From Geminicoccaceae bacterium (GTDB lineage: Bacteria; Pseudomonadota; Alphaproteobacteria; Geminicoccales; Geminicoccaceae): a stretch of 64,000 nucleotides of DNA. The notes under the pieces were generated by a model. The model did not search any database, was not told the origin of the DNA, and worked only from the letters and a program-made list of their open reading frames with translations. Positions 1-64,000 of the stretch are shown here, one piece after another. The stretch is taken from assembly GCA_025062095.1 (NCBI GenBank), contig JANXAZ010000002.1, forward strand, positions 1 to 64,000. Direction: 5' to 3'. A program made the position numbers and the translations under genes. Position 1 is the first letter of the stretch, and each line of letters begins with the position of its first letter.

Positions 1-678
<678 letters not shown>

Positions 679-682
679 GGCA

Positions 683-1384
683 TCACTCCACCTCGTGTCG
701 CGGTCGATTGATCTCGGTGCCGTGGATGATGTAAACGATTTTTTCGCCGATGTTGGTAGCGTGATCGGCGATCCTCTCCAAGTTCTTCGCGACGAACAAG
801 AGGTCGATACAGGTGCTGATCGTGCGCGGGTCCTCGAGCATATACGTCACGAGCTCGCGGAACAAGCTGGTATATTGTCGATCGACCTCTTTGTCGCGAT
901 GCCACACCGCGGTCGCCTTGTCGGCGTCGCGTTCGACGTACGCATCCAAGACGTCCTTCACCATCCCGAGCGAGAGATGGCCGATCGCGGCCACCTGCTG
1001 CAGCGGTTTCGGGACGGGATGTTCGGCGAGCCGCTGCGAACGCTTGGCGATGCTCACCGCGTAATCGCTGATCCGCTCGAGATCGTTGCTGATCTTGAGC
1101 GCCATCGCGATCATCCGCAGGTCGATGGCCATCGGTTGACGCAGCGCCAAGAGCTTGATCGCGTCTTGATCGATGCGCTCTTCGAGCTCGTCGACCTGAC
1201 GGTCGGTCTCGATGACCCGCGCCGCCAATTCGACGTCGCCTTCGAGCAGGGCCCGCATCGCATCGGCGACTTGGCGTTCGGCGAGTCCCCCCATCTCCAC
1301 GATCGTGCTCGTGAGACGCGCGAGCTCTTCGTCGAAGGCGCGGACGATGTGATGGTGCTCGAGCGCCTCGGGTTTGGCGGGCAT
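683..1384 (-). CDS. phoU: Phosphate signalling protein PhoU
   Basis: Negative regulator that links the PstSCAB transporter to PhoR, keeping the Pho regulon off when phosphate is plentiful; it is a peripheral cytoplasmic protein. The 233-residue length and the all-helical two-repeat layout are those of PhoU. Family motifs with acidic metal-binding residues are visible in both repeats (for example LEERIDQDAIKLLA and ISDLERISDYA-like in the first half, KNLERIADHATNIGE in the second). It lies 10 bp after pstB and 4 bp before phoB, so it is surely cotranscribed. The ATG start opens MPAKPEALEHHH. Confidence 0.96.
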   Translation of the reverse strand: MPAKPEALEHHHIVRAFDEELARLTSTIVEMGGLAERQVADAMRALLEGDVELAARVIETDRQVDELEERIDQDAIKLLALRQPMAIDLRMIAMALKISNDLERISDYAVSIAKRSQRLAEHPVPKPLQQVAAIGHLSLGMVKDVLDAYVERDADKATAVWHRDKEVDRQYTSLFRELVTYMLEDPRTISTCIDLLFVAKNLERIADHATNIGEKIVYIIHGTEINRPRHEVE

Positions 1385-1394
1385 GGCGGTGTCC

Positions 1395-2216
1395 TCAGCC
1401 GAAACGACCGGTCAGGTAGTCGCTGGTGCGCTGCTGACGCGGTCGGGTGAAGAGTTCGTTGGTCGGCCCGTACTCCACGAGCTCCCCCAGGTACATGAAC
1501 GCCGTATAGTTCGAGACGCGCGCCGCTTGCTGCATATTGTGCGTGACGATCACCACGGTGACGTTGCCCGACATCGAGATGATCAAGTCCTCGATGCTCG
1601 CCGTTGCGATCGGATCCAAGGCCGAGGTCGGCTCGTCGAACAGGATGATCTCGGGGTCCGTAGCGAGCGCGCGGGCGATGCACAGTCGTTGTTGCTGGCC
1701 GCCGGAGAGCGCGGTACCCGGTTCGTCGAGCCGATCCTTGACCTCTTCCCACAACGCCGCACCGCGCAGCGCGGCCTCGACCCGACCGTCGAGTTCGCTG
1801 CGGCTCTTGATGCCGCGCACCCGCAGTCCGTAGGCCACGTTCTCGTAGATGGACTTGGGAAACGGGTTCGGCTTCTGGAACACCATCGAGATGCGCATGC
1901 GCACCTCGATCGGATCGACGTCCGGGCTCACGATGTTCACGTCGTCGGGATAGAGACGGATCTCGCCCTCGTAGCGCGTATGCGGGGTGAGATCGTGCAT
2001 CCGATTGAAACAGCGGAGCAGCGTCGACTTGCCGCAGCCGGACGGGCCGATCAGCGCCGTCACCGCGTGCTCGTAAATATCCATCGTGATGTTCTTGAGA
2101 GCCTGAAGGTGCCCGTAATAGAAGTTCAGATTGCGGATGCTGCTTTTGACTTTGGGGTCGGCCGCCGCCACGGGCCGAGGCGCGGCGGGAGCGGCGATGG
2201 CGATAGATGGTTGCAT
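1395..2216 (-). CDS. pstB: Phosphate ABC transporter ATP-binding protein PstB
   Basis: ATPase subunit of the high-affinity phosphate importer. Walker A is GPSGCGKST at residues 57-65, the signature is LSGGQQQR, Walker B is [11 protein letters not shown], and the switch histidine is in VTHNMQQ. PstB hallmarks such as [15 protein letters not shown] and [19 protein letters not shown] are present. The ATG start at 2216 gives 273 residues with a roughly 25-residue Ala/Pro-rich N-terminal extension before the conserved core. The gene starts 8 bp after pstA ends. The open frame runs much further upstream, but there it is antisense to or out of frame with pstA and is not coding. Confidence 0.96.
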
Positions 2217-2224
2217 CGGCGCAC

Positions 2225-3181
2225 TCACCAGGTGATCCGCTGGCGCAAACGGTAGCGCAGCCAAATGGCGAAGCCGTTCATGACCAGCGTCAGGACGACG
2301 ATCACGATCCCCGCCGCCGCGGCGTTGGCGTGGAAGGCGGTTCCCGGACGCGACACCCAGTTGAACATCTGGATCGGCAAGACGGTGAACCCCGACCACA
2401 GCCAGTCGAAGCTCACGAACGGCGGCGTGCTCGTGAAGGGAGGATCGGGGAGATAGGCGATGAAGGTGAGCGCGCCGATGGTCACGAGAGGCGCGGTTTC
2501 CCCGATCGCCCGCGCGAGGCCGATGATCACGCCCGTCGCGATGCCGGGGATCGCGTAAGGGAGCACGTGGTCGCGCGTGACCTGCCAGCGCGTGGCACCC
2601 ACCGCATAGGCCGCCTCGCGGATCGTGTGCGGAATGGCACGGATCGCCTCGCGAGTGGCGACGACGATGATCGGCATGATCATGAGGGCCAGCGTGAGCC
2701 CGGCCGAAAGGATGCTCTGACCGAAATTCAAGGCGTAGACGAACAGCCCGAGCGCGAGCAGACCGTAGACGATCGAGGGCACCGCGGCCAGGTTGCTCAC
2801 GTTGATTTCGATCAACGCCGTCACCCAATTCCGCGGCGCGTATTCTTCGAGATACACACCCGCGCACACGGACAGCGGCACGCCCACCGCGGCGGTGACG
2901 AGCATGACGAGACAGGTCCCGACCCATGCGGAGAGAATCCCCGCCTGATCCGCCCGGCGCGACGGATAACTGAGGAAGAACTCCGGGGTCAGGCGGTGGT
3001 AGCCGTCGAGGAGGAGATCGACGAACAGCGCCAGCAGCGTGATCACCCCCACCGAGGTGGCGAGCAGGCCGACGGCCGCGAAGACGATGTCCCACCGGCG
3101 ACGGCGGGCGACGTTGAGGCGCAGCTCGTCGATCCCGGCCGCGGCCCGGGTGACGGTTACCGGAGGCGACAGGCTGGCCAT
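2225..3181 (-). CDS. pstA: Phosphate ABC transporter permease PstA
   Basis: One of the two inner-membrane permease subunits of the phosphate importer. It shows about six hydrophobic segments, the permease EAA loop ([20 protein letters not shown]) and the PstA-typical AIGETAPL segment. The ATG start is set by the TGATG junction with pstC, where the two genes share one base, and by GGGAGG eight bases upstream. Length is 318 residues, slightly long for PstA because the loop after the first helix is extended. It works with PstC and PstB. Confidence 0.95.
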
Positions 3182-4098
3182 CAATAGGCCTCCCGGAAGC
3201 GCATGCGCAGGAGATGGGCGAGGACGTTGAACAAGAGGGTGATGACGAGGAGCACGAGGCCGGCGGCGAAGATCGACTGGTAGCCGATCGAGCCGTGCGG
3301 CAGGTCGCCGAGGGCGACTTGGACGATATAGGCGGTGATCGTGGCCGCCGGCTCGCGCGGATCGAGGGTGAGGTTCGGCTGCTGGCCGGCGGCAATCGCC
3401 ACCACCATGGTTTCGCCGGTCGCCCGCGCGATGCCGAGCATGAAGGCGGCGACGATGCCCGAGGTCGCGGCCGGCACGACGACCCGCAGCGTGGTCTGAA
3501 GCCGCGTGGCACCGCAAGCGTACGAGGCCTCGCGCAGGGAGTTCGGCACCGCCCGCATCGCGTCTTCGCTCACCGACGCCACGTAGGGGACGATCATGAT
3601 GCCGATGACGATGCCGGGACTGAGTACGTTGAAACCCGGCAAGTCCGGGATGAAGTTGCGCAGCAGAGGCGTCACGAACAAAAGCGCGAAATATCCGTAC
3701 ACGACCGTCGGCACGCCCTCGAGGAGCTCGAGAAAGGGTTTGATCGTCTCTCGCACCTTCACGGGCGCGAATTCGCTCAGATAAAGAGCCACCATGAGCC
3801 CCAGAGGCACGGCGACGATCAGGGCGACGCCCGCCGCCAGAACCGTTCCGCACAGAAGCGGCAAGATCCCGTAGCGCGCTTCGGCGAACAGCGGCGTCCA
3901 CATCGTGTCGGTGAGGAAATCGACGATGGACACCCGCTCGAAGAAGCCCGCCGATTCGACGAGGAGGACGACGACGATGGCGGTGGTGATCGCCACCGCC
4001 GAGGCGGCACAGGTGAAGAGGATCGCCTCGACGATCCGCTCCCGGAGATCCCGATGGTGCACGCGCGGACGGATGAGCGATCGGGTCGTGGAAGCCAT
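3181..4098 (-). CDS. pstC: Phosphate ABC transporter permease PstC
   Basis: Second inner-membrane permease of the phosphate importer, 305 residues, with a long first membrane segment near residues 24-50 and about five more. Diagnostic stretches are [29 protein letters not shown] (EAA loop) and [15 protein letters not shown]. Its stop shares one base with the pstA start. A strong inverted repeat lies in the 70-bp gap between pstS and this gene and may set the pstS:pstC expression ratio. Confidence 0.95.
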
Positions 4099-4113
4099 CG
4101 TCCTGCCCCGAAA

Positions 4114-4144
4114 GGCCGGCCGAGCCCTTCGCGCTCGGCCGGCC
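4114..4144 (-). promoter_or_regulatory. Perfect 12-bp stem-loop between pstS and pstC
   Basis: GGCCGGCCGAGC is followed by a 7-base loop and its exact reverse complement. No U-tract follows on the minus strand. This suggests a processing/stabilising or attenuating element rather than a full terminator. Binding-protein genes at the head of ABC operons often have such structures after them, which raises binding-protein mRNA above permease mRNA. The role here is inferred from position. Confidence 0.6.
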
Positions 4145-4168
4145 CCGTTCGATGCCGATGCGGTGGGG

Positions 4169-5167
4169 TTAAGACCTCAGCTCGCGCTCGAGCAGCTCCA
4201 TGATCTGGATACCGACCTCGGGAACGCCGCCGAACACGGTACCCGTCTTGCGCTCCTGGAAGCGCGCCCAAGCCGCCTTGTAGGCGGCGTCGGGCAGCGG
4301 CGTGTAGCCGACCTCGCGCGCGAGTTTGGAGACGTTGACGAGATAATACTCGATGAACTCGGCCACCTCCGGCCGGTCAGCGGCCTTGCGATTGACGTAG
4401 ATGAACAGCGGCCGCGACAGCGGCTGGTACGAGCCGTTGATCACGTTGTCCATGCTCGGCTCGACCGCCTTGCCGGTCTTCGGATTGACGATCTTGACCG
4501 TCTTCACCTTACCGGGATTCTCGTGGACGTAAGCGAAGCCGAAGAAGCCGAGCGCGAACTTGTCACCGGAGACGCCTTGAACGAGAATGTTGTCGTCTTC
4601 GCTGGCCGTGTAGTCGCCTCGGCTCGACTTCGCCTTGCCGACGATCGCTTCGGTGAAGTAGTCGAACGTACCCGAGTCGGCACCGGCGCCGTAGAGGGAA
4701 AGCTTGGCGTCCGGCCACTCCGGGCGGACCTGATTCCATTTAGTGATCTTGCCCTGGGCTGCCGGCTCCCAGATCTTCTTGAGCTCCTCGACGGTCATCA
4801 CCTCGGCCCAGTTGTTCTGGGGGTTGACCACGACCGCCAAGGCGTCGAAGGCGACCGGCAACTCGATGTACTCGATGCCGGCCTGCTTGCAGGCCTCCAT
4901 CTCTTGCGCGAGGATCGGCCGCGACGCGTTCGAGACGTCGGTCTCGCCGCGGCAGAACTTCTTGAAGCCGCCACCGGTGCCGGAAATCCCGACCGTGACG
5001 CGAACCGCGCCTTTCTTGAACTTCTGGAATTCCTCCGCGACCGCCTCGGTCACCGGATAGACCGTGCTCGAGCCGTCGATCTTGACCTCGGGAGCGGCGG
5101 CCCGAGCGACCTCGGTCGCGAGCAGGGCAGCGGCCGCCAAACCGGCGGTTGTGAACAGGGGTTTCAT
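4169..5167 (-). CDS. pstS: Periplasmic phosphate-binding protein PstS
   Basis: Periplasmic receptor that delivers phosphate to PstCAB. A signal peptide covers about residues 1-24 (hydrophobic GLAAAALLA, cleavage near ARA/AAP). The mature protein begins with the phosphate-loop motif [11 protein letters not shown], followed by [13 protein letters not shown] and [10 protein letters not shown], all typical of the PstS SphX-like branch. Length is 332 residues. ATG at 5167 was chosen because it opens the signal peptide. It follows phoR by 59 bp and has its own Pho box in the phoR tail, so it is probably the main phosphate-starvation start point. Confidence 0.95.
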
Positions 5168-5226
5168 GGCGATGCCTCCGTTCAGAGCGGTGACCGCGCG
5201 AGCGATGACCGACCCCGATGCGTCTG

Positions 5227-6666
5227 TTATGACGAACGCGTGACGATTTCGTGACGACCGTCCGCGGGCACGGGCAGGAAGACGGCGAAGCGCGAGCCTT
5301 TGCCGAGCTCGCTCTCGATCGCGAGGTGCCCCTGGTGCCGGCGGACGATGTGCTTGACGATCGCCAGGCCCAGTCCCGTGCCCCCGATCTTCCGCGACCG
5401 TCCCTTGTCGACCCGATAGAAGCGCTCGGTCAGCCGGGGCAGATGTTCGGGCGCGATCCCCTCGCCCTGATCGACGACGGCGATCTCCACCGCCTTGCGC
5501 TTGGCGACCGGCCCGGCGCCGGGCGGGGCGGCCTCGAACAGGCGGACCTCGATCCGCACCTCTTTGTCGGGCCCACCGTATTTGATCGCGTTGTCGACGA
5601 GGTTGCCGAACAGCTGGTGCAGCTGATCGGCGTCCGCGACGACGTCCGGGAGATCGGGCGGGGCCTCGAGCACGAGGCGGACCCGTGCCGCCTCCGCCAT
5701 CGGTCGCATCCGCGCGAGCGTTCCTTCGAGGACGTCGCGCAACGAGACGCGACCGGCGGGCGGTCGCCGGGCGGCGAGTTCGATCTGCGACAAGGACAAG
5801 AGGTCCTCGACCAGCCGCTGCATGCGGCTCGCCTCTTCCGCCATGGTGGCGAGGAACATCTCGCGCGCCGCCGGATCGTCGCGAGCCGGTCCGCGCAACG
5901 TCTCGATGATGCCGATGATCGCGGCGAGCGGCGTCTTGAGCTCGTGACTCGCGTTCGCGACGAAGTCGGATCGCATGCGCTCGATCAACAGCTGTTCGCT
6001 CTGCTCGCGCAAGGCGATGACCGCCCCGCCTCCGCCGTCCGGGGTCTCGAGCGGAGCGATGTACGCCGCGAAGAGCTTGAGGCGATCGTCGATCGGGCTG
6101 AACGATACGCTGCTCGCCGCCTTGGTCGCGAGCACCGAGTTGAGCGCGGCGAGCACGCCGGGATCGCGCGTGACGCGGGTGAGCGGCACACCGGCCCGTT
6201 CGATCTCGAAGGTGCGCCGTGCGGCGGCGTTCGCCTCGACGATCGTCGAGCGCTGATCGACGAGCAGGACCGGATCGGCCAGCGCGTCGAGCACCGTCGA
6301 CAGCCGGCGCGCGTGCAACGCCGAGAGCCGCTCCGCGCGCTTGAGCCGGCGCGCCAGATCGAGGGTCGGCCACAGGATCCACTCGAGGGCCGAGCCGAGC
6401 ACGACCGCCGGCCGTTGCCCTTCTTCGCCGCCCCCCAGGCCGATGATCCAGCGGGCCAGTGCGCTCGCTTGCCCGATCCAGTGGCGCGCGAGAAGGAAAG
6501 CGCAGAGGCCGCCGGCCGCCACCCCCGCCGCCAGCGCCCCGATCTCCCCTGCGCCGAGCGCGAGCGCGACGCCGGCCGCGACCACGGCCGGCAGCGCACT
6601 CAACGCACTATCGCGCAGAAGACTGACGGTCGGAGCGGGTCCTCGCAGACGCGCCGGCGCCGACAC
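5227..6666 (-). CDS. phoR: Phosphate regulon sensor histidine kinase PhoR
   Basis: Membrane-anchored kinase that phosphorylates PhoB when phosphate is low. Two hydrophobic segments fill residues 20-60, a PAS domain covers about 115-215, and the HisKA motif NASHELKTP places the phospho-accepting histidine at residue 241. The ATPase domain shows the N box ([11 protein letters not shown]), G1 ([14 protein letters not shown]) and G2 ([14 protein letters not shown]). Length is 479 residues. The GTG start lies 7 bp after the aacS stop; an internal start cannot be excluded because the extreme N-terminus is not conserved. Its last codons double as the pstS Pho box. Confidence 0.93.
5229..5257 (-). 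promoter_or_regulatory. Three-unit Pho box for pstS, inside the 3' end of phoR
   Basis: On the minus strand the heptamer TCGTCAC occurs twice and TCGTCAT once, separated by 4-base spacers, giving exact 11-bp periodicity (TGACGA on the plus strand at 5230, 5241 and 5252). PhoB boxes are 7-bp direct repeats with 4-bp spacers, so spacing and sequence (family CTGTCAT) both fit. The repeats overlap the last phoR codons and its TAA. A weak -10 candidate CATAAC overlaps the third repeat. Confidence 0.8.
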
Positions 6667-6673
6667 GCGATCC

Positions 6674-8614
6674 TCAAGTCTTGAGTTCGGGCAGGTCGCG
6701 GAACAACTCGAGGGCCTCCGGATTGGCCAAGGCTTCGACGTTGGCCACCGCGCGCCCGTGGATCACGTCGCGCACCGCGAGCTCGCTGATCTTGCCGTTC
6801 ATCGTGCGCGGGATATCGGCCACCTGAATGATCTTGGCGGGTACGTGACGCGGCGTGGTGTTCTCGCGAATCTTCTTGCGGATCTTTTCGCGCAGTGCGT
6901 CGTCCAGGACCAGCCCGTCGCGCAACTTGACGAACAGGACGACGCGCACGTCGCCCTCCCAGTCCTGGCCGACGCAGACCGATTCGAGCACCTCGTCGAT
7001 CTCCTCGACCTGACGATAGATCTCCGCCGTACCGATGCGCACGCCGCCCGGATTGAGCGTGGCATCCGAGCGGCCGTAGATCACGACTCCGTCGTGCTCC
7101 GTGATCTCCGCCCAGTCGCCGTGGCACCACACGCCGGGGAAGCGCTCGAAATAGCTCTTGCGGTAGCGTTTGCCCTCCGGATCGTTCCAGAAGCCCACGG
7201 GCATGGACGGGAAGGGCCTGGTACAGACGAGCTCGCCGCGTCGGCCGCGCACCGGTCGGCCGTGGTCGTCGAACACCTCCACCGCCATGCCGAGCCCGCG
7301 CATCTGGATCTCGCCGCGCCACACCGGGCCCGCCGGATTGCCGAGGACGAAACAGGACACGATGTCCGTACCGCCGGATATCGAGGCGAGGTGGACGTCG
7401 CGCTTGATTTTCTCGTACACGTAATCGAACGAAGGCGGTAGCAGAGGCGAGCCGGTCGACAGAATCGCCTTGAGTTCCGCGAGATCGTGGGTGCGCCCCG
7501 GTTCCGCCCCCGATTTTTCGAGCGCTTGGAGATATTTGGCGCTCGTGCCGAAGACCGTGATCCGCTCGCGTTGGGCGAGATCCCACAAGCTCTCGGGACC
7601 GGGATGAAAAGGCGAGCCGTCGTAAAGCACGAGCGTGGCTTCGCTCGCCAGCCCCGAGACGAGCCAGTTCCACATCATCCAGCCGCAGGTCGTATAATAA
7701 AAGAGCCGCTCCCCCGGTCTGAGATCGGTGTGCAGTCGGTGCTCCTTGAGATGCTGTACCAGCGTCCCGCCCTGACCGTGGACGATGGCCTTCGGCATGC
7801 CCGTCGTACCCGAAGAATAAAGGATATAAAGAGGATAGTCGAAGGGAAGCTGTTCGAAGCGGAGCGGCTCGGGCGTGCGCGCACAGAAGGCGTCCCAGAA
7901 CATCGCCTTGGGGATCGAAGCGATATCCGGCTTCTCCTCGAGGAACGGGACGACCACCACGCGCACCAGGCTCGGCAAGGCGGCGACCACTTCCGCCACT
8001 TTCGCGCGGATGTCGATCCGCTTGCCGCCGTAGAGATAGCCGTCGACCGTGAAGAGGATCTTCGGTTCGATCTGACCGAAGCGGTCGAGCACCCCCCGCA
8101 CCCCGAAATCCGGCGAGCAGGAAGACCAGATCCCGCCGACCGCCGAGGTGGCGAGCGCACCGACCACGGTTTCGGGGACGTTGGGCATGAAGGCCGCGAT
8201 CCGGTCGTCGAGGCCGACGCCTTGGGCGCGCAGCGCAGCCGCCAGCCGTTCGACGGCGTCCCACAGCTCGCTCCACGAGAGCTCGCGGCGCAACCCGTCC
8301 TCGCGCGCGAACAGGATCGCCGGTGTCGCGTCGCGCCGGCGCAAGAGGTTCTGGGCGAAGTTGAGCCGCGCCCCGACGAACCAGCGGGCACCGGGCATGG
8401 CGTCGGGATCGACCAGGACCTCGTCCGCTTCCCGCGTCGCCACGACGCCGGCGAATCTCCACACGTCCTGCCAAAAGCGCGCGGGATGGTCGACCGACCA
8501 GCGCCAGAGCTCGGCCACCGCATCGGCGCCCGTGAAGCCGTGCTCGGCCGCGAAGCGCGTGATCTGCGCGTTCGCCGCCCGCTCGGGATCCGGTCGCCAG
8601 ATCGGCTCGCTCAT
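6674..8614 (-). CDS. aacS: Acetoacetyl-CoA synthetase (acetoacetate-CoA ligase)
   Basis: ANL-superfamily enzyme that activates acetoacetate with ATP and CoA, feeding it into polyhydroxybutyrate or central metabolism. Family marks are the N-terminal ACS linker ([11 protein letters not shown]), the AMP motif [25 protein letters not shown] near the active site, [16 protein letters not shown], and the C-terminal catalytic lysine in [10 protein letters not shown]. The 646-residue length and GTDIVSCF context favour AacS over acetyl-CoA synthetase. ATG start at 8614. The 167-bp gap upstream shows no confident promoter. The stop lies only 7 bp before phoR, so the two may share a transcript. Confidence 0.93.
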
Positions 8615-8781
8615 CCTCGTCTCTCCGATACGCGATCGCCGCAAGCGACCCGCATTCTCGAAAGACACGGGGGAAATGCAACGCCGTCGGCCCTCCGGGC
8701 GTCCCCGCCGGGGCCGTGCGCGGCGCGAGGGAAGGTTCGGCGGAGGTCGCCGCGGCGCGCTCCGCGGAGCGGCACCCGCCC

Positions 8782-10026
8782 TCAGCCCGACCTGCGGCCG
8801 GGTGTGTTCGCCGTGCGCGAACGCTCGAAGAGGAATTCGCGGCCGACCTTCACCCGCGGCACCCCGTCGTAGGCGATCACATCGGCCGTCGCGTAAGTCT
8901 CGCTCCAACGCTCCGGCAGAAACGAGCCGGTACCGATGATGTCGATGGGCGCACGCACGCTCGCCATGAGCTTGCATTTCTGCGGGGAGAACCCCGAAGA
9001 GGCGATGATCTTGACCTTGTCGAACCCCGCCGCGTCGAGTTGCTCGCGCATATGGAAGATGGCCGCGGCGGTCACCCCGGTTCCGGTGAGCCAGGCGAGC
9101 TCCTCGGGCGTGCGATAGGTGCGGATGGCTTGCGGTGCGTGGCGCTCGAGCACGGCGTAGGATGCGGCCACGTCGAGCCCCTCGACGAACCGACCGCCGT
9201 GGGTGTCGAGACGCACGCCCAGGCGCCCCGTGCGCGCGAGCTCGGGAAAGCGCCGACAGACTTCGAGGGCATCCGTGATCTCGCGCCCGAAGTAGTCGAC
9301 GAGCACATAGAGCGGATCGTCGGGAAAGGCGGCGTGGAACATCTCGGCCGCGCGCACCGTCGATCCGGCGTAACCGATGAGCGCATGCGGCATGGTGCCG
9401 AGACCGCGCTTCTGACCGAAATAATGCGCGGTGGCATCGGTCGCGTTGCCGATGAAGCCGATGGCGTTGGTTTCGGCACGGGCGCGTTTGGATCCCACGC
9501 TCGCGGCGTAAGCCATCATCTCCGCCATCTCGAGCCCGGCGCAATGCCGCGCGTCCATCGCCAGAAAGGCGACATAGGGCAGATCGATGCACATCGAATA
9601 GGCGTTGAACGCCGCCACGCAGGCCGGGCCGATCTTCTGCAAGAGATTGGTTTCGAGATCGACCAGGTGGCGGAACGAGCCGGTGATGTACATGAGCGGC
9701 TCGCCCGCTCCCACCCAATCGCCCTCCTCGAACAGGAGTTCGACCTCGAAGCGGGTGCCGCGCTCGCGTTCGACGCGCGCGAGCCATTCGAGCGCGAGCC
9801 GCGGCGCCGAGACGACCGGGCGGCGCATGAAGACGGCGTACGTGACCCGACAATCGCCGAACCGCTCGATGATCGCCTTGGTTTTCGAGAAATAGGCATC
9901 CGCGTAGCGCGGGATCTCCGCATCCGACGGACGCGCGACCGCGAGCTCCTCCGAAGGCGCGCCAGCCTTCCCGGCGCCCGACGGCACCGCCTCGTCTTCC
10001 GCGCCGCGATCCTCTCGTCTCGTCAC
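8782..10026 (-). CDS. pncB: Nicotinate phosphoribosyltransferase
   Basis: NAD-salvage enzyme that joins nicotinate to PRPP. The 414-residue protein shows the NAPRTase layout: an N-terminal all-beta part ([29 protein letters not shown]), the core with [21 protein letters not shown], and the C-terminal phosphate-binding loops IIASSGFSP and [11 protein letters not shown]. The start is a GTG overlapping the aroG stop by four bases (GTGA), and no other start candidate lies near the conserved N-terminus. It belongs to the broad nicotinate/quinolinate phosphoribosyltransferase fold; nicotinate is the likeliest substrate. A nicotinamidase-like gene at 38327 could feed it. Confidence 0.85.
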
Positions 10027-11396
10027 GATGCCGCGGCCACCCGCTGCGCTCGGCGCTCTTCCTTGAGCGCTTCCGCCATGATGAAGGCGAGCTCGAGGCT
10101 CTGCTGCGCGTTGAGCCGCGGGTCGCATTGCGTGTGATAGCGCGAGGCGAGGCAAGCCTCGGTCACCGTCTGGGAACCGCCCAAGCACTCGGTGACGTCC
10201 TCGCCCGTCATCTCGAGATGGATGCCTCCGGCGTGCGTACCCTCGGCCTTGTGGATCGCGAAGAAGCTCTCGACTTCCGCGCGGATGCGGTCGAAACGCC
10301 GCGTCTTGAAGCCGTTGGAGGTGATCGTGTTGCCGTGCATGGGATCGCAGGCCCACACGACGATCCGTCCCTCGCGGCGCAAGGCGCGGATGAGCGGCGG
10401 CAGCTTGGCCTCGATCTTGTCGGCCCCCATGCGGGCGATGATCGTGAGCCGGCCCGGTTCGTTGCGCGGGTTGAGGACGTCGCACAGGCGCAAGAGCTCG
10501 TCGACCGTGATCGTCGGTCCGGCCTTGACCCCGATCGGGTTGGCGATGCCCCGGCAGAACTCCACGTGCGCGCCGTCGATCTGGCGGGTGCGGTCGCCGA
10601 TCCAAAGGAAATGAGCGGAGGTGTCGTAGACCTTCCCGGTGGTCGAATCGACGCGCGTGAGCGCTTGCTCGAACCCCAACAAGAGCGCCTCGTGCGAAGT
10701 GTACAGCGTCGTGCGTGCGATCTCGGGGGTGTTGGCGTCCGAGATGCCGCACGCGCGCATGAACTCGAGAGTCTCGCTGATGCGATCGGCGAGATCGCGA
10801 TAGCGCTGCCCCCAAGGCGTGCGCGCGACGCTGTCGATCATCCAGGCGTGCACGCGGGTGAGCGCGGCGTAGCCGCCCTCGGTGAAGGCGCGCAACAGAT
10901 TGAGGGTCGCCGCCGCCTGGGTATAGGCCCGCAACATGCGGGCGGGATCGGGGCGGCGCGCTTCTTCGGTGAACTCGATCGCGTTGACGATGTCGCCGCG
11001 ATAGGCGGGAAGTTCGCGATCGCCCCGCCTTTCGGTCGGGGCCGAGCGCGGCTTGGCGAACTGACCCGCGATCCGACCGACCTTGACCACCGGCATGCCG
11101 GCCCCGAAGGTCAAGACGACCGCCATCTGGAGGAATACGCGCAACCAGTCGCGGATCTTGTTGGCGTTGAAATCGGCGAAGGCCTCGGCGCAATCCCCGC
11201 CCTGCAAGAGGAACGCCCGACCGGCCGCGACTTCGGCCAGCTTCTCTTGAAGCGTTCGTGCTTCACCCGCGAAAACCAGCGGCGGATAGGTGGACAGCTC
11301 GCGTTCGACCGCGGCCAGCGCCGCCTCGTCTTCGTAGACCGGCATCTGATGGGCCGGTTTCGACCGCCAGCTGTCCGGCGCCCAATTCGCGCTCAT
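10023..11396 (-). CDS. aroG: Class II 3-deoxy-7-phosphoheptulonate synthase
   Basis: First enzyme of the shikimate pathway, condensing phosphoenolpyruvate and erythrose-4-phosphate. It is the plant/AroA-II type: motifs are [66 protein letters not shown] and [18 protein letters not shown]. The cysteine, histidine and glutamate metal ligands of the class are in these motifs. Length is 457 residues, normal for the family. ATG start at 11396. It is translationally coupled to pncB by a GTGA overlap and lies 38 bp after gor. Confidence 0.95.
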
Positions 11397-11434
11397 CGCT
11401 TCTCGTCCCGCGCTGCGGCTTCCTTCCGCCGTCC

Positions 11435-12829
11435 TCACTCTTCCACCGGCCGCCACATGGTGACGAGCTCCTCCGCGGCCGTCGGATGCAATGCCACGGT
11501 GGCATCGAATTGCGCCTTGGTGGCCCGACAGGTCAAGGCCACTGCGAAGCCCTGGACGATCTCCGCCGCCTCGCCGCCCAGGATGTGGACGCCCAGCACC
11601 CGGTCGTCCTCGGCGTCGACGACGAGTTTCATGAGGATGCGCTGCTCTCCGCCACCCAGGGTCTCCAACATCGGTCGAAAGCGCGTCCGGAAGAGCTTGA
11701 TCCGCCGTCCCTCGCCGCGCGCGGCCTCCTCGCTCAGGCCGACCGATGCGACCTGGGGCAGGGCGAAGACGGCGGTCGGCACGGTGGCGTAATTCACCGT
11801 CATGGGTTTGGCGTTGAACAGACGCTCGGCGACCGCGCGTCCCTCGGCGATGGCCACCGGCGTCAGATCGTGCTGCAGGGCGTCCAGGCGGTGGCCGGCG
11901 TGGTCGGAGCAGTCCCCGACCGCGAACAGGCCCTGCACCTTGGTGCGATAGGCGACGTCCACCGGGATCGACCCGTCGGGCAAGAGGCGGATCCCGAGCT
12001 CTTCGAGCCCGAGATCGCGCGTATTCGGGATCGCCTGTCGTCCCGTCGCCAGGAGCACCGTGTCGGCTTCCACGGGCCCGGCCGAAGTCTCGAGCACGCA
12101 TTCGTCGGCGGACCGCGCGATCCGCTCGGGTCGAGCCCCCGCCATCAAGCGAATTCCCGCGCGCGCGAGAGCGGCGGCGAGCTCGCTTCTCAGTTCCCGG
12201 TCGAAGCCGCGCAGCGGCAGATCGCCGCGGTAGACGAGCGTGACCTCGCTACCGAGGGCGCGAAAGATGCTCGCGAACTCCACCCCGATGTAGCCCGCGC
12301 CGACGACCGCGAGCCGCCGCGGCATGGGATAGATCTCCTCGAGCAAGTCGTCCGAAGTGACCGCGTGCTCGACCCCGGGGATCTCGGGCAGGCTCGGTCG
12401 CGCTCCGACCGCAACCAGGACCCGATCGGCGAGGATCTCGGTGTCGGCGACCTCGACCCGGAACCCTTCGGCGGTCTTCGCCAGGATCCGCGCGCGTCCC
12501 GCGAGGATCCGCACGCCCGCGCTCTCCAGCATGTCGATGTAGACGCGGTTGAGCCGCGCGATCTCCGCGTTGCGGTTCTCGAGCAGTTTCCGGAAATCGA
12601 GCGTGGGATCGTTCGCTCGCCAGCCGTAGCCGCGCGAAGCGCGGAAAGCCTCGCGAAAATACGCGCCGAAATACATGAGCTTCTTGGGCACGCAGCCCCG
12701 CAGCACGCAGGTGCCCCCGACGCGCCCGGCCTCGGCGATCGCCACCCGGGCGCCGTATTGCGCGGCCCGGCGCGCACAGGCCACGCCGCCCGAACCCGCA
12801 CCGATGACGAGGAGATCGACCTCAGCCAC
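11435..12829 (-). CDS. gor: Glutathione-disulfide reductase
   Basis: Cytoplasmic flavoenzyme that reduces glutathione disulfide with NADPH. FAD binding motif [16 protein letters not shown] lies near residue 8, and the redox-active pair C41/C46 is in [13 protein letters not shown]. The NADPH motif is [13 protein letters not shown], followed by arginines in [12 protein letters not shown] that match the 2'-phosphate pocket of glutathione reductases rather than lipoamide dehydrogenase. The C-terminal HPTAAEE supplies the catalytic His-Glu pair. Length is 464 residues with a GTG start. It heads the gor-aroG-pncB group. The 153-bp gap from recA holds only a short GC hairpin near 12914-12928 without a U-tract. 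Confidence 0.93.
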
Positions 12830-12982
12830 GACCGCTCGCGTCCGATCGACGTCGCCGCTTCTCTAGCGGGATCCGCCCCGTACCGTCGACGGCCGAGCGC
12901 GCGTTGTCGGCCACCGGAGCCGCTCCGGATGCGCGCTCGCGTCCGGAAGAGCTTCTCGGGCTCGGCCGTTCGCGGCGTCGAC

Positions 12983-14047
<1,065 letters not shown>

Positions 14048-14081
14048 GAGGGATCCTCGGTGCGATGGAAAACTCGTTGCT

Positions 14082-14110
14082 ACTATATGAGGAGCGCGGC
14101 GCGGCGGCAA
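14082..14110 (-). promoter_or_regulatory. Sigma-70 type promoter of recA
   Basis: On the minus strand, TTGCCG (14110-14105) and TATAGT (14087-14082) are separated by exactly 17 bp, about 35 bp before the recA ATG. This is the clearest vegetative promoter in the window. No LexA operator overlaps it. Confidence 0.6.
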
Positions 14111-14126
14111 AAGGCCGCCCGCCCGC

Positions 14127-15059
14127 TCAGCCCGCCCCCGGACGCGGCGCCCGCGGCACGAGGACGAGACCGATCGCCGCGACCACGAGGAGGAGCGCCA
14201 CGAGTTCGCGCACGCCCGCGGGCTCGCCCAACAACCAGGCCGAACTCGCCACGCCGACGACGGGAATGGCGAGCGTGCTCATCGAGGCGACGATCGCGGG
14301 CAAGGATCGCACGATCCGGAGATAGGCGGTGAAGCAGAAGACGAGCGCGACGAAGACGACGTAAAGAAGAGCCAGCACCCCCTCCCAGGTCACCCGCTCC
14401 GGATCGGGCCAGGCTCCGAGCACGAACCAGACGAAAAGGATCGGAAGGCCGCCCGCGAGCAATTGCCAGGCGGAAAGAGCCATGGTCCCGATGCCCCAGT
14501 CGAAGGCCTTGGTCGCCACGGTTTGAACCGCCCAGACGAAGGCCGCCGCGAGCACGAGCAGAGAACCGAGCGGTTCGCGGCCGATTCGCACGAGTTCGGG
14601 GCCGACGAGCACGCCGAGCCCGGCCATGCCCGAAACGAGGGCCAGAACCACCCGAAAAGTCGGCCTCTCCCGCAAGAAGAGGACGGAAAGCAAGGTCGCC
14701 CAGAGAGGCATGGTGAAGGCGATGATCGCCGCTCGGCCCCCGCCGATGAGCAGAAGCCCGTAGGCCGTCAGCATGTGCCAGAGCGTCACGCCCGCGAAGG
14801 AGATCGCGAGGTGCGGCAGAACCAATCGCCGGGGCAGGCGCCAAGGCTCGCCCGAAATCCGAGCGAGCGCCAAGAGCGTCGTGCCGGCCCCCAGGACCGA
14901 GACGACGCGGAAGGTCCAGGGCTCGAACTGATCGACGGCGAGCTTCATCGCCGGCCAGTTGAGACCCCAGAGGACGGTCACGGCGGCGACGAGAAATCCC
15001 ACGCCGGCGCGCCGTCCGGCCTCGGGTTCTTCTCGGACACCGAGGGCTCCGGTTTTCAC
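14127..15059 (-). CDS. EamA/DMT-family transporter
   Basis: Inner-membrane exporter of the drug/metabolite superfamily, 310 residues. About ten hydrophobic helices form two EamA repeats, the first from about residue 20 ([13 protein letters not shown]) and the second from about 165 ([17 protein letters not shown]). Substrates of this family range from amino acids to purines and cannot be read from sequence. The GTG start at 15059 is the first in frame before the first helix; the start is uncertain. It lies upstream of recA on the same strand with the recA promoter between them. The 112 bp before it show nothing I recognise. Confidence 0.85.
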
Positions 15060-15171
15060 CCGACGCTCGACCTCCGGATGCGCATCGCTCGGATCGCACG
15101 GTAGAGCGATCCCGCGGCGTTCGGATCGGCCGAGCGCGCCGACGAGCTATGCAGGGTTGAGGGTGGCGCGC

Positions 15172-15342
15172 TCAGAAGTCGGTGCAGCGACCCCCGCGCT
15201 CCCAATCCCCGTAGCGGGTGGGCTCGAGACCTTCGGGCCCTCCGATTTCGCCCGGGGGCTGAACGGGTCCGCGAAGGGGTGCCGGCTCCGGCCGCGGGGG
15301 AGGGTTCGCAGAGGGAGGTGCGACCGGAGCGGGATCCTTCAC
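15172..15342 (-). CDS. DUF1674 / SDHAF4-like succinate dehydrogenase assembly factor
   Basis: Small soluble protein whose C-terminus carries the DUF1674 signature (EIGGPEGLEPTRYGDWERGG then RCTDF at the end), shared with mitochondrial SDHAF4, which binds flavinylated SdhA and helps assemble complex II. The N-terminal half is low-complexity Pro/Ala. GTG at 15342 overlaps the DUF1476 stop by four bases and gives 56 residues; an ATG at 15378 would add 12 and lie inside DUF1476. Family membership is clear. The SdhA-chaperone role is carried over from the mitochondrial homologue. No sdh genes are in the window. Confidence 0.85.
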   Translation of the reverse strand: MKDPAPVAPPSANPPPRPEPAPLRGPVQPPGEIGGPEGLEPTRYGDWERGGRCTDF

Positions 15343-15662
15343 TCCTGCATGATCTGTTGCTTGGCGATCTCTTCGCATTCGTCGAGGTGCTTCTTGAGGA
15401 GGTGATCGGACAGGCTCTTGCCGGCCTTGGCGAGGTCGGCCTTGACTTTGCTGAAGAGGTCTTCGTCACCGGGCAGGTCGAAGTCGGCCATCACCACGTC
15501 CTTGGCGTAGGCCAACGCCTCCTCGCCCTTGAGGCCGAGGTGTTCTTCCGCCACCCACAAGCCGAAGAGCTTGTTGCGTCGGTTGCGGATCTTGAAAGCG
15601 AGCTCCTGTTGATGTCTGAACTTCGCTTCTTCGGTGCGCTCGCGCTCGTCGAAGCCGCTCAT
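15339..15662 (-). CDS. DUF1476 protein, F1Fo-ATPase zeta-subunit-type inhibitor
   Basis: 107-residue helical protein matching DUF1476, whose Paracoccus member is the zeta subunit that blocks ATP hydrolysis by the F1Fo-ATP synthase. Conserved stretches seen are MSGFDERERTEEAKF at the inhibitory N-terminus, RRNKLFGLWVAEEHLG, AYAKDVVMADFDLPGDEDLF and the terminal AKQQIM. The family is confined to alphaproteobacteria, which supports the taxonomic call. ATG start. It is followed, with a 4-base overlap, by the DUF1674 gene, and it diverges from the NRDE gene across about 95 bp. Confidence 0.92.
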   Translation of the reverse strand: MSGFDERERTEEAKFRHQQELAFKIRNRRNKLFGLWVAEEHLGLKGEEALAYAKDVVMADFDLPGDEDLFSKVKADLAKAGKSLSDHLLKKHLDECEEIAKQQIMQE

Positions 15663-15757
15663 CGGCTCTCGTCCCCTTGGTCGCGTCCCCGCCCGCGCTC
15701 ATATAGGTGCGGCGCGCCGAGCGCGCCACCCGCCATCGCGTCGCGAGTTTCGATCCC

Positions 15758-16498
15758 TTGTGCACGCTCGTTCTGTTGCATCGCCCCGACCACGCCTGGC
15801 CGCTGCTCGTCGCCGCCAACCGCGACGAGCTCGCGCACCGCGCGAGCCGCCCACCGGCGCGCCACTGGCCCGACCGGCCCGAGGTCCGCGCGGGGTTGGA
15901 TCTCGTCGCGGGCGGCAGCTGGCTCGGCGTCAACGACTGGGGCGTGATCGCCGCCGTCCTCAACCGGATGGGCACGCTCGGGCCGGAAGCGGGCAAGCGC
16001 TCGCGCGGCGAGCTCGTGCTCGAAGCCCTCGATCACGCCGAGGCCGCAGCGGCGGCCGCCGCTCTGGCCGATCTCGACCCCCGAGCCTATCGACCGTTCA
16101 ATCTCGTCGTGGCCGATCGGGAGGAGGCGTTTTTCCTGTGCCATGCCGGCGACGGGGCGATCCGCGTCGCGCGGCTGCCACCGGGCCTCACCATGCTCAC
16201 CGCCCACGGGCCCAACGATCCGGCCTGCGCACGGATCCGACGCTACCGACCGCTGTTCGCGACGAGCGCCCCGCCCGATCCCGAGCGCGGCGATTGGTCG
16301 GACTGGCAGTTGTTGCTCGCCAGCCGCGCGAGCGCGACGGGGGATCCGCGGGACGCGCTGTGCATCGTCACCGAGGGTCCTTACGGTACGGTGAGTTCGA
16401 GCCTGATCGCGCTGCCAGCGCGTCCCGATCGGGGCGCCGTGTTCCTGCACGCCGAGGGTCGGCCGGGGGAGGTGCCCTATCTTCCCGTCCCGCCCTGA
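15758..16498 (+). CDS. NRDE/TANGO2-family protein with a probable TTG start
   Basis: Homologue of the NRDE (Ser/Thr-rich T10, TANGO2) family, named for the NRDE motif, here AANRDELAHR at residues 20-29. The family opens Met-Cys-Thr with Cys2 as likely N-terminal nucleophile. In this frame the segment CTLVLLHRPDHAWPLL is preceded by TTG, so TTG at 15758 is chosen (246 residues) over a GTG 51 bases upstream that would bury the cysteine. Other family marks are GGSWLGVNDWG, PFNLVVAD and EGPYGTVSSSLIALP. Biochemical function is not settled; heme trafficking and acyl-CoA or lipid roles have been proposed for TANGO2. Confidence 0.85.
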   Translation: MCTLVLLHRPDHAWPLLVAANRDELAHRASRPPARHWPDRPEVRAGLDLVAGGSWLGVNDWGVIAAVLNRMGTLGPEAGKRSRGELVLEALDHAEAAAAAAALADLDPRAYRPFNLVVADREEAFFLCHAGDGAIRVARLPPGLTMLTAHGPNDPACARIRRYRPLFATSAPPDPERGDWSDWQLLLASRASATGDPRDALCIVTEGPYGTVSSSLIALPARPDRGAVFLHAEGRPGEVPYLPVPP

Positions 16499-16507
16499 CC
16501 GCGCGGC

Positions 16508-17515
16508 TCAGCGTCCGGTGCGCAGGAGGATCTTCCCGATGTGCACGCCCGATTCCATGAGCGCGTGGGCCTCCGCGGCGCGCTCGAGAGGATAGGCCCG
16601 ATAGACCGGCACGCGCAGCCGGCCCGCCGCGAACAGCGGCCAGACCTTTTCCTCGAGCGCGCGTGCGATCGCCCCTTTTTCTTCCACCGAGCGCGGCCGC
16701 AAGGTCGAGCCGGTCCAGGTCAGACGCTTGAGCATGAGCTTGGCGAAATCGGCCGTAATCGTCGAGCCCTGGAGCCAGGCGATCTGGACGATGCGGCCCT
16801 CGAGCGCGGCCGCTTCCATGTTGCGGGCGACGTAATCGCCCCCCACCATGTCCAGGATCAGATCCACTCCGCGTCCCCGCGTCGCCTCTTTCACCGCCGC
16901 CACGAAGTCCTGCTCGCGGTAGAGGATGGCGAGATCGGCGCCGAGCTCGCGACAGGCCCGCGCCTTCTCGGCGTTGCCGACGGTCGTGAACACGCGGGCG
17001 CCGAAGGCCTTGGCGAGCTGGATCGCCGTGACCCCGATCCCCGAGCTGCCGCCGTGGACGAGGAAGGTCTCGCCCGCGCGCAGACGCCCGCGCTCGAAGA
17101 CGTTGGTCCACACGGTGAAGAAGGTCTCGGGCACGCCCCCCGCCACTTCCGGCGGTATCCCCGGCGGCAGGGGCAGGGCCTGCGGCTCGGGCACGAGGCA
17201 GAACTCCGCGTAACCGCCACCCGCGACCAGCGCACAAACCAGATCGCCCACGCGGAACCGCTTCGTTTCCGGTCCGAGCGCGACCACGCGGCCCGCGATC
17301 TCGAGGCCGGGGATGTCCGTGACCCCCGGCGGTGGCGGATAAACGCCTTTCCGCTGCAACACGTCGGGACGGTTGACGCCCGCGCTCGCGACTTCGACCA
17401 GGATCTCGCCCGGGCCCGGCCGCGGCACGGGCACCCGCACCGGCTTCAGGACGTCGGGCGGTCCGAAGCCTTCGCAGCGGATCGCGATCATCGTCTCCGG
17501 TATCGTGGCGCTCAT
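16508..17515 (-). CDS. NAD(P)H-quinone oxidoreductase (zinc-independent MDR, PIG3-like)
   Basis: Medium-chain dehydrogenase/reductase of 335 residues. It has the GroES-like N-terminal domain (GVNRPDVLQRKGVYPPPPG) and a Rossmann domain with LVHGGSSGIGVTAIQLAKAFG, typical of PIG3/TP53I3-type quinone oxidoreductases. Zinc-binding cysteines of alcohol dehydrogenases are absent. GVHIGKILL near the end is also PIG3-like. It probably reduces quinones or enals with NADPH. The ATG at 17515 is preceded by a 130-bp gap from the groEL terminator. It converges with the NRDE gene, stops 9 bp apart. Confidence 0.88.
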   Translation of the reverse strand: MSATIPETMIAIRCEGFGPPDVLKPVRVPVPRPGPGEILVEVASAGVNRPDVLQRKGVYPPPPGVTDIPGLEIAGRVVALGPETKRFRVGDLVCALVAGGGYAEFCLVPEPQALPLPPGIPPEVAGGVPETFFTVWTNVFERGRLRAGETFLVHGGSSGIGVTAIQLAKAFGARVFTTVGNAEKARACRELGADLAILYREQDFVAAVKEATRGRGVDLILDMVGGDYVARNMEAAALEGRIVQIAWLQGSTITADFAKLMLKRLTWTGSTLRPRSVEEKGAIARALEEKVWPLFAAGRLRVPVYRAYPLERAAEAHALMESGVHIGKILLRTGR

Positions 17516-17645
17516 CTTCGGATCCCCGTGAACCGAGCGTTTCTTGGTCCTCCGTGCGCCCGCGAGCGGGCGCCGCGGGGGCGCCGTCGATCGCCGCACG
17601 GCGCGCGGGCCCCGCTCTCGGATGCGCCGTGCCGTCTTCGTCGGC

Positions 17646-17676
17646 GAAAAGAAAGGGCCGCGGTCGCCCGCGGCCC
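17646..17676 (-). terminator. Rho-independent terminator of groES-groEL
   Basis: On the minus strand, 27 bp after the groEL stop, GGGCCGCG and CGCGGCCC flank a 6-base loop and are followed by TTTCTTTT. The perfect 8-bp stem plus U-rich tail is the best terminator in the window. Confidence 0.85.
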
Positions 17677-17703
17677 TCGCGGATAGTGGTGCGTGGGTCC
17701 GCC

Positions 17704-19371
<1,668 letters not shown>

Positions 19372-19386
19372 TCAAAGGTTCCGGGT

Positions 19387-19704
19387 TCAGGCGGCCTTGG
19401 CGGCAGCCGCGGTGTCGGGCTCGAGGATCCCCATGATGTCGGACTCTTTCATGATCAGGAGCTCCTCGCCCTCGATCTTGACCTCGGTGCCCGACCACTT
19501 GCCGAAGAGCACCCGGTCACCGACCTTCACGCCCATCGGGATGAGTTCGCCCTTCTCGTTGCGGGCACCGGGGCCGACGGCGATGACCTCGCCCTGCTGC
19601 GGCTTCTCCTTGGCGGTGTCGGGGATGATGATGCCGCCCTTGGTCCGCGGCTCCTCCTCGATCCGCTTGATGACGACGCGATCGTGCAACGGCCTGAACT
19701 TCAT
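19387..19704 (-). CDS. groS: Co-chaperonin GroES
   Basis: 10-kDa lid of the GroEL ring, 105 residues. The conserved [18 protein letters not shown] start, the mobile loop with [18 protein letters not shown], and [18 protein letters not shown] are present. The C-terminus has an Ala-rich extension ([10 protein letters not shown]) of about 8 residues beyond the usual end. The ATG at 19704 is preceded by AAGGTGG. The 34 bp between the ATG and upstream CIRCE operator form the leader. Confidence 0.97.
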
Positions 19705-19738
19705 ACCACCTTGCTCCCGGTCGTTGGTGTGGCGCCTG

Positions 19739-19765
19739 TTAGCACTCGCGCCCGGTGAGTGCCAA
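19739..19765 (-). promoter_or_regulatory. CIRCE operator (HrcA binding site)
   Basis: TTAGCACTC and GAGTGCCAA flank a 9-base spacer, differing from the canonical inverted repeat TTAGCACTC-N9-GAGTGCTAA at one base. It lies in the groES leader, where HrcA represses chaperonin operons. hrcA itself is not in the window. Confidence 0.9.
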
Positions 19766-19777
19766 ATCCGGCTCGCC

Positions 19778-19809
19778 ATGTAGAGGCGCCCGCCGCCTCC
19801 TTCAAGGGG
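19778..19809 (-). promoter_or_regulatory. Sigma-32 (RpoH) type promoter of groES-groEL
   Basis: On the minus strand CCCCTTGAA (-35) and CCTCTACAT (-10) are separated by a 14-base gap, close to the heat-shock consensus CTTGAA-N14-CCCCATnT. The predicted transcription start falls just before the CIRCE operator, so heat-shock sigma factor and HrcA would act together. The -10 match is partial. Confidence 0.6.
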
Positions 19810-19889
19810 TCCGTGCGCGGATCTTGTCAGCGGCCGCCGGTACCTGCTGCTAACACCTTGATTCCCGTACGCTTTTCGACCCTCGCCGC

Positions 19890-19917
19890 TTGACGACCGA
19901 GCCCCGGCCTGCATCAT
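19890..19917 (+). promoter_or_regulatory. Possible sigma-70 promoter of usg
   Basis: TTGACG and CATCAT lie 16 bp apart, about 32 bp before the usg ATG. The -35 matches five of six consensus bases and the -10 four. Position in the groES/usg divergent region fits. Weak evidence alone. Confidence 0.35.
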
Positions 19918-19949
19918 CGCGAGCATCGGCATCGAGCCGGAGGTCTTGG

Positions 19950-20228
19950 ATGAGCCGTCGCGACCACGAAGAGCTCCGCCGCCAACTCGAGGGTTGGCGG
20001 CTCGCCACCGCCGAGATCGTCTACCACATGCCCGACCACCCCGGGGTGCTGCAGACCTTCGTCTGGCAGCATTACGATCTCGCGCCGCACTATCCGGTCC
20101 TGCGGCGCTTTCTCGATTTCTGGGTGAAGAACATCGACGCCAAACTGCACTCGGTGACGGTCGGACGGACCGAGATCTTGACGCCGCCGCGCTGGACCCA
20201 CGCGGCGGGGATCTTCCAGCTCCACTGA
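19950..20228 (+). CDS. usg: Usg family protein
   Basis: 92-residue protein of the Usg family, small soluble proteins found widely in alphaproteobacteria and named from a gene near the tryptophan operon; function is unknown. Family features seen are [39 protein letters not shown] and the C-terminal [14 protein letters not shown] at 19950 has GGAGG about 8 bases upstream, which decides it over upstream in-frame starts. It diverges from groES and lies about 100 bp before rpiB. Confidence 0.85.
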
Positions 20229-20326
20229 GCGCTCGGCTCCCGGCGCGCGCCTTTGTCGCCTTTCGTCGCCCCCGGCGCGCGTCGTAAATCCCGCGCGGAC
20301 GTGGAGGATCGGGAGGAGTCGCGCCC

Positions 20327-20758
20327 GTGCCGGAAACCGTCGCCGTCGCCTCGGACCACGCCGGCTACGCGCTCAAGGAGAAGCTCAAGGAGCTGCTGAT
20401 CGAGCGCGGCTTCGAGATCCTCGACCTCGGGACCTACTCCCTCGAGCCCGCCGACTATCCGGACCAGGCGGACGCGGTGGCGGCGGCGCTCGCCGACGGC
20501 CGGGCGCAGCGCGGGCTGTTGATCTGTGGTACCGGCATCGGCATCGCGATCGCGGCGAATCGACACCGCCACGTCCGTGCCGCGCTCTGCCACGACGTGA
20601 CCACTGCGCGCCTCGCGCGCGAACACAACGACGCGAACGTGCTCGTTCTGGGCGGGCGCATCATCGGGGAAGCCACCGCCCGCGACTGCTTGGCGACCTT
20701 CCTCGACACGCCTTTCGCCGGAGGCCGGCACGCGCGCCGGGTCGCCAAGCTCGGCTGA
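20327..20758 (+). CDS. rpiB: Ribose-5-phosphate isomerase B
   Basis: Interconverts ribose-5-phosphate and ribulose-5-phosphate; the product feeds riboflavin synthesis through ribB downstream. RpiB/LacAB motifs are [11 protein letters not shown] at the N-terminus, [15 protein letters not shown] with the catalytic C67, and [14 protein letters not shown]. Length is 143 residues. The GTG start is preceded by GGGAGGAG. In many alphaproteobacteria glyA follows rpiB, but here nrdR does, 78 bp later. Confidence 0.93.
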
Positions 20759-20836
20759 ACCGGCGTGGACGCCTTTGCCGGCCGCGGGAGCTGGGCTAGG
20801 ACTGCCCGCGAGCCCCCCCGCGTCCGTGTTCCGTCG

Positions 20837-21313
20837 ATGCGCTGTCCGTTCTGCGGTTCCGAGGACACCCAGGTCAAGGATTCTCGCCCGGTCGACGACG
20901 GCAGCGCCATTCGTCGCCGCCGCCAGTGCCCCAAGTGCGGCGCCCGTTTCACCACGCTCGAACGGGTGCAGCTGCGCGAGCTCGTCGTGGTCAAGAAAGA
21001 CGGGCGCCGGGTCCCCTTCGATCGCGACAAGCTCGCGCGCTCGTTGCGGATCGCGACCCGCAAACGCGGCATCGACGACGAACAGATCGAGCGTCTCGTG
21101 AACCAGATCGTGCGCGAGCTCGAACAGAGCGGCGAAACGGAGATCCCCTCCACGCGCATCGGCGAGCTCGCGATGGCCAAGCTCGCCGCCCTCGACCAGG
21201 TCGCCTACGTCCGTTTCGCGAGCGTCTACAAGGACTTCTCGACCGCTCGCGATTTCGAGGAGTTCATCCGCGAGCTGCCCGCGCGGCGAGGGGACGGCGC
21301 CCCCGAACCATGA
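20837..21313 (+). CDS. nrdR: Transcriptional repressor NrdR
   Basis: Repressor of ribonucleotide reductase genes that senses ATP/dATP. A zinc ribbon is formed by C3-C6 (CPFC) and C31-C34 (CPKC) with the RRRRQC patch, and an ATP-cone domain follows ([20 protein letters not shown]). Length is 158 residues. The ATG at 20837 puts the zinc ribbon at the N-terminus. Its TGA overlaps the ribD ATG (ATGA), so nrdR heads the coupled rib operon, an arrangement common in alphaproteobacteria. Confidence 0.96.
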
Positions 21314-22455
21314 GCCCCGCCGACGAGCGCTTCATGCGCCTGGCCCTCGCCTTGGGCGCGCGGGCCCTCGGAGCGAGCTGGCCCAATCCCGCGGTGGGAT
21401 GCGTGATCGTCCGCGACGAGCGCATCGTCGGCCGGGGCTGGACCGGGCCCGGAGGCCGCCCGCACGCCGAAGCCGTGGCGCTCGCCCGCGCCGGCGCGGC
21501 GGCGCGCGGGGCCACCGCTTACGTCACGCTCGAGCCCTGTGCCCATCACGGCCAGACCCCGCCTTGTTGCGAGGCGCTCGTGGCGGCGGGGATCGCGCGC
21601 GTCGTCGTGGCGATGCTCGACCCCGATCCGCGCGTCGACGGCCGCGGGGTGGCCGCCCTGCGCGCCGCCGGCGTAGCGGTGGAGGTCGGATGCCTCGAGC
21701 GCGAAGCGCAGCGCGCGCATGCGGGTTTCGCGACCCGCATCCGCCTCGGCCGGCCGAGCGTCACCCTCAAGCTCGCCACCAGCCTCGACGGCCGGATCGC
21801 CGCCGCGAGCGGTGCGAGCCGCTGGATCACCGGGCCCCGAGCGCGAGCGCGGGCCCATCTCTTGCGCGCGGAGCACGACGCGGTGATCGTGGGCAGCGGC
21901 ACGGCGCTCGTCGACGACCCCGAACTGACCTGCCGGCTCCCGGGGATGGGCGATCGCCAGCCGGTCCGGATCGTCTTCGACCGTCGCCTGCGGCTCGGGC
22001 CCGACAGCCGCCTCGCGCGCACGACGGCGCTGGGGCCGGTCTGGCTTCTCACCCGCACCGACGCGGAAGACGCACGCGCGGCCGCGTTGCGCGCGCGAGG
22101 CGTCGTCGTCCTCGAGCTTTCGGCGGACGAGGAATCGTGGCTGGAGCGCGCCTTGGCGCTTCTCGCCGAACGGGGTATCACGCGCACGCTCGTCGAGGGC
22201 GGGGGGCGGCTCGCTGCGGCACTTCTGCGCGCCGGTCTCGTCGATCGGCTCGCCTTGTTCCAGGCGCCGATCGTGATCGGTTCCGACGGCCTGGATTGGG
22301 CGGGCGCACTCGGTCTCGCGAGCCCGGAGCGGGCGGCGCGCTGGACCGTGCGCGAAGAGGCGCGCTTGGGCGAGGATCGCTATCTCTTGCTCGAGCCGGT
22401 CGCGCGTTCGGCGGAGCGCGCAGGCGAAGGAACCTCATGTTCACCGGGATCGTGA
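21310..22455 (+). CDS. ribD: Bifunctional riboflavin deaminase/reductase RibD
   Basis: Catalyses the second and third steps of the GTP branch of riboflavin synthesis. The deaminase domain holds the zinc motif H52-A-E54 with C77 and C86 ([11 protein letters not shown]). The reductase domain starts near residue 145 ([14 protein letters not shown]) and includes [15 protein letters not shown] and [18 protein letters not shown]. Length is 381 residues. The start is fixed by the ATGA overlap with nrdR, and the end overlaps ribE by 19 bases. Confidence 0.96.
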
Positions 22456-23042
22456 CCCATCGCGGGACCGTCGAGCGGATCGAGGGTACGGCGACGAGAA
22501 CCCTCGAGATCGCCCCGATCGGCGACTTCGGTCCGGTCGCCCTCGGCGCCTCGATCGCCCATTCCGGGGTCTGCCTCACGGTGGCGGCGCTCACCGAACG
22601 CGGCTGGCGCATCGACGCGTCTCCCGAAACCCTCGCGCGCACCACGATCGGCGATTGGCGCCCGGGCACGCTCGTCAACCTCGAGCGGGCGCTGCGGCTG
22701 GGCGACGAGCTCGGCGGCCATCTCGTCTTCGGCCACGTCGACGCGATCGGCACGGTTCTGGCGATCGACGAGCTGGCCGACAGCCGGCGGCTCGTGATCG
22801 GGATGCCGGCCGAACTCGCGCCGATGGTCGCGGTGAAAGGCTCGATCGCGCTCGACGGCGTCTCCTTGACGGTCAGCGAAGTCGGCGAAGATCGATTCGC
22901 GACCGTGATCGTTCCCCACACCTGGAAGGTCACCACGCTGAGCGAGCGCAAGCCGGGAGACCGGGTCAACCTCGAAGTCGACATGCTCGCGCGCTACGTC
23001 GCTCGGTGGCTCGCCTGCAGCGGTGGAGCGTCCCGTGGCTGA
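22437..23042 (+). CDS. ribE: Riboflavin synthase alpha chain
   Basis: Converts two molecules of 6,7-dimethyl-8-ribityllumazine into riboflavin and its pyrimidine precursor. Length is 201 residues with two lumazine-binding repeats: the first begins [10 protein letters not shown] and includes HSGVCLTV, the second HLVFGHVDAIG with ALDGVSLTV. ATG at 22437 has AAGGA upstream and gives the invariant MFTGIV. The gene overlaps both neighbours, which indicates translational coupling. Confidence 0.96.
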   Translation: MFTGIVTHRGTVERIEGTATRTLEIAPIGDFGPVALGASIAHSGVCLTVAALTERGWRIDASPETLARTTIGDWRPGTLVNLERALRLGDELGGHLVFGHVDAIGTVLAIDELADSRRLVIGMPAELAPMVAVKGSIALDGVSLTVSEVGEDRFATVIVPHTWKVTTLSERKPGDRVNLEVDMLARYVARWLACSGGASRG

Positions 23043-24177
23043 GGTCGCCGTTCCGCCGTCGACCGATTCTCCGATCGCGCCGATCGAGGAGATCATCGAA
23101 GAGGCGCGGCGCGGTCGCATGGTGATCCTCGTCGACGACGAGGATCGCGAGAACGAGGGCGATCTCGTGATTCCTGCCCAGTTCTGCGACGCCGAGGCGA
23201 TCAACTTCATGGCTCGCTACGGCCGCGGTCTGATCTGCCTCGCGCTCACCCGCCAACGCTGCGAACACCTGGGTCTGCCGTTGATGGCCCAAGGTAACGA
23301 ATCGCGGCGCAGCACCGCCTTCACCGTCAGCATCGAGGCTCGCCACGGAATCACGACGGGGATCTCGGCGGCCGATCGCGCTCGCACGATCCAAGTGGCG
23401 ATCGACCCCGCCACGCGGCGGGACGATCTTTCCACCCCCGGTCACATCTTCCCCCTCATGGCCCGCGACGGCGGAGTCCTCGTCCGCGCCGGGCACACGG
23501 AGGCCGCGGTCGACATCGCGCGCCTGGCGGGGCTCGATCCTTCGGGAGTGATCTGCGAGATCATGAACGACGACGGGACCATGGCGCGGCTGCCGGATCT
23601 CGTCGTCTTCGCCCGCAAGCACGGCCTCAAGATCGGGAAGATCGCCGATCTCATCGCCTATCGGCTGCGCCACGATCGGCTCGTGGAGCGCGAATTCGCG
23701 GCACCTTTTCACAGCCGTTGGGGCGGGGACTTCCGCCTCGAAGTCTTCACCAACGTCCTCGACGGGGTCGAGCACGTGGCCCTCGTCAAGGGCGACGTGA
23801 CCACGCCCGAGCCGGTGCTGGTGCGGGTCCACGCCGTGAACATCCTCGAGGACATCCTGGGCGGCGGGGAGAGCGGGCGCGGCGATCAACTCCATCGGGC
23901 GATGGAGCTCGTGGGCCGAGCCGGCCGCGGCGTGGTCGTGGTCTTGCGCGAGCCTTCGCCCAAGAGCGTCTCCCAGCGCCTCGTCCTCGGCGGCCAACGG
24001 GAGGGCGGGGCGGCCTCGGATTTGCGCGTGTACGGAATCGGCGCGCAGATCCTCCGCGCCCTCGGCGTCCGCGACATGATCTTGCTGTCGAATACCGGGC
24101 GCACGATCGTGGGTCTGCAAGGATACGGCTTGCGCGTCGTCGAGACCCGACCGCTCGGCCGCGAGGAGCCGTCCTGA
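23035..24177 (+). CDS. ribB: 3,4-dihydroxy-2-butanone-4-phosphate synthase with degenerate cyclohydrolase II domain (RibBX type)
   Basis: The N-terminal domain makes the four-carbon precursor of lumazine from ribulose-5-phosphate; its acidic active-site motif DDEDRENEGDL is at residues 34-44, with GHTEAAVDIARLAGL and CEIMNDDGTMAR later. The C-terminal half (from about residue 210) is cyclohydrolase-II-like but lacks the zinc cysteines: where RCDCG is expected the protein reads LGGGESGRGDQL. It is probably inactive as a GTP cyclohydrolase, as in described RibBX proteins. GTG at 23035 is chosen because GGTGGAG lies six bases upstream; GTG at 23023 is an alternative. Confidence 0.92.
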   Translation: MAEVAVPPSTDSPIAPIEEIIEEARRGRMVILVDDEDRENEGDLVIPAQFCDAEAINFMARYGRGLICLALTRQRCEHLGLPLMAQGNESRRSTAFTVSIEARHGITTGISAADRARTIQVAIDPATRRDDLSTPGHIFPLMARDGGVLVRAGHTEAAVDIARLAGLDPSGVICEIMNDDGTMARLPDLVVFARKHGLKIGKIADLIAYRLRHDRLVEREFAAPFHSRWGGDFRLEVFTNVLDGVEHVALVKGDVTTPEPVLVRVHAVNILEDILGGGESGRGDQLHRAMELVGRAGRGVVVVLREPSPKSVSQRLVLGGQREGGAASDLRVYGIGAQILRALGVRDMILLSNTGRTIVGLQGYGLRVVETRPLGREEPS

Positions 24178-24659
24178 TGGCCGGTGCGGCGCAGGCTTTC
24201 GAGCTCCCGGGCGAAGTGGCGGGAGCGCGGGTGCTCGTGGTCGTGGCCCCCTCCCCCGGCGGGGGGCGGGATCCCGGGCGCGGGGGCGCGCGCGGGGGGC
24301 GCGCGGGGGCGGCGGGCCCACCCCAACGGGTCTAGGGGCGGGGCGCGCTGGCGACCCCCCCGGCGATCGCGAGCGCCGCCGACACCGGGCGTTTCGATGC
24401 TTACGTCGCGCTCGGTTGCGTGGTCCGCGGGGAAACGATCCATTTCGACCTCGTCGCCGGAGAGAGTTGCCGCGCCTTGGCCGAGCTCGGCATTCGGCAG
24501 CGCCTGCCGATCGGCAACGGCATCCTCACCGTCGACACCCTCGCCCAAGCCGTGGAACGGGCCGACCCCGCCCGGCAGGACAAGGGCGGACACGCCGCGC
24601 GCGCCGCTCTCGCGTTGCTCGCGCTCGCGCGGCGTTGGCAGGGGAAGGCCGGAAGGTGA
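24177..24659 (+). pseudogene. ribH: Lumazine synthase gene ribH interrupted by in-frame TAG in a G/C-only patch
   Basis: ATG at 24177 shares a base with the ribB stop. The first 25 codons look like a normal RibH N-terminus (ELPGEVAGARVLVVVAP). The second half, from about 24342, is clearly RibH: GALATPPAIA, then YVALGCVVRGETIHFD with the catalytic histidine, then RLPIGNGILTVD and DKGGHAARAAL. Between 24249 and 24341 homology vanishes, the sequence becomes almost only G and C, and TAG occurs at 24333. Both halves are in the same frame and the total of 160 codons is the family length, so there is no net frameshift. This looks like clustered base errors or a substitution patch in a real gene. Confidence 0.85.
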
Positions 24660-25117
24660 ACGGAGGAGGGCGCGCCCCGGCGGCCATGCGCCGACGCCAC
24701 GAGGCTCGGCTCGCGGCGGTCCAGGGCCTCTATCAACTCGATCTCGCGGGCGGCGATCCGGCGGAGGTGGCGCGCGAAATCGTCGAGCACCGACCGCCCG
24801 ATGCTCCTCCTCTCGAGGAAGCCTGGCTGCGCAAGGTGCTCGTCGGTGCCTGGACCGCCCGCGCGCGCCTCGATCCCGAGATCGCCGCCGTGCTCGCCGA
24901 GGGATGGACGCTTCCGCGCCTGGGCGCGGTCACCCGCGCCATCCTGCGCGCCGGCGCCTACGAGCTCGCCGAGCTCGTCGAGGTCCCGGTGCGCGTGGTC
25001 ATCAACGAATACGTCGAGATCACTCATCTGTTCGCCGCCGGCGGCGAGCCCGCCTTCGTCCACGCCGTCTTGGATCGCCTCGCCGGCAAATTCCGCCGAT
25101 CCGGAGAGGACGCGTGA
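24656..25117 (+). CDS. nusB: Transcription antitermination factor NusB
   Basis: RNA-binding helical protein that works with NusE (S10) at boxA during rRNA antitermination. Family features are RRRHEARLAAVQGLYQLDLAG, GWTLPRLGAVTRAILRAGAYEL and VPVRVVINEYVEI, and EPAFVHAVLDRLA at the end. The GTG at 24656 overlaps the ribH stop (GTGA) and has GGAAG upstream; an ATG at 24686 would remove ten unconserved residues. Length is 153 residues. The rib-nusB-thiL order is standard in proteobacteria. Confidence 0.93.
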   Translation: MNGGGRAPAAMRRRHEARLAAVQGLYQLDLAGGDPAEVAREIVEHRPPDAPPLEEAWLRKVLVGAWTARARLDPEIAAVLAEGWTLPRLGAVTRAILRAGAYELAELVEVPVRVVINEYVEITHLFAAGGEPAFVHAVLDRLAGKFRRSGEDA

Positions 25118-26073
25118 GCCTCGGTGAGTTCGAATTCATCGCTCGATTGCTCAGGCCTTTGGCGCGGGGCTTCGCCGGGGCGCTCGATCTCGGCGACGAT
25201 GCTGCGCTCGTCGACGTCCCCGCGGGATATCAGCTCGTCGTCGCCAAGGACGCGATCGTCGAGAACGTGCATTTCTTCTCGGAGGACCCGCCCGAGCAGG
25301 TCGCTGCGAAACTCCTGCGGGTCAATTTGAGCGATCTGGCGGCGATGGGCGCCGATCCGCTCGCTTATCTTACGATGATCGCCCGTCCTCCGAGTGCGAG
25401 CGATTCTTGGCTCGAGGCTTTCGTACGCGGTCTCGCCGAGGATCAGTCGCGGTTCGAGGTGCATCTGATCGGCGGAGACACCGTCGCCACCTCGGGCCCG
25501 CTCGTGCTTTCGCTCACCATCCTCGGGCTCGTGCCGCGCGGAGCGGCCCTCGAGCGGCGCGGGGCTCGGCCCGGCGATCTGGTGTGCGTTTCGGGCACGC
25601 TCGGCGACGCCGCGATGGCGCTGCGCATCCAACGCGGCCTGGCGGTGCCCGAGGACCTCGTGGAACCGTTGCTCGCGCGCTACCGCCTGCCCACCCCGCG
25701 CATCGCGCTCGGGCGCGCGCTCCGCGGCCTGGCCACCGCCGCCATCGACGTCTCGGACGGTCTTCTGGCCGATCTCGGCCACGTCCTCGAACGATCCGGA
25801 GTGGGTGCGGAGATCGAGGTGGCGCGGCTTCCGCTCTCCGAGGCGACGCGCGGGCTGCCGGGAGCGCGCGCCTGCGCGCTCGCGGGCGGCGACGACTACG
25901 AACTTCTGTTCACCTTGCCCCCCGATCGCGCCGATCTCCTGCCCGATCTCGCGGTGCGCGCGCAGGTCCCGCTCAGCGTCATCGGCCGGATCACCGCCGA
26001 GCCCGGCCTGCGCGTGCTCGACGAGAACGGCCGGCCGCTCGCGGTCGAGCGAACCGGCTATCGCCACTTCTGA
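25114..26073 (+). CDS. thiL: Thiamine-monophosphate kinase ThiL
   Basis: Phosphorylates thiamine monophosphate to the active diphosphate. Length is 319 residues. PurM/ThiL-type motifs are LGDDAALVDVPAGYQLVVAKD, RVNLSDLAAMGADPLAYL, IGGDTVATSGPLVLSLTI, DVSDGLLADLGH and AGGDDYELLFT. The GTG start overlaps the nusB stop by four bases and has GAGAGGA upstream. It ends the rib-nusB-thiL run and converges with the D,D-carboxypeptidase gene. No TPP riboswitch is near, as expected for an internal operon gene. Confidence 0.95.
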   Translation: MSLGEFEFIARLLRPLARGFAGALDLGDDAALVDVPAGYQLVVAKDAIVENVHFFSEDPPEQVAAKLLRVNLSDLAAMGADPLAYLTMIARPPSASDSWLEAFVRGLAEDQSRFEVHLIGGDTVATSGPLVLSLTILGLVPRGAALERRGARPGDLVCVSGTLGDAAMALRIQRGLAVPEDLVEPLLARYRLPTPRIALGRALRGLATAAIDVSDGLLADLGHVLERSGVGAEIEVARLPLSEATRGLPGARACALAGGDDYELLFTLPPDRADLLPDLAVRAQVPLSVIGRITAEPGLRVLDENGRPLAVERTGYRHF

Positions 26074-26105
26074 AGGAAACGCGGAGCGCGCGTTCGGCCC
26101 GGGCC

Positions 26106-27275
26106 TCAATCCGAGCCGATCGCGCGCTCGTGCGTGCGCACCACCGAGCAGGGGAGTTTGCCCCGGCGCAGGATCGCGCAGGCGGCGAGCGCGTCCTGCC
26201 GGGTCAGTCCGACGATTTGCGCGGCGAACCGGCGCGAACGCCCGCCGGCCGGGCCCACCGCCGGCTCCCCACCGCGCAGCGCCCGCACCTCGCCGGCCAA
26301 GCGCCGCGCGTGCGCGACGGCCGCGCGGCGGTCCCGGAAGCTGCCGAGGGCGACCGCGTATCCTCCCGCCGGCCGCTGGGCCTCGGCGGTGCCGCGCGGC
26401 CCGCTCGCGCCGTCCGGCACGGCTGCGATCGAGGATCCCGCACCCGCCGCTGCCACGGGCACGGGAGCGCTGTCGGGCCTGGTCGCGAAGCCGTGATCGA
26501 GCAAACGCACGATCTCGCGGTTGCGCTCGGCGGAGGTCGAGCCACCGAGCACGACCGCGACGAGACGACGACCGTCGCGTACGGCGGATGCCGCGAGATT
26601 GTAGCCCGAGGCGCGGGTGTAGCCGGTCTTGAGCCCGTCCATGCCCTCGTAGGTCGCGAGCAGGCGGTTGTGATTGTGCAGCGTGCGACCTCTCCACACG
26701 AAATAGGGCAGGCCGAAATAATGATAATACTCCGGAAAGTCCGAAATCAACCGGCGCGCCAGCGTGGCCATGTCGCGGGCAGTGGTCCGCTGCTCTTCGT
26801 CGGGTAGACCCGACGCATTGACGAAGCGCGTACGCGTCATCCCGAGCTCGCGCGCACGGTAGGTCATGAGCTGGGCGAAGCGCGGTTCCGAACCCGCCAG
26901 GTTCTCGGCGATCACGCGCGCGACGTCGTTCGCCGACTTCACCGCCACGGCGCGAATGGCGTCGTCGAGCTTGATCGTCGAGCCGGGCTTGAGCCCGAGC
27001 TTCGACGGCGGCTGCGCGGCCGCCTCGGGGGAAACCCGCAGCCGGCTGTCGCGGCTGACGCGCCCCGCGCGCATCGCCTCGAAAGTCAGATAAAGTGTCA
27101 TCATTTTGGTGAGCGACGCGGGATAGGCGAGCTGGTCCGCTCTCTCCTCGGAGAGGACGGCGCCGGTCGCGTGATCGACGAGGATCGAGCTCAGCGTCTG
27201 AGCGTTCGCGCCCGTCGCCAAGAGCGCGCTCAACACCGCCCCGACCATCCCGCCCGACCGTCCGAGAACGCGCAT
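26106..27275 (-). CDS. D-alanyl-D-alanine carboxypeptidase (S11) with C-terminal SPOR domain
   Basis: Periplasmic PBP5/6-type enzyme that trims pentapeptide side chains of peptidoglycan. A signal peptide covers about residues 1-25 (ending GANAQ). The active-site SxxK is S54-L-T-K57, followed by the SAN triad and KTGYT. After the peptidase domain comes an Ala/Pro linker and a SPOR-like domain (GGYAVALGSFRDRRAAVAHARRL to the end) that should bind denuded glycan at the septum. The ATG at 27275 is preceded by GGGAGG; a longer frame to 27338 lacks support. Length is 389 residues. Confidence 0.92.
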   Translation of the reverse strand: MRVLGRSGGMVGAVLSALLATGANAQTLSSILVDHATGAVLSEERADQLAYPASLTKMMTLYLTFEAMRAGRVSRDSRLRVSPEAAAQPPSKLGLKPGSTIKLDDAIRAVAVKSANDVARVIAENLAGSEPRFAQLMTYRARELGMTRTRFVNASGLPDEEQRTTARDMATLARRLISDFPEYYHYFGLPYFVWRGRTLHNHNRLLATYEGMDGLKTGYTRASGYNLAASAVRDGRRLVAVVLGGSTSAERNREIVRLLDHGFATRPDSAPVPVAAAGAGSSIAAVPDGASGPRGTAEAQRPAGGYAVALGSFRDRRAAVAHARRLAGEVRALRGGEPAVGPAGGRSRRFAAQIVGLTRQDALAACAILRRGKLPCSVVRTHERAIGSD

Positions 27276-27409
27276 CACCGAGCCGCCTCCCGCCGACGTC
27301 GCTCCGAGCCCGCCCTTCAGATTACCGCTCTCGCTCAAGGCTGTCGATCGTTATGCGCACATGCTCGGGCTCGTATTTCAACCTCTAGGTTAGACAACGC
27401 CTTCCCGGT

Positions 27410-28333
27410 TCACTCCCGCGGCTGTTCGATCGCTTCGAGGAACCGCCGATAGACCCATCCGGTACGCCCGCTCGAAAGCTCGACCTTGTACCAGCCCCGT
27501 TCCTCGCCGCGCACCGTGACTTCGCTACCACGGCGCAGCGAGCCCACGGCGGCGCTCGCGGTGGCCGGCTCGGCTCGCACGAAGATGTCGGTGGTCACCC
27601 GGAAACGCGTCGCCCCCGCCTCCGGCGGAACCCCGCCGGCCGCCGCGGCCGTCCGTCCGAGGCTTCCGTCTCCGGGTGCGGACGCGCTCGCCGGGGAAGG
27701 GGCCGCGCGCTCCGGTGCAGGTGCGGCGGACGCGCTCTGCGGGGCCTCCGGAGCCGGTCTCGCGGGGGCGGTCTGGCGCGCCGCCAAGGCGGCGCGCGCT
27801 TGCTCGAGCCCTCGTTTGGCCTCCGTCGGATCCTTCGCGAGGCGGACGGCGGTCTCGAGGTCGGCGATGGCGCCCTCGAGTTCGCCCCGCTCCAACCTGA
27901 GCTCGCCCCGCCGCATCCAGGCGGTCGGGTGCTCGGGCTCGAGCTCGATCGCGCGGCCGAAGTCGGCGAGCGCACGGTCGAACTCGCCCGACCGGTACGC
28001 CGAAAGGCCGCGTCGGAGATGAGCGATGCGCAGATTGCGTCGCGTCTTCGGATCCGCCGGTTTGAGCTCGAGGGCCCGCTCGTAATCGGCGATCGCGCGA
28101 TCGAAATCGCCGAGTTCGGTGAGCGCCACGCCGCGGTTGTTGAGCGCCAGCGCGAGACTTTCGCGGTCCAGCCCGGGGCTGTCGATCGCGCGGCTGAACG
28201 CGCCGACCGCTTGCTCGAATCGCCCTTCCGCGAACGCCTGATTGCCCGCTCGGATCTCGGCGAGCGGATCGGCCGTCGCGGGCAGGAGGGGCAGGCCGAT
28301 CAGACCCGACGCGATCAATAGAGCGCGCAGCAT
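27410..28333 (-). CDS. Exported TPR protein with C-terminal SH3b domain
   Basis: 307-residue protein with a signal peptide (residues 1-21, hydrophobic ALLIASGLIGLPLL, cleavage after ATA). About four tetratricopeptide repeats follow (for example LNNRGVALTELGDFDRAIADYERALELKP and SGEFDRALADFGRAIELEP-like), then an Ala/Pro linker, then a bacterial SH3 domain from about residue 230 (RVTTDIFVRAEPATASAAVGSLRRG, GWYKVEL, GRTGWVYRRFL). SH3b domains usually bind cell-wall peptides, so a periplasmic scaffolding role is plausible but unproven. GGAAGGAG directly precedes the ATG. It lies 134 bp upstream of the carboxypeptidase on the same strand. Confidence 0.85.
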   Translation of the reverse strand: MLRALLIASGLIGLPLLPATADPLAEIRAGNQAFAEGRFEQAVGAFSRAIDSPGLDRESLALALNNRGVALTELGDFDRAIADYERALELKPADPKTRRNLRIAHLRRGLSAYRSGEFDRALADFGRAIELEPEHPTAWMRRGELRLERGELEGAIADLETAVRLAKDPTEAKRGLEQARAALAARQTAPARPAPEAPQSASAAPAPERAAPSPASASAPGDGSLGRTAAAAGGVPPEAGATRFRVTTDIFVRAEPATASAAVGSLRRGSEVTVRGEERGWYKVELSSGRTGWVYRRFLEAIEQPRE

Positions 28334-28391
28334 CTCCTTCCCTTCGTTTCTCGACGCGCTATGCCACGGTTGCCGTGGCACGGCAAAGGCT

Positions 28392-29753
28392 TCAACCGGC
28401 CTCGCGCGGGCGCGCTCTCTTCTGCAATCGTTGGCGGAGCAGCGCCGCCCGTCCCGGGCGCGTCTCCTGGCGCGAGCGCGCGATCGCCAGAGCATCGTCC
28501 GGCACGTCCTCGGTCACCGTGCTGCCGGCGGCGACGAAGGCTCCTTCCCCGATGCGCACCGGCGCGACCAGCGCCGAATTCGATCCGATGAAAGCTCCGG
28601 CGCCGATCTCCGTCCTGTGCTTGGCGAAGCCGTCGTAGTTGCAGGTGATCGTCCCGGCACCGACATTCGCGCCCGCGCCCACGCTCGCATCGCCGAGATA
28701 GGCCAGATGGTTGGCCTTGGCGCCCGCGCCGATCCGCGCCGCCTTGGTCTCGACGAAATTGCCGATGCGCGCGCCCGCCTCGACCACCGTCCCCGGGCGC
28801 AACCGTGCGAAGGGGCCGATCGCGGCTCCCCCGGCGATCTCCGCCCCTTCGAGATGCGAGAAGGAATGGACCACGGCTCCGGCTCGGATGCGCACCCCGG
28901 GACCCAAAACGACGTAGGGCTCGATGATCGCCCCCGGCTCGATGTCGCAATCGGCACCCACGAACACCGTATCGGGTGCCGGCATCACCACGCCCGCTTC
29001 CAGGAGCTCGGCGCGCCGACGCTCCTGCCACAACCGCTCGAGCTCGGCGAGCTGACGTTGGCTGTTGACGCCGAGCCCTTCGATCCACGGCGCCTCCACG
29101 GCACGGCACCGCCAGCCGCGCGCCACCGCGAGCGCGACGGTATCGGTGAGGTAATACTCGTTCTTGTCTGCCCGCAGCGGCAGCTCGGCGAGAAGGAGCG
29201 GAAGTCGCCGCGCATCGAACGCCACGACCCCGGAGTTGCACAGGCCTCGCGCCGCGAGGTCGGGAGAGGCGTGCCGTTCTTCGACGATCTCGACCAGATC
29301 GTCCCCCGAGAAGCGCAAGCGGCCGTATCCGCTCGGATCGGGCGGCCGGATCGCGAGCACGGCCACCGCCGCGTCCGCTTCCGCGCGCGCGGCGAGCAGG
29401 CGCGCGAGCGTCGTGCGCGAGAGCAAGGGCGTATCGGCGTAGAGCACGAGCACCGCACCGGCCTCGGCGAGTTCCTCGCGCGCCGCGGCGACCGCGTGCC
29501 CCGTGCCGAGGGGGGGATCTTGGATCGCGATCCGCGCCTCGGGAGCACGAGCGCGCACCTCGCGCGCCACCTCCTCCATGCCCGGGGCGAGAACGACCAC
29601 GAGCCGCTCGGGCTCCAGACTGCGCGCGGTCGCGAGCACGTGGCGGACGAGCGGCCAGCCGGCCAGCGGGTGCAGGACCTTGGGACGCCCGTTGCGCATC
29701 CGCGTCCCCTTGCCGGCGGCGAGAACGACGATCGAGAGCGGCTCCTGCGACAC
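28392..29753 (-). CDS. glmU: Bifunctional GlmU, UDP-N-acetylglucosamine synthesis
   Basis: Acetylates glucosamine-1-phosphate and then transfers UMP, giving UDP-GlcNAc for peptidoglycan and lipopolysaccharide. The N-terminal uridyltransferase domain has VLAAGKGTRMRNGRPKVLHPLAG and DPPLGTGHAV. The C-terminal left-handed beta-helix of hexapeptide repeats starts near residue 250 and includes FVETKAARIGAGAKANHLAYLGD and TITCNYDGFAKH-type active-site residues. Length is 453 residues. The GTG start at 29753 has GGAGG upstream. It diverges from gph, with 116 bp between starts. Confidence 0.96.
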   Translation of the reverse strand: MSQEPLSIVVLAAGKGTRMRNGRPKVLHPLAGWPLVRHVLATARSLEPERLVVVLAPGMEEVAREVRARAPEARIAIQDPPLGTGHAVAAAREELAEAGAVLVLYADTPLLSRTTLARLLAARAEADAAVAVLAIRPPDPSGYGRLRFSGDDLVEIVEERHASPDLAARGLCNSGVVAFDARRLPLLLAELPLRADKNEYYLTDTVALAVARGWRCRAVEAPWIEGLGVNSQRQLAELERLWQERRRAELLEAGVVMPAPDTVFVGADCDIEPGAIIEPYVVLGPGVRIRAGAVVHSFSHLEGAEIAGGAAIGPFARLRPGTVVEAGARIGNFVETKAARIGAGAKANHLAYLGDASVGAGANVGAGTITCNYDGFAKHRTEIGAGAFIGSNSALVAPVRIGEGAFVAAGSTVTEDVPDDALAIARSRQETRPGRAALLRQRLQKRARPREAG

Positions 29754-29869
29754 GGAACCTCCGTGGATTGGTCGGTACCCGACGAGCGCCTATGTCTCGC
29801 CGGGACGACACGCGCGGGCAAGGACCGACCGGCGCTCCGCGACAGTCCGGTGCGAGGGAACGCGACGAT

Positions 29870-30544
29870 ATGCGACTGGAGGCGGTGGTCTTCGATCTCG
29901 ACGGCACGCTCGTCGAAACCGCGCCCGATCTCCACGCCGTGCTCGCCGAGCTCTTGGAGCGCGAAGGTTTGCGCGCACCCCCGCTTTCCGCGGTCCGCAC
30001 GATGATCGGCGACGGAGCCAAGCAGCTCATCCGGCGGGCCTTCGCATGGCAGAACCTCGCGCTCGAGGAGGACCGGCTCGAGAATCTCTACGCCTGGTTC
30101 CTCGAGCGTTACACCGAGGAGCCGGCACGTTGGAGCGCTCCTTATCCCGGCGTGCCCGAAACCCTCGCGGAACTCGCCGCGCGCGGGCTGCGCTTGGGCG
30201 TGTGCACGAACAAGCCGCAGCGCCCGAGCGAGCGTCTGCTGGCCGCGCTCGGCCTCGCCGAGAAGTTCGCGGCGATCCTGGGCGGCGATGCGCGACCGTA
30301 CCGCAAGCCCGATCCCCGCCATCTCGCCGCCACCCTCGAGGTCTTGAGCGTTTCTCCCCGGGCCGCGGTCATGGTCGGCGACAGCGCCAACGACGTCGCC
30401 GTCGCCCGTGCGCTCGGCATCCCCTGCGTGCTCGTGAGCTTCGGCTACACCGCCGTCCCGGCCCGAGAGCTCGGTGCCGATCGGGTGGTCGACCGCTTCG
30501 ACGAGCTCCCCGACGCCCTGCGCGCGCTTTCGGGCTCGCCTTGA
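29870..30544 (+). CDS. gph: Phosphoglycolate phosphatase (HAD superfamily)
   Basis: HAD hydrolase of 224 residues, the usual Gph length, likely removing phosphate from 2-phosphoglycolate formed during DNA repair or photorespiration-like reactions. HAD motif I is FDLDGTLVET with D9 and D11, motif II is the threonine in VCTNKP, and motifs III/IV are YRKPDP and MVGDSANDV. The ATG at 29870, preceded by GAGGGA, places motif I at the right distance; a frame start at 29768 adds an unconserved Arg-rich stretch. Its stop codon overlaps the -35 box of the tRNA-Val promoter. Confidence 0.88.
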   Translation: MRLEAVVFDLDGTLVETAPDLHAVLAELLEREGLRAPPLSAVRTMIGDGAKQLIRRAFAWQNLALEEDRLENLYAWFLERYTEEPARWSAPYPGVPETLAELAARGLRLGVCTNKPQRPSERLLAALGLAEKFAAILGGDARPYRKPDPRHLAATLEVLSVSPRAAVMVGDSANDVAVARALGIPCVLVSFGYTAVPARELGADRVVDRFDELPDALRALSGSP

Positions 30545-30570
30545 CAAGCCGCGAAGCCTCTTCCTACATG
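30541..30570 (+). promoter_or_regulatory. Promoter of the tRNA-Val gene
   Basis: A perfect TTGACA at 30541 and TACATG at 30565 are 18 bp apart; the predicted start lies a few bases before the mature tRNA. The -35 overlaps the gph stop codon. The -10 is only a partial consensus match. Confidence 0.6.
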
Positions 30571-30581
30571 CCGCGAACGCG

Positions 30582-30656
30582 GGGCGCTTAGCTCAGTGGT
30601 AGAGCACCGTCTTCACACGGCGGGGGTCGCTGGTTCGAGACCAGCAGCGCCCACCA
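30582..30656 (+). tRNA. tRNA-Val (anticodon CAC)
   Basis: A full cloverleaf can be drawn. Acceptor GGGCGCT pairs with AGCGCCC over all seven bases, the D arm is GCTC/GAGC, the anticodon stem is CCGTC/GGCGG (one G-U pair) with loop TTCACAC, and the T arm is GCTGG/CCAGC around TTCGAGA. The anticodon CAC at 30614-30616 reads the valine codon GUG. The discriminator A and the CCA end are encoded. Total 75 bases, no intron. Confidence 0.97.
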
Positions 30657-30725
30657 CCTCCCGCGAACCGTCTCCGACCTCGCTCCTTCCTCGCGGCCGC
30701 TTTCGTTCCCGCAGCCGCCTTCCGC

Positions 30726-33230
30726 TCACGGCATCCGCAACGCTTCCGCGACGCTGCGGTTCGAGAGCCGCCAGACGCTCAGCGCTCCGATCGCGAAGAC
30801 GAGCGAGAACACGGCCGCGGAGACGAAGAGAAGCGGCGGCCAGGCGATCTGCCATTCGATCGCGAACACGAACCGCGCGATCCCCCACGCCGCGAGGCCC
30901 CCCGCGACCGGCCCCACGAGGGCGGCGATCGCCGCGAGGAGCAGCTGCTCGCAGGCGAGAACGCGCAAAATCTGGCCTTTCGGGGCACCCAACAGCTTGA
31001 ACAAGACCGTATCCCGCAGATGGCGGCGGCGGGCGAGGAACAGCGAGGCGGCGAGCACCATCGATCCGGAGACGAGCAGGACGCCCGCGACCGAGCGCAC
31101 GGCGAGCCCGATCTTGCCCAGGAGCTCTTCGAGCGTGCGGGCGATCGTGCCGACCTCGATCGGGGTCGCGTTGGGCAACTCCCGAGCGAGACGATCGAGA
31201 AACGCGTCGGCGGCCCGCGGGGTCAGGGCGAGCGCGGCGATCCGCACGTGCGGTGCGCGCTCGAGAACTCCGGGGCTCAAGACGAAGACGAATTCGAGGC
31301 GGCCGGAGGTCCAGTCGACCTCGCGACGGATGTTGGCGATTTCGGCCTCGATCGTGCGGCCGAGGACGTTGAAGGCGAGCTTGTCGCCCACCTCGACGCC
31401 GTAGCCGCGCGCGACCTCACCCTCGATCGAAACGAGGGGTGGTCCGGCGTAATCGGGCGGCCACCAGCGCCCGGCGAGAAGCTCGGCCCCGGGAGGAGGT
31501 TCCGCGCGCCAGGTCAGACCGCGGTCGCGATCGACCGTCCATCGAACGTGCTCGGCGATCGTCGCCCGATCGACCGGCTCGCCCTTGATCTTCGTGATCC
31601 GCGCGCGCAGCACCGGAGCCCATTGAAGGAGCTCCGCCTCCGGTGTTTCGGCGAGAAGACGCTCGAAGCGCTGCCATTGGTCGGGCTGGATGTCGAGGAC
31701 GATGTGGCTCGGTGCGCGCTGCGCGAGCCGGGCTTCGATCTCGCGCGAAAGGTTCGCTTCCAGGAGCACGACGGTGACGAGCGCTCCGAGCCCCGTTCCC
31801 AGACCCACGATCGCCGGGAGCGCCCCGCTCCGTTCGCGCGCGAGACTGCGCGCGGCCAGGCGCAGGGCTACGGGAGCGGTCGCCAACGAGCGCGCGGCGA
31901 GGGCGAGCAGCGAACGCCCGAGCCCGAAAAGAAGCGCCGTCGTCGCGCCCGCGCCCGCGAAGAACGCGAGCGCGAGCGGCCACCGATCCACCGCGAGCGC
32001 CGAAAAGCCGACCAGACCCGCGGCTCCGATCGCGAGTGCGGGCCACGGCTGCCTGCGCCGACGCGTGGCCGCGGAATCTCCGCGCAAGAGGTTCCCGGCC
32101 GAGATCTCGCGGATCCGCGCGAACGGAAGAGCAGCGAAGAGAATCGCGGTGAACAGACCCGCGGCCGCGGCGAGGACGAGAGGTCGGAGGTGCAATCCCA
32201 CCTCGGCCCGCAACGGCACCCATCCTTCCGCGAGCGAAGCCAGAAGCGCGGCCGCGAGCTGGCCCGCGGCGAGGCCGAGGGCGATGGCCACCGCCACCGC
32301 CGCGCCGAGGAGCGATCCGTAAGCCGCCTCGACCTCCGTCGAGGTCGCCCCGAGCGCCTTGAGGACGGCGATCGTCGGGCGCCGGCTCGCGAGATAGGCC
32401 GACACCGACAGGGCGATCCCGAGCCCGCCCAGCAGCAGAGCGGCGAGCCCGGCGAGCGTCAGATAACTCGCGAGCCGATCGGAAAAACGCGCGAAGGAGG
32501 GTTCGACCGCGGCGGCGGTGCGCAGCCGCCAGGACGCTTCCGGCTCGCGGGCGCGCAGCCGTTCCAGAATTTCCGGCAGGCGCTCCTCGGGGACGAGCGC
32601 TCGGTGTTCGAAGCGCAAGAGCGCTCCGGGGCGAACGATCTCCGCCGCCTCGGCCGTCTCGCGGCTCACGACAAGCCGCGGGCCCAAACCCGCGAAGCCG
32701 ACGAGGCGGTCCGGTTCGCGCCGGACGACGCCGCGGATCTCGAGCTCGAGCGCACCGAGCCGCAGACGATCGCCGACACGGACGCCCAATCGGGAAAGGA
32801 GATCGGGCGCCACCACCGTCCCCGAGCGCACGAGGGCCTCGGCGAGCGGGATCGGCGGGTCCAGCTCGACCGCTCCCAGAAGCGGCCAGGCCTCGTCGAC
32901 CGCTTTGAGCGCCACCGCGAGCCGGCGCCCTTCTGGCGTCGCGACGAGGGCGGTGGTGTGGACGACCGTGGAAATCCGCGCATCGGGTCCCAGAAGCCGC
33001 GCGAGCTCGTCCGCCGGAACGGGTCGGTTGGCGTTCTCGAGCTCGAGGTCGCCCCCCAACAGCATCCGCGCGTCGCGACGCACGGTCTCGCGCAACGCTT
33101 CGGCGAAGACCCCGACCGCGGCGATCGTACCGACCCCGATCGCGAGCGAGGCGACGACGAGCAGGAGCGGCCGCAGCGCGCCCCGGATCTCGCGCTCGGC
33201 GATCGTCCGGGCGAGGGCGAGAAGCCTCAT
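30726..33230 (-). CDS. FtsX-like ABC transporter permease (YbbP type)
   Basis: 834-residue inner-membrane protein with an N-terminal helix (LRPLLLVVASLAIGVGTIAA), a large periplasmic domain, a central block of helices, a second periplasmic domain and a final three-helix FtsX block near the C-terminus. This double-FtsX layout is that of YbbP, whose ATPase partner YbbA is encoded next to tesA in E. coli; the same gene trio is seen here. Such transporters are thought to handle lipids or lipoproteins, but the substrate is unknown. The ATG start overlaps the ATPase stop (ATGA). Confidence 0.9.
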   Translation of the reverse strand: MRLLALARTIAEREIRGALRPLLLVVASLAIGVGTIAAVGVFAEALRETVRRDARMLLGGDLELENANRPVPADELARLLGPDARISTVVHTTALVATPEGRRLAVALKAVDEAWPLLGAVELDPPIPLAEALVRSGTVVAPDLLSRLGVRVGDRLRLGALELEIRGVVRREPDRLVGFAGLGPRLVVSRETAEAAEIVRPGALLRFEHRALVPEERLPEILERLRAREPEASWRLRTAAAVEPSFARFSDRLASYLTLAGLAALLLGGLGIALSVSAYLASRRPTIAVLKALGATSTEVEAAYGSLLGAAVAVAIALGLAAGQLAAALLASLAEGWVPLRAEVGLHLRPLVLAAAAGLFTAILFAALPFARIREISAGNLLRGDSAATRRRRQPWPALAIGAAGLVGFSALAVDRWPLALAFFAGAGATTALLFGLGRSLLALAARSLATAPVALRLAARSLARERSGALPAIVGLGTGLGALVTVVLLEANLSREIEARLAQRAPSHIVLDIQPDQWQRFERLLAETPEAELLQWAPVLRARITKIKGEPVDRATIAEHVRWTVDRDRGLTWRAEPPPGAELLAGRWWPPDYAGPPLVSIEGEVARGYGVEVGDKLAFNVLGRTIEAEIANIRREVDWTSGRLEFVFVLSPGVLERAPHVRIAALALTPRAADAFLDRLARELPNATPIEVGTIARTLEELLGKIGLAVRSVAGVLLVSGSMVLAASLFLARRRHLRDTVLFKLLGAPKGQILRVLACEQLLLAAIAALVGPVAGGLAAWGIARFVFAIEWQIAWPPLLFVSAAVFSLVFAIGALSVWRLSNRSVAEALRMP

Positions 33231-33934
33231 CGGACCGGGCTCGCCACCGACGAGGGTGCGACGTCGATCGCCGTCGTTTCCGCGAGCCGGCCCGCGTCCA
33301 TGACGAACCGGCGCGCGCAGCGGGCGGCGAGACGCGCATCGTGGGTGACGAGCACGAGCGTGGCCCCGTGGCGCGCCCGGACGGCGAAGAGGAGCTCGAC
33401 GATCGCCCGTCCGGTCGCGGCGTCGAGATTGCCGGTCGGCTCGTCGGCCAGAAGCAGCTCCGGTTCGTTGGCCAGAGCGCGCGCGAGCGCCACCCGCTGT
33501 TGTTCGCCTCCCGAAAGTTGCGCGGGGAAATGGTCCATTCGGTGTGCGAGCCCCACCTCGGCGAGGAGCTCGGCCGCGCGGGCGAGCGCACGCGGTCGGC
33601 CGGCGAGTTCCATCGGCAAGGCGACGTTCTCGCGCGCGGTCATCGCGGGCACGAGATGGAAGGCCTGGAACAGGAAGCCGACGTGGCGACGCCGGAAGCG
33701 CGCGAGAGCGTCCTCGTCGAGCCGGCCCAGGTCCTCCCCGCACACGACGACACGGCCGCGGCTCGCCCGTTCGATTCCGCCGATGATCGCGAGGAGGCTC
33801 GATTTGCCCGAACCCGAAGGCCCCACCACGCTCGCGGTGGTCCCGGCCTCGACCTCGAGGTCGATCCCGCGCAGGATCGGAACCGGCCCGTTCGGGCCCT
33901 CGAGCACGAGATGAACATCCTCGAGATCGATCAT
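33227..33934 (-). CDS. ABC transporter ATP-binding protein (YbbA/LolD type)
   Basis: 235-residue ATPase with Walker A GPSGSGKSS, Q-loop FLFQAFHLVPAMTARENVALP, signature LSGGEQQR, Walker B LLLADEPTGNLD and switch VTHDARLA. The AFHLVP and EPTGNLD segments are typical of the MacB/LolD/YbbA branch. It is coupled by a 4-base overlap to the FtsX-like permease. The ATG at 33934 is preceded in frame by a GTG; either could be used. It diverges from tesA across 45 bp. Confidence 0.92.
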   Translation of the reverse strand: MIDLEDVHLVLEGPNGPVPILRGIDLEVEAGTTASVVGPSGSGKSSLLAIIGGIERASRGRVVVCGEDLGRLDEDALARFRRRHVGFLFQAFHLVPAMTARENVALPMELAGRPRALARAAELLAEVGLAHRMDHFPAQLSGGEQQRVALARALANEPELLLADEPTGNLDAATGRAIVELLFAVRARHGATLVLVTHDARLAARCARRFVMDAGRLAETTAIDVAPSSVASPVR

Positions 33935-33979
33935 CACCGGAACCGTCGCTTTCTCGAGAAGGCACGATCACGCTCGGAC

Positions 33980-34633
33980 ATGGAACGCATGCCCCTCCTC
34001 CGCAAGCTCGCGTCCTCGTTCCTCGCCACGGCTCTGCTTTTCGCGTGCCGGCTCGCGGTGGCCGAATGCCGCATCGCCGTGCTCGGCGATTCCTTGACCG
34101 CGGGCTACGGTTTGCCGCTCGCCGAGGCCTTTCCGGCGCGTCTGGAGGCCGCGCTGCGGGCGCGGGGCTTTTCCTGTTCGTTGATCGATGCCGGCGTCTC
34201 GGGCGATACGAGCGCGGGCGGTGCAGCGCGCGTGGACTGGGTGCTCGCCGATCGACCCAGCCATCTGTTGGTCGAGCTCGGCGGCAACGACGCTCTGCGC
34301 GCCCTGCCGCCCGAGCAACTGGAGCGCAACCTCGAGCGCATCGTCGAAGCGGCGCGCGCTCGCGGCGTGCCGGTGATGATCGCCGGCATGCTCGCCCCGC
34401 CCAACCTCGGTCGGGAGTACGGAGAAGCCCTCGCCCTCGCCTTTCGGCGCGTGGTCGAGCGCTACGGCTTGGCGTTCTATCCTTTTTTCCTCGACGGTCT
34501 CGTAGGCCGACCGGAGCTCTTCCAGCCCGACGGCATTCATCCCAACCGAGCGGGGGTGGAGGTCGTGGTCGAGAGGATCCTGCCGACGGTCGAAGCGTGG
34601 CTGCGGGCGAGCGGGATCGAGCCCGGGCGCTGA
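33980..34633 (+). CDS. tesA: Periplasmic SGNH hydrolase (arylesterase / acyl-CoA thioesterase I)
   Basis: Lipase/esterase of the TesA family with a signal peptide (about residues 1-28, cleavage after AVA). The catalytic serine is S38 in LGDSLTAGYG, followed by the glycine block (SGDTSAGGAAR), the oxyanion asparagine in VELGGNDALR, and the Asp-His pair in FQPDGIHPN. Length is 217 residues. Start choice is between ATG 33980 and ATG 33989; both keep the signal peptide. The divergent YbbA/YbbP-type transporter next to it is a conserved association whose purpose is not known. Confidence 0.92.
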   Translation: MERMPLLRKLASSFLATALLFACRLAVAECRIAVLGDSLTAGYGLPLAEAFPARLEAALRARGFSCSLIDAGVSGDTSAGGAARVDWVLADRPSHLLVELGGNDALRALPPEQLERNLERIVEAARARGVPVMIAGMLAPPNLGREYGEALALAFRRVVERYGLAFYPFFLDGLVGRPELFQPDGIHPNRAGVEVVVERILPTVEAWLRASGIEPGR

Positions 34634-34740
34634 GGCCGGACGGGCTCTGCGCGCCACACCAAGCCGTTACCCACAAGCTGTTGAAGATTTTGGGGAAAAA
34701 CCCGGCGGAGGCGCTCTTGCGGCATAACGTCCCCGTGTGC

Positions 34741-34768
34741 TTGAAATCACAATCGACGACCGGATAAG
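34741..34768 (+). promoter_or_regulatory. Possible promoter of acsA
   Basis: TTGAAA and GATAAG are 16 bp apart, about 50 bp before the acsA ATG, in the 186-bp tesA-acsA gap. Each hexamer matches four or more consensus bases. No terminator with a U-tract is visible after tesA. Confidence 0.35.
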
Positions 34769-34819
34769 TCGCCTCGCCGAACGGAGCGAAGGCAGGGCGG
34801 GTCCATCGGGGAGGGACCG

Positions 34820-36763
<1,944 letters not shown>

Positions 36764-36778
36764 GCCGACCGGCGGCGG

Positions 36779-37276
36779 TCACTCCCGCCGCCGGCCGAGC
36801 GCGCGGTCCTCGACCCGAACGCGAAGGGCGAGGAGCGCGAGGTTGGCGAGGCCGAAGGCGAGCGCGAGCCCGGGTTCGTCGCAGGCGAGCGCGATCGCGG
36901 GCACTTCGAGCGCGACGATCAGATAGTTGGGATGGCGCAGCCACCGATAGGGACCGCGCGCGACGAGGGGCGCACCGGGAAGTACGAGCACCCGCGTCGT
37001 CCAGCGCTCGCCCAGGCTCGCGATCACCCACAACCGCGCCGGCTGCAGCAGGAGCCAGAACGCGAACCAGCCGAGCACGAGTGGCCGCTCGATCGGAGCC
37101 GAGAGCCACAGCGCGACGAGCAGGCCCGCGTGCAAGGCGACGAACGCCGGATAGTGACGTCGGCCGTGCTCGACCGCGCCGCGGGCGCGCAGCCGCCGCT
37201 CGTTGCGCCACGACCAGACGAGTTCGGCGGCGCGCTGGGCGGCGACGAGGAAAAGGAAGAGATGGACCTGGCCCAC
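36779..37276 (-). CDS. ICMT-family membrane methyltransferase next to type III PKS
   Basis: 165-residue membrane protein with about four helices and the ICMT/NNMT-like signature RGPYRWLRHPNYLIVALEVP, where the His-Pro-Asn-Tyr and glutamate form the S-adenosylmethionine site. It follows the type III polyketide synthase with a start overlapping or just after its stop (GTG 37276, or TTG 37282). In Bacillus subtilis the analogous pair BpsA-BpsB makes alkylpyrones and methylates them, so O-methylation of a polyketide is the best guess. The substrate is not shown by the sequence. Confidence 0.82.
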   Translation of the reverse strand: MGQVHLFLFLVAAQRAAELVWSWRNERRLRARGAVEHGRRHYPAFVALHAGLLVALWLSAPIERPLVLGWFAFWLLLQPARLWVIASLGERWTTRVLVLPGAPLVARGPYRWLRHPNYLIVALEVPAIALACDEPGLALAFGLANLALLALRVRVEDRALGRRRE

Positions 37277-37278
37277 GC

Positions 37279-38319
37279 TCAACGCTCGACGATCGCGAAA
37301 GCGGCGGTGAAGCCGGGTCCGAGCGCGAGAAGCAGCGCTCGTTTCCAGTCCGGCTCGGCGAGCGCGCGGTCGAGAACGAAGAGCACGGTGGGCGCCGACA
37401 TGTTGCCGAACTCGGCGAGCACCGCGCGGGCGTGCTCGAGCCCCTTGGCCGGTGCCGGCAACACCTCTTCGAGCGCGCTCAAGACCTTGGCGCCCCCGGG
37501 ATGGCACAACCACCGATCGACGTCGGCCGGTGCCAACCCCTGCCGTTCGAGGAACGCGGCGAGCGCGCCGCCGAGCCGCGAGCGCGCGATCTCGGGCACG
37601 GTCGGGGCGAAGAGCACGCCGAGCCCGTCGTCTTCGACCCGCCAGCCCATGACCTCGAGCGTGCCGCGGAACCGATGCTCGCCCGTGGGCCCGATCCGCG
37701 GGCCGGTGCCCGCGCTCGAGAGGATCGCCACCGCCGCTCCGTCGCCGAAAAGGGCGCAAGCGACGAGATTGGCGAGGCTCGCATCCGAAAGACGCAAGGT
37801 GAGCGAACAGAGCTCGACGACGAGCAGGAGGACGCGGCTTCCGGGCCGCGCGCGGGCGAAATCGGCGGCTCGAGCCAGACCCTGCACGCCACCCGCGCAG
37901 CCCAGTCCGAAAAGCGGCGCGCGCAGGACATCGGCGCGCAGACCCAGCCGTTCGGCGAGATGCGCCTCGAGCGAGGGGGTGGCGATCCCCGTCGAGCAGA
38001 CGGTGACCACGGCATCGATCGCTTCGGCTTCGAGGCCCGCTGCGGCGAGCGCCCGCCGCGTCGCGTCTTCGAGGAGCGCGAGCGCGCTCGCGAGGAACAG
38101 CGCGTTGCGGCGACCGAAACCGGCGGGTTCGAGATAAGCGTCGAGCGGCAGGGCGATCCGCCGCCGCTCGATTCCGCAGCGATCGAAGAGCCGCAGTCGA
38201 CGCTCGAGCTCGTCGAGGCGGCCCCCGAACAGACGCCGCGCCCCTTCTTTGGCCGCGGCTTGCGTGAGAAGATGTGGCGGATTGGCCGAGGCGAGCGCGA
38301 GCAGCGCGACCTCGGACAC
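37279..38319 (-). CDS. Type III polyketide synthase (chalcone synthase-like)
   Basis: Homodimeric condensing enzyme that extends an acyl-CoA with malonyl units and cyclises the product, commonly into alkylpyrones or alkylresorcinols. Length is 346 residues. The catalytic triad is C141 (FGLGCAGGVQGL), H273 (LCHPGGAKVL) and N306 (GNMSAPT). The C-terminal glycine-rich ALGPGFTAAF loop is present. The GTG start lies 7 bp after the nicotinamidase-like gene. The bacterial PKS/ICMT pairing suggests a lipid-like pyrone, perhaps a membrane component. Fatty acyl-CoA would be supplied by general metabolism. Confidence 0.93.
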   Translation of the reverse strand: MSEVALLALASANPPHLLTQAAAKEGARRLFGGRLDELERRLRLFDRCGIERRRIALPLDAYLEPAGFGRRNALFLASALALLEDATRRALAAAGLEAEAIDAVVTVCSTGIATPSLEAHLAERLGLRADVLRAPLFGLGCAGGVQGLARAADFARARPGSRVLLLVVELCSLTLRLSDASLANLVACALFGDGAAVAILSSAGTGPRIGPTGEHRFRGTLEVMGWRVEDDGLGVLFAPTVPEIARSRLGGALAAFLERQGLAPADVDRWLCHPGGAKVLSALEEVLPAPAKGLEHARAVLAEFGNMSAPTVLFVLDRALAEPDWKRALLLALGPGFTAAFAIVER

Positions 38320-38326
38320 GCTCGCC

Positions 38327-39079
38327 TCAGACCTCTTCGAGCTCGGAGGCCAGGATCGCGCCGCGCGAGGCCATGAAGTACAGCCCCATGTGATGGGCGG
38401 GCCACTTGGGATGCGCCGACGTGGGCGGCAAACCGAGCTTTTCCGCCGTCTCGCGCGGCAGATCGTAGGTAGCGCAGGCCGGCTCGTAGACGACGATGTC
38501 GCGCAAGGTGGGCGCGAGCCCGTGGTTGCGCGCGGACAACAAGGTCAGCACGAGATCCATCACGCAGATGTCGGTACAGATGCCGACCACGACCACGGTT
38601 TCGAGCCGGTGGAGGTTGATCCAGTCCAAGAGCTTGTTGTGCGAGAGCCCGTGCTGGCCGCGCGCGGTCGCCGGTTCGATCGCCCCCACGAAGCCGTTGA
38701 TGCAGTCCTTGCGCACGAGCACGACATCGGGATCGCTCTCCAGCCAAGCGAGCTGCGGAACGAGGTTCTCTTCTCCCGTGCCGCGGATGCAGTGCGGGGG
38801 ATAGGGAGGCTCGGGCCGGTCGGGCTCGTGGGTGTCCAGAAAAGCCAGGACCGGACGCTTCTTGGCGCGGAAGGCGCGGGCGAGCGCGTCCGTGCGCTCG
38901 ACCATCCGCGCGATCTGCTCGTCCGGCGCCGGCGGCGCCAGGTTGCCCGCCCCCACGGTGCAGAAGCCGTTGACCTCGTCGACGATGACGAGCCCGGCAT
39001 CTTTGGGCAGCCGGTAGCGCACGAGCCGCACCGGCAGCTGCTGCCTGAGACCCTCGAGGATCGTCTCGACCCCGTTCAT
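38327..39079 (-). CDS. Nicotinamidase-like cysteine hydrolase (isochorismatase superfamily)
   Basis: 250-residue hydrolase of the nicotinamidase/isochorismatase fold. The catalytic triad is D34 (VIVDEVNGF), K124 (LVRKDCINGF) and C172 (GICTDICVMD). A metal site like that of PncA is suggested by D82-x-H84 (LDTHEPD) and H96 (PPHCIRGTGEE). These favour a true nicotinamidase, which would feed pncB elsewhere in the window. Its place 7 bp upstream of the polyketide synthase is unexpected, so a role in that pathway is also possible. It diverges from dapB across 127 bp. Confidence 0.85.
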   Translation of the reverse strand: MNGVETILEGLRQQLPVRLVRYRLPKDAGLVIVDEVNGFCTVGAGNLAPPAPDEQIARMVERTDALARAFRAKKRPVLAFLDTHEPDRPEPPYPPHCIRGTGEENLVPQLAWLESDPDVVLVRKDCINGFVGAIEPATARGQHGLSHNKLLDWINLHRLETVVVVGICTDICVMDLVLTLLSARNHGLAPTLRDIVVYEPACATYDLPRETAEKLGLPPTSAHPKWPAHHMGLYFMASRGAILASELEEV

Positions 39080-39206
39080 GGCGCTCCCCCGATTCCGCTC
39101 ACCGATCTACAAAATCGCGCCCTCGCCGGTCGGTTCAATGGCCCGACCGCCTTGACAGGCGATTTTCGGCCCGGGCTTCTGGCACGGACGACGGAAGGAG
39201 CGAGCG

Positions 39207-40004
39207 ATGCGGATCGGGGTGATCGGCTGCTGCGGTCGGATGGGGCGGACGGTGATCCGCGAGATCGTGCAGGCTCCCGATCTCGAGCTCGCGGGCGGCA
39301 TCGACCGCCCGGACCACCCCGAGCTCGGTCGCGATCTCGGGGAGCTCGCCGGGCTTCCTCCGCTCGGTCTTAGGGCCGGTGCCGATCTCGAGACGCTTCT
39401 CGACGGCGCCGGAGCGGTCGTCGAATTCTCCACCGCCGAGGCCTCGATCGCCCACGCGCGCCGGTGCGCCGCCCGCGGCGTGCCGCTCGTGCTCGGCACG
39501 ACCGGGTTCACGGCGGAGCAGGACGCGGAGCTCTCGGAGCTCGCCCGCGTCTTCCCGCTTCTCGTCGCACCGAACATGAGCCTAGGCGTGAACCTCTTGC
39601 TCGCTCTCACCGAGCGCGTGGCCCGGGCTCTCGGGCCCGAGTTCGACATCGAGATCTTCGAGATGCACCACCGGCACAAGGTGGACGCGCCATCGGGAAC
39701 GGCCCTCGCGCTCGGCCGCGCCGCCGCCGCGGGCCGCGGGGTGCGCCTGGAAGAGGTCGCGGTGCGGGCGCGCGAGGGGATCACCGGCCCGCGCGTTTCC
39801 GGCACCATCGGCTTCGCGAGCTTGCGCGGAGGCGACGTGGTGGGCGATCACGCCGTGATCTTCGCGGGCGAGGGCGAGCGCATCGTGCTCCAGCACCTCG
39901 CTTCCGACCGCAAGATCTACGCCAGAGGCGCCCTCGCCGCGGCGCGCTGGCTCGTCGGCCGGCCGCCCGGCCGCTACGGGATGCGCGACGTGCTCGGCCT
40001 TTGA
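39207..40004 (+). CDS. dapB: 4-hydroxy-tetrahydrodipicolinate reductase
   Basis: NAD(P)H-dependent step of lysine and meso-diaminopimelate synthesis. Length is 265 residues. The nucleotide loop is GVIGCCGRMGR, and the substrate/catalytic motif is EMHHRHKVDAPSGTA with the catalytic histidine pair and lysine. APNMSLGVNL is also typical. The ATG has GAAGGAGCGAGCG just upstream. It converges with the methylmalonyl-CoA mutase operon, 9 bp between stops. Confidence 0.96.
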   Translation: MRIGVIGCCGRMGRTVIREIVQAPDLELAGGIDRPDHPELGRDLGELAGLPPLGLRAGADLETLLDGAGAVVEFSTAEASIAHARRCAARGVPLVLGTTGFTAEQDAELSELARVFPLLVAPNMSLGVNLLLALTERVARALGPEFDIEIFEMHHRHKVDAPSGTALALGRAAAAGRGVRLEEVAVRAREGITGPRVSGTIGFASLRGGDVVGDHAVIFAGEGERIVLQHLASDRKIYARGALAAARWLVGRPPGRYGMRDVLGL

Positions 40005-40013
40005 AAGCGGTCT

Positions 40014-42173
40014 TCAGGCCGCGAGCTCGTAGCCGAGCTCGCCCGCGAGGATGCCCAAGAGCTCGATCGCCGCGTCGGCGATCACCGTGCCGGGCGGAAA
40101 GATGGCGCACGCCCCCGCCGCCTTGAGCGCCTCGAAGTCCTGCGGCGGGATCACGCCGCCCACGGCGATGAGGATGTCGCCGCGTCCTCTCGCCTCCAAC
40201 GCCTTCTTGAGCGCCGGGACGAGGGTGAGGTGACCGGCGGCGAGCGAGCTCACGCCCACCACGTGGACGTCGTTGTCGACCGCTTGCTGGGCCACTTCCT
40301 CGGGGGTCTGGAACAGCGGCCCGATGTCCACGTCGAAACCGAGGTCGGCGAAGGCGGTGGCGATCACCTTCTGGCCGCGGTCGTGCCCGTCCTGGCCCAT
40401 CTTGGCGACGAGAATGCGCGGACGACGGCCTTCCTGGGCCGCGAACGCCTCCACCATCCGGCGGGCTCGGCGCACCTTCTCGACCTGAGCCATCTCGCTC
40501 ATGTAGACCCCGCTCACGGCGCGGATCGCCGCGGTGTGACGGCCCCAGACCTTCTCGAGCGCGGCGGTCATCTCGCCGACCGTGGCCTTCCTGCGCGCCG
40601 CCTCGATCGACAGCTCCAAGAGATTGCCCTCGCCCGTCTCGGCCGCCCGCGTCAAAGCGTCGAGGGCCCGGCGCAGAGCGAGCTCGTCGCGTTCCGCCTT
40701 GAGCTGGTGCAGGCGGGCGAGCTGGGCCTCGCGCACCGCGCGGTTGTCGACCTTCAGCACCTCCACCGGCGGCTCGTTCTCCGGCTTCCAGCGGTTGACA
40801 CCGACGATGACGCGGGTGCCGTTGTCGATCTGCGCCTGGGTGCGGGCCGCCGCTTCCTCGATCCGGAGCTTGGGCAGACCGGCCTCGATCGCCTTCAACA
40901 TCCCGCCCAAGGCCTCGATCTCGCGGATGTGGGCGAGCGCCCTGCGACAGAGCTCGGCCGTGAGCCGCTCGACGTAGTACGAGCCGCCCCAGGGGTCGAT
41001 CGTGCGCTCGATCCCGGTCTCCTCTTGGATGAGGAGCTGGGTGTTGCGGGCGATGCGAGCGCTGAAATCGGTCGGCAGCGCCAGGGCCTCGTCGAAGCTG
41101 TTCGTGTGCAGCGACTGGGTGTGCCCGTGGGTGGCGGCGAGCGCCTCGAGACAGGTGCGCACGACGTTGTTGAAGACGTCTTGGGCCGTGAGGCTCCAGC
41201 CCGAGGTCTGGCAATGGGTGCGGAGCATCAGGGAACGGGGATCCGCGGGTCGGAACTCCTCGTAGACGAGCTTCGCCCACAACAGCCGGGCGGCGCGCAG
41301 CTTGGCGATCTCCATGAAGACGTTCATGCCGATCGCCCAGAAGAAAGAGAGACGGGGCGCGAAACTGTCGACGTCCAGCCCCGCCTTCAACCCGGTCCGG
41401 ATGTATTCGATCCCGTCCGCGATGGTGTAAGCGAGCTCGAGGTCGGCGGGAGCCCCCGCTTCCTGCATGTGATAGCCCGAGATGCTGATCGGGTTGAACT
41501 TCGGCATGTGCTTCGCCGTCCAGGCGAAAATGTCGGCAATGATCCGCATCGAGGGCTCGGGCGGAAAAATATAGGTGTTGCGGACCATGAACTCCTTGAG
41601 AATGTCGTTCTGGATCGTACCCGACAGTTTTTCGGGCGGCACTCCCTGTTCCTCGGCCGCGACGATATAAAGCGCGAGGATCGGCAGGACGGCGCCGTTC
41701 ATCGTCATGCTGACACTGATGCGATCGAGCGGGATGCCGTCGAAGAGGATCCGCATGTCCAGGATCGAATCGATCGCCACGCCGGCCATACCGACATCGG
41801 CGACGACGCGTGGATGGTCGCTGTCGTAGCCGCGATGCGTCGCGAGATCGAAGGCGATCGACAGCCCGCGCTGACCCTGGGCCAAGTTGCGCTTGTAGAA
41901 GGCGTTCGATTCTTCGGCCGTGGAGAAGCCGGCGTATTGCCGGATCGTCCAGGGCTGGGTGGTGTACATCGTCGGATACGGTCCGCGCAGATAAGGCGGC
42001 TGACCGGGAAGGGTGGCCAGGAAATCGAGCCCCGCCACGTCTTCGGACCCGTAGGCGCGCGAAAGCGCGATCCCTTCCGGTGTGACGAAGGATCGGCGCG
42101 GATCGCGCCGTGACCCGCGCGCCCCCTCGCCCCAGAGGTCGATTCGGTGCAACGGCGGGATCCGGCTGTTCAT
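40014..42173 (-). CDS. mutB: Methylmalonyl-CoA mutase large (alpha) subunit
   Basis: Adenosylcobalamin enzyme that interconverts methylmalonyl-CoA and succinyl-CoA, used in propionate and odd-chain breakdown. Length is 719 residues. The TIM-barrel domain has [36 protein letters not shown] and [11 protein letters not shown]. The B12 domain has the cobalt-ligating histidine in [11 protein letters not shown] and later [12 protein letters not shown]. Its ATG overlaps the small-subunit stop (ATGA). No meaB/argK-type chaperone gene or cobalamin riboswitch is adjacent. Confidence 0.96.
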
Positions 42174-44029
42174 GAGCGCTCTCCTTCGCCCCTGTCGACG
42201 ATCCCGAGTTCGCGGTGCAACGCTTCGTGGAACGCGAGCACGTCCATGCCCGGGGCGAGGCGTTCGTCGCCTTCCGCGCCCTCGGGGACGGCCCCCGCGA
42301 GCCTCAGGCGCGCCACGCCCGCGGCGCGCAGCGCGGCGACGAGCCCGGGTACGCGGGCGGCCGCGCTCTCGCCCGCGCACACGATCAGCGAGCGGACGCC
42401 GCGGGCGCGCACGAGATCGGCCGGCTCCTCCGCGGCCGGAAGCCGCTCGGCGGCGATACCGCCCACGGCCAAGAGATTCTCGACCCAGGTCAGAAGATCG
42501 TGGAGTTCGCCCGCGCGTCCGATCCCGAGCACCGGCAGGCTCGGCCGCGCACCCGTCGCTCGCGTCGCCGCGTCCGATCGCGCGCGCAGACGTTCGAAGG
42601 GTTCGGCGAGGCGGATCGCCGGCAAGGGCTCGATGCCCGAAGCACGACTTCCGGTGCCGCGATCGGCGAGCACCGCCCGGGCGGCGGCGAGCGAAGCCGC
42701 GAGATCGAAGGGTTCGGGAGGCGGCGGCGCGCGTTCTTCGAGGGTCGGGAAAGCGGAGACGCCGGTGAGCTCGAGGGCCCGCGTGGCGAGCAGCCGGGCG
42801 CGTCGGGCCCGCGTCTGCGCGACCTCGCGCTGCAGCACGCCCGCGCGCGCGGCGGCGATCGCGCCGCCCGCTTCCTCGATCCGACGCAGGCGATCGAAAG
42901 CGGCTTCGGCGAGGGCGCGGGTCAAGTGCGCCACGTACCAGCTGCCCGCGGCCGGATCGCGCACCCGGCCCGTGCCCGCCTCTTCGCGCAAGACGAGCTG
43001 GACGTTGCGCGCGAGCCGCCGCCCGAGAGGGCTCGGCTCTTGGAGCGGACGGTCGAAAGGCGTCACGGTGAGCGCATCCGCTCCGCCCGCCACCGCGGCG
43101 AAGGCGGCGACCGTCGTGCGCAGGATGTTCACCCAGGGATCCGGCTTGGCGAGCATGCGCTCGCCCGTCTCCGCCCGGATCCGCACGAGCCCGGCGGGAT
43201 CCGCGATCCCCGCGGCGGAAAGGATCCGTTCGGCGAGAAGGCGCCCGGCGCGGATCTTGGCCAGGGACGGGAAGAGATCGTCGTCGACCGCGAAGACGAG
43301 CTCGAGCCGCGCGGCGGCCTCCTCGAGCGCGAGCCCGGCTCCCTCCAGAGCGCGCAGGTAATGCAACCATGTAGCGAGGACGCCGGCGAGCTCCTGCGCC
43401 TCGCTCGCACCCGCCGCGTGCCACGGCCGCCCGTCGGCCAGGAGCCGGAGCCTCGGATCTCGGCGCATCGCCGCGAGCGTGTCGCGGAGCTCGGCTTCGG
43501 GTTCGATCGCTGCGCCTTCGAGTGCGGCTCCGAGCGGATCGGCGAGGATGCACACCCCGGCCTCGGGCAGGAGTGCCGCCAGCTCGCGCGCGCGTTCCCG
43601 GCATTCGAGGAACAGGGCCGGCTCGGGCAGCCCCTCGAGCAGCCGCACGAGGGCGGGGCGATCGTAGGCGAGCACGCCGTCGGGAAGAGACCGACCGCGG
43701 GCGAGGGCGCAATCGAGGCGCACGAGCGCGGCATCGGCGCCGTTCGCGAGATCGTCGCGGATCGCGCGGTTGGCGAGGGCGGGATCGGGATGGCGATGGG
43801 CCTGCGCGATCGTCCAGGCGCCCGGCCAGCCCCCGGCGGGGGCGACGTCGGGTACGGTGTTGCCGAGGGGTGGCGCGTAGAGCGGCTCGATCGCGATCCC
43901 GTCGAGAGTGCGCCGGATCAAGCGCTCGAGCCCGCCCGCACCCGCCGCCTTGAGCGCCGCCTTCCGCCAGGCGTCCACGTCCGCCGGCGCGAAGATCGAA
44001 GCCAAAGGCTCGAACGCGCTCGCTTCCAT
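42170..44029 (-). CDS. mutA: Methylmalonyl-CoA mutase small (beta) subunit
   Basis: Non-catalytic partner of MutB in the heterodimeric mutase. The 619-residue protein keeps the TIM-barrel half (for example [38 protein letters not shown]) and a shortened C-terminal Rossmann-like domain, but lacks the DGHDRG cobalamin-binding motif, as small subunits do. Start is ATG 44029; a GTG one codon upstream is an alternative. It is Ala/Arg-rich and less conserved than MutB. Coupled to mutB by a 4-base overlap; 96 bp separate it from the SRAP gene upstream. Confidence 0.92.
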
Positions 44030-44125
44030 CACCCGTTCCCGATCGCCGCCCGCACCCTCCGTCGTCGTTTTCTCGCAACGCAGCGCAGGATGCCAGAGGG
44101 TCCCGCTCCGTCCTCGCGATCGGTC

Positions 44126-44839
44126 TCAGAGAAGGCGCGGGCCGAGGTCTTCGAGCCGCGAGGACGGTGCGGGCCGATCGCCCGCGAGCGGGCGCACGAG
44201 CTCGGGTCCGTCGTTGCGCGGATCGTTGACCGCGCGGCTCACCTCGACCGCTTCGAGGTCGACCGGCTGCGCGAGCGCTTCGCGCAGCGGCGCGTCGACG
44301 GGCTCGGCCGCGAGCCAGCGCGCGCGCAAGGCGGCCGGTACGACCACCGGCATGCGCGGGTGGATCGGTGCGAGCGCGGGATCGGCGTCGCGGGTGAGGA
44401 TGGCCACCGTATCGAGCAGGCTGCCGTCGGCTAAACGGTTGCGCCGCCAGATCCCGGCGAAGGTGAGGATGCGCGCGTCGCGCGGGCGGACGAAGAACGG
44501 CCTAGCGGGTCCTTTCGGTTGCTTTTGCCACTCGAAAAAGCCGTCGGCCGGCACGAGGCAGCGGCCTTTGAGAAAAGCCGCCCGGAACGCGGGCTTGGCG
44601 GCCGCGGTCTCGATGCGGGCGTTGATCTGCCGGCCGGGATCGCGCGCCTCGACCGCCCAGGGGGGAAGGAAGCCCCAGCGCAGCATCGCCGCCCGGGGTC
44701 CCGCGGAGCCCGCGCGGAGGACGAGGATCGGGCTGTCGGGTGCGATGTTCCAACGCGGTCGATAGCCCTCGGGTGTCGCGACCCCCAACAGATCGGGGAT
44801 CTCGCCGGGAAGCACGGAAAGCGCGAACCGTCCGCACAT
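44126..44839 (-). CDS. yedK: SOS response-associated peptidase (SRAP, YedK/HMCES family)
   Basis: Protects abasic sites in single-stranded DNA by forming a thiazolidine crosslink through its N-terminal cysteine. The start Met is followed by C2 (MCGRFALS), and the other active-site residues match YedK: N73 in INARIET, E103 in ADGFFEW and H160 in PIHPRMPVV. Length is 237 residues. Its ATG shares a base with the stop of the kinase fusion gene upstream (TGATG). HMCES-type DNA protection is known for the family; the link with the kinase fusion is not. Confidence 0.93.
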
Positions 44840-46422
44840 CAGCCCACCTCTTCGAGGATCGCGCGCGCGCGGGCGAGGGTCGCCTCCGGGGTTCCCGAGG
44901 CGTCGATCGGCACCCAGCCCTCTTCGGGCGCGGGTCTCTGCACGGTTTCGGCCTGCCGGCGGACCACCGCGACGTCCGCATCCGAAGCGTCGCCGCGACG
45001 CGCCGCCACCCGCGCCTCGAGCACCGCCTGGGGAGCGTCGAGCCAGAGCGCGGTGAAGGGAACGCCCGCCCGGCGCGCGGTCTCGGCGATCTGGGCGCGC
45101 TGCTCCGGAAGGCCGTAGACGGCGTCGCATACCACCGCCACGCCCGCGCGGGCGAGGCGTTCGGCGCGCGCGGCGATCGCCGAGAACACCCGCCGCGTCG
45201 TCTCGGGGCGATAGGCTTCTTCCGGAAGGCGCTCTTCCGGCCGGCGCCCGAAAAGACGTTTGCGGACGACGTCGCTCCTGAGCACGAGCGCTCCGGGCGG
45301 GAACCCGAGCCCGAGCGCGAGGGCGGCGGCGAGGTGCGATTTGCCCGTGCCCGAGCGCCCGCCGATGGCGAGGAGCCGGACCGGTCGGGAAGCGAGCACG
45401 GCGCGGGCGAGCGCGAGATAGCGCAACGCCGCCGCGCGATGGGCGGCTTCCTCCGGACGCCCCCGGGCGGCGCGCGCGCAAAGACCCTCGACCTTGGCCC
45501 GCACCTGCGCGCGCACCGCGAAGAGAAGCGGCAACAAGCCGAGATCGGCCTCGTCCAACCGCGCGTCCACCCAGGCCTGGAGAACCGCGCGCGCGGCATC
45601 CGCCCGATCGCGCGCGAGAAGATCCATGATCAGAAAGGCGAGATCATAAAGGACATCCGTACAGGCCAGGTCCTCGTCGAATTCGAGACAGTCGAACGGA
45701 ACGGGCTCCCCTTCCAACAAGACGATGTTCTGCAAGTGCAGATCACCGTGGCCGTGGCGGACGAGCCCGGTTCGTCGGCGCAGGTCGAGCGTCGCGGCGC
45801 GTGCGGCGAAAGCCTCGTCGATCGCGGCACAGGTCGCCTCGACCGCCGCTTCGGGCAAGAGATCGGGAACGAGAGCGCGCAGATCGCCGGCGTTGCCGGC
45901 GATCACCGCCCGCAGCGCGGAAGCTCCGCCCTTGTCGGGGCGGATCGCGGCGTCGGCGTGCAGCTTGGCGACGATTTCGCCCAACCGCTCGGCGAGGGTG
46001 CGATCGAGCCCGCCTCCGGCGGCGACGCGATCGAGGCGCGCTTCGGAGGGAAAACGGACCATTTCGAGGAGCCAGTCGACGACCTCGCCCCTTCCGTCGA
46101 GGGCCAGGCGTCCGTCGCGTTCGCGGGTTACGGGGATCAGGCGACGGTAGAGGGCGGGTGCGGTGCGGCGGTTGAGGACGAGTTCGGCTTCGAGCGCGCG
46201 TCGCCGTCGTTCGACCGTAGAGAAGTCGAGAAAGCTGTAGCGAACCGCCTTTTTGAGCTTGAAGGCCCGATCCGCGACGAGAAAGACGATCGCGGCGTGC
46301 GTCTCGATGCGCTCGGCCACGGGACCGAGCCCACCGCCCTCGAGGAAGGCCAGGATCTCGGCCTGCTCGTCCACCGCGCGTCTCCCGAACGCGATCTCGG
46401 TGACGCGGGCGGGACGCGCCAC
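44839..46422 (-). CDS. Fusion of aminoglycoside-phosphotransferase-like and P-loop kinase domains
   Basis: 527-residue cytoplasmic protein. The N-terminal half is APH-like (motif [17 protein letters not shown] with FDCLEFD, the Brenner-type catalytic and metal residues). The C-terminal half, from about residue 345, is a P-loop kinase with Walker [10 protein letters not shown] and a [10 protein letters not shown] segment, resembling zeta-toxin or gluconate-kinase-like folds. Such fusions are common in proteobacteria and described only as bifunctional aminoglycoside phosphotransferase/ATP-binding proteins; the substrate is unknown. The GTG start at 46422 is the first in frame. It is coupled to the SRAP gene and diverges from queF. 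Confidence 0.85.
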
Positions 46423-46517
46423 GGCCCTGCGACGCCGGGTCGCACACCGGCGCGCGCGGCGGCTCGACGGTCCCCTGCACGCGCGCTAGAGCCTCGCGAC
46501 CGACGAGGAGACCTCCG

Positions 46518-46985
46518 ATGATCACGAAAGACGTCGAAACCGGCCTTCGCCAGCTCGGCCGACCCGTCCCGATCCCCGCGAGTCCGGAAGAAGCCCTGCT
46601 CGAGACGGTACCCGATCCGGAACCGGGGCTCGTCTATCTCGTACGCTTCACCTGCCCGGAGTTCACCACGCTCTGCCCGATCACCGGTCAGCCCGATTTC
46701 GCCCACTTCGTAATCGACTACGTTCCGAACGGACGGTTGATCGAGAGCAAGTCTCTGAAGCTGTTCCTGGCGAGCTTTCGCAACTATCGGGCCTTCCACG
46801 AGGCGTGCACGCTTCTGATCGCGCGCCGGCTGGTCGAGGCGGCGGCACCGCGCTGGCTCAGGATCGGCGGCTATTGGTACCCCCGCGGCGGCATCCCGAT
46901 CGACGTGTTCTGGCAGACGGGCGAGCCGCCGGCGGGCTTGTGGCTGCCGGATCAGGGGGTGCCTCCCTATCGGGGCCGCATCTGA
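46518..46985 (+). CDS. queF: NADPH-dependent 7-cyano-7-deazaguanine reductase QueF
   Basis: Reduces the nitrile of preQ0 to preQ1 in queuosine tRNA modification. This is the short (type I, YkvM-like) form at 155 residues, a T-fold enzyme. The catalytic cysteine is C53 in [12 protein letters not shown], and ESKSLKLF is the NADPH/QueF signature. GAGGAG lies a few bases before the ATG. The 95-bp upstream gap holds no recognisable preQ1 riboswitch. No other queuosine gene is in the window. Confidence 0.95.
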
Positions 46986-47083
46986 GCGTTTCGCCGCCGC
47001 GTTAGGGGTCCTTTAACGGGTACGGGCTAGGCTCGCTCCCGTCCGCGGGGCACACCGCCCGCGGGCGAAGCGGGAGCGAGCCG

Positions 47084-47272
47084 ATGGCGCAGAACACCGA
47101 GACTCTCGAGCTCGAGGCACCGGGCATCGGAGAAGCTCGGGACGGAGGGGGGTACGCGATCGACGAGCTCGAGGAAGAGCGCTGGCCCCTCTACAAGACG
47201 GCGCTCTTCGTGGTCGCGAGTTCGGCGCTTTTGTGGGCCGGGATCGTCGCGTTCATCGGCTGGCTCCTCTGA
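47084..47272 (+). CDS. Small single-helix membrane protein, unknown
   Basis: 62-residue protein with an acidic N-terminal half (ELEAPGIGEARDGG, then AIDELEEERWPLYK) and one C-terminal transmembrane helix (TALFVVASSALLWAGIVAFIGWLL). I do not recognise a family. It is probably real because it has CGGGAG upstream of the ATG, a clean membrane helix, G/C-rich third positions like its neighbours, and lies alone in a small gap between queF and uvrB. The topology suggests a cytosolic tail with the helix at the end, as in small regulators of membrane complexes. Confidence 0.6.
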   Translation: MAQNTETLELEAPGIGEARDGGGYAIDELEEERWPLYKTALFVVASSALLWAGIVAFIGWLL

Positions 47273-47382
47273 GCGCCCGCGGTCGTCCCGGCGTCCGACG
47301 CGCCGCGCGCGGGCGCGCCCGCCCTTGAGGTGCTCCCGGCGCATCGCCATCATCCTCGCTCGGTTGCGAGGAGTCCGCGTCG

Positions 47383-49569
47383 ATGCGCAGCGAAGCGCTC
47401 AACGTGTTGGATCGGCTGCAGGGCCGGGCGGCCGAGCTCGCCCTCATCGACCGTCCCGAGGGCGGGCGACGGTTCGAGCTCGTCTCCGATTACCGACCGG
47501 CGGGCGATCAGCCGCAGGCCATCGAAGAGCTGGTGCGGGGTCTCGAGCGCGGGGAGCGCGACCAGGTGCTCCTGGGGGTCACCGGCTCGGGCAAGACCTT
47601 CACCATGGCCAACGTGATCGCGCGCGTGCAGCGGCCGACGCTGATCCTCGCGCCCAACAAGATCCTCGCCGCCCAGCTCTACGGCGAGATGAAGAGCTTC
47701 TTTCCGAACAACGCAGTCGAGTACTTCGTGAGTTATTACGATTATTATCAGCCCGAAGCCTACGTTCCGAAAACCGACCTGTACATCGAAAAAGCCGCGA
47801 CGATCAACGAACAGATCGACCGGATGCGGCACAGCGCCACCCGTGCGCTGTTCGAGCGCGACGACGTGATCATCGTCGCCTCCGTCTCCTGCATCTACGG
47901 TATCGGCTCGCCCGAGGTCTATTCGCGGATGACTCTGACCCTCCGCGAAGGTCAGAGGATCGATCGTCAGCAGCTCTTGCGCGCGCTCGTCGAGCTGCAG
48001 TACCGGCGCAACGATCAGGATTTCGCGCGCGGAGCATTCCGCGTGCGCGGCGACGTCGTCGAGATCTTCCCCGCGCACCTCGAGGATCGGGCGTGGCGCA
48101 TCACGCTCTTCGGGGATGCGATCGACCGCATCGCCGAGATCGATCCCCTGACCGGCGAGCGCACGGCCAGGCTCGAGATCGTCCGGCTCTATCCCAACAG
48201 CCATTACGTGACGCCGCGGCCGACGCTGCACCAGGCGGTCGAGGGGATCAAGAAAGAGCTCGCCGAGCGCCTCGCCGAGTTCCGCGCCCAGGGCAAGCTC
48301 CTGGAAGCCGAGCGACTCGAGCAGCGCACGCGCGCCGATCTCGAGATGATCGTGACCACCGGTTCCTGCCCGGGCATCGAGAACTATTCGCGCTATCTCA
48401 CGGGCCGCAAGCCCGGCGAGCCTCCGCCCACGCTCTTCGAGTACCTGCCCGAGAACGCGATTCTCTTCGTGGACGAGAGCCACGTCACGGTGCCGCAACT
48501 CGCCGGGATGTTCCGCGGCGACTGGCACCGCAAGTCGACGCTCGCCGAGTACGGGTTCCGCCTGCCTTCGTGTTGCGACAACCGTCCGCTCAAATTCGAA
48601 GAGTGGGACGCCATGCGGCCGCAGACGATCTTCGTCTCGGCCACCCCCGGTCCGTTCGAACTGTCGCGAACGGGCGGCGTGTTCGTCGAACAGGTGATCC
48701 GACCCACGGGCCTCGTCGATCCCGAGTGCATCGTCCGACCGGTCGAGAACCAGGTCGACGATCTTCTCGCCGAGTGCCGGATCGCACGCGAGAAAGGTTA
48801 CCGCGTGCTCGTGACTACGCTCACCAAGCGCATGGCCGAAGACCTCACCGAATATCTGCACGAGCAGGGCGTGCGCGTGCGCTACATGCACTCGGATGTC
48901 GATACCATCGAGCGTATCGAGATCGTCCGCGACTTGCGGCTCGGGAAATTCGACGTTCTCGTGGGCATCAACCTCCTGCGCGAGGGGCTGGACATCCCCG
49001 AATGCGGGCTCGTCGCCATCCTGGATGCGGACAAGGAGGGCTATCTGCGCTCCGAGACCGCCCTCATCCAGACGATCGGGCGGGCCGCACGCAACGCGGA
49101 AGGGCGGGTCATCCTCTACGCGGACACCATGACCCGCTCGCTCGAGGCCGCCATTCGCGAGACGAACCGGCGCCGCGCCAAGCAGATCGCCTGGAACGAG
49201 GCGCACGGGATCACCCCGCAGACGGTCAAGAAGCACATCAACGACATCTTGGGATCGGTGGCCGAGCGCGACTACGTCACCGTCGACATCGGCCCCGATG
49301 CGCCCCAGACTTTGGTAGGCAAAGACCTCGCCGCGTACATCGCGGAGCTCGAGCGCAAGATGCGCGAAGCCGCGGCCGAACTCGAATTCGAAGAGGCCGC
49401 GCGCCTCAGAGACGAGATTCGGCGCCTCGAACGCGGCGAGCTGGGCCTTCCCGTCGCGGCACCCCGACAAGCGACGCCGCTGCCCCAAAAGCGCGATCTG
49501 CGCGAAGAAAAGCGCAAGAAAGCGCAAGCCGTGCGCCGCGCGCGCAGCCGCAGGCGCAGCGGCGTGTGA
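47383..49569 (+). CDS. uvrB: Excinuclease ABC subunit UvrB
   Basis: Damage-recognition helicase of nucleotide excision repair. Length is 728 residues. Walker A is [10 protein letters not shown] from residue 65, the DNA-clamping beta-hairpin is [12 protein letters not shown], the helicase motif [10 protein letters not shown] is conserved, and motif VI is QTIGRAARN. The C-terminal UVR/UvrC-binding domain ([17 protein letters not shown]) is followed by a basic tail (about 30 Arg/Lys-rich residues). ATG with GAGGAG about 12 bases upstream. No alphaproteobacterial LexA box is visible in the 110 bp before it. Confidence 0.96.
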
Positions 49570-50345
49570 GCGCTCCCGGGGCCTTTGGGCGCCGAGCCCG
49601 GATCGGCGCGCATCGTGACCTTCCGCATCCCGCGCGCGCCGGCTTCCGCGCCCGGCCGAACGGCGATCGCTTCGCCCTTCTCGGCCGCGACCTCGCCTCG
49701 CGACGAGGACGGCCGCGGCACGAAGCGCGCGGGCCGCCTCCCCGCCGCGAACCGACGAAGGGGCGCGCGGTCGCGCGCCGTTCGGTTCGCCCCGGGCTCG
49801 GGGCGGTGGCGAGAACGCCGAGCTCCGGGACGGGATTTTCGGCCGTCTTCCCCGCAAGCCCGATCGGGAACCCGCGGCCGCGGCCGCGGCGCGAAACCCG
49901 CGATCTCGCGAACCGTCCGCGCTCGGCGCCCGGCCGGCGTGGCGAGGCGGATCCCGCCGGTCGCGGCCGGAGGGCGGCGGGCGAGCCGTTTCTCGCCCGA
50001 CGGGCGCGATCCCGGGCGGGACGGAGCGGAGGCGAGGGTTTTTCGGTGCGATCGCGGATACGGGCGCGGGGCGTGGCCTCGCTCGGACGCCGATCCGGGC
50101 GCCTGCGGCGGCACGGCTGGCTGCGCACGCCCGATGCGCGCTCGGCGGTCGCGACGCCGGCGAGCGTCCGGTGCCGTCTTCAGAGCCCGCGACGATCGTA
50201 GGGTCGGACGATCGGAGCGGTTCTCATCCGCGTCTCGGGCCTGTACGTGTAAGAGCGGGAGCCGGACGCCGCGCCCTTCGTCCCGTTGCACCGTTTCGGT
50301 GCCGGACGGGGCGTCGCTTGTCCGGGCGTGTGTGGAGAACCGCCG
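49570..50345 (+). other. 776-bp stretch without a recognisable gene
   Basis: Between uvrB and the ChaB-like gene, all long open frames on both strands encode Arg/Pro/Ser-rich sequence with no hydrophobic core, motif or likely ribosome-binding site, as expected for shadow frames in very G/C-rich DNA. I see no RNA gene, no terminator with U-tract and no repeat. A decayed gene cannot be ruled out. The last 130 bp before chaB are slightly less G/C-rich and may hold its promoter. Confidence 0.5.
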
Positions 50346-50576
50346 ATGCCCTGGGCGAGCACCCGTGATCTGCCGCCTTCGGTGCGCGATCACATCGCCG
50401 AAGAAGAGGGTCGCCGCCTGTTCCTCGAGGTGTTCGAGTCCGCCTGGGCGCGCGGGTACGACGAAGCGTCCTGCTTCCGTCAGGCCTGGGGCGCGCTCAG
50501 ACGCGCGGGCTGGCGCCGGGGACCGGACGGGATGTGGCGGCGGGTGCGCGGGTCGTCGCCGCTCGCGCGCAGCTGA
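50346..50576 (+). CDS. ChaB family protein
   Basis: 76-residue protein with the ChaB layout: MPWASTRDLPPSVRDHIAEE at the start, then FLEVFESAWARGYDEASCFRQAWGALRRAGW, and a final basic DGMWRRV. In E. coli ChaB neighbours the cation antiporter ChaA and is described as its putative regulator, but ChaB proteins are usually orphans as here, with unclear function. ATG at 50346 matches the conserved start. The tail SSPLARS is unconserved. Isolated between two stretches without genes. Confidence 0.82.
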   Translation: MPWASTRDLPPSVRDHIAEEEGRRLFLEVFESAWARGYDEASCFRQAWGALRRAGWRRGPDGMWRRVRGSSPLARS

Positions 50577-50877
50577 GCCGCCGCGACCGCCGGGTCGGGC
50601 GCGTTCCTCGGGGCGAGCACAACTTTCAGTGGATAACTTCTAGAGTTTGTATTTCGAATGGTTGACCTCAGCCGAGATCTTGGGATCATAGGGGCGCGAG
50701 GAGAACCACGAGGAGAGCGCAGCGGCCGACCGGCGCGGCCGATCGATCGGAGGATCGACGCCCTCGTCCGGCGAGCCCGAACCCGCTTGCCCCGCCCACC
50801 ACGCGCTGCCCAGCGTCGTCCCCGGAGCCGGCCGCCCCGTGCGGCCGGTTCCGTTTTCGCACGCTTCGGGCCCGGCC
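50577..50877 (+). other. 301-bp intergenic stretch containing an AT-richer island
   Basis: Between chaB and the acyl-CoA ligase stop. Positions about 50618-50695 are strikingly A/T-richer than everything around them and include AACTTCTAGAGTT (near palindrome at 50635) and a promoter-like TTGACC at about 50662. A short ORF beginning MVDLSRDLG at 50658 uses codons rare in this genome and is not convincing. I see no confident gene, terminator or repeat. Confidence 0.5.
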
Positions 50878-52665
50878 TCAGGCCGTGCCGTAGAGCTGTT
50901 CGAGCACCGCCGCGTGACGCTCAAGGATGCGGCCGCGACGCAGTTTGAGCGTGGGGGTGAGAAGTCCGTTCTCGACCGTGAAGGGCTCGCTCAGGATCTC
51001 GACCCGCCTGATCCGCTCGATCGCCGAGAGCCGCGCGTTCGCCCGCGCCACGGCCGCCTCCACCGCGCGGCGCAGCTCGTCGTCGCGGGCGAGTTCGGGG
51101 CTGCCCAGGGGCACGCCGCGGCGCGTCGCGGCGGCCTCGAGGAGCTCCTTGGAGGGCACGACGAGCGCCACGAGATGCGGCCGGGCGTCGCCGAAGACGA
51201 CCGCTTGGGCGATCTCCGGCTCGAGCAGGAGCACGCCTTCCACTTTCTGCGGTGCCACGTTGTCCCCGCCCGAGAGCACGATGATGTCCTTCTTGCGGTC
51301 GGTGATCGTGAGGTAGCCGTCTTCGTCGAAGGTGCCGACGTCGCCGGTGTACAGCCACCCGTCGCGCAGGACGGCGGCGGTCGCCTCGGGATCCTTGAAA
51401 TATCCTTTCATGACCAGCTTGCCGCGGACGAGGATCTCCCCGTCCTCGGCGATGCGCACCTCGACCCCGTCCAGAGGCGGGCCCACGGTTTCGATCTTCA
51501 CCCGCCGCGGGCGATTGGCGCTGATCACGGGTCCGGCTTCGGTCTGCCCGTAGCCCTGCAAGAGCGGCACGCCGAGCGCCAGGAAGAAGCGACCGACCTC
51601 GGGGTTCAAGGGAGCCCCGCCCGAGACCATGGCCTTGAGCCGACCGCCGAAGCGCGCGCGGATCTCGGCGCGCACGAGCCGCTCGAGCAGCGCATCGAAC
51701 GCGGCGCGGGCGGGATCGAGACGACCGCCCTGCGCGAGCCGGCGCAGCCCGAGGGCGAGAGCGGCGCGGAACAGCCGCGCCCGGATCCCGCCGCGGCGTT
51801 CGACCGCCGCGAGGATCCGTTGGCGCATGAGGTCGAGAAGGCGCGGCACGCAGGTGAAAATCGTCGGACGCGCCTCGAGGAGATCGCTCGCCACCCGCTC
51901 GACCCCGTCGGCGTACCAGATCTCGGCACCGATCGCGATCGGCAAGAACTGGCCCACGGTGTGCTCGTAGGCGTGGCTCAAGGGCAAGACGGAAAGAAAC
52001 GCGTCGTCGCCGACGCCGACCTCCTCGAGCAGGCTCCAGACGCCTTCGATGTTCGCCAAGATGCTGCGATGGGGCAGCATCACTCCTTTCGGCCGCCCGC
52101 CGGTGCCCGAGGTGTAGATGAAACAGGCGATATCTTCCGGACCCGCGCGCGCTCCGCCCAGTTCGGCCGTCTCCTCGGCCCCGCGCGCGAGCGCCGAGCG
52201 CCAGTCGAGGAGCCGGGTCTCGGCCGGGACCGCGGGCGGCTCTTCGAGAGCGATCACGAGGGCGGGCGCGGGCGCTCGCCCCAACGCGCGCGCGAGGCGC
52301 TGCGGGGAGGCTCCTCCGCCGACCACCACGGCGCGCGCCTCGCAGTGTGCGAGCACGTAGGCGAGATCCTCGGCCGTCCAGGTCGTATAGGCGGGTGCGG
52401 TGACGGCGCCGAGCGCGAGGCAGGCGAGATCGGCGATGCACCATTCCGGGCGGTTCTCGGCGACGATCACCACCCGATCCCCCGGGCCGACCCCGTGAGC
52501 GCGAAGGCAGCGCGCGAGGGCGCGGGCTTCTCGGGCGACCTCGGTCCAGGAGCGCGCCCGCCAGCTGCCGTTCTCGCGCCGGTACAAAAAGGGCCGATCT
52601 CCGGCGCGCGCCGCCACCCGCTCGAACATCACCCACAGGTTGGTGCCGAGATCGGGCGCTGCCAC
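50878..52665 (-). CDS. Long-chain acyl-CoA synthetase (AMP-dependent ligase)
   Basis: 595-residue ANL enzyme of the long-chain FadD15/FACL branch. It has CFIYTSGTGGRPKGVMLPHRS (AMP motif), the LPLSHAYEH segment, LQGYGQTEAGPV, YTGDVGTFDEDGYLTITDRKKDIIVLSGGDNVAP and a final conserved region. The DRKKD and GDNVAP motifs are typical of eukaryote-like long-chain ligases. The C-terminal lysine lies near ENGLLTPTLKLRR, as in that branch. GTG start at 52665 with GGGGAGG upstream. It diverges from the M3 peptidase across 83 bp. Confidence 0.92.
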   Translation of the reverse strand: MAAPDLGTNLWVMFERVAARAGDRPFLYRRENGSWRARSWTEVAREARALARCLRAHGVGPGDRVVIVAENRPEWCIADLACLALGAVTAPAYTTWTAEDLAYVLAHCEARAVVVGGGASPQRLARALGRAPAPALVIALEEPPAVPAETRLLDWRSALARGAEETAELGGARAGPEDIACFIYTSGTGGRPKGVMLPHRSILANIEGVWSLLEEVGVGDDAFLSVLPLSHAYEHTVGQFLPIAIGAEIWYADGVERVASDLLEARPTIFTCVPRLLDLMRQRILAAVERRGGIRARLFRAALALGLRRLAQGGRLDPARAAFDALLERLVRAEIRARFGGRLKAMVSGGAPLNPEVGRFFLALGVPLLQGYGQTEAGPVISANRPRRVKIETVGPPLDGVEVRIAEDGEILVRGKLVMKGYFKDPEATAAVLRDGWLYTGDVGTFDEDGYLTITDRKKDIIVLSGGDNVAPQKVEGVLLLEPEIAQAVVFGDARPHLVALVVPSKELLEAAATRRGVPLGSPELARDDELRRAVEAAVARANARLSAIERIRRVEILSEPFTVENGLLTPTLKLRRGRILERHAAVLEQLYGTA

Positions 52666-52748
52666 CTTCGGTCCTCCCCGCTTCCCGCCTGGATCGCGAC
52701 CGCCGCGGCCATATATGAGCCGGTGTTCGAAGCCGGGAGTCCCGCACG

Positions 52749-54578
52749 ATGAGCGCGACCGCCGACGTCTCGATCGCGAGCGGCCTCGAGAGCCGGCCTC
52801 CCGCTCCGCGCTGGGACCTCTCCGACCTGTTCTCGGGGCCGCGGGACCCGCGCATCCGAGCCCTGCTCGAGGAAGCCTCCGCCGAGGCCGCGCGGCTCGA
52901 AGAGAACTTCAAAGGGCGGCTTTCGAGCCTGTCCGGCACCGAGCTGGGAGCGCTCCTGCGCACGTACGAAGCGCTCGAGGAGCGGCTCGCGCGGGTTTCG
53001 AGCTACGCCTCGCTGTTGTTCGCCGCCGATCGCGAGGATCCCGAGATCGGGCGCTTCTACCAGGACGTCGAGGAACGGGTGAACGCGATCGAGACCCGAC
53101 TCCTGTTCGTCACCCTGGAGCTCAACAAGCTCGAGGACGCCGAGCTCGAAGCGAAGCTCTCGGAGAGCGCCGAGTTCGCCCGCTATCGTCCGTGGATCCG
53201 CAATCTGCGCGCCTTTCGACCGCATCAGCTGTCCGACGAGGTCGAGCGGCTGTTGCACGAGAAACAGATCACCGGTCGCACCGCCTGGGTCCGCCTGTTC
53301 GACGAGACGATGGCGGCGCTGCGCTTCCCGGTGCGCGGCCGCGATCTCAGCGCCCAAGAAGCCTTCGATCTGTTGCAGGCGAAAGACCGCGAGCTGCGCG
53401 AGGCCGCCGCCACCGCGATCGGGACGGTGCTCGGCGCGAACATCAAGCTCTTCGCGCGCATCACCAACACCCTCGCCAAGGACAAGCAGATCGAAGACGA
53501 ATGGCGGAAGTTCCCACGGCCGATCAGCGCCCGCAACCTGGCCAACCAGGTCGAAGACGAAGTCGTCGACGCGCTGATCGCCGCCGTGCGCGACGCCTAC
53601 CCGCGCATCTCGCACCGATATTACGCCTTGAAAGCGCGTTGGCTCGGGCTGGACAAGCTACAGTACTGGGACCGCAACGCCCCGCTGCCTGAGGACGACG
53701 ACCGGCGGCGGCCCTGGAGCGAGGCCAAGGCCGTCGTGCTCGACGCCTACCGCCGCTTCTCCCCGCGCCTTTGCGCGATCGTCGAGCGGTTCTTCGAGCG
53801 GCCGTGGATCGACGCCGAGGTCCGACCGAACAAGGACAGCGGCGCCTTCTGCCATCCCACCGTGCCCTCCCTGCATCCTTACGTGCTCATGAATTATCAG
53901 GGCAAGACGCGCGACGTCTTGACCCTCGCCCACGAGCTAGGCCACGGCGTCCATCAGATCCTCGCCGCCGAGCAGGGCTATCTCTTGTCCGCGACCCCTC
54001 TGACCTTCGCCGAGACCGCTTCGGTGTTCGGCGAACAGCTCACCTTCGAGGCGCTGTTGGACCGCGAGCGCGATCCCGCCCGCCGGCGGGTGCTCCTGGC
54101 CGCCAAGATCGAGGACAAGATCAACACGGTGGTGCGCCAGATCGCCTTCTGCGAGTTCGAGACCATCCTGCACGAACGGCGCAAGCAGGGCGAGCTCACT
54201 CCCGACGAGATCGGTGCCATCTGGCTGGACGTGCAGAGCAGGAGCCTGGGACCCGCGTTCGAATTCCGCGAAGATTACAGAGTGTATTGGTCGTATATTC
54301 CACACTTCGTGCATGTCCCGTTCTATGTTTATGCTTATGCGTTCGGAGATTGTCTGGTCAATTCGCTCTACGCGGTCTACGAGCAGCGACCCGAGGGCTT
54401 CGAAGCCGCCTACGTCGAGCTCCTGCGCGCCGGGGGCACCCTGCGCCACCGCGAGCTTCTCGCGCCTTTCGGGTTGGATGCGAGCGATCCCGGCTTCTGG
54501 GCCAAGGGCCTCGGCTTGATCGAGCGTCTCGTCGACCGGCTCGAAGCGGAAATGCCGGTCGGCGCGCGGGGGAGCTGA
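52749..54578 (+). CDS. pepF: M3 family oligoendopeptidase (PepF-like)
   Basis: Zinc oligopeptidase of 609 residues that degrades peptides in the cytoplasm. The metal site is H395-E396-L-G-H399 (LAHELGHGVHQ), with a third ligand in the downstream TFAETASVFGE helix (about residue 422). The PepF-type N-terminus (RWDLSDLFSG) and the C-terminal helix-rich part are complete. No signal peptide. Near residues 505-535 the codons turn A/T-ending (FVHVPFYVYAYAFG), unlike the rest of the gene. Its stop shares one base with the ABC1 kinase start. Confidence 0.93.
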   Translation: MSATADVSIASGLESRPPAPRWDLSDLFSGPRDPRIRALLEEASAEAARLEENFKGRLSSLSGTELGALLRTYEALEERLARVSSYASLLFAADREDPEIGRFYQDVEERVNAIETRLLFVTLELNKLEDAELEAKLSESAEFARYRPWIRNLRAFRPHQLSDEVERLLHEKQITGRTAWVRLFDETMAALRFPVRGRDLSAQEAFDLLQAKDRELREAAATAIGTVLGANIKLFARITNTLAKDKQIEDEWRKFPRPISARNLANQVEDEVVDALIAAVRDAYPRISHRYYALKARWLGLDKLQYWDRNAPLPEDDDRRRPWSEAKAVVLDAYRRFSPRLCAIVERFFERPWIDAEVRPNKDSGAFCHPTVPSLHPYVLMNYQGKTRDVLTLAHELGHGVHQILAAEQGYLLSATPLTFAETASVFGEQLTFEALLDRERDPARRRVLLAAKIEDKINTVVRQIAFCEFETILHERRKQGELTPDEIGAIWLDVQSRSLGPAFEFREDYRVYWSYIPHFVHVPFYVYAYAFGDCLVNSLYAVYEQRPEGFEAAYVELLRAGGTLRHRELLAPFGLDASDPGFWAKGLGLIERLVDRLEAEMPVGARGS

Positions 54579-55939
54579 TGGCCGCGCCTTCCCATCGCAG
54601 CGAGAACAGCCTGAGCGGGCGGATCCGCCGTTACGCGCAGGTGAGCACGACGGTCGCGGGGCAGGCCGCGAAACTCGCCGGCGCGAGCCTCCTGGGCGGC
54701 CTCGACCGGGGCACCCACGCGGCCGAACTCAAGGCGGCCCTGGGCGGGCTCAAGGGTCCTCTCATGAAGGTCGCCCAGATGATGGCGACCATTCCCGATG
54801 CGCTCCCGGCCGAATACGCTGCCGAGCTCGCCCAGCTGCAGGCCAACGCCCCGCCCATGGGACGTCCTTTCGTCCGCCGCCGCATGGCGGCCGAGCTCGG
54901 TCCGGACTGGGAGCGACATTTCGCCGACTTCCCGCTCGAGGCAGCGGCCGCCGCCTCCTTGGGCCAAGTCCACCGCGCGCGTCTGCACGACGGCCGCGAG
55001 GTCGCCTGCAAGCTCCAGTACCCGGAAATCGAGGCCGCGGTCGAAGCGGACCTCGCCCAACTGCGGCTCGTGCTCTCGATCTGGCGGCGCATCGATTCGG
55101 CGATCGACACCACCCGCATCTACGAAGAGATCTCCGCGCGTCTGCGCGAGGAGCTCGACTATTCGCTCGAAGCCAGACACATGCGCCTTTACGGTCTCAT
55201 GCTGGCTTCCGAGCCGCGGGTGCACGTCCCCGAGCCGATCCTCGAGCTCTCGACCCGGCGACTCCTGACCATGAGCTGGCTCGAGGGCCGGCCTCTTCTC
55301 GAGTTCCGCAGAGCCGATCAAGCGAGCCGGGACCGCCTCGCGCTCGCTCTCTTCCGCGCCTGGTACGTACCTTTCTATCGGTTCGGTGTCATCCACGGCG
55401 ATCCGCACCTCGGCAACTACACGGTGCGGCCGGATCTTTCGATCAACCTTTTGGATTTCGGCTGCATTCGCATCTTCCCGGCCCGCTTCGTCAAAGGGGT
55501 GATCGATCTGTACTGGGCGCTCCTGCGCGACGACCGCGATCTCGCGGTCCAGGCTTACGAGAGCTGGGGCTTCGCCGGTCTCACGAACGAGCTCGTGGAC
55601 ATCCTCAACGAATGGGCGCGGTTCCTCTACGAACCGCTCATGGAAGACCGCGTGCGCCGGATCAGCGAAACCAACGCCGGGGAGGCGGGACGGCGGGTCG
55701 TCGAGCGGGTCCACCGCCGCCTGCGCGAGGCGGGCGGGGTCACGGTCCCGCGCGAGTTCGTGTTCATGGACCGAGCGGCGATCGGTCTCGGCTCGGTGTT
55801 CCTCCACCTCGGCGCCGAGCTCAACTGGCACCGACTGTTCGGCGCGCTGATCGAGGATTTCGCACCGGAAGAGGTGGCGGCGCGCCAGGCCCGCGCTCTC
55901 GCCGAAGTCGGGCTCTCGAGCCGCGACGCGACCGGCTAG
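54578..55939 (+). CDS. ABC1/AarF (UbiB-like) atypical kinase
   Basis: 453-residue member of the ABC1/ADCK/UbiB family, atypical kinases or ATPases linked to ubiquinone synthesis and lipid homeostasis. The N-terminal signature reads LKGPLMK64-V-A-Q67 rather than the usual K-x-G-Q; the Ala-rich loop is AAAAASLGQVHRA. The kinase core has CKLQYPEIEAAV, FGVIHGDPHLGNY (catalytic loop) and NLLDFGCI (DFG). It is coupled to the pepF gene by a TGATG overlap. Which ABC1 subfamily and substrate cannot be told from sequence. Confidence 0.9.
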   Translation: MAAPSHRSENSLSGRIRRYAQVSTTVAGQAAKLAGASLLGGLDRGTHAAELKAALGGLKGPLMKVAQMMATIPDALPAEYAAELAQLQANAPPMGRPFVRRRMAAELGPDWERHFADFPLEAAAAASLGQVHRARLHDGREVACKLQYPEIEAAVEADLAQLRLVLSIWRRIDSAIDTTRIYEEISARLREELDYSLEARHMRLYGLMLASEPRVHVPEPILELSTRRLLTMSWLEGRPLLEFRRADQASRDRLALALFRAWYVPFYRFGVIHGDPHLGNYTVRPDLSINLLDFGCIRIFPARFVKGVIDLYWALLRDDRDLAVQAYESWGFAGLTNELVDILNEWARFLYEPLMEDRVRRISETNAGEAGRRVVERVHRRLREAGGVTVPREFVFMDRAAIGLGSVFLHLGAELNWHRLFGALIEDFAPEEVAARQARALAEVGLSSRDATG

Positions 55940-55947
55940 CCCCGGTT

Positions 55948-56730
55948 TCACGCGCTCGACGGGGGCGCGACGAACGGCCGGATCCGCACGCCCGCCCGCT
56001 CGAGCGCGGTGCGCACGGCGCGGGCCATCGCCACCGCCTTCGGATTGTCGCCGTGCACGCAGATGGTGTCGATCCGCACCGGGATCTTCTTGCCCGAAGC
56101 GCTCGTGACCGCGCCTTCCTCGAGCATGCGCACGACCCGCCGCGCGGCCTCCTCGGGGTCGTGCAACACCGCCCCCGGGTGCTTGCGCGAGACGAGCATG
56201 CCGCGGTCGTCGTAGGCGCGATCGGCGAAGACCTCGCGCGCGACCTCGAGCCCCTTGCGCTCGCCCGCCCGCTCGAGCGCGCTGCCCGGCATCGCCACGA
56301 GCACGAGCTCGCGCCCGCACAGACGCGTCGCTTCCGCCACCGCCTCGGCGAGCCCCTCGTCCTCGGCCGCCATGTTGCCGAGCGCGCCGTGCGGCTTCAC
56401 GTGCGTCACTCGGTGACCCACGGCCGCAGCGATCGCCTGCAGGGCTCCGATCTGGTACACGCAGTGCTTCACGATGTCCTCGGGCCGCTCGCCCAGGATC
56501 GGCCGCCGTCCGAAGCCCCAGAGATCGAGAAAGGAGGGATGAGCGCCGATCGCCACACCCCGCTCTTTCGCGCGCGCGCAGCTGCGCCACATCACGAGGG
56601 GATCGCCGGCGTGGAACCCGCACGCGAGATTGGCCGAGCTCACGATGTCGAGCATCGCCTCGTCGTCGCCCATGTTCCAGGCCCCGAAGCTCTCGCCGAG
56701 ATCACTGTTGAGGTCGACCGTGGTCTGCAT
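55948..56730 (-). CDS. pxpA: 5-oxoprolinase subunit A (LamB/YcsF)
   Basis: Component of bacterial 5-oxoprolinase, which with PxpB and PxpC hydrolyses 5-oxoproline to glutamate using ATP. Length is 260 residues. LamB/YcsF motifs are VDLNSDLGESFGAW at the start, ANLACGFHAGDP, IGAHPSFLD, HVKPHGALGNMA and CVHGDNPKAV. The ATG at 56730 opens the first conserved strand. It faces pxpBC across 96 bp as a divergent pair rather than the usual colinear pxpABC order. Confidence 0.93.
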   Translation of the reverse strand: MQTTVDLNSDLGESFGAWNMGDDEAMLDIVSSANLACGFHAGDPLVMWRSCARAKERGVAIGAHPSFLDLWGFGRRPILGERPEDIVKHCVYQIGALQAIAAAVGHRVTHVKPHGALGNMAAEDEGLAEAVAEATRLCGRELVLVAMPGSALERAGERKGLEVAREVFADRAYDDRGMLVSRKHPGAVLHDPEEAARRVVRMLEEGAVTSASGKKIPVRIDTICVHGDNPKAVAMARAVRTALERAGVRIRPFVAPPSSA

Positions 56731-56826
56731 CGTCCCCTCCTCCGCGCTCCGGTGCCGCGAGCCTAGAGTTCGCGCACGCCTCGGCAAGCGCTCGCCCGGA
56801 GCCTCTTCCTCGACCCGTCCGCGGCC

Positions 56827-57567
56827 GTGACCGACTTCCCGAACGCCACTTTGCGCGCGCGCGTGGTCCCGGTGGGCGACAGCGCGATCCTCGTCGAGTT
56901 CGGGGAAACCATCGACCCGGCGATCAACGCTGCCGTGCTCGCGCTCGATGCCCGCATTCGGGCCATGGCGCTCGAAGGGGTGGTCGAGCTCGTCCCCACC
57001 TATCGCTCGCTTCTCGTCCACTACGATCCCGAGAAGATCGACGGCGCTGCGCTTCTCGCGCGTCTTGCGAGCCTCGACCTCGACCATCCCGGCCCGCCCC
57101 CGGAAGGTCGCTCGTGGACGGTACCGGTCTGCTACGGCGGGGAGTTCGGCATCGACCTCGAGGCGGTGGCCGAACGCCACGGCCTGACCCCCGAAGAAGT
57201 CGTGCGCCTGCACACCGCTCCCGTCTATCGCGTCTACATGGTGGGTTTCGTTCCCGGCTTCACTTATTTGGGCGGCCTCGACCCGCGCCTTCATACGCCG
57301 CGGCTGCCCGAGCCCCGCCCGCGCACGCCCCCGGGCAGCGTCTCGATCGGGGGGATCCAGGCCGGGATCGCGTCCCTCGCCATTCCTTCGGGATGGCACC
57401 TCCTCGGGCGCACGCCCGTGCGCACCTTCGATCCCGAACGCGATCCGCCGCTTCTGTTGGCACCCGGCGACCGCGTGCGCTTCGTTCCGATCGACCCCGC
57501 GACCTTCGCCGAGCTCGATCGGCGCGCGGCCGCCCACGATCCCCTGATCGCCCCGGAGCCGTCGTGA
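56827..57567 (+). CDS. pxpB: 5-oxoprolinase subunit B (allophanate hydrolase subunit 1-like)
   Basis: 246-residue KipI/PxpB-family protein. Motifs are PVGDSAILVEFGETIDP at the start, LVPTYRSLLVHYDP, and VYMVGFVPGFTYLGGLDPRLH with ASLAIPSGWHLLGRTPVRTFDP at the end. It acts with PxpC; this pair resembles the two halves of allophanate hydrolase and KipI/KipA. GTG start. Its stop overlaps pxpC by four bases (GTGA). Confidence 0.92.
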   Translation: MTDFPNATLRARVVPVGDSAILVEFGETIDPAINAAVLALDARIRAMALEGVVELVPTYRSLLVHYDPEKIDGAALLARLASLDLDHPGPPPEGRSWTVPVCYGGEFGIDLEAVAERHGLTPEEVVRLHTAPVYRVYMVGFVPGFTYLGGLDPRLHTPRLPEPRPRTPPGSVSIGGIQAGIASLAIPSGWHLLGRTPVRTFDPERDPPLLLAPGDRVRFVPIDPATFAELDRRAAAHDPLIAPEPS

Positions 57568-58592
57568 GCGCGTCGTTCCTCCTGGTCGAGCATTGCGGGC
57601 CCTCGACCACGGTCCAGGACGCGGGGCGGTTCGGGTACCAGCGCTTCGGCGTCACCCCTGCGGGACCGATGGACCCCTGGTCCTTCCGCCTCGCCAACCG
57701 CATGCTCGGCAATCCGGAAGGCGAAGCCGGCCTCGAGGTCGGCCCCGGCGGTCTCGGGTTGGCGGTCGAAGCCCCACGCGTCCGGCTCGCTTTCGCCGGC
57801 GCCGAGCGTCCGTTGCGCATCGACGGTCGGCCCGTCCCGTGGTGGTCGGCCCTGAGCCTGCGCGCGGGCCAACGCGTCGAGCTCGGGCCGAGCGCGCGCG
57901 GGGTGTGGTCGTACGTCGCCATCCGCGGCGGGCTCGCGCTCGCTCCGGTGATGGGCAGTCGCGCCACTCATACGCTCACCGGTCTGGGCGGGCTCGAAGG
58001 ACGCGCCTTGCGCGCGGGCGACCGCTTGCCGCTCGCCGTGCCGGTCGCCGAGCCCGAGGAACCGGATCTCGTGCTCGCCGCACCGCCCCGCGGCGAGGAC
58101 GGACCGGTGCGCGTGCTCCTCGGCCCGCAGGAGGCCTGGTTCACGGAAGCGGGCATCGCCACCTTTCTCGGAGCCGAATGGCGGGTCTCGGCGAAGAGCG
58201 ACCGCATGGGCTATCGCCTGGACGGACCGCCCGTCGAGCACGCCCGTTCGCCCAACATCGTCTCCGACGGCATCGTCTTCGGTGCGGTCCAGGTGCCCGG
58301 GTCCGGCCGGCCGATCGTGTTGATGGCCGATCGTCAGAGCACCGGCGGCTATCCCAAGATCGCCACCGTCATCGGAGCCGACGTCGGTCGGCTGGCGCAA
58401 GTGCCGATCGGTGGTGCGGTCCGCTTCCGGCGGATCGCCTTCGACGAGGCGCGCGCCGCCCGCCGCGCGGCCCGCGCCGAGCTCGAGCGGGCGCTCGCGA
58501 GCCGTCGCCCGCTCGCCGCGAGCGGCCGGCTCGATCCCGACTTCCTGCTCTCCGTCAACCTCGTGAGCGGGGTCACCACGGGCGAGCCCTGA
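57564..58592 (+). CDS. pxpC: 5-oxoprolinase subunit C (allophanate hydrolase subunit 2-like)
   Basis: 342-residue KipA/PxpC-family carboxyltransferase-like protein. Motifs are GPSTTVQDAGRFGYQRFGVTPAGPMD, YVAIRGGLALAPVMGSRATHTLTGLGG, SDRMGYRLDGPP, and QSTGGYPKIATVIGADVGRLAQVP. The GTG start overlaps the pxpB stop. Its stop is 81 bp before the 2-hydroxyacid dehydrogenase, on the same strand, so pxpBC may be cotranscribed with the following transporter genes. Confidence 0.93.
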   Translation: MSASFLLVEHCGPSTTVQDAGRFGYQRFGVTPAGPMDPWSFRLANRMLGNPEGEAGLEVGPGGLGLAVEAPRVRLAFAGAERPLRIDGRPVPWWSALSLRAGQRVELGPSARGVWSYVAIRGGLALAPVMGSRATHTLTGLGGLEGRALRAGDRLPLAVPVAEPEEPDLVLAAPPRGEDGPVRVLLGPQEAWFTEAGIATFLGAEWRVSAKSDRMGYRLDGPPVEHARSPNIVSDGIVFGAVQVPGSGRPIVLMADRQSTGGYPKIATVIGADVGRLAQVPIGGAVRFRRIAFDEARAARRAARAELERALASRRPLAASGRLDPDFLLSVNLVSGVTTGEP

Positions 58593-58673
58593 TGGCCGCG
58601 GGGCTTCGGCACCGGCGTCTTGCCGGAGCCGGCACGGGCGGGCAAAGCTCGCGCCCCGCGGAGGAGGGAGGGC

Positions 58674-59603
58674 ATGAAGGTCGTCTTGCAGACCAGCTGG
58701 AACACGGCGGCGGCCTGGCGCGCCGAGCTCCTCCGCCAAGCGCCCGACCTCGAGGTCCGGCTGTGGCCGGAGATCGGCGATCCGGCGGAGATCGACGTCG
58801 TCTTGTGCTGGCAACCGCCCCCCGATCTCTTCGCCGGGATGCGCAATCTGCGCCTGATCCAGGTGCTGGGAGCCGGTGTCGACGGTCTGTTGCGCAAGGT
58901 CCCGGTGCTGCCGCCGGTGCCGATCGCGCGGCTGGTCGATCCGGTGATGGCGCAGCGGATGGCCGAATATTGCCTTTATGCGACGCTGCGTTTCCACCGT
59001 CGGTTCGACCTGTACGAGCGTCAACTCGCGCAAGCCCGCTGGGAGCGCCACCAACACCTCGATCCCCCGGAGATCGGTGTGGGCGTCATGGGTCTCGGGG
59101 CGATCGGGTCCACGGTCGTCCGCGTACTACGCCAGTTCGGGTACAACGTCGCCGCCTGGACGCGCTCGCCGCATCCGGATGCCGAGGTCCCGGTCTTCGT
59201 GGGCGGCGAGGGCCTGCCGGCGTTCCTCGCCCGCACCCGCATCCTCATCTGCGTGCTGCCGCTCACGCCCGAGACCGCGAGCATCCTCGACCGCCGCGTC
59301 TTCGAGCAGATGCCGCGCGGCAGCTATCTCGTGAACGCGGCGCGCGGCGAACATCTCGTCGTGCCCCACCTCCTTTCCGCCCTCGAGACCGGCCGGCTCG
59401 AGGGCGCGATGCTCGACGTCTTCGCCCACGAGCCTTTGCCCAAGAGCTCCCCGCTCTGGCGCCACCCGAAGATCTTCGTGACCCCGCACACCGCCGGCAT
59501 CACCAATCCGCGCACCGCCACGGCCGTCATCGTCGAACAACTGCGCCGCCTCGAGCGGGGCGAGCCGCTCCTGCACCTCGTCGATCCCGCGCGCGGCTAC
59601 TGA
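58674..59603 (+). CDS. D-isomer 2-hydroxyacid dehydrogenase (GhrA-like)
   Basis: 309-residue NAD(P)-dependent reductase of the glyoxylate/hydroxypyruvate reductase A branch. The nucleotide motif is GVGVMGLGAIGSTVVRVL, and active-site residues lie in LVNAARGEHLV (Arg), LDVFAHEPLP (Glu) and VTPHTAGITN (His). It lacks the Ser-His region of the classical D-LDH branch. The ATG has GGAGGGAGG close upstream. Its place between pxpBC and an ABC importer suggests it acts on a 2-oxo acid formed in the same pathway. Confidence 0.9.
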   Translation: MKVVLQTSWNTAAAWRAELLRQAPDLEVRLWPEIGDPAEIDVVLCWQPPPDLFAGMRNLRLIQVLGAGVDGLLRKVPVLPPVPIARLVDPVMAQRMAEYCLYATLRFHRRFDLYERQLAQARWERHQHLDPPEIGVGVMGLGAIGSTVVRVLRQFGYNVAAWTRSPHPDAEVPVFVGGEGLPAFLARTRILICVLPLTPETASILDRRVFEQMPRGSYLVNAARGEHLVVPHLLSALETGRLEGAMLDVFAHEPLPKSSPLWRHPKIFVTPHTAGITNPRTATAVIVEQLRRLERGEPLLHLVDPARGY

Positions 59604-59612
59604 GGGCGGACC

Positions 59613-60446
59613 GTGCAGGGGGACCAGCGCGCGCACGCCGCCGTCCGGCTCGAAGGGGTGTCGATCACCTACCGCCTCCCCGACGGCCGCCGCTACCCGG
59701 CGGTGTCGGCGACCGACCTCGCCGTCGCCTCGGGAGAGTTCGTGGCCCTCGTGGGTCCCACGGGTTGCGGCAAATCCACCCTTCTCAACGTGGTCGCCGG
59801 GCTCGTGGCGCCGAGTACCGGTCGGGTCCTGATCGACGGCGACCCGCTTTCCGGGATCAACCACCGTGCCGGCTATCTGTTCCAGCAGGAAGCGCTGTTC
59901 CCCTGGAAGACGGCGCTCGCCAACGTCGCCTTGGGCCTCGAGGTCAAAGGCGTGCCGCGCGGCGAAGCCCGGGCGAAGGCCGAACGATGGCTGGCACGGG
60001 TGGGTCTGGGGGCCTTCGCCGACCGCTATCCGCACCAGCTCTCGGGCGGTCAGAAAAAGCGCGTCGGCCTGGCGCAAGTCCTCGCGCGCGAACCCTCGAT
60101 CCTGCTCATGGACGAGCCCTTCGGGCCCCTGGACGCGCAGACCCGGGCGATCATGGGCGAGCTCTTGCTCGAGCTGTGGAGCGCGGAAAAAAAGGCCGTG
60201 CTCTTCGTCACCCACGATCTCGAGGAGGCGATCGCCCTCGCCGATCGCGTGCTCATCATGTCGGCCGGGCCCGAGGCGCGCATCATCGGCGATCACCGGG
60301 TGCCCATCGCGCGCCCGCGCGACATCCACGAGGTCCGCCTGACCCCGGCCTTCCTCGAGATCCATCGCGCGCTCTGGCACGAGCTGCGCGCCGAAGTCCT
60401 CAAAGGCTACGCCCGCAGCGAAGGAACCACGGATCGCCTACCGTGA
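59613..60446 (+). CDS. ABC importer ATPase (nitrate/sulfonate/taurine type)
   Basis: 277-residue ATPase with Walker A GPTGCGKST, Q-loop YLFQQEALFPWKT, signature LSGGQKKR, Walker B LLMDEPFGPLD and VTHDLEEAI. The FPWKT and EPFGPLD segments are typical of the SsuB/TauB/NrtD family. The GTG start lies 9 bp after the dehydrogenase stop. Its end overlaps the permease start by four bases. The transporter has the usual ATPase, permease, binding-protein set. Confidence 0.92.
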   Translation: MQGDQRAHAAVRLEGVSITYRLPDGRRYPAVSATDLAVASGEFVALVGPTGCGKSTLLNVVAGLVAPSTGRVLIDGDPLSGINHRAGYLFQQEALFPWKTALANVALGLEVKGVPRGEARAKAERWLARVGLGAFADRYPHQLSGGQKKRVGLAQVLAREPSILLMDEPFGPLDAQTRAIMGELLLELWSAEKKAVLFVTHDLEEAIALADRVLIMSAGPEARIIGDHRVPIARPRDIHEVRLTPAFLEIHRALWHELRAEVLKGYARSEGTTDRLP

Positions 60447-61225
60447 GAGCCCGTGCGACGCTTCTTTTCTGGCAGGTCCTCGTATTCGTCCTGTTCCTCG
60501 CCGGTTGGCACTTCGGAACGGCGACGGGCGTGCTCGATCCTTTCTTCTTCTCGCGCCCGTTGGATGTCTTGGAGCGCACCTGGCGCGACTTCGCGTCCGG
60601 GGTCATCTGGCGCCATTTGTGGATCACGCTCGTCGAAACGATCCTCGCCTTCGTGCTCGGCTCGATCGGCGGCGTCCTCGCCGGCTTCTGGCTCGCGCGC
60701 CGGGAGCTGCTCTCGGCGATCTTCCAGCCCTATCTCAAAGCGATCAACGCCATGCCGCGCGTGGTCTTGGCGCCCATCTTCGCCTTGTGGTTCGGGCTCG
60801 GCATCTGGTCCAAAGTCGCCTTGGGGGTCACCCTCGTCTTCTTCATCGTGTTCTTCGCGGTCTACCAGGGCGTGCGCGAAGTGAACCCGGTGCTCGTAGC
60901 GAACGCCCGCATGCTCGGGATGAACGAGCGCCAGATGTTGCGCCATCTCTACATGCCCGCGGCTCTGTCGTGGATGTTCGCGAGCCTGCACGCCGCGGTC
61001 GGCTTCGCCCTCGTGGGCGCGGTGGTGGGCGAATATCTGGGCTCCGCCGCCGGCCTCGGCTACCGCATCCAACAGGCGGAGGGCAGTTTCGATGTCACCG
61101 GCGTCTTTTCGGGCATGCTCGTGCTCGCGGTCTTCGTGCTCGTGATCGACGCGCTCGTGAGCTTCGTCGAACGGCGCTTGCTCGTCTGGAGACCGCAGGC
61201 CGCGGTCACCGGCATCGAAGCCTGA
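60443..61225 (+). CDS. ABC importer permease (SsuC/TauC family)
   Basis: 260-residue inner-membrane permease with about six helices and the EAA loop VLVANARMLGMNERQMLRHLYMP, placing it in the nitrate/sulfonate/bicarbonate permease family. VGEYLGSAAGLGY near the C-terminal end is a family mark. The GTG start overlaps the ATPase stop. It works with the neighbouring ATPase and NMT1-type binding protein. Confidence 0.92.
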   Translation: MRARATLLFWQVLVFVLFLAGWHFGTATGVLDPFFFSRPLDVLERTWRDFASGVIWRHLWITLVETILAFVLGSIGGVLAGFWLARRELLSAIFQPYLKAINAMPRVVLAPIFALWFGLGIWSKVALGVTLVFFIVFFAVYQGVREVNPVLVANARMLGMNERQMLRHLYMPAALSWMFASLHAAVGFALVGAVVGEYLGSAAGLGYRIQQAEGSFDVTGVFSGMLVLAVFVLVIDALVSFVERRLLVWRPQAAVTGIEA

Positions 61226-61306
61226 AGCCGACGCGGAGGCTTGCCGACCGACAAGGCAACCGCCAAGCTCGGAAGCGAGAGTGCGAGCGAGGGGGGAGGT
61301 TCGACC

Positions 61307-62332
61307 ATGCGCCGACGGACGGTTCTCGCGAGCGGATCGAGCGCGGCCGCGTTGCTTTTCGTCGACCCCGTGCCGCTTTTCGCACGCAATCCCGAGAAGA
61401 GCCGGGTGGTTCTCGGCGTGGGCGGCAAATCGCTTCTCTATTATCTGCCGCTCACCGTCGCCGAGCGCAAAGGTTTCTTCACCGAGCGCGGCCTCGAGGT
61501 GGAGATCAACGACTTCGGCGGCGGTGCGAAGGCCCTGCAAGCGCTCGTCGGCGGCTCGGTCGACGTGGTCACCGGCGCGTACGAGCACACGATCCGCATG
61601 CAGGCCAAGGGCCAGGACATCCGGGCCGTGGTCGAGCTCGGCCGGTTCCCGGGCATCGTCCTCGCGGTCAAGAAGACCCTCGCAGGCAAAGTCAGATCCG
61701 CCAAGGACCTCGAGGGCATGAAGGTGGGGGTCACCGCCCCGGGGAGCTCCACGAATTTCTTCGTCAACTATCTGTTGGCCAAGGAAGGCGTGGCCCCGGA
61801 CAAGGTGGCCTTCATCGGGGTGGGCGCCGGACCCACCGCCGTGGCGGCGATGAAGAAGGGAGAGATCGACGCGATCGCCAATCTCGATCCCGTCATCGCC
61901 AAGCTCGAGCAGGACGGCGACGTCTTCGTGCTCGCCGACAGTCGCACCGAAGAGGGCACGAAAGCGATCTTCGGCGGCTCCAACCCCGCCGCCGTGCTCT
62001 ACACCAAGGCCGAATTCATCGAGAAGAACCCGAACACGGTCCAAGCTCTCGTCGAGGCGTTCCTCGCCGCGCTCCGTTGGATCGACAAAGCGACCCCGGA
62101 AGAGATCGCCGCGGCCGTGCCCGAAGAATACTATCTCGGCGACAAGCAGCTCTATCTCGCCGCCGTTGCCAAATCCAAACCGATGTATTCGCGCACAGGT
62201 ATCGTGCCGCCCGAAGGCATGCGCAACGCCCTCGAGATGCTGTTGCGATTCGACAAAGAGCTCGCCGGTGCCAAGATCGATCTGGCCAAGACCTTCGACG
62301 GCCGCTTCGTCGAGCGCGCGGCCAAGGGCTGA
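61307..62332 (+). CDS. ABC importer substrate-binding protein (NMT1/THI5-like)
   Basis: 341-residue exported binding protein. The N-terminus is a twin-arginine-like signal (MRRRTVLASGSSAAALLF). The mature part has the NMT1/SsuA-like layout: YYLPLTVAERKGFFTERGLEVEI, FGGGAKALQALVGGSVDVVTG, and LEGMKVGVTAPGSSTNFFVNYLL. Family ligands include sulfonates, nitrate, thiamine precursors and aromatic acids; this one cannot be assigned. ATG at 61307 has GGGGGGAGG upstream, chosen over a frame start at 61241. Confidence 0.9.
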   Translation: MRRRTVLASGSSAAALLFVDPVPLFARNPEKSRVVLGVGGKSLLYYLPLTVAERKGFFTERGLEVEINDFGGGAKALQALVGGSVDVVTGAYEHTIRMQAKGQDIRAVVELGRFPGIVLAVKKTLAGKVRSAKDLEGMKVGVTAPGSSTNFFVNYLLAKEGVAPDKVAFIGVGAGPTAVAAMKKGEIDAIANLDPVIAKLEQDGDVFVLADSRTEEGTKAIFGGSNPAAVLYTKAEFIEKNPNTVQALVEAFLAALRWIDKATPEEIAAAVPEEYYLGDKQLYLAAVAKSKPMYSRTGIVPPEGMRNALEMLLRFDKELAGAKIDLAKTFDGRFVERAAKG

Positions 62333-62394
62333 GCTCGTCAGCGCGGATCGCCGGTTCGCCAGCGCGAAGCGGCGGGAGGAGAAAGGCGCGGAAC

Positions 62395-63552
62395 ATGCGG
62401 CGGTTCGATCTCGTCTTGCGCGGCGGACGCGTGATCGATCCCGGCACCGGCCGAGACGAGATCGCGGATGTCGCCTTCCTCGACGGCAAGGTCGCGGCCG
62501 TCGGCGCGGAGGCCGCCGCCGGCTCCGGCGCGGTCGAACGGCGCGTCGACGGGTGTATCGTCACCCCCGGTCTCCTCGACTTCCACGCCCACGTCTATTG
62601 GGGCGGCACGTCCTTGGGCGTGGAGGCGGATGCGCTGTCGCGGCGGTCGGGAACGACGACCTGGGTCGACGCCGGCTCCGCCGGTCCCGGGAATTTCGCG
62701 GGCTTCCGCAAGCACGTCATCGAGCGATCCGAGACCCGCATCCTCGCTTTTCTCCACGTCTCCTTCGCCGGTATCTTCGCCTTCTCCGAGGACGTCATGG
62801 TCGGCGAATCGACCGATCTGCGGCTCCTCGTTCCGGAAGCCTGCGCCCGCGTCGCCCGCGAGCATTCGGACCTCGTCAAGGGCGTGAAGGTGCGGATCGG
62901 CGCCATCGCCTCGGGCACCAACGGCCTGGCGCCTCTTCATCTCGCGATCGAGGCGGCCGACCGCGCCGGTCTGCCGGTGATGTGCCACATCGATCGGCCT
63001 CCCCCGCGCTACGTCGAGGTGCTCGAGCTCCTGCGGCCCGGAGACGTGCTCACCCACTGTTTCAAGCCCTTCCCGAACGCACCGTGTTGGGCGGACGGCC
63101 GGGTCCGCGAGGAGGTGTGGAAAGCGCGCGAGAAAGGCGTGCTCTTCGATGTCGCCCACGGCAAAGGCTCGTTCTCCTTCGCCACCGCCCGCGCCATGCT
63201 CGCCGCCGGCTTCTGGCCGGACGTGATCAGTTCGGACGTGCACGCGCTCTGCGTCGACGGCCCGGCCTTCGACAATCTCGAGACGATGTCGAAGTTCTTG
63301 TGCCTGGGGATGCCCCTGACCGAGATCGTCCGTGCCGCCACCGCGACGCCGGCGCGCATCCTGGGTCGTCCCGACCTCGCCGATCTCTCCGTCGGCTCGA
63401 CCGGCGACGCCACCGTGCTGCGCATCGTCGAAGGAGAGCACCTCTTCCGCGACGTGCTCGGCGAGACGATGACCGGCGATCGGCGGTTCGTCCTCGACAG
63501 CGTCGTGCTCGCCGGCCGGCTGTGGCACGTCGCCGAGCCGGCGCGCACGTGA
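62395..63552 (+). CDS. Amidohydrolase/deacetylase-family metallohydrolase
   Basis: 385-residue TIM-barrel hydrolase of the dihydroorotase-like branch. Metal ligands are the HxH of LDFHAHVYWGG, a candidate carboxylated lysine in LVKGVKVRIGA, then histidines in VMCHIDRPP and VLTHCFKPF, and the aspartate in ISSDVHAL. This pattern matches the deacetylase/amidohydrolase subgroup (Atu3266/EF0837-like), which acts on N-acyl or O-acyl groups. Its location at the end of the importer genes suggests it acts on the imported compound. GGGAGGAG precedes the ATG. It converges with the tolC-like gene, 6 bp apart. Confidence 0.88.
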   Translation: MRRFDLVLRGGRVIDPGTGRDEIADVAFLDGKVAAVGAEAAAGSGAVERRVDGCIVTPGLLDFHAHVYWGGTSLGVEADALSRRSGTTTWVDAGSAGPGNFAGFRKHVIERSETRILAFLHVSFAGIFAFSEDVMVGESTDLRLLVPEACARVAREHSDLVKGVKVRIGAIASGTNGLAPLHLAIEAADRAGLPVMCHIDRPPPRYVEVLELLRPGDVLTHCFKPFPNAPCWADGRVREEVWKAREKGVLFDVAHGKGSFSFATARAMLAAGFWPDVISSDVHALCVDGPAFDNLETMSKFLCLGMPLTEIVRAATATPARILGRPDLADLSVGSTGDATVLRIVEGEHLFRDVLGETMTGDRRFVLDSVVLAGRLWHVAEPART

Positions 63553-63558
63553 GGGACT

Positions 63559-64000
63559 CTATTTCGCGGCGGGCTTGGGTGCGAGCGCCGGGGGCGGTTC
63601 GATCGAAATGCCGAACAGCCGTTCGCGGGCGATCCTGTAGTTGCGCTCGGGATCGTAGCGTTCGACCCTGAGCCCGAGATCTTCGACCGTGAGCTGGCCG
63701 ATCGCCGCCTTCAATTGATACGCCGCGAGGATCTCGTCGCGCTCGGCGCGCACGAGATTGACGCGCGAGGTGAAGAGCTCCTGTTCGGCGTCGAGAACGT
63801 CGAGGACCGTGCGCGCCCCGACCAGATTCTCTTCCTGCACTCCTTGCAGCGCGATGTCGTTGGCGCGGACCTCGGCGCGGAAGGCCTGGATCGCGGCCGT
63901 GGCGGCGAGCAGCCGATCCCAGCTCGCCGCCACGGTCTGCTGGACGCTGCGGTAGCTGGCCTCGAGATCGTTGCGGCGTTGTTCGACCGTCTGGCGGGCG
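63559..64000 (-). CDS. tolC: TolC-family outer membrane efflux protein (5' part beyond window)
   Basis: C-terminal 146 residues of a TolC-like outer membrane channel, cut by the window end. Visible are coiled-coil helices (RNDLEASYRSVQQTVAASWDRLLA), the repeat VQEENLVGARTVLDVLDAEQELFTSRVNLV and YQLKAAIGQLTVEDLGL near the end, all typical of the second structural repeat. A short Pro/Ala-rich tail follows. The full gene should extend about 1 kb further. A role in type I secretion or drug efflux cannot be separated. Confidence 0.9.
   Translation of the reverse strand, partial: ARQTVEQRRNDLEASYRSVQQTVAASWDRLLAATAAIQAFRAEVRANDIALQGVQEENLVGARTVLDVLDAEQELFTSRVNLVRAERDEILAAYQLKAAIGQLTVEDLGLRVERYDPERNYRIARERLFGISIEPPPALAPKPAAK

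Follow-up and report, generated by a model that had tools for sequence, protein, structure and literature searches.

Neighbouring 5-oxoprolinase and COG3964 amidohydrolase genes in a Geminicoccaceae bacterium, better read as two modules than as one pathway

Do genes that lie together in a tight run also act on one compound? The question is raised by eight intact open reading frames at positions 55948-63552 of a 64,000-nucleotide stretch (the window) from a Geminicoccaceae MAG whose whole genome comprises 3.3 Mb in 143 contigs. A first-pass annotation had taken them for a catabolic module that handles a cyclic amide or an N-acyl hydroxy acid and ends in a 2-oxo or 2-hydroxy acid. Part of this stands, in that the genes are kept together and 5-oxoproline is a probable lactam substrate; a single operon and a single linear pathway are not borne out. 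Two adjacent modules describe the run better: pxpA with the divergent pxpBC on one side and a dehydrogenase, an importer and an amidohydrolase on the other.

All eight frames are open, and profile searches matched the families claimed for them. The gene for 5-oxoprolinase subunit A, pxpA (LamB/YcsF family; 55948..56730, minus strand; Pfam PF03746, E 7e-100; NF003814, 381 bits against a cut-off of 226), is divergent from the others, as first described. On the plus strand follow pxpB for subunit B (56827..57567; TIGR00370, 195 bits, cut-off 145.6), pxpC for subunit C (57564..58592), a GhrA-like D-2-hydroxyacid dehydrogenase gene (58674..59603), the ATPase and permease genes of an ABC importer (59613..60446 and 60443..61225), the gene for its NMT1-type periplasmic receptor (61307..62332) and a COG3964 amidohydrolase gene (62395..63552). 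From pxpB through the amidohydrolase the gaps measure -4, 81, 9, -4, 81 and 62 bases, with 4-base overlaps between pxpB and pxpC and between ATPase and permease; the GTG starts of the latter two genes are our choice. On the far side of pxpA (50878-55939), genes that by eye resemble those for an acyl-CoA synthetase, an oligoendopeptidase and an ABC1 kinase have homologues that also precede pxpA in five congeners, as far as the fetched stretch extends.

Gene-order conservation, set beforehand as a check on the grouping, was found in relatives. The order from divergent pxpA through pxpB, pxpC, dehydrogenase, ATPase, permease and receptor to the hydrolase is kept in all five of the congeners examined at 70-92% protein identity, with variation in the importer genes: in congener G001 all three are absent as a block, so that the dehydrogenase adjoins the hydrolase, and no receptor orthologue was found anywhere in that 95%-complete assembly. 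The enzymes also occur together in a second genus, where Marinimicrococcus flavescens has pxpA followed by dctP-dctQ-dctM-pxpB-pxpC-dehydrogenase and then genes for a second hydroxyacid dehydrogenase, an M20 hydrolase, a glycerol-1-phosphate-dehydrogenase-like protein and the COG3964 hydrolase. Because the order is held in five congeners, and because relatives retain the enzymes together while swapping or dropping the importer, the grouping is real and more than chance. In this second genus (L033, 3597-8612), and likewise at L178 (2523-7961), pxpBC has as neighbours a 2-hydroxyacid dehydrogenase of a second type and a hydrolase of the M20 hydantoinase/carbamoylase family; the theme of pxp genes, dehydrogenase and amidase recurs in two genera of the family with a different amidase.

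Grouping does not make the run an operon. The uninterrupted same-strand run that a single operon should show in relatives is broken in congener G004, where the 2.7 kb that follow pxpC up to the dehydrogenase are taken up by genes on the opposite strand, so pxpBC and the remaining genes are unlikely to form one transcript there. By eye, this insert (L032, 3743-6185) resembles an ATP-grasp/alpha-E protein pair. Moreover, the gaps before dehydrogenase and receptor carry a cis element of their own: CTTGCCG-N17-CAAAGC (58619..58648, plus strand) before the dehydrogenase, kept in six of six genomes of the genus, and CTTGCCG-N17-CAAGCT (61240..61269, plus strand) before the receptor gene, exact or one change off in four of the five congeners with that gene and degenerate in G005. 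Their consensus, CTTGYCG-N17-CAARSY, has four exact matches in the 3.3 Mb genome, two intergenic in these gaps and two inside called genes; since the pattern was derived from the two gaps, its location is no independent test, and the evidence lies in the sharing between gaps and the conservation among congeners. The pxpA-pxpB gap is without this shared element and has a different 3' half, in a promoter-like sequence that would serve pxpA (minus strand, 56760..56788, CTTGCCG-N15-CTAGGCT; its CAA and CTA columns are conserved in a six-congener alignment). The shared element may be a promoter, with CTTGCC as the -35 box, or an operator with CTTG/CAAG arms; a sigma70 scan, which says little in DNA this rich in GC, returned one site against 0.3 expected. 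Together with the missing importer of G001, these observations argue against the single operon.

The substrate of the first module can be approached through its relatives. PxpA, PxpB and PxpC are all present and intact in the window. PxpC passes the broad model TIGR00724 (293 bits, cut-off 230) and falls below the equivalog NF045499 (242 versus 500 bits), a model that appears narrow because four other alphaproteobacterial PxpC proteins, one of them TRAP-linked, likewise fail it (226-237 bits). The TRAP receptor encoded in the Marinimicrococcus cluster has 2PFZ as its best solved relative (E 3e-49), with 2PFY close behind; we take these structures to be DctP6 and DctP7 of Bordetella pertussis. 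On a plasmid of Thermus thermophilus, one run comprises an ABC importer orthologous to that of the window (63, 62 and 53% identity), a TRAP system, an MBL hydrolase and PxpA; the TRAP receptor there hits 2PFZ with E 1.5e-93. DctP6 and DctP7 have been crystallised with pyroglutamate (PMC5812351; PMC13274462). Given these pyroglutamate-type TRAP systems in Marinimicrococcus and Thermus, and a DctM homologue adjoining pxpBC at 6 of the 40 pxpC loci from Alphaproteobacteria, 5-oxoproline is most likely the substrate of PxpABC, by analogy, and the lactam of the first reading gains in plausibility. A pxpC search of plasmids gave no match at 1e-50. Second PxpC copies occur in four congeners and not in the window genome; in G001 (L181, 538-3754) a second, distant pxpC-like/pxpB-like pair lies beside an apparent biotin carboxylase and a BioY-like protein.

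The hydrolase at the far end had been called dihydroorotase-like, which holds as a superfamily label only. It passes the curated NF006689/PRK09237 cut-off (410 versus 371 bits) and scores far below every dihydroorotase model, and its closest solved relative, of moderate similarity (207 bits, E 4e-60), is 2OGJ (Atu3266). This protein is reported to hydrolyse acetyl-(R)-mandelate by preference. His64, His66, Lys165, His198, His221 and Asp281, which form the binuclear-metal site of the superfamily, show no variation among 20 relatives and have aligned counterparts in 2OGJ; Tyr68, equally invariant, replaces the HxHxR arginine of dihydroorotases. 2OGJ itself was deposited as a dihydroorotase, an incorrect annotation for a COG3964 member that has no HxHxR arginine (PMC12524618). 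The family score and the missing arginine together led us to reject dihydroorotase function for this enzyme. It keeps the HxH, Lys, His, His, Asp pattern of the COG3964/PRK09237 deacetylases, but has Tyr68 where 2OGJ has Trp81, and its substrate assignment is putative. COG3964 genes have varied neighbours, including dipeptide importers, RidA-like proteins and nitrilase-like hydrolases. At Rhizobiales loci (L081-L152), dipeptide-type ABC importers (26-41 loci), RidA-like proteins (16), nitrilase-like hydrolases (14), DSD1-like (11) and GGT-like proteins (7) were noted, named by eye except where scanned. An apparent hydrolase-oxidoreductase fusion at L040 is spurious: masked bases there were read as X.

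Between the pxp genes and the hydrolase lies the dehydrogenase (PF02826, E 5e-45), whose best PDB matches are GhrA glyoxylate/hydroxypyruvate reductases (3kbo, E 9e-72). Although under the GhrA equivalog cut-off (NF012013, 266 versus 403 bits), it shows their Arg, Glu, His catalytic pattern, and its fold family and catalytic residues suggest that it works like a GhrA-type enzyme. Unlike GhrA itself, it is a second, cluster-bound paralogue beside an ordinary GhrA copy: it is 63% identical to the Marinimicrococcus cluster copy and at most 52% to other GhrA proteins, and among 40 relatives the paralogue (at least 63% identity) occurs only in cluster-bearing genomes.

The importer consists of one contiguous set of ATPase (taurine/nitrate/sulfonate class; PF00005, E 2e-33; NF008421, 216 bits, below cut-off), permease (PF00528, E 7e-30) and NMT1-type receptor (PF13379, E 2e-29). 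The receptor's nearest solved homologue is 3qsl (E 1e-97), for which no paper naming the structure was found; literature searches for 3QSL, 8JE0 and 8WZY gave nothing useful. Importer orthologues are widespread, mostly far from pxp and COG3964 genes. Since their annotated neighbours include leuC-leuD-leuB, a CoA-transferase with HMG-CoA lyase, 4-oxalomesaconate tautomerase, and a CoA-transferase with citryl-CoA lyase, the cargo is suggested to be small di- or tricarboxylic acids (C5-C6), with no single ligand picked out. The importer-pxp association first proposed is strengthened by the Thermus run, which recurs in T. brockianus with PxpA not in view and in T. oshimai as its ABC part only. On the T. 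thermophilus JL-18 plasmid (L182, 4324-12133), cyclase-family and peroxidase-related genes accompany the two importer classes, the MBL hydrolase and the single 5-oxoprolinase subunit; no pxpB or pxpC was seen in the stretch read. At three alphaproteobacterial loci (L189, L190, L191) this ABC importer has pyridoxal-kinase-like and PhzF-like genes close by, both named by eye; resting on three loci only, the pyridoxal-kinase link was set aside.

How far, then, does the link between 5-oxoprolinase and hydrolase reach? In Bradyrhizobium (L104, L121), the COG3964 gene immediately follows pxpA-pxpB-pxpC and shares their strand, 31 bases separating pxpC from the hydrolase in L104, and at three further loci (L095, L096, L107) pxp genes lie within 10 kb of a COG3964 gene. 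A maximum-likelihood PxpC tree joins the window genus and Marinimicrococcus in one clade (99/95) and places Bradyrhizobium in another, which includes unlinked genes. As this tree forces at least two changes, the pxpABC-COG3964 linkage most likely arose twice, independently in Bradyrhizobium, which agrees with the proximity first noted. Among 289 alphaproteobacterial genomes, a close PxpC is present in 15 of the 28 that have a COG3964 gene and in 22 of the 261 that lack one (Fisher p 3e-8, uncorrected for phylogeny or genome size); in this even sample, pxpC and COG3964 are neighbours only in the window's genus.

These observations are best accommodated, tentatively and at slightly less than an even chance, by two modules that both feed C5-acid metabolism. 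In the first, PxpABC would convert 5-oxoproline to glutamate with ATP, a function established for the family elsewhere. In the second, apparently under its own repeated cis element, a small organic acid would enter through the NMT1-type system, the COG3964 hydrolase would then strip its acyl group, and the GhrA-like enzyme would oxidise the freed D-2-hydroxy acid (the acylated compound could also be a D-amino acid) to a 2-oxo acid. We propose that the modules stay together because both supply small carboxylic acids to glutamate/2-oxo-acid metabolism. The families, the kept order, the block loss in G001, the element before dehydrogenase and receptor, the TRAP swap in Marinimicrococcus, the Thermus run, the Bradyrhizobium operon, the cluster-bound paralogue and the C5-C6 acid gene neighbours point this way; the varied COG3964 neighbours, the restriction of pxpC-COG3964 adjacency to one genus in the 289-genome sample and the usually distant importer weigh against it. 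Were the neighbours instead metabolically uncoupled, a standard 5-oxoprolinase beside an unrelated organic-acid module held in place by slow rearrangement in one family, the shared order in the single PxpC clade could be inherited, and the lack of physical linkage in most genomes with both genes would be expected. This is unlikely, however, given the second, independent linkage in Bradyrhizobium, the orthologous importer with PxpA in another phylum and the persistence of the enzymes while the importer differs between genera.

A dedicated pathway would take up one cyclic or acylated compound and pass it from the COG3964 enzyme, which removes the acyl group, to PxpABC for ring opening and finally to the dehydrogenase; this reading could draw on the pxpABC-dehydrogenase-hydrolase set of two genera with different importers, on the short-gapped Bradyrhizobium operon and on the co-occurrence in Alphaproteobacteria. 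That operon, however, is without the dehydrogenase, the cis elements are separate, pxpBC is split off in G004, and genome size and phylogeny confound the co-occurrence, which leaves such a pathway rather improbable; passage of one compound through all the enzymes is unsupported by the evidence found. It is very unlikely that PxpABC opens a different ring, such as that of a hydantoin or dihydropyrimidine, and leaves the N-carbamoyl or N-acyl product to the COG3964 or M20 enzyme for hydrolysis: an M20 gene does lie beside pxpBC in Marinimicrococcus and G018, but its N-carbamyl-L-glutamate amidohydrolase model scored below cut-off, the window cluster has no M20 gene and the Marinimicrococcus importer is nearest to pyroglutamate receptors. 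Beyond these, we give a low probability to one undescribed pathway in which the COG3964 deacylase, the dedicated GhrA paralogue and PxpABC would act on a C5 acid in conjugated or cyclised form, such as an acylated, lactam or lactone form related to 2-hydroxyglutarate or 5-oxoproline, taken up by NMT1-type ABC or pyroglutamate-type TRAP systems. The parts are known; their combination appears, as far as could be checked, to be new for Geminicoccaceae, and the mechanism is put forward from gene content.

To our knowledge, 5-oxoproline use by bacteria has been little studied, with uptake systems known for few species only, and the physiology of the COG3964 deacylase family is largely unknown. The locus supplies candidate ABC and TRAP importers for the former, and since COG3964 and 5-oxoprolinase genes are tied together in two lineages, the physiological substrate of COG3964 becomes testable. 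Like the pxpTABC locus of Corynebacterium glutamicum (PMC13274462) and loci of the ycsF-kipI-kipA type, the window combines pxpA, pxpB and pxpC with an uptake system; in contrast to pxpTABC, that system is an NMT1-type ABC importer rather than the NRAMP-like PxpT, no adjacent GntR regulator gene was seen, and a GhrA-like dehydrogenase and a COG3964 hydrolase are added. An importer beside pxpBC is also shared with the alphaproteobacterial TRAP DctPQM-pxpBC loci, which have Bordetella DctP6/DctP7-type receptors; the homologous Marinimicrococcus cluster carries such a DctPQM-type importer, whereas the window genus has the ABC importer at another position in the run.
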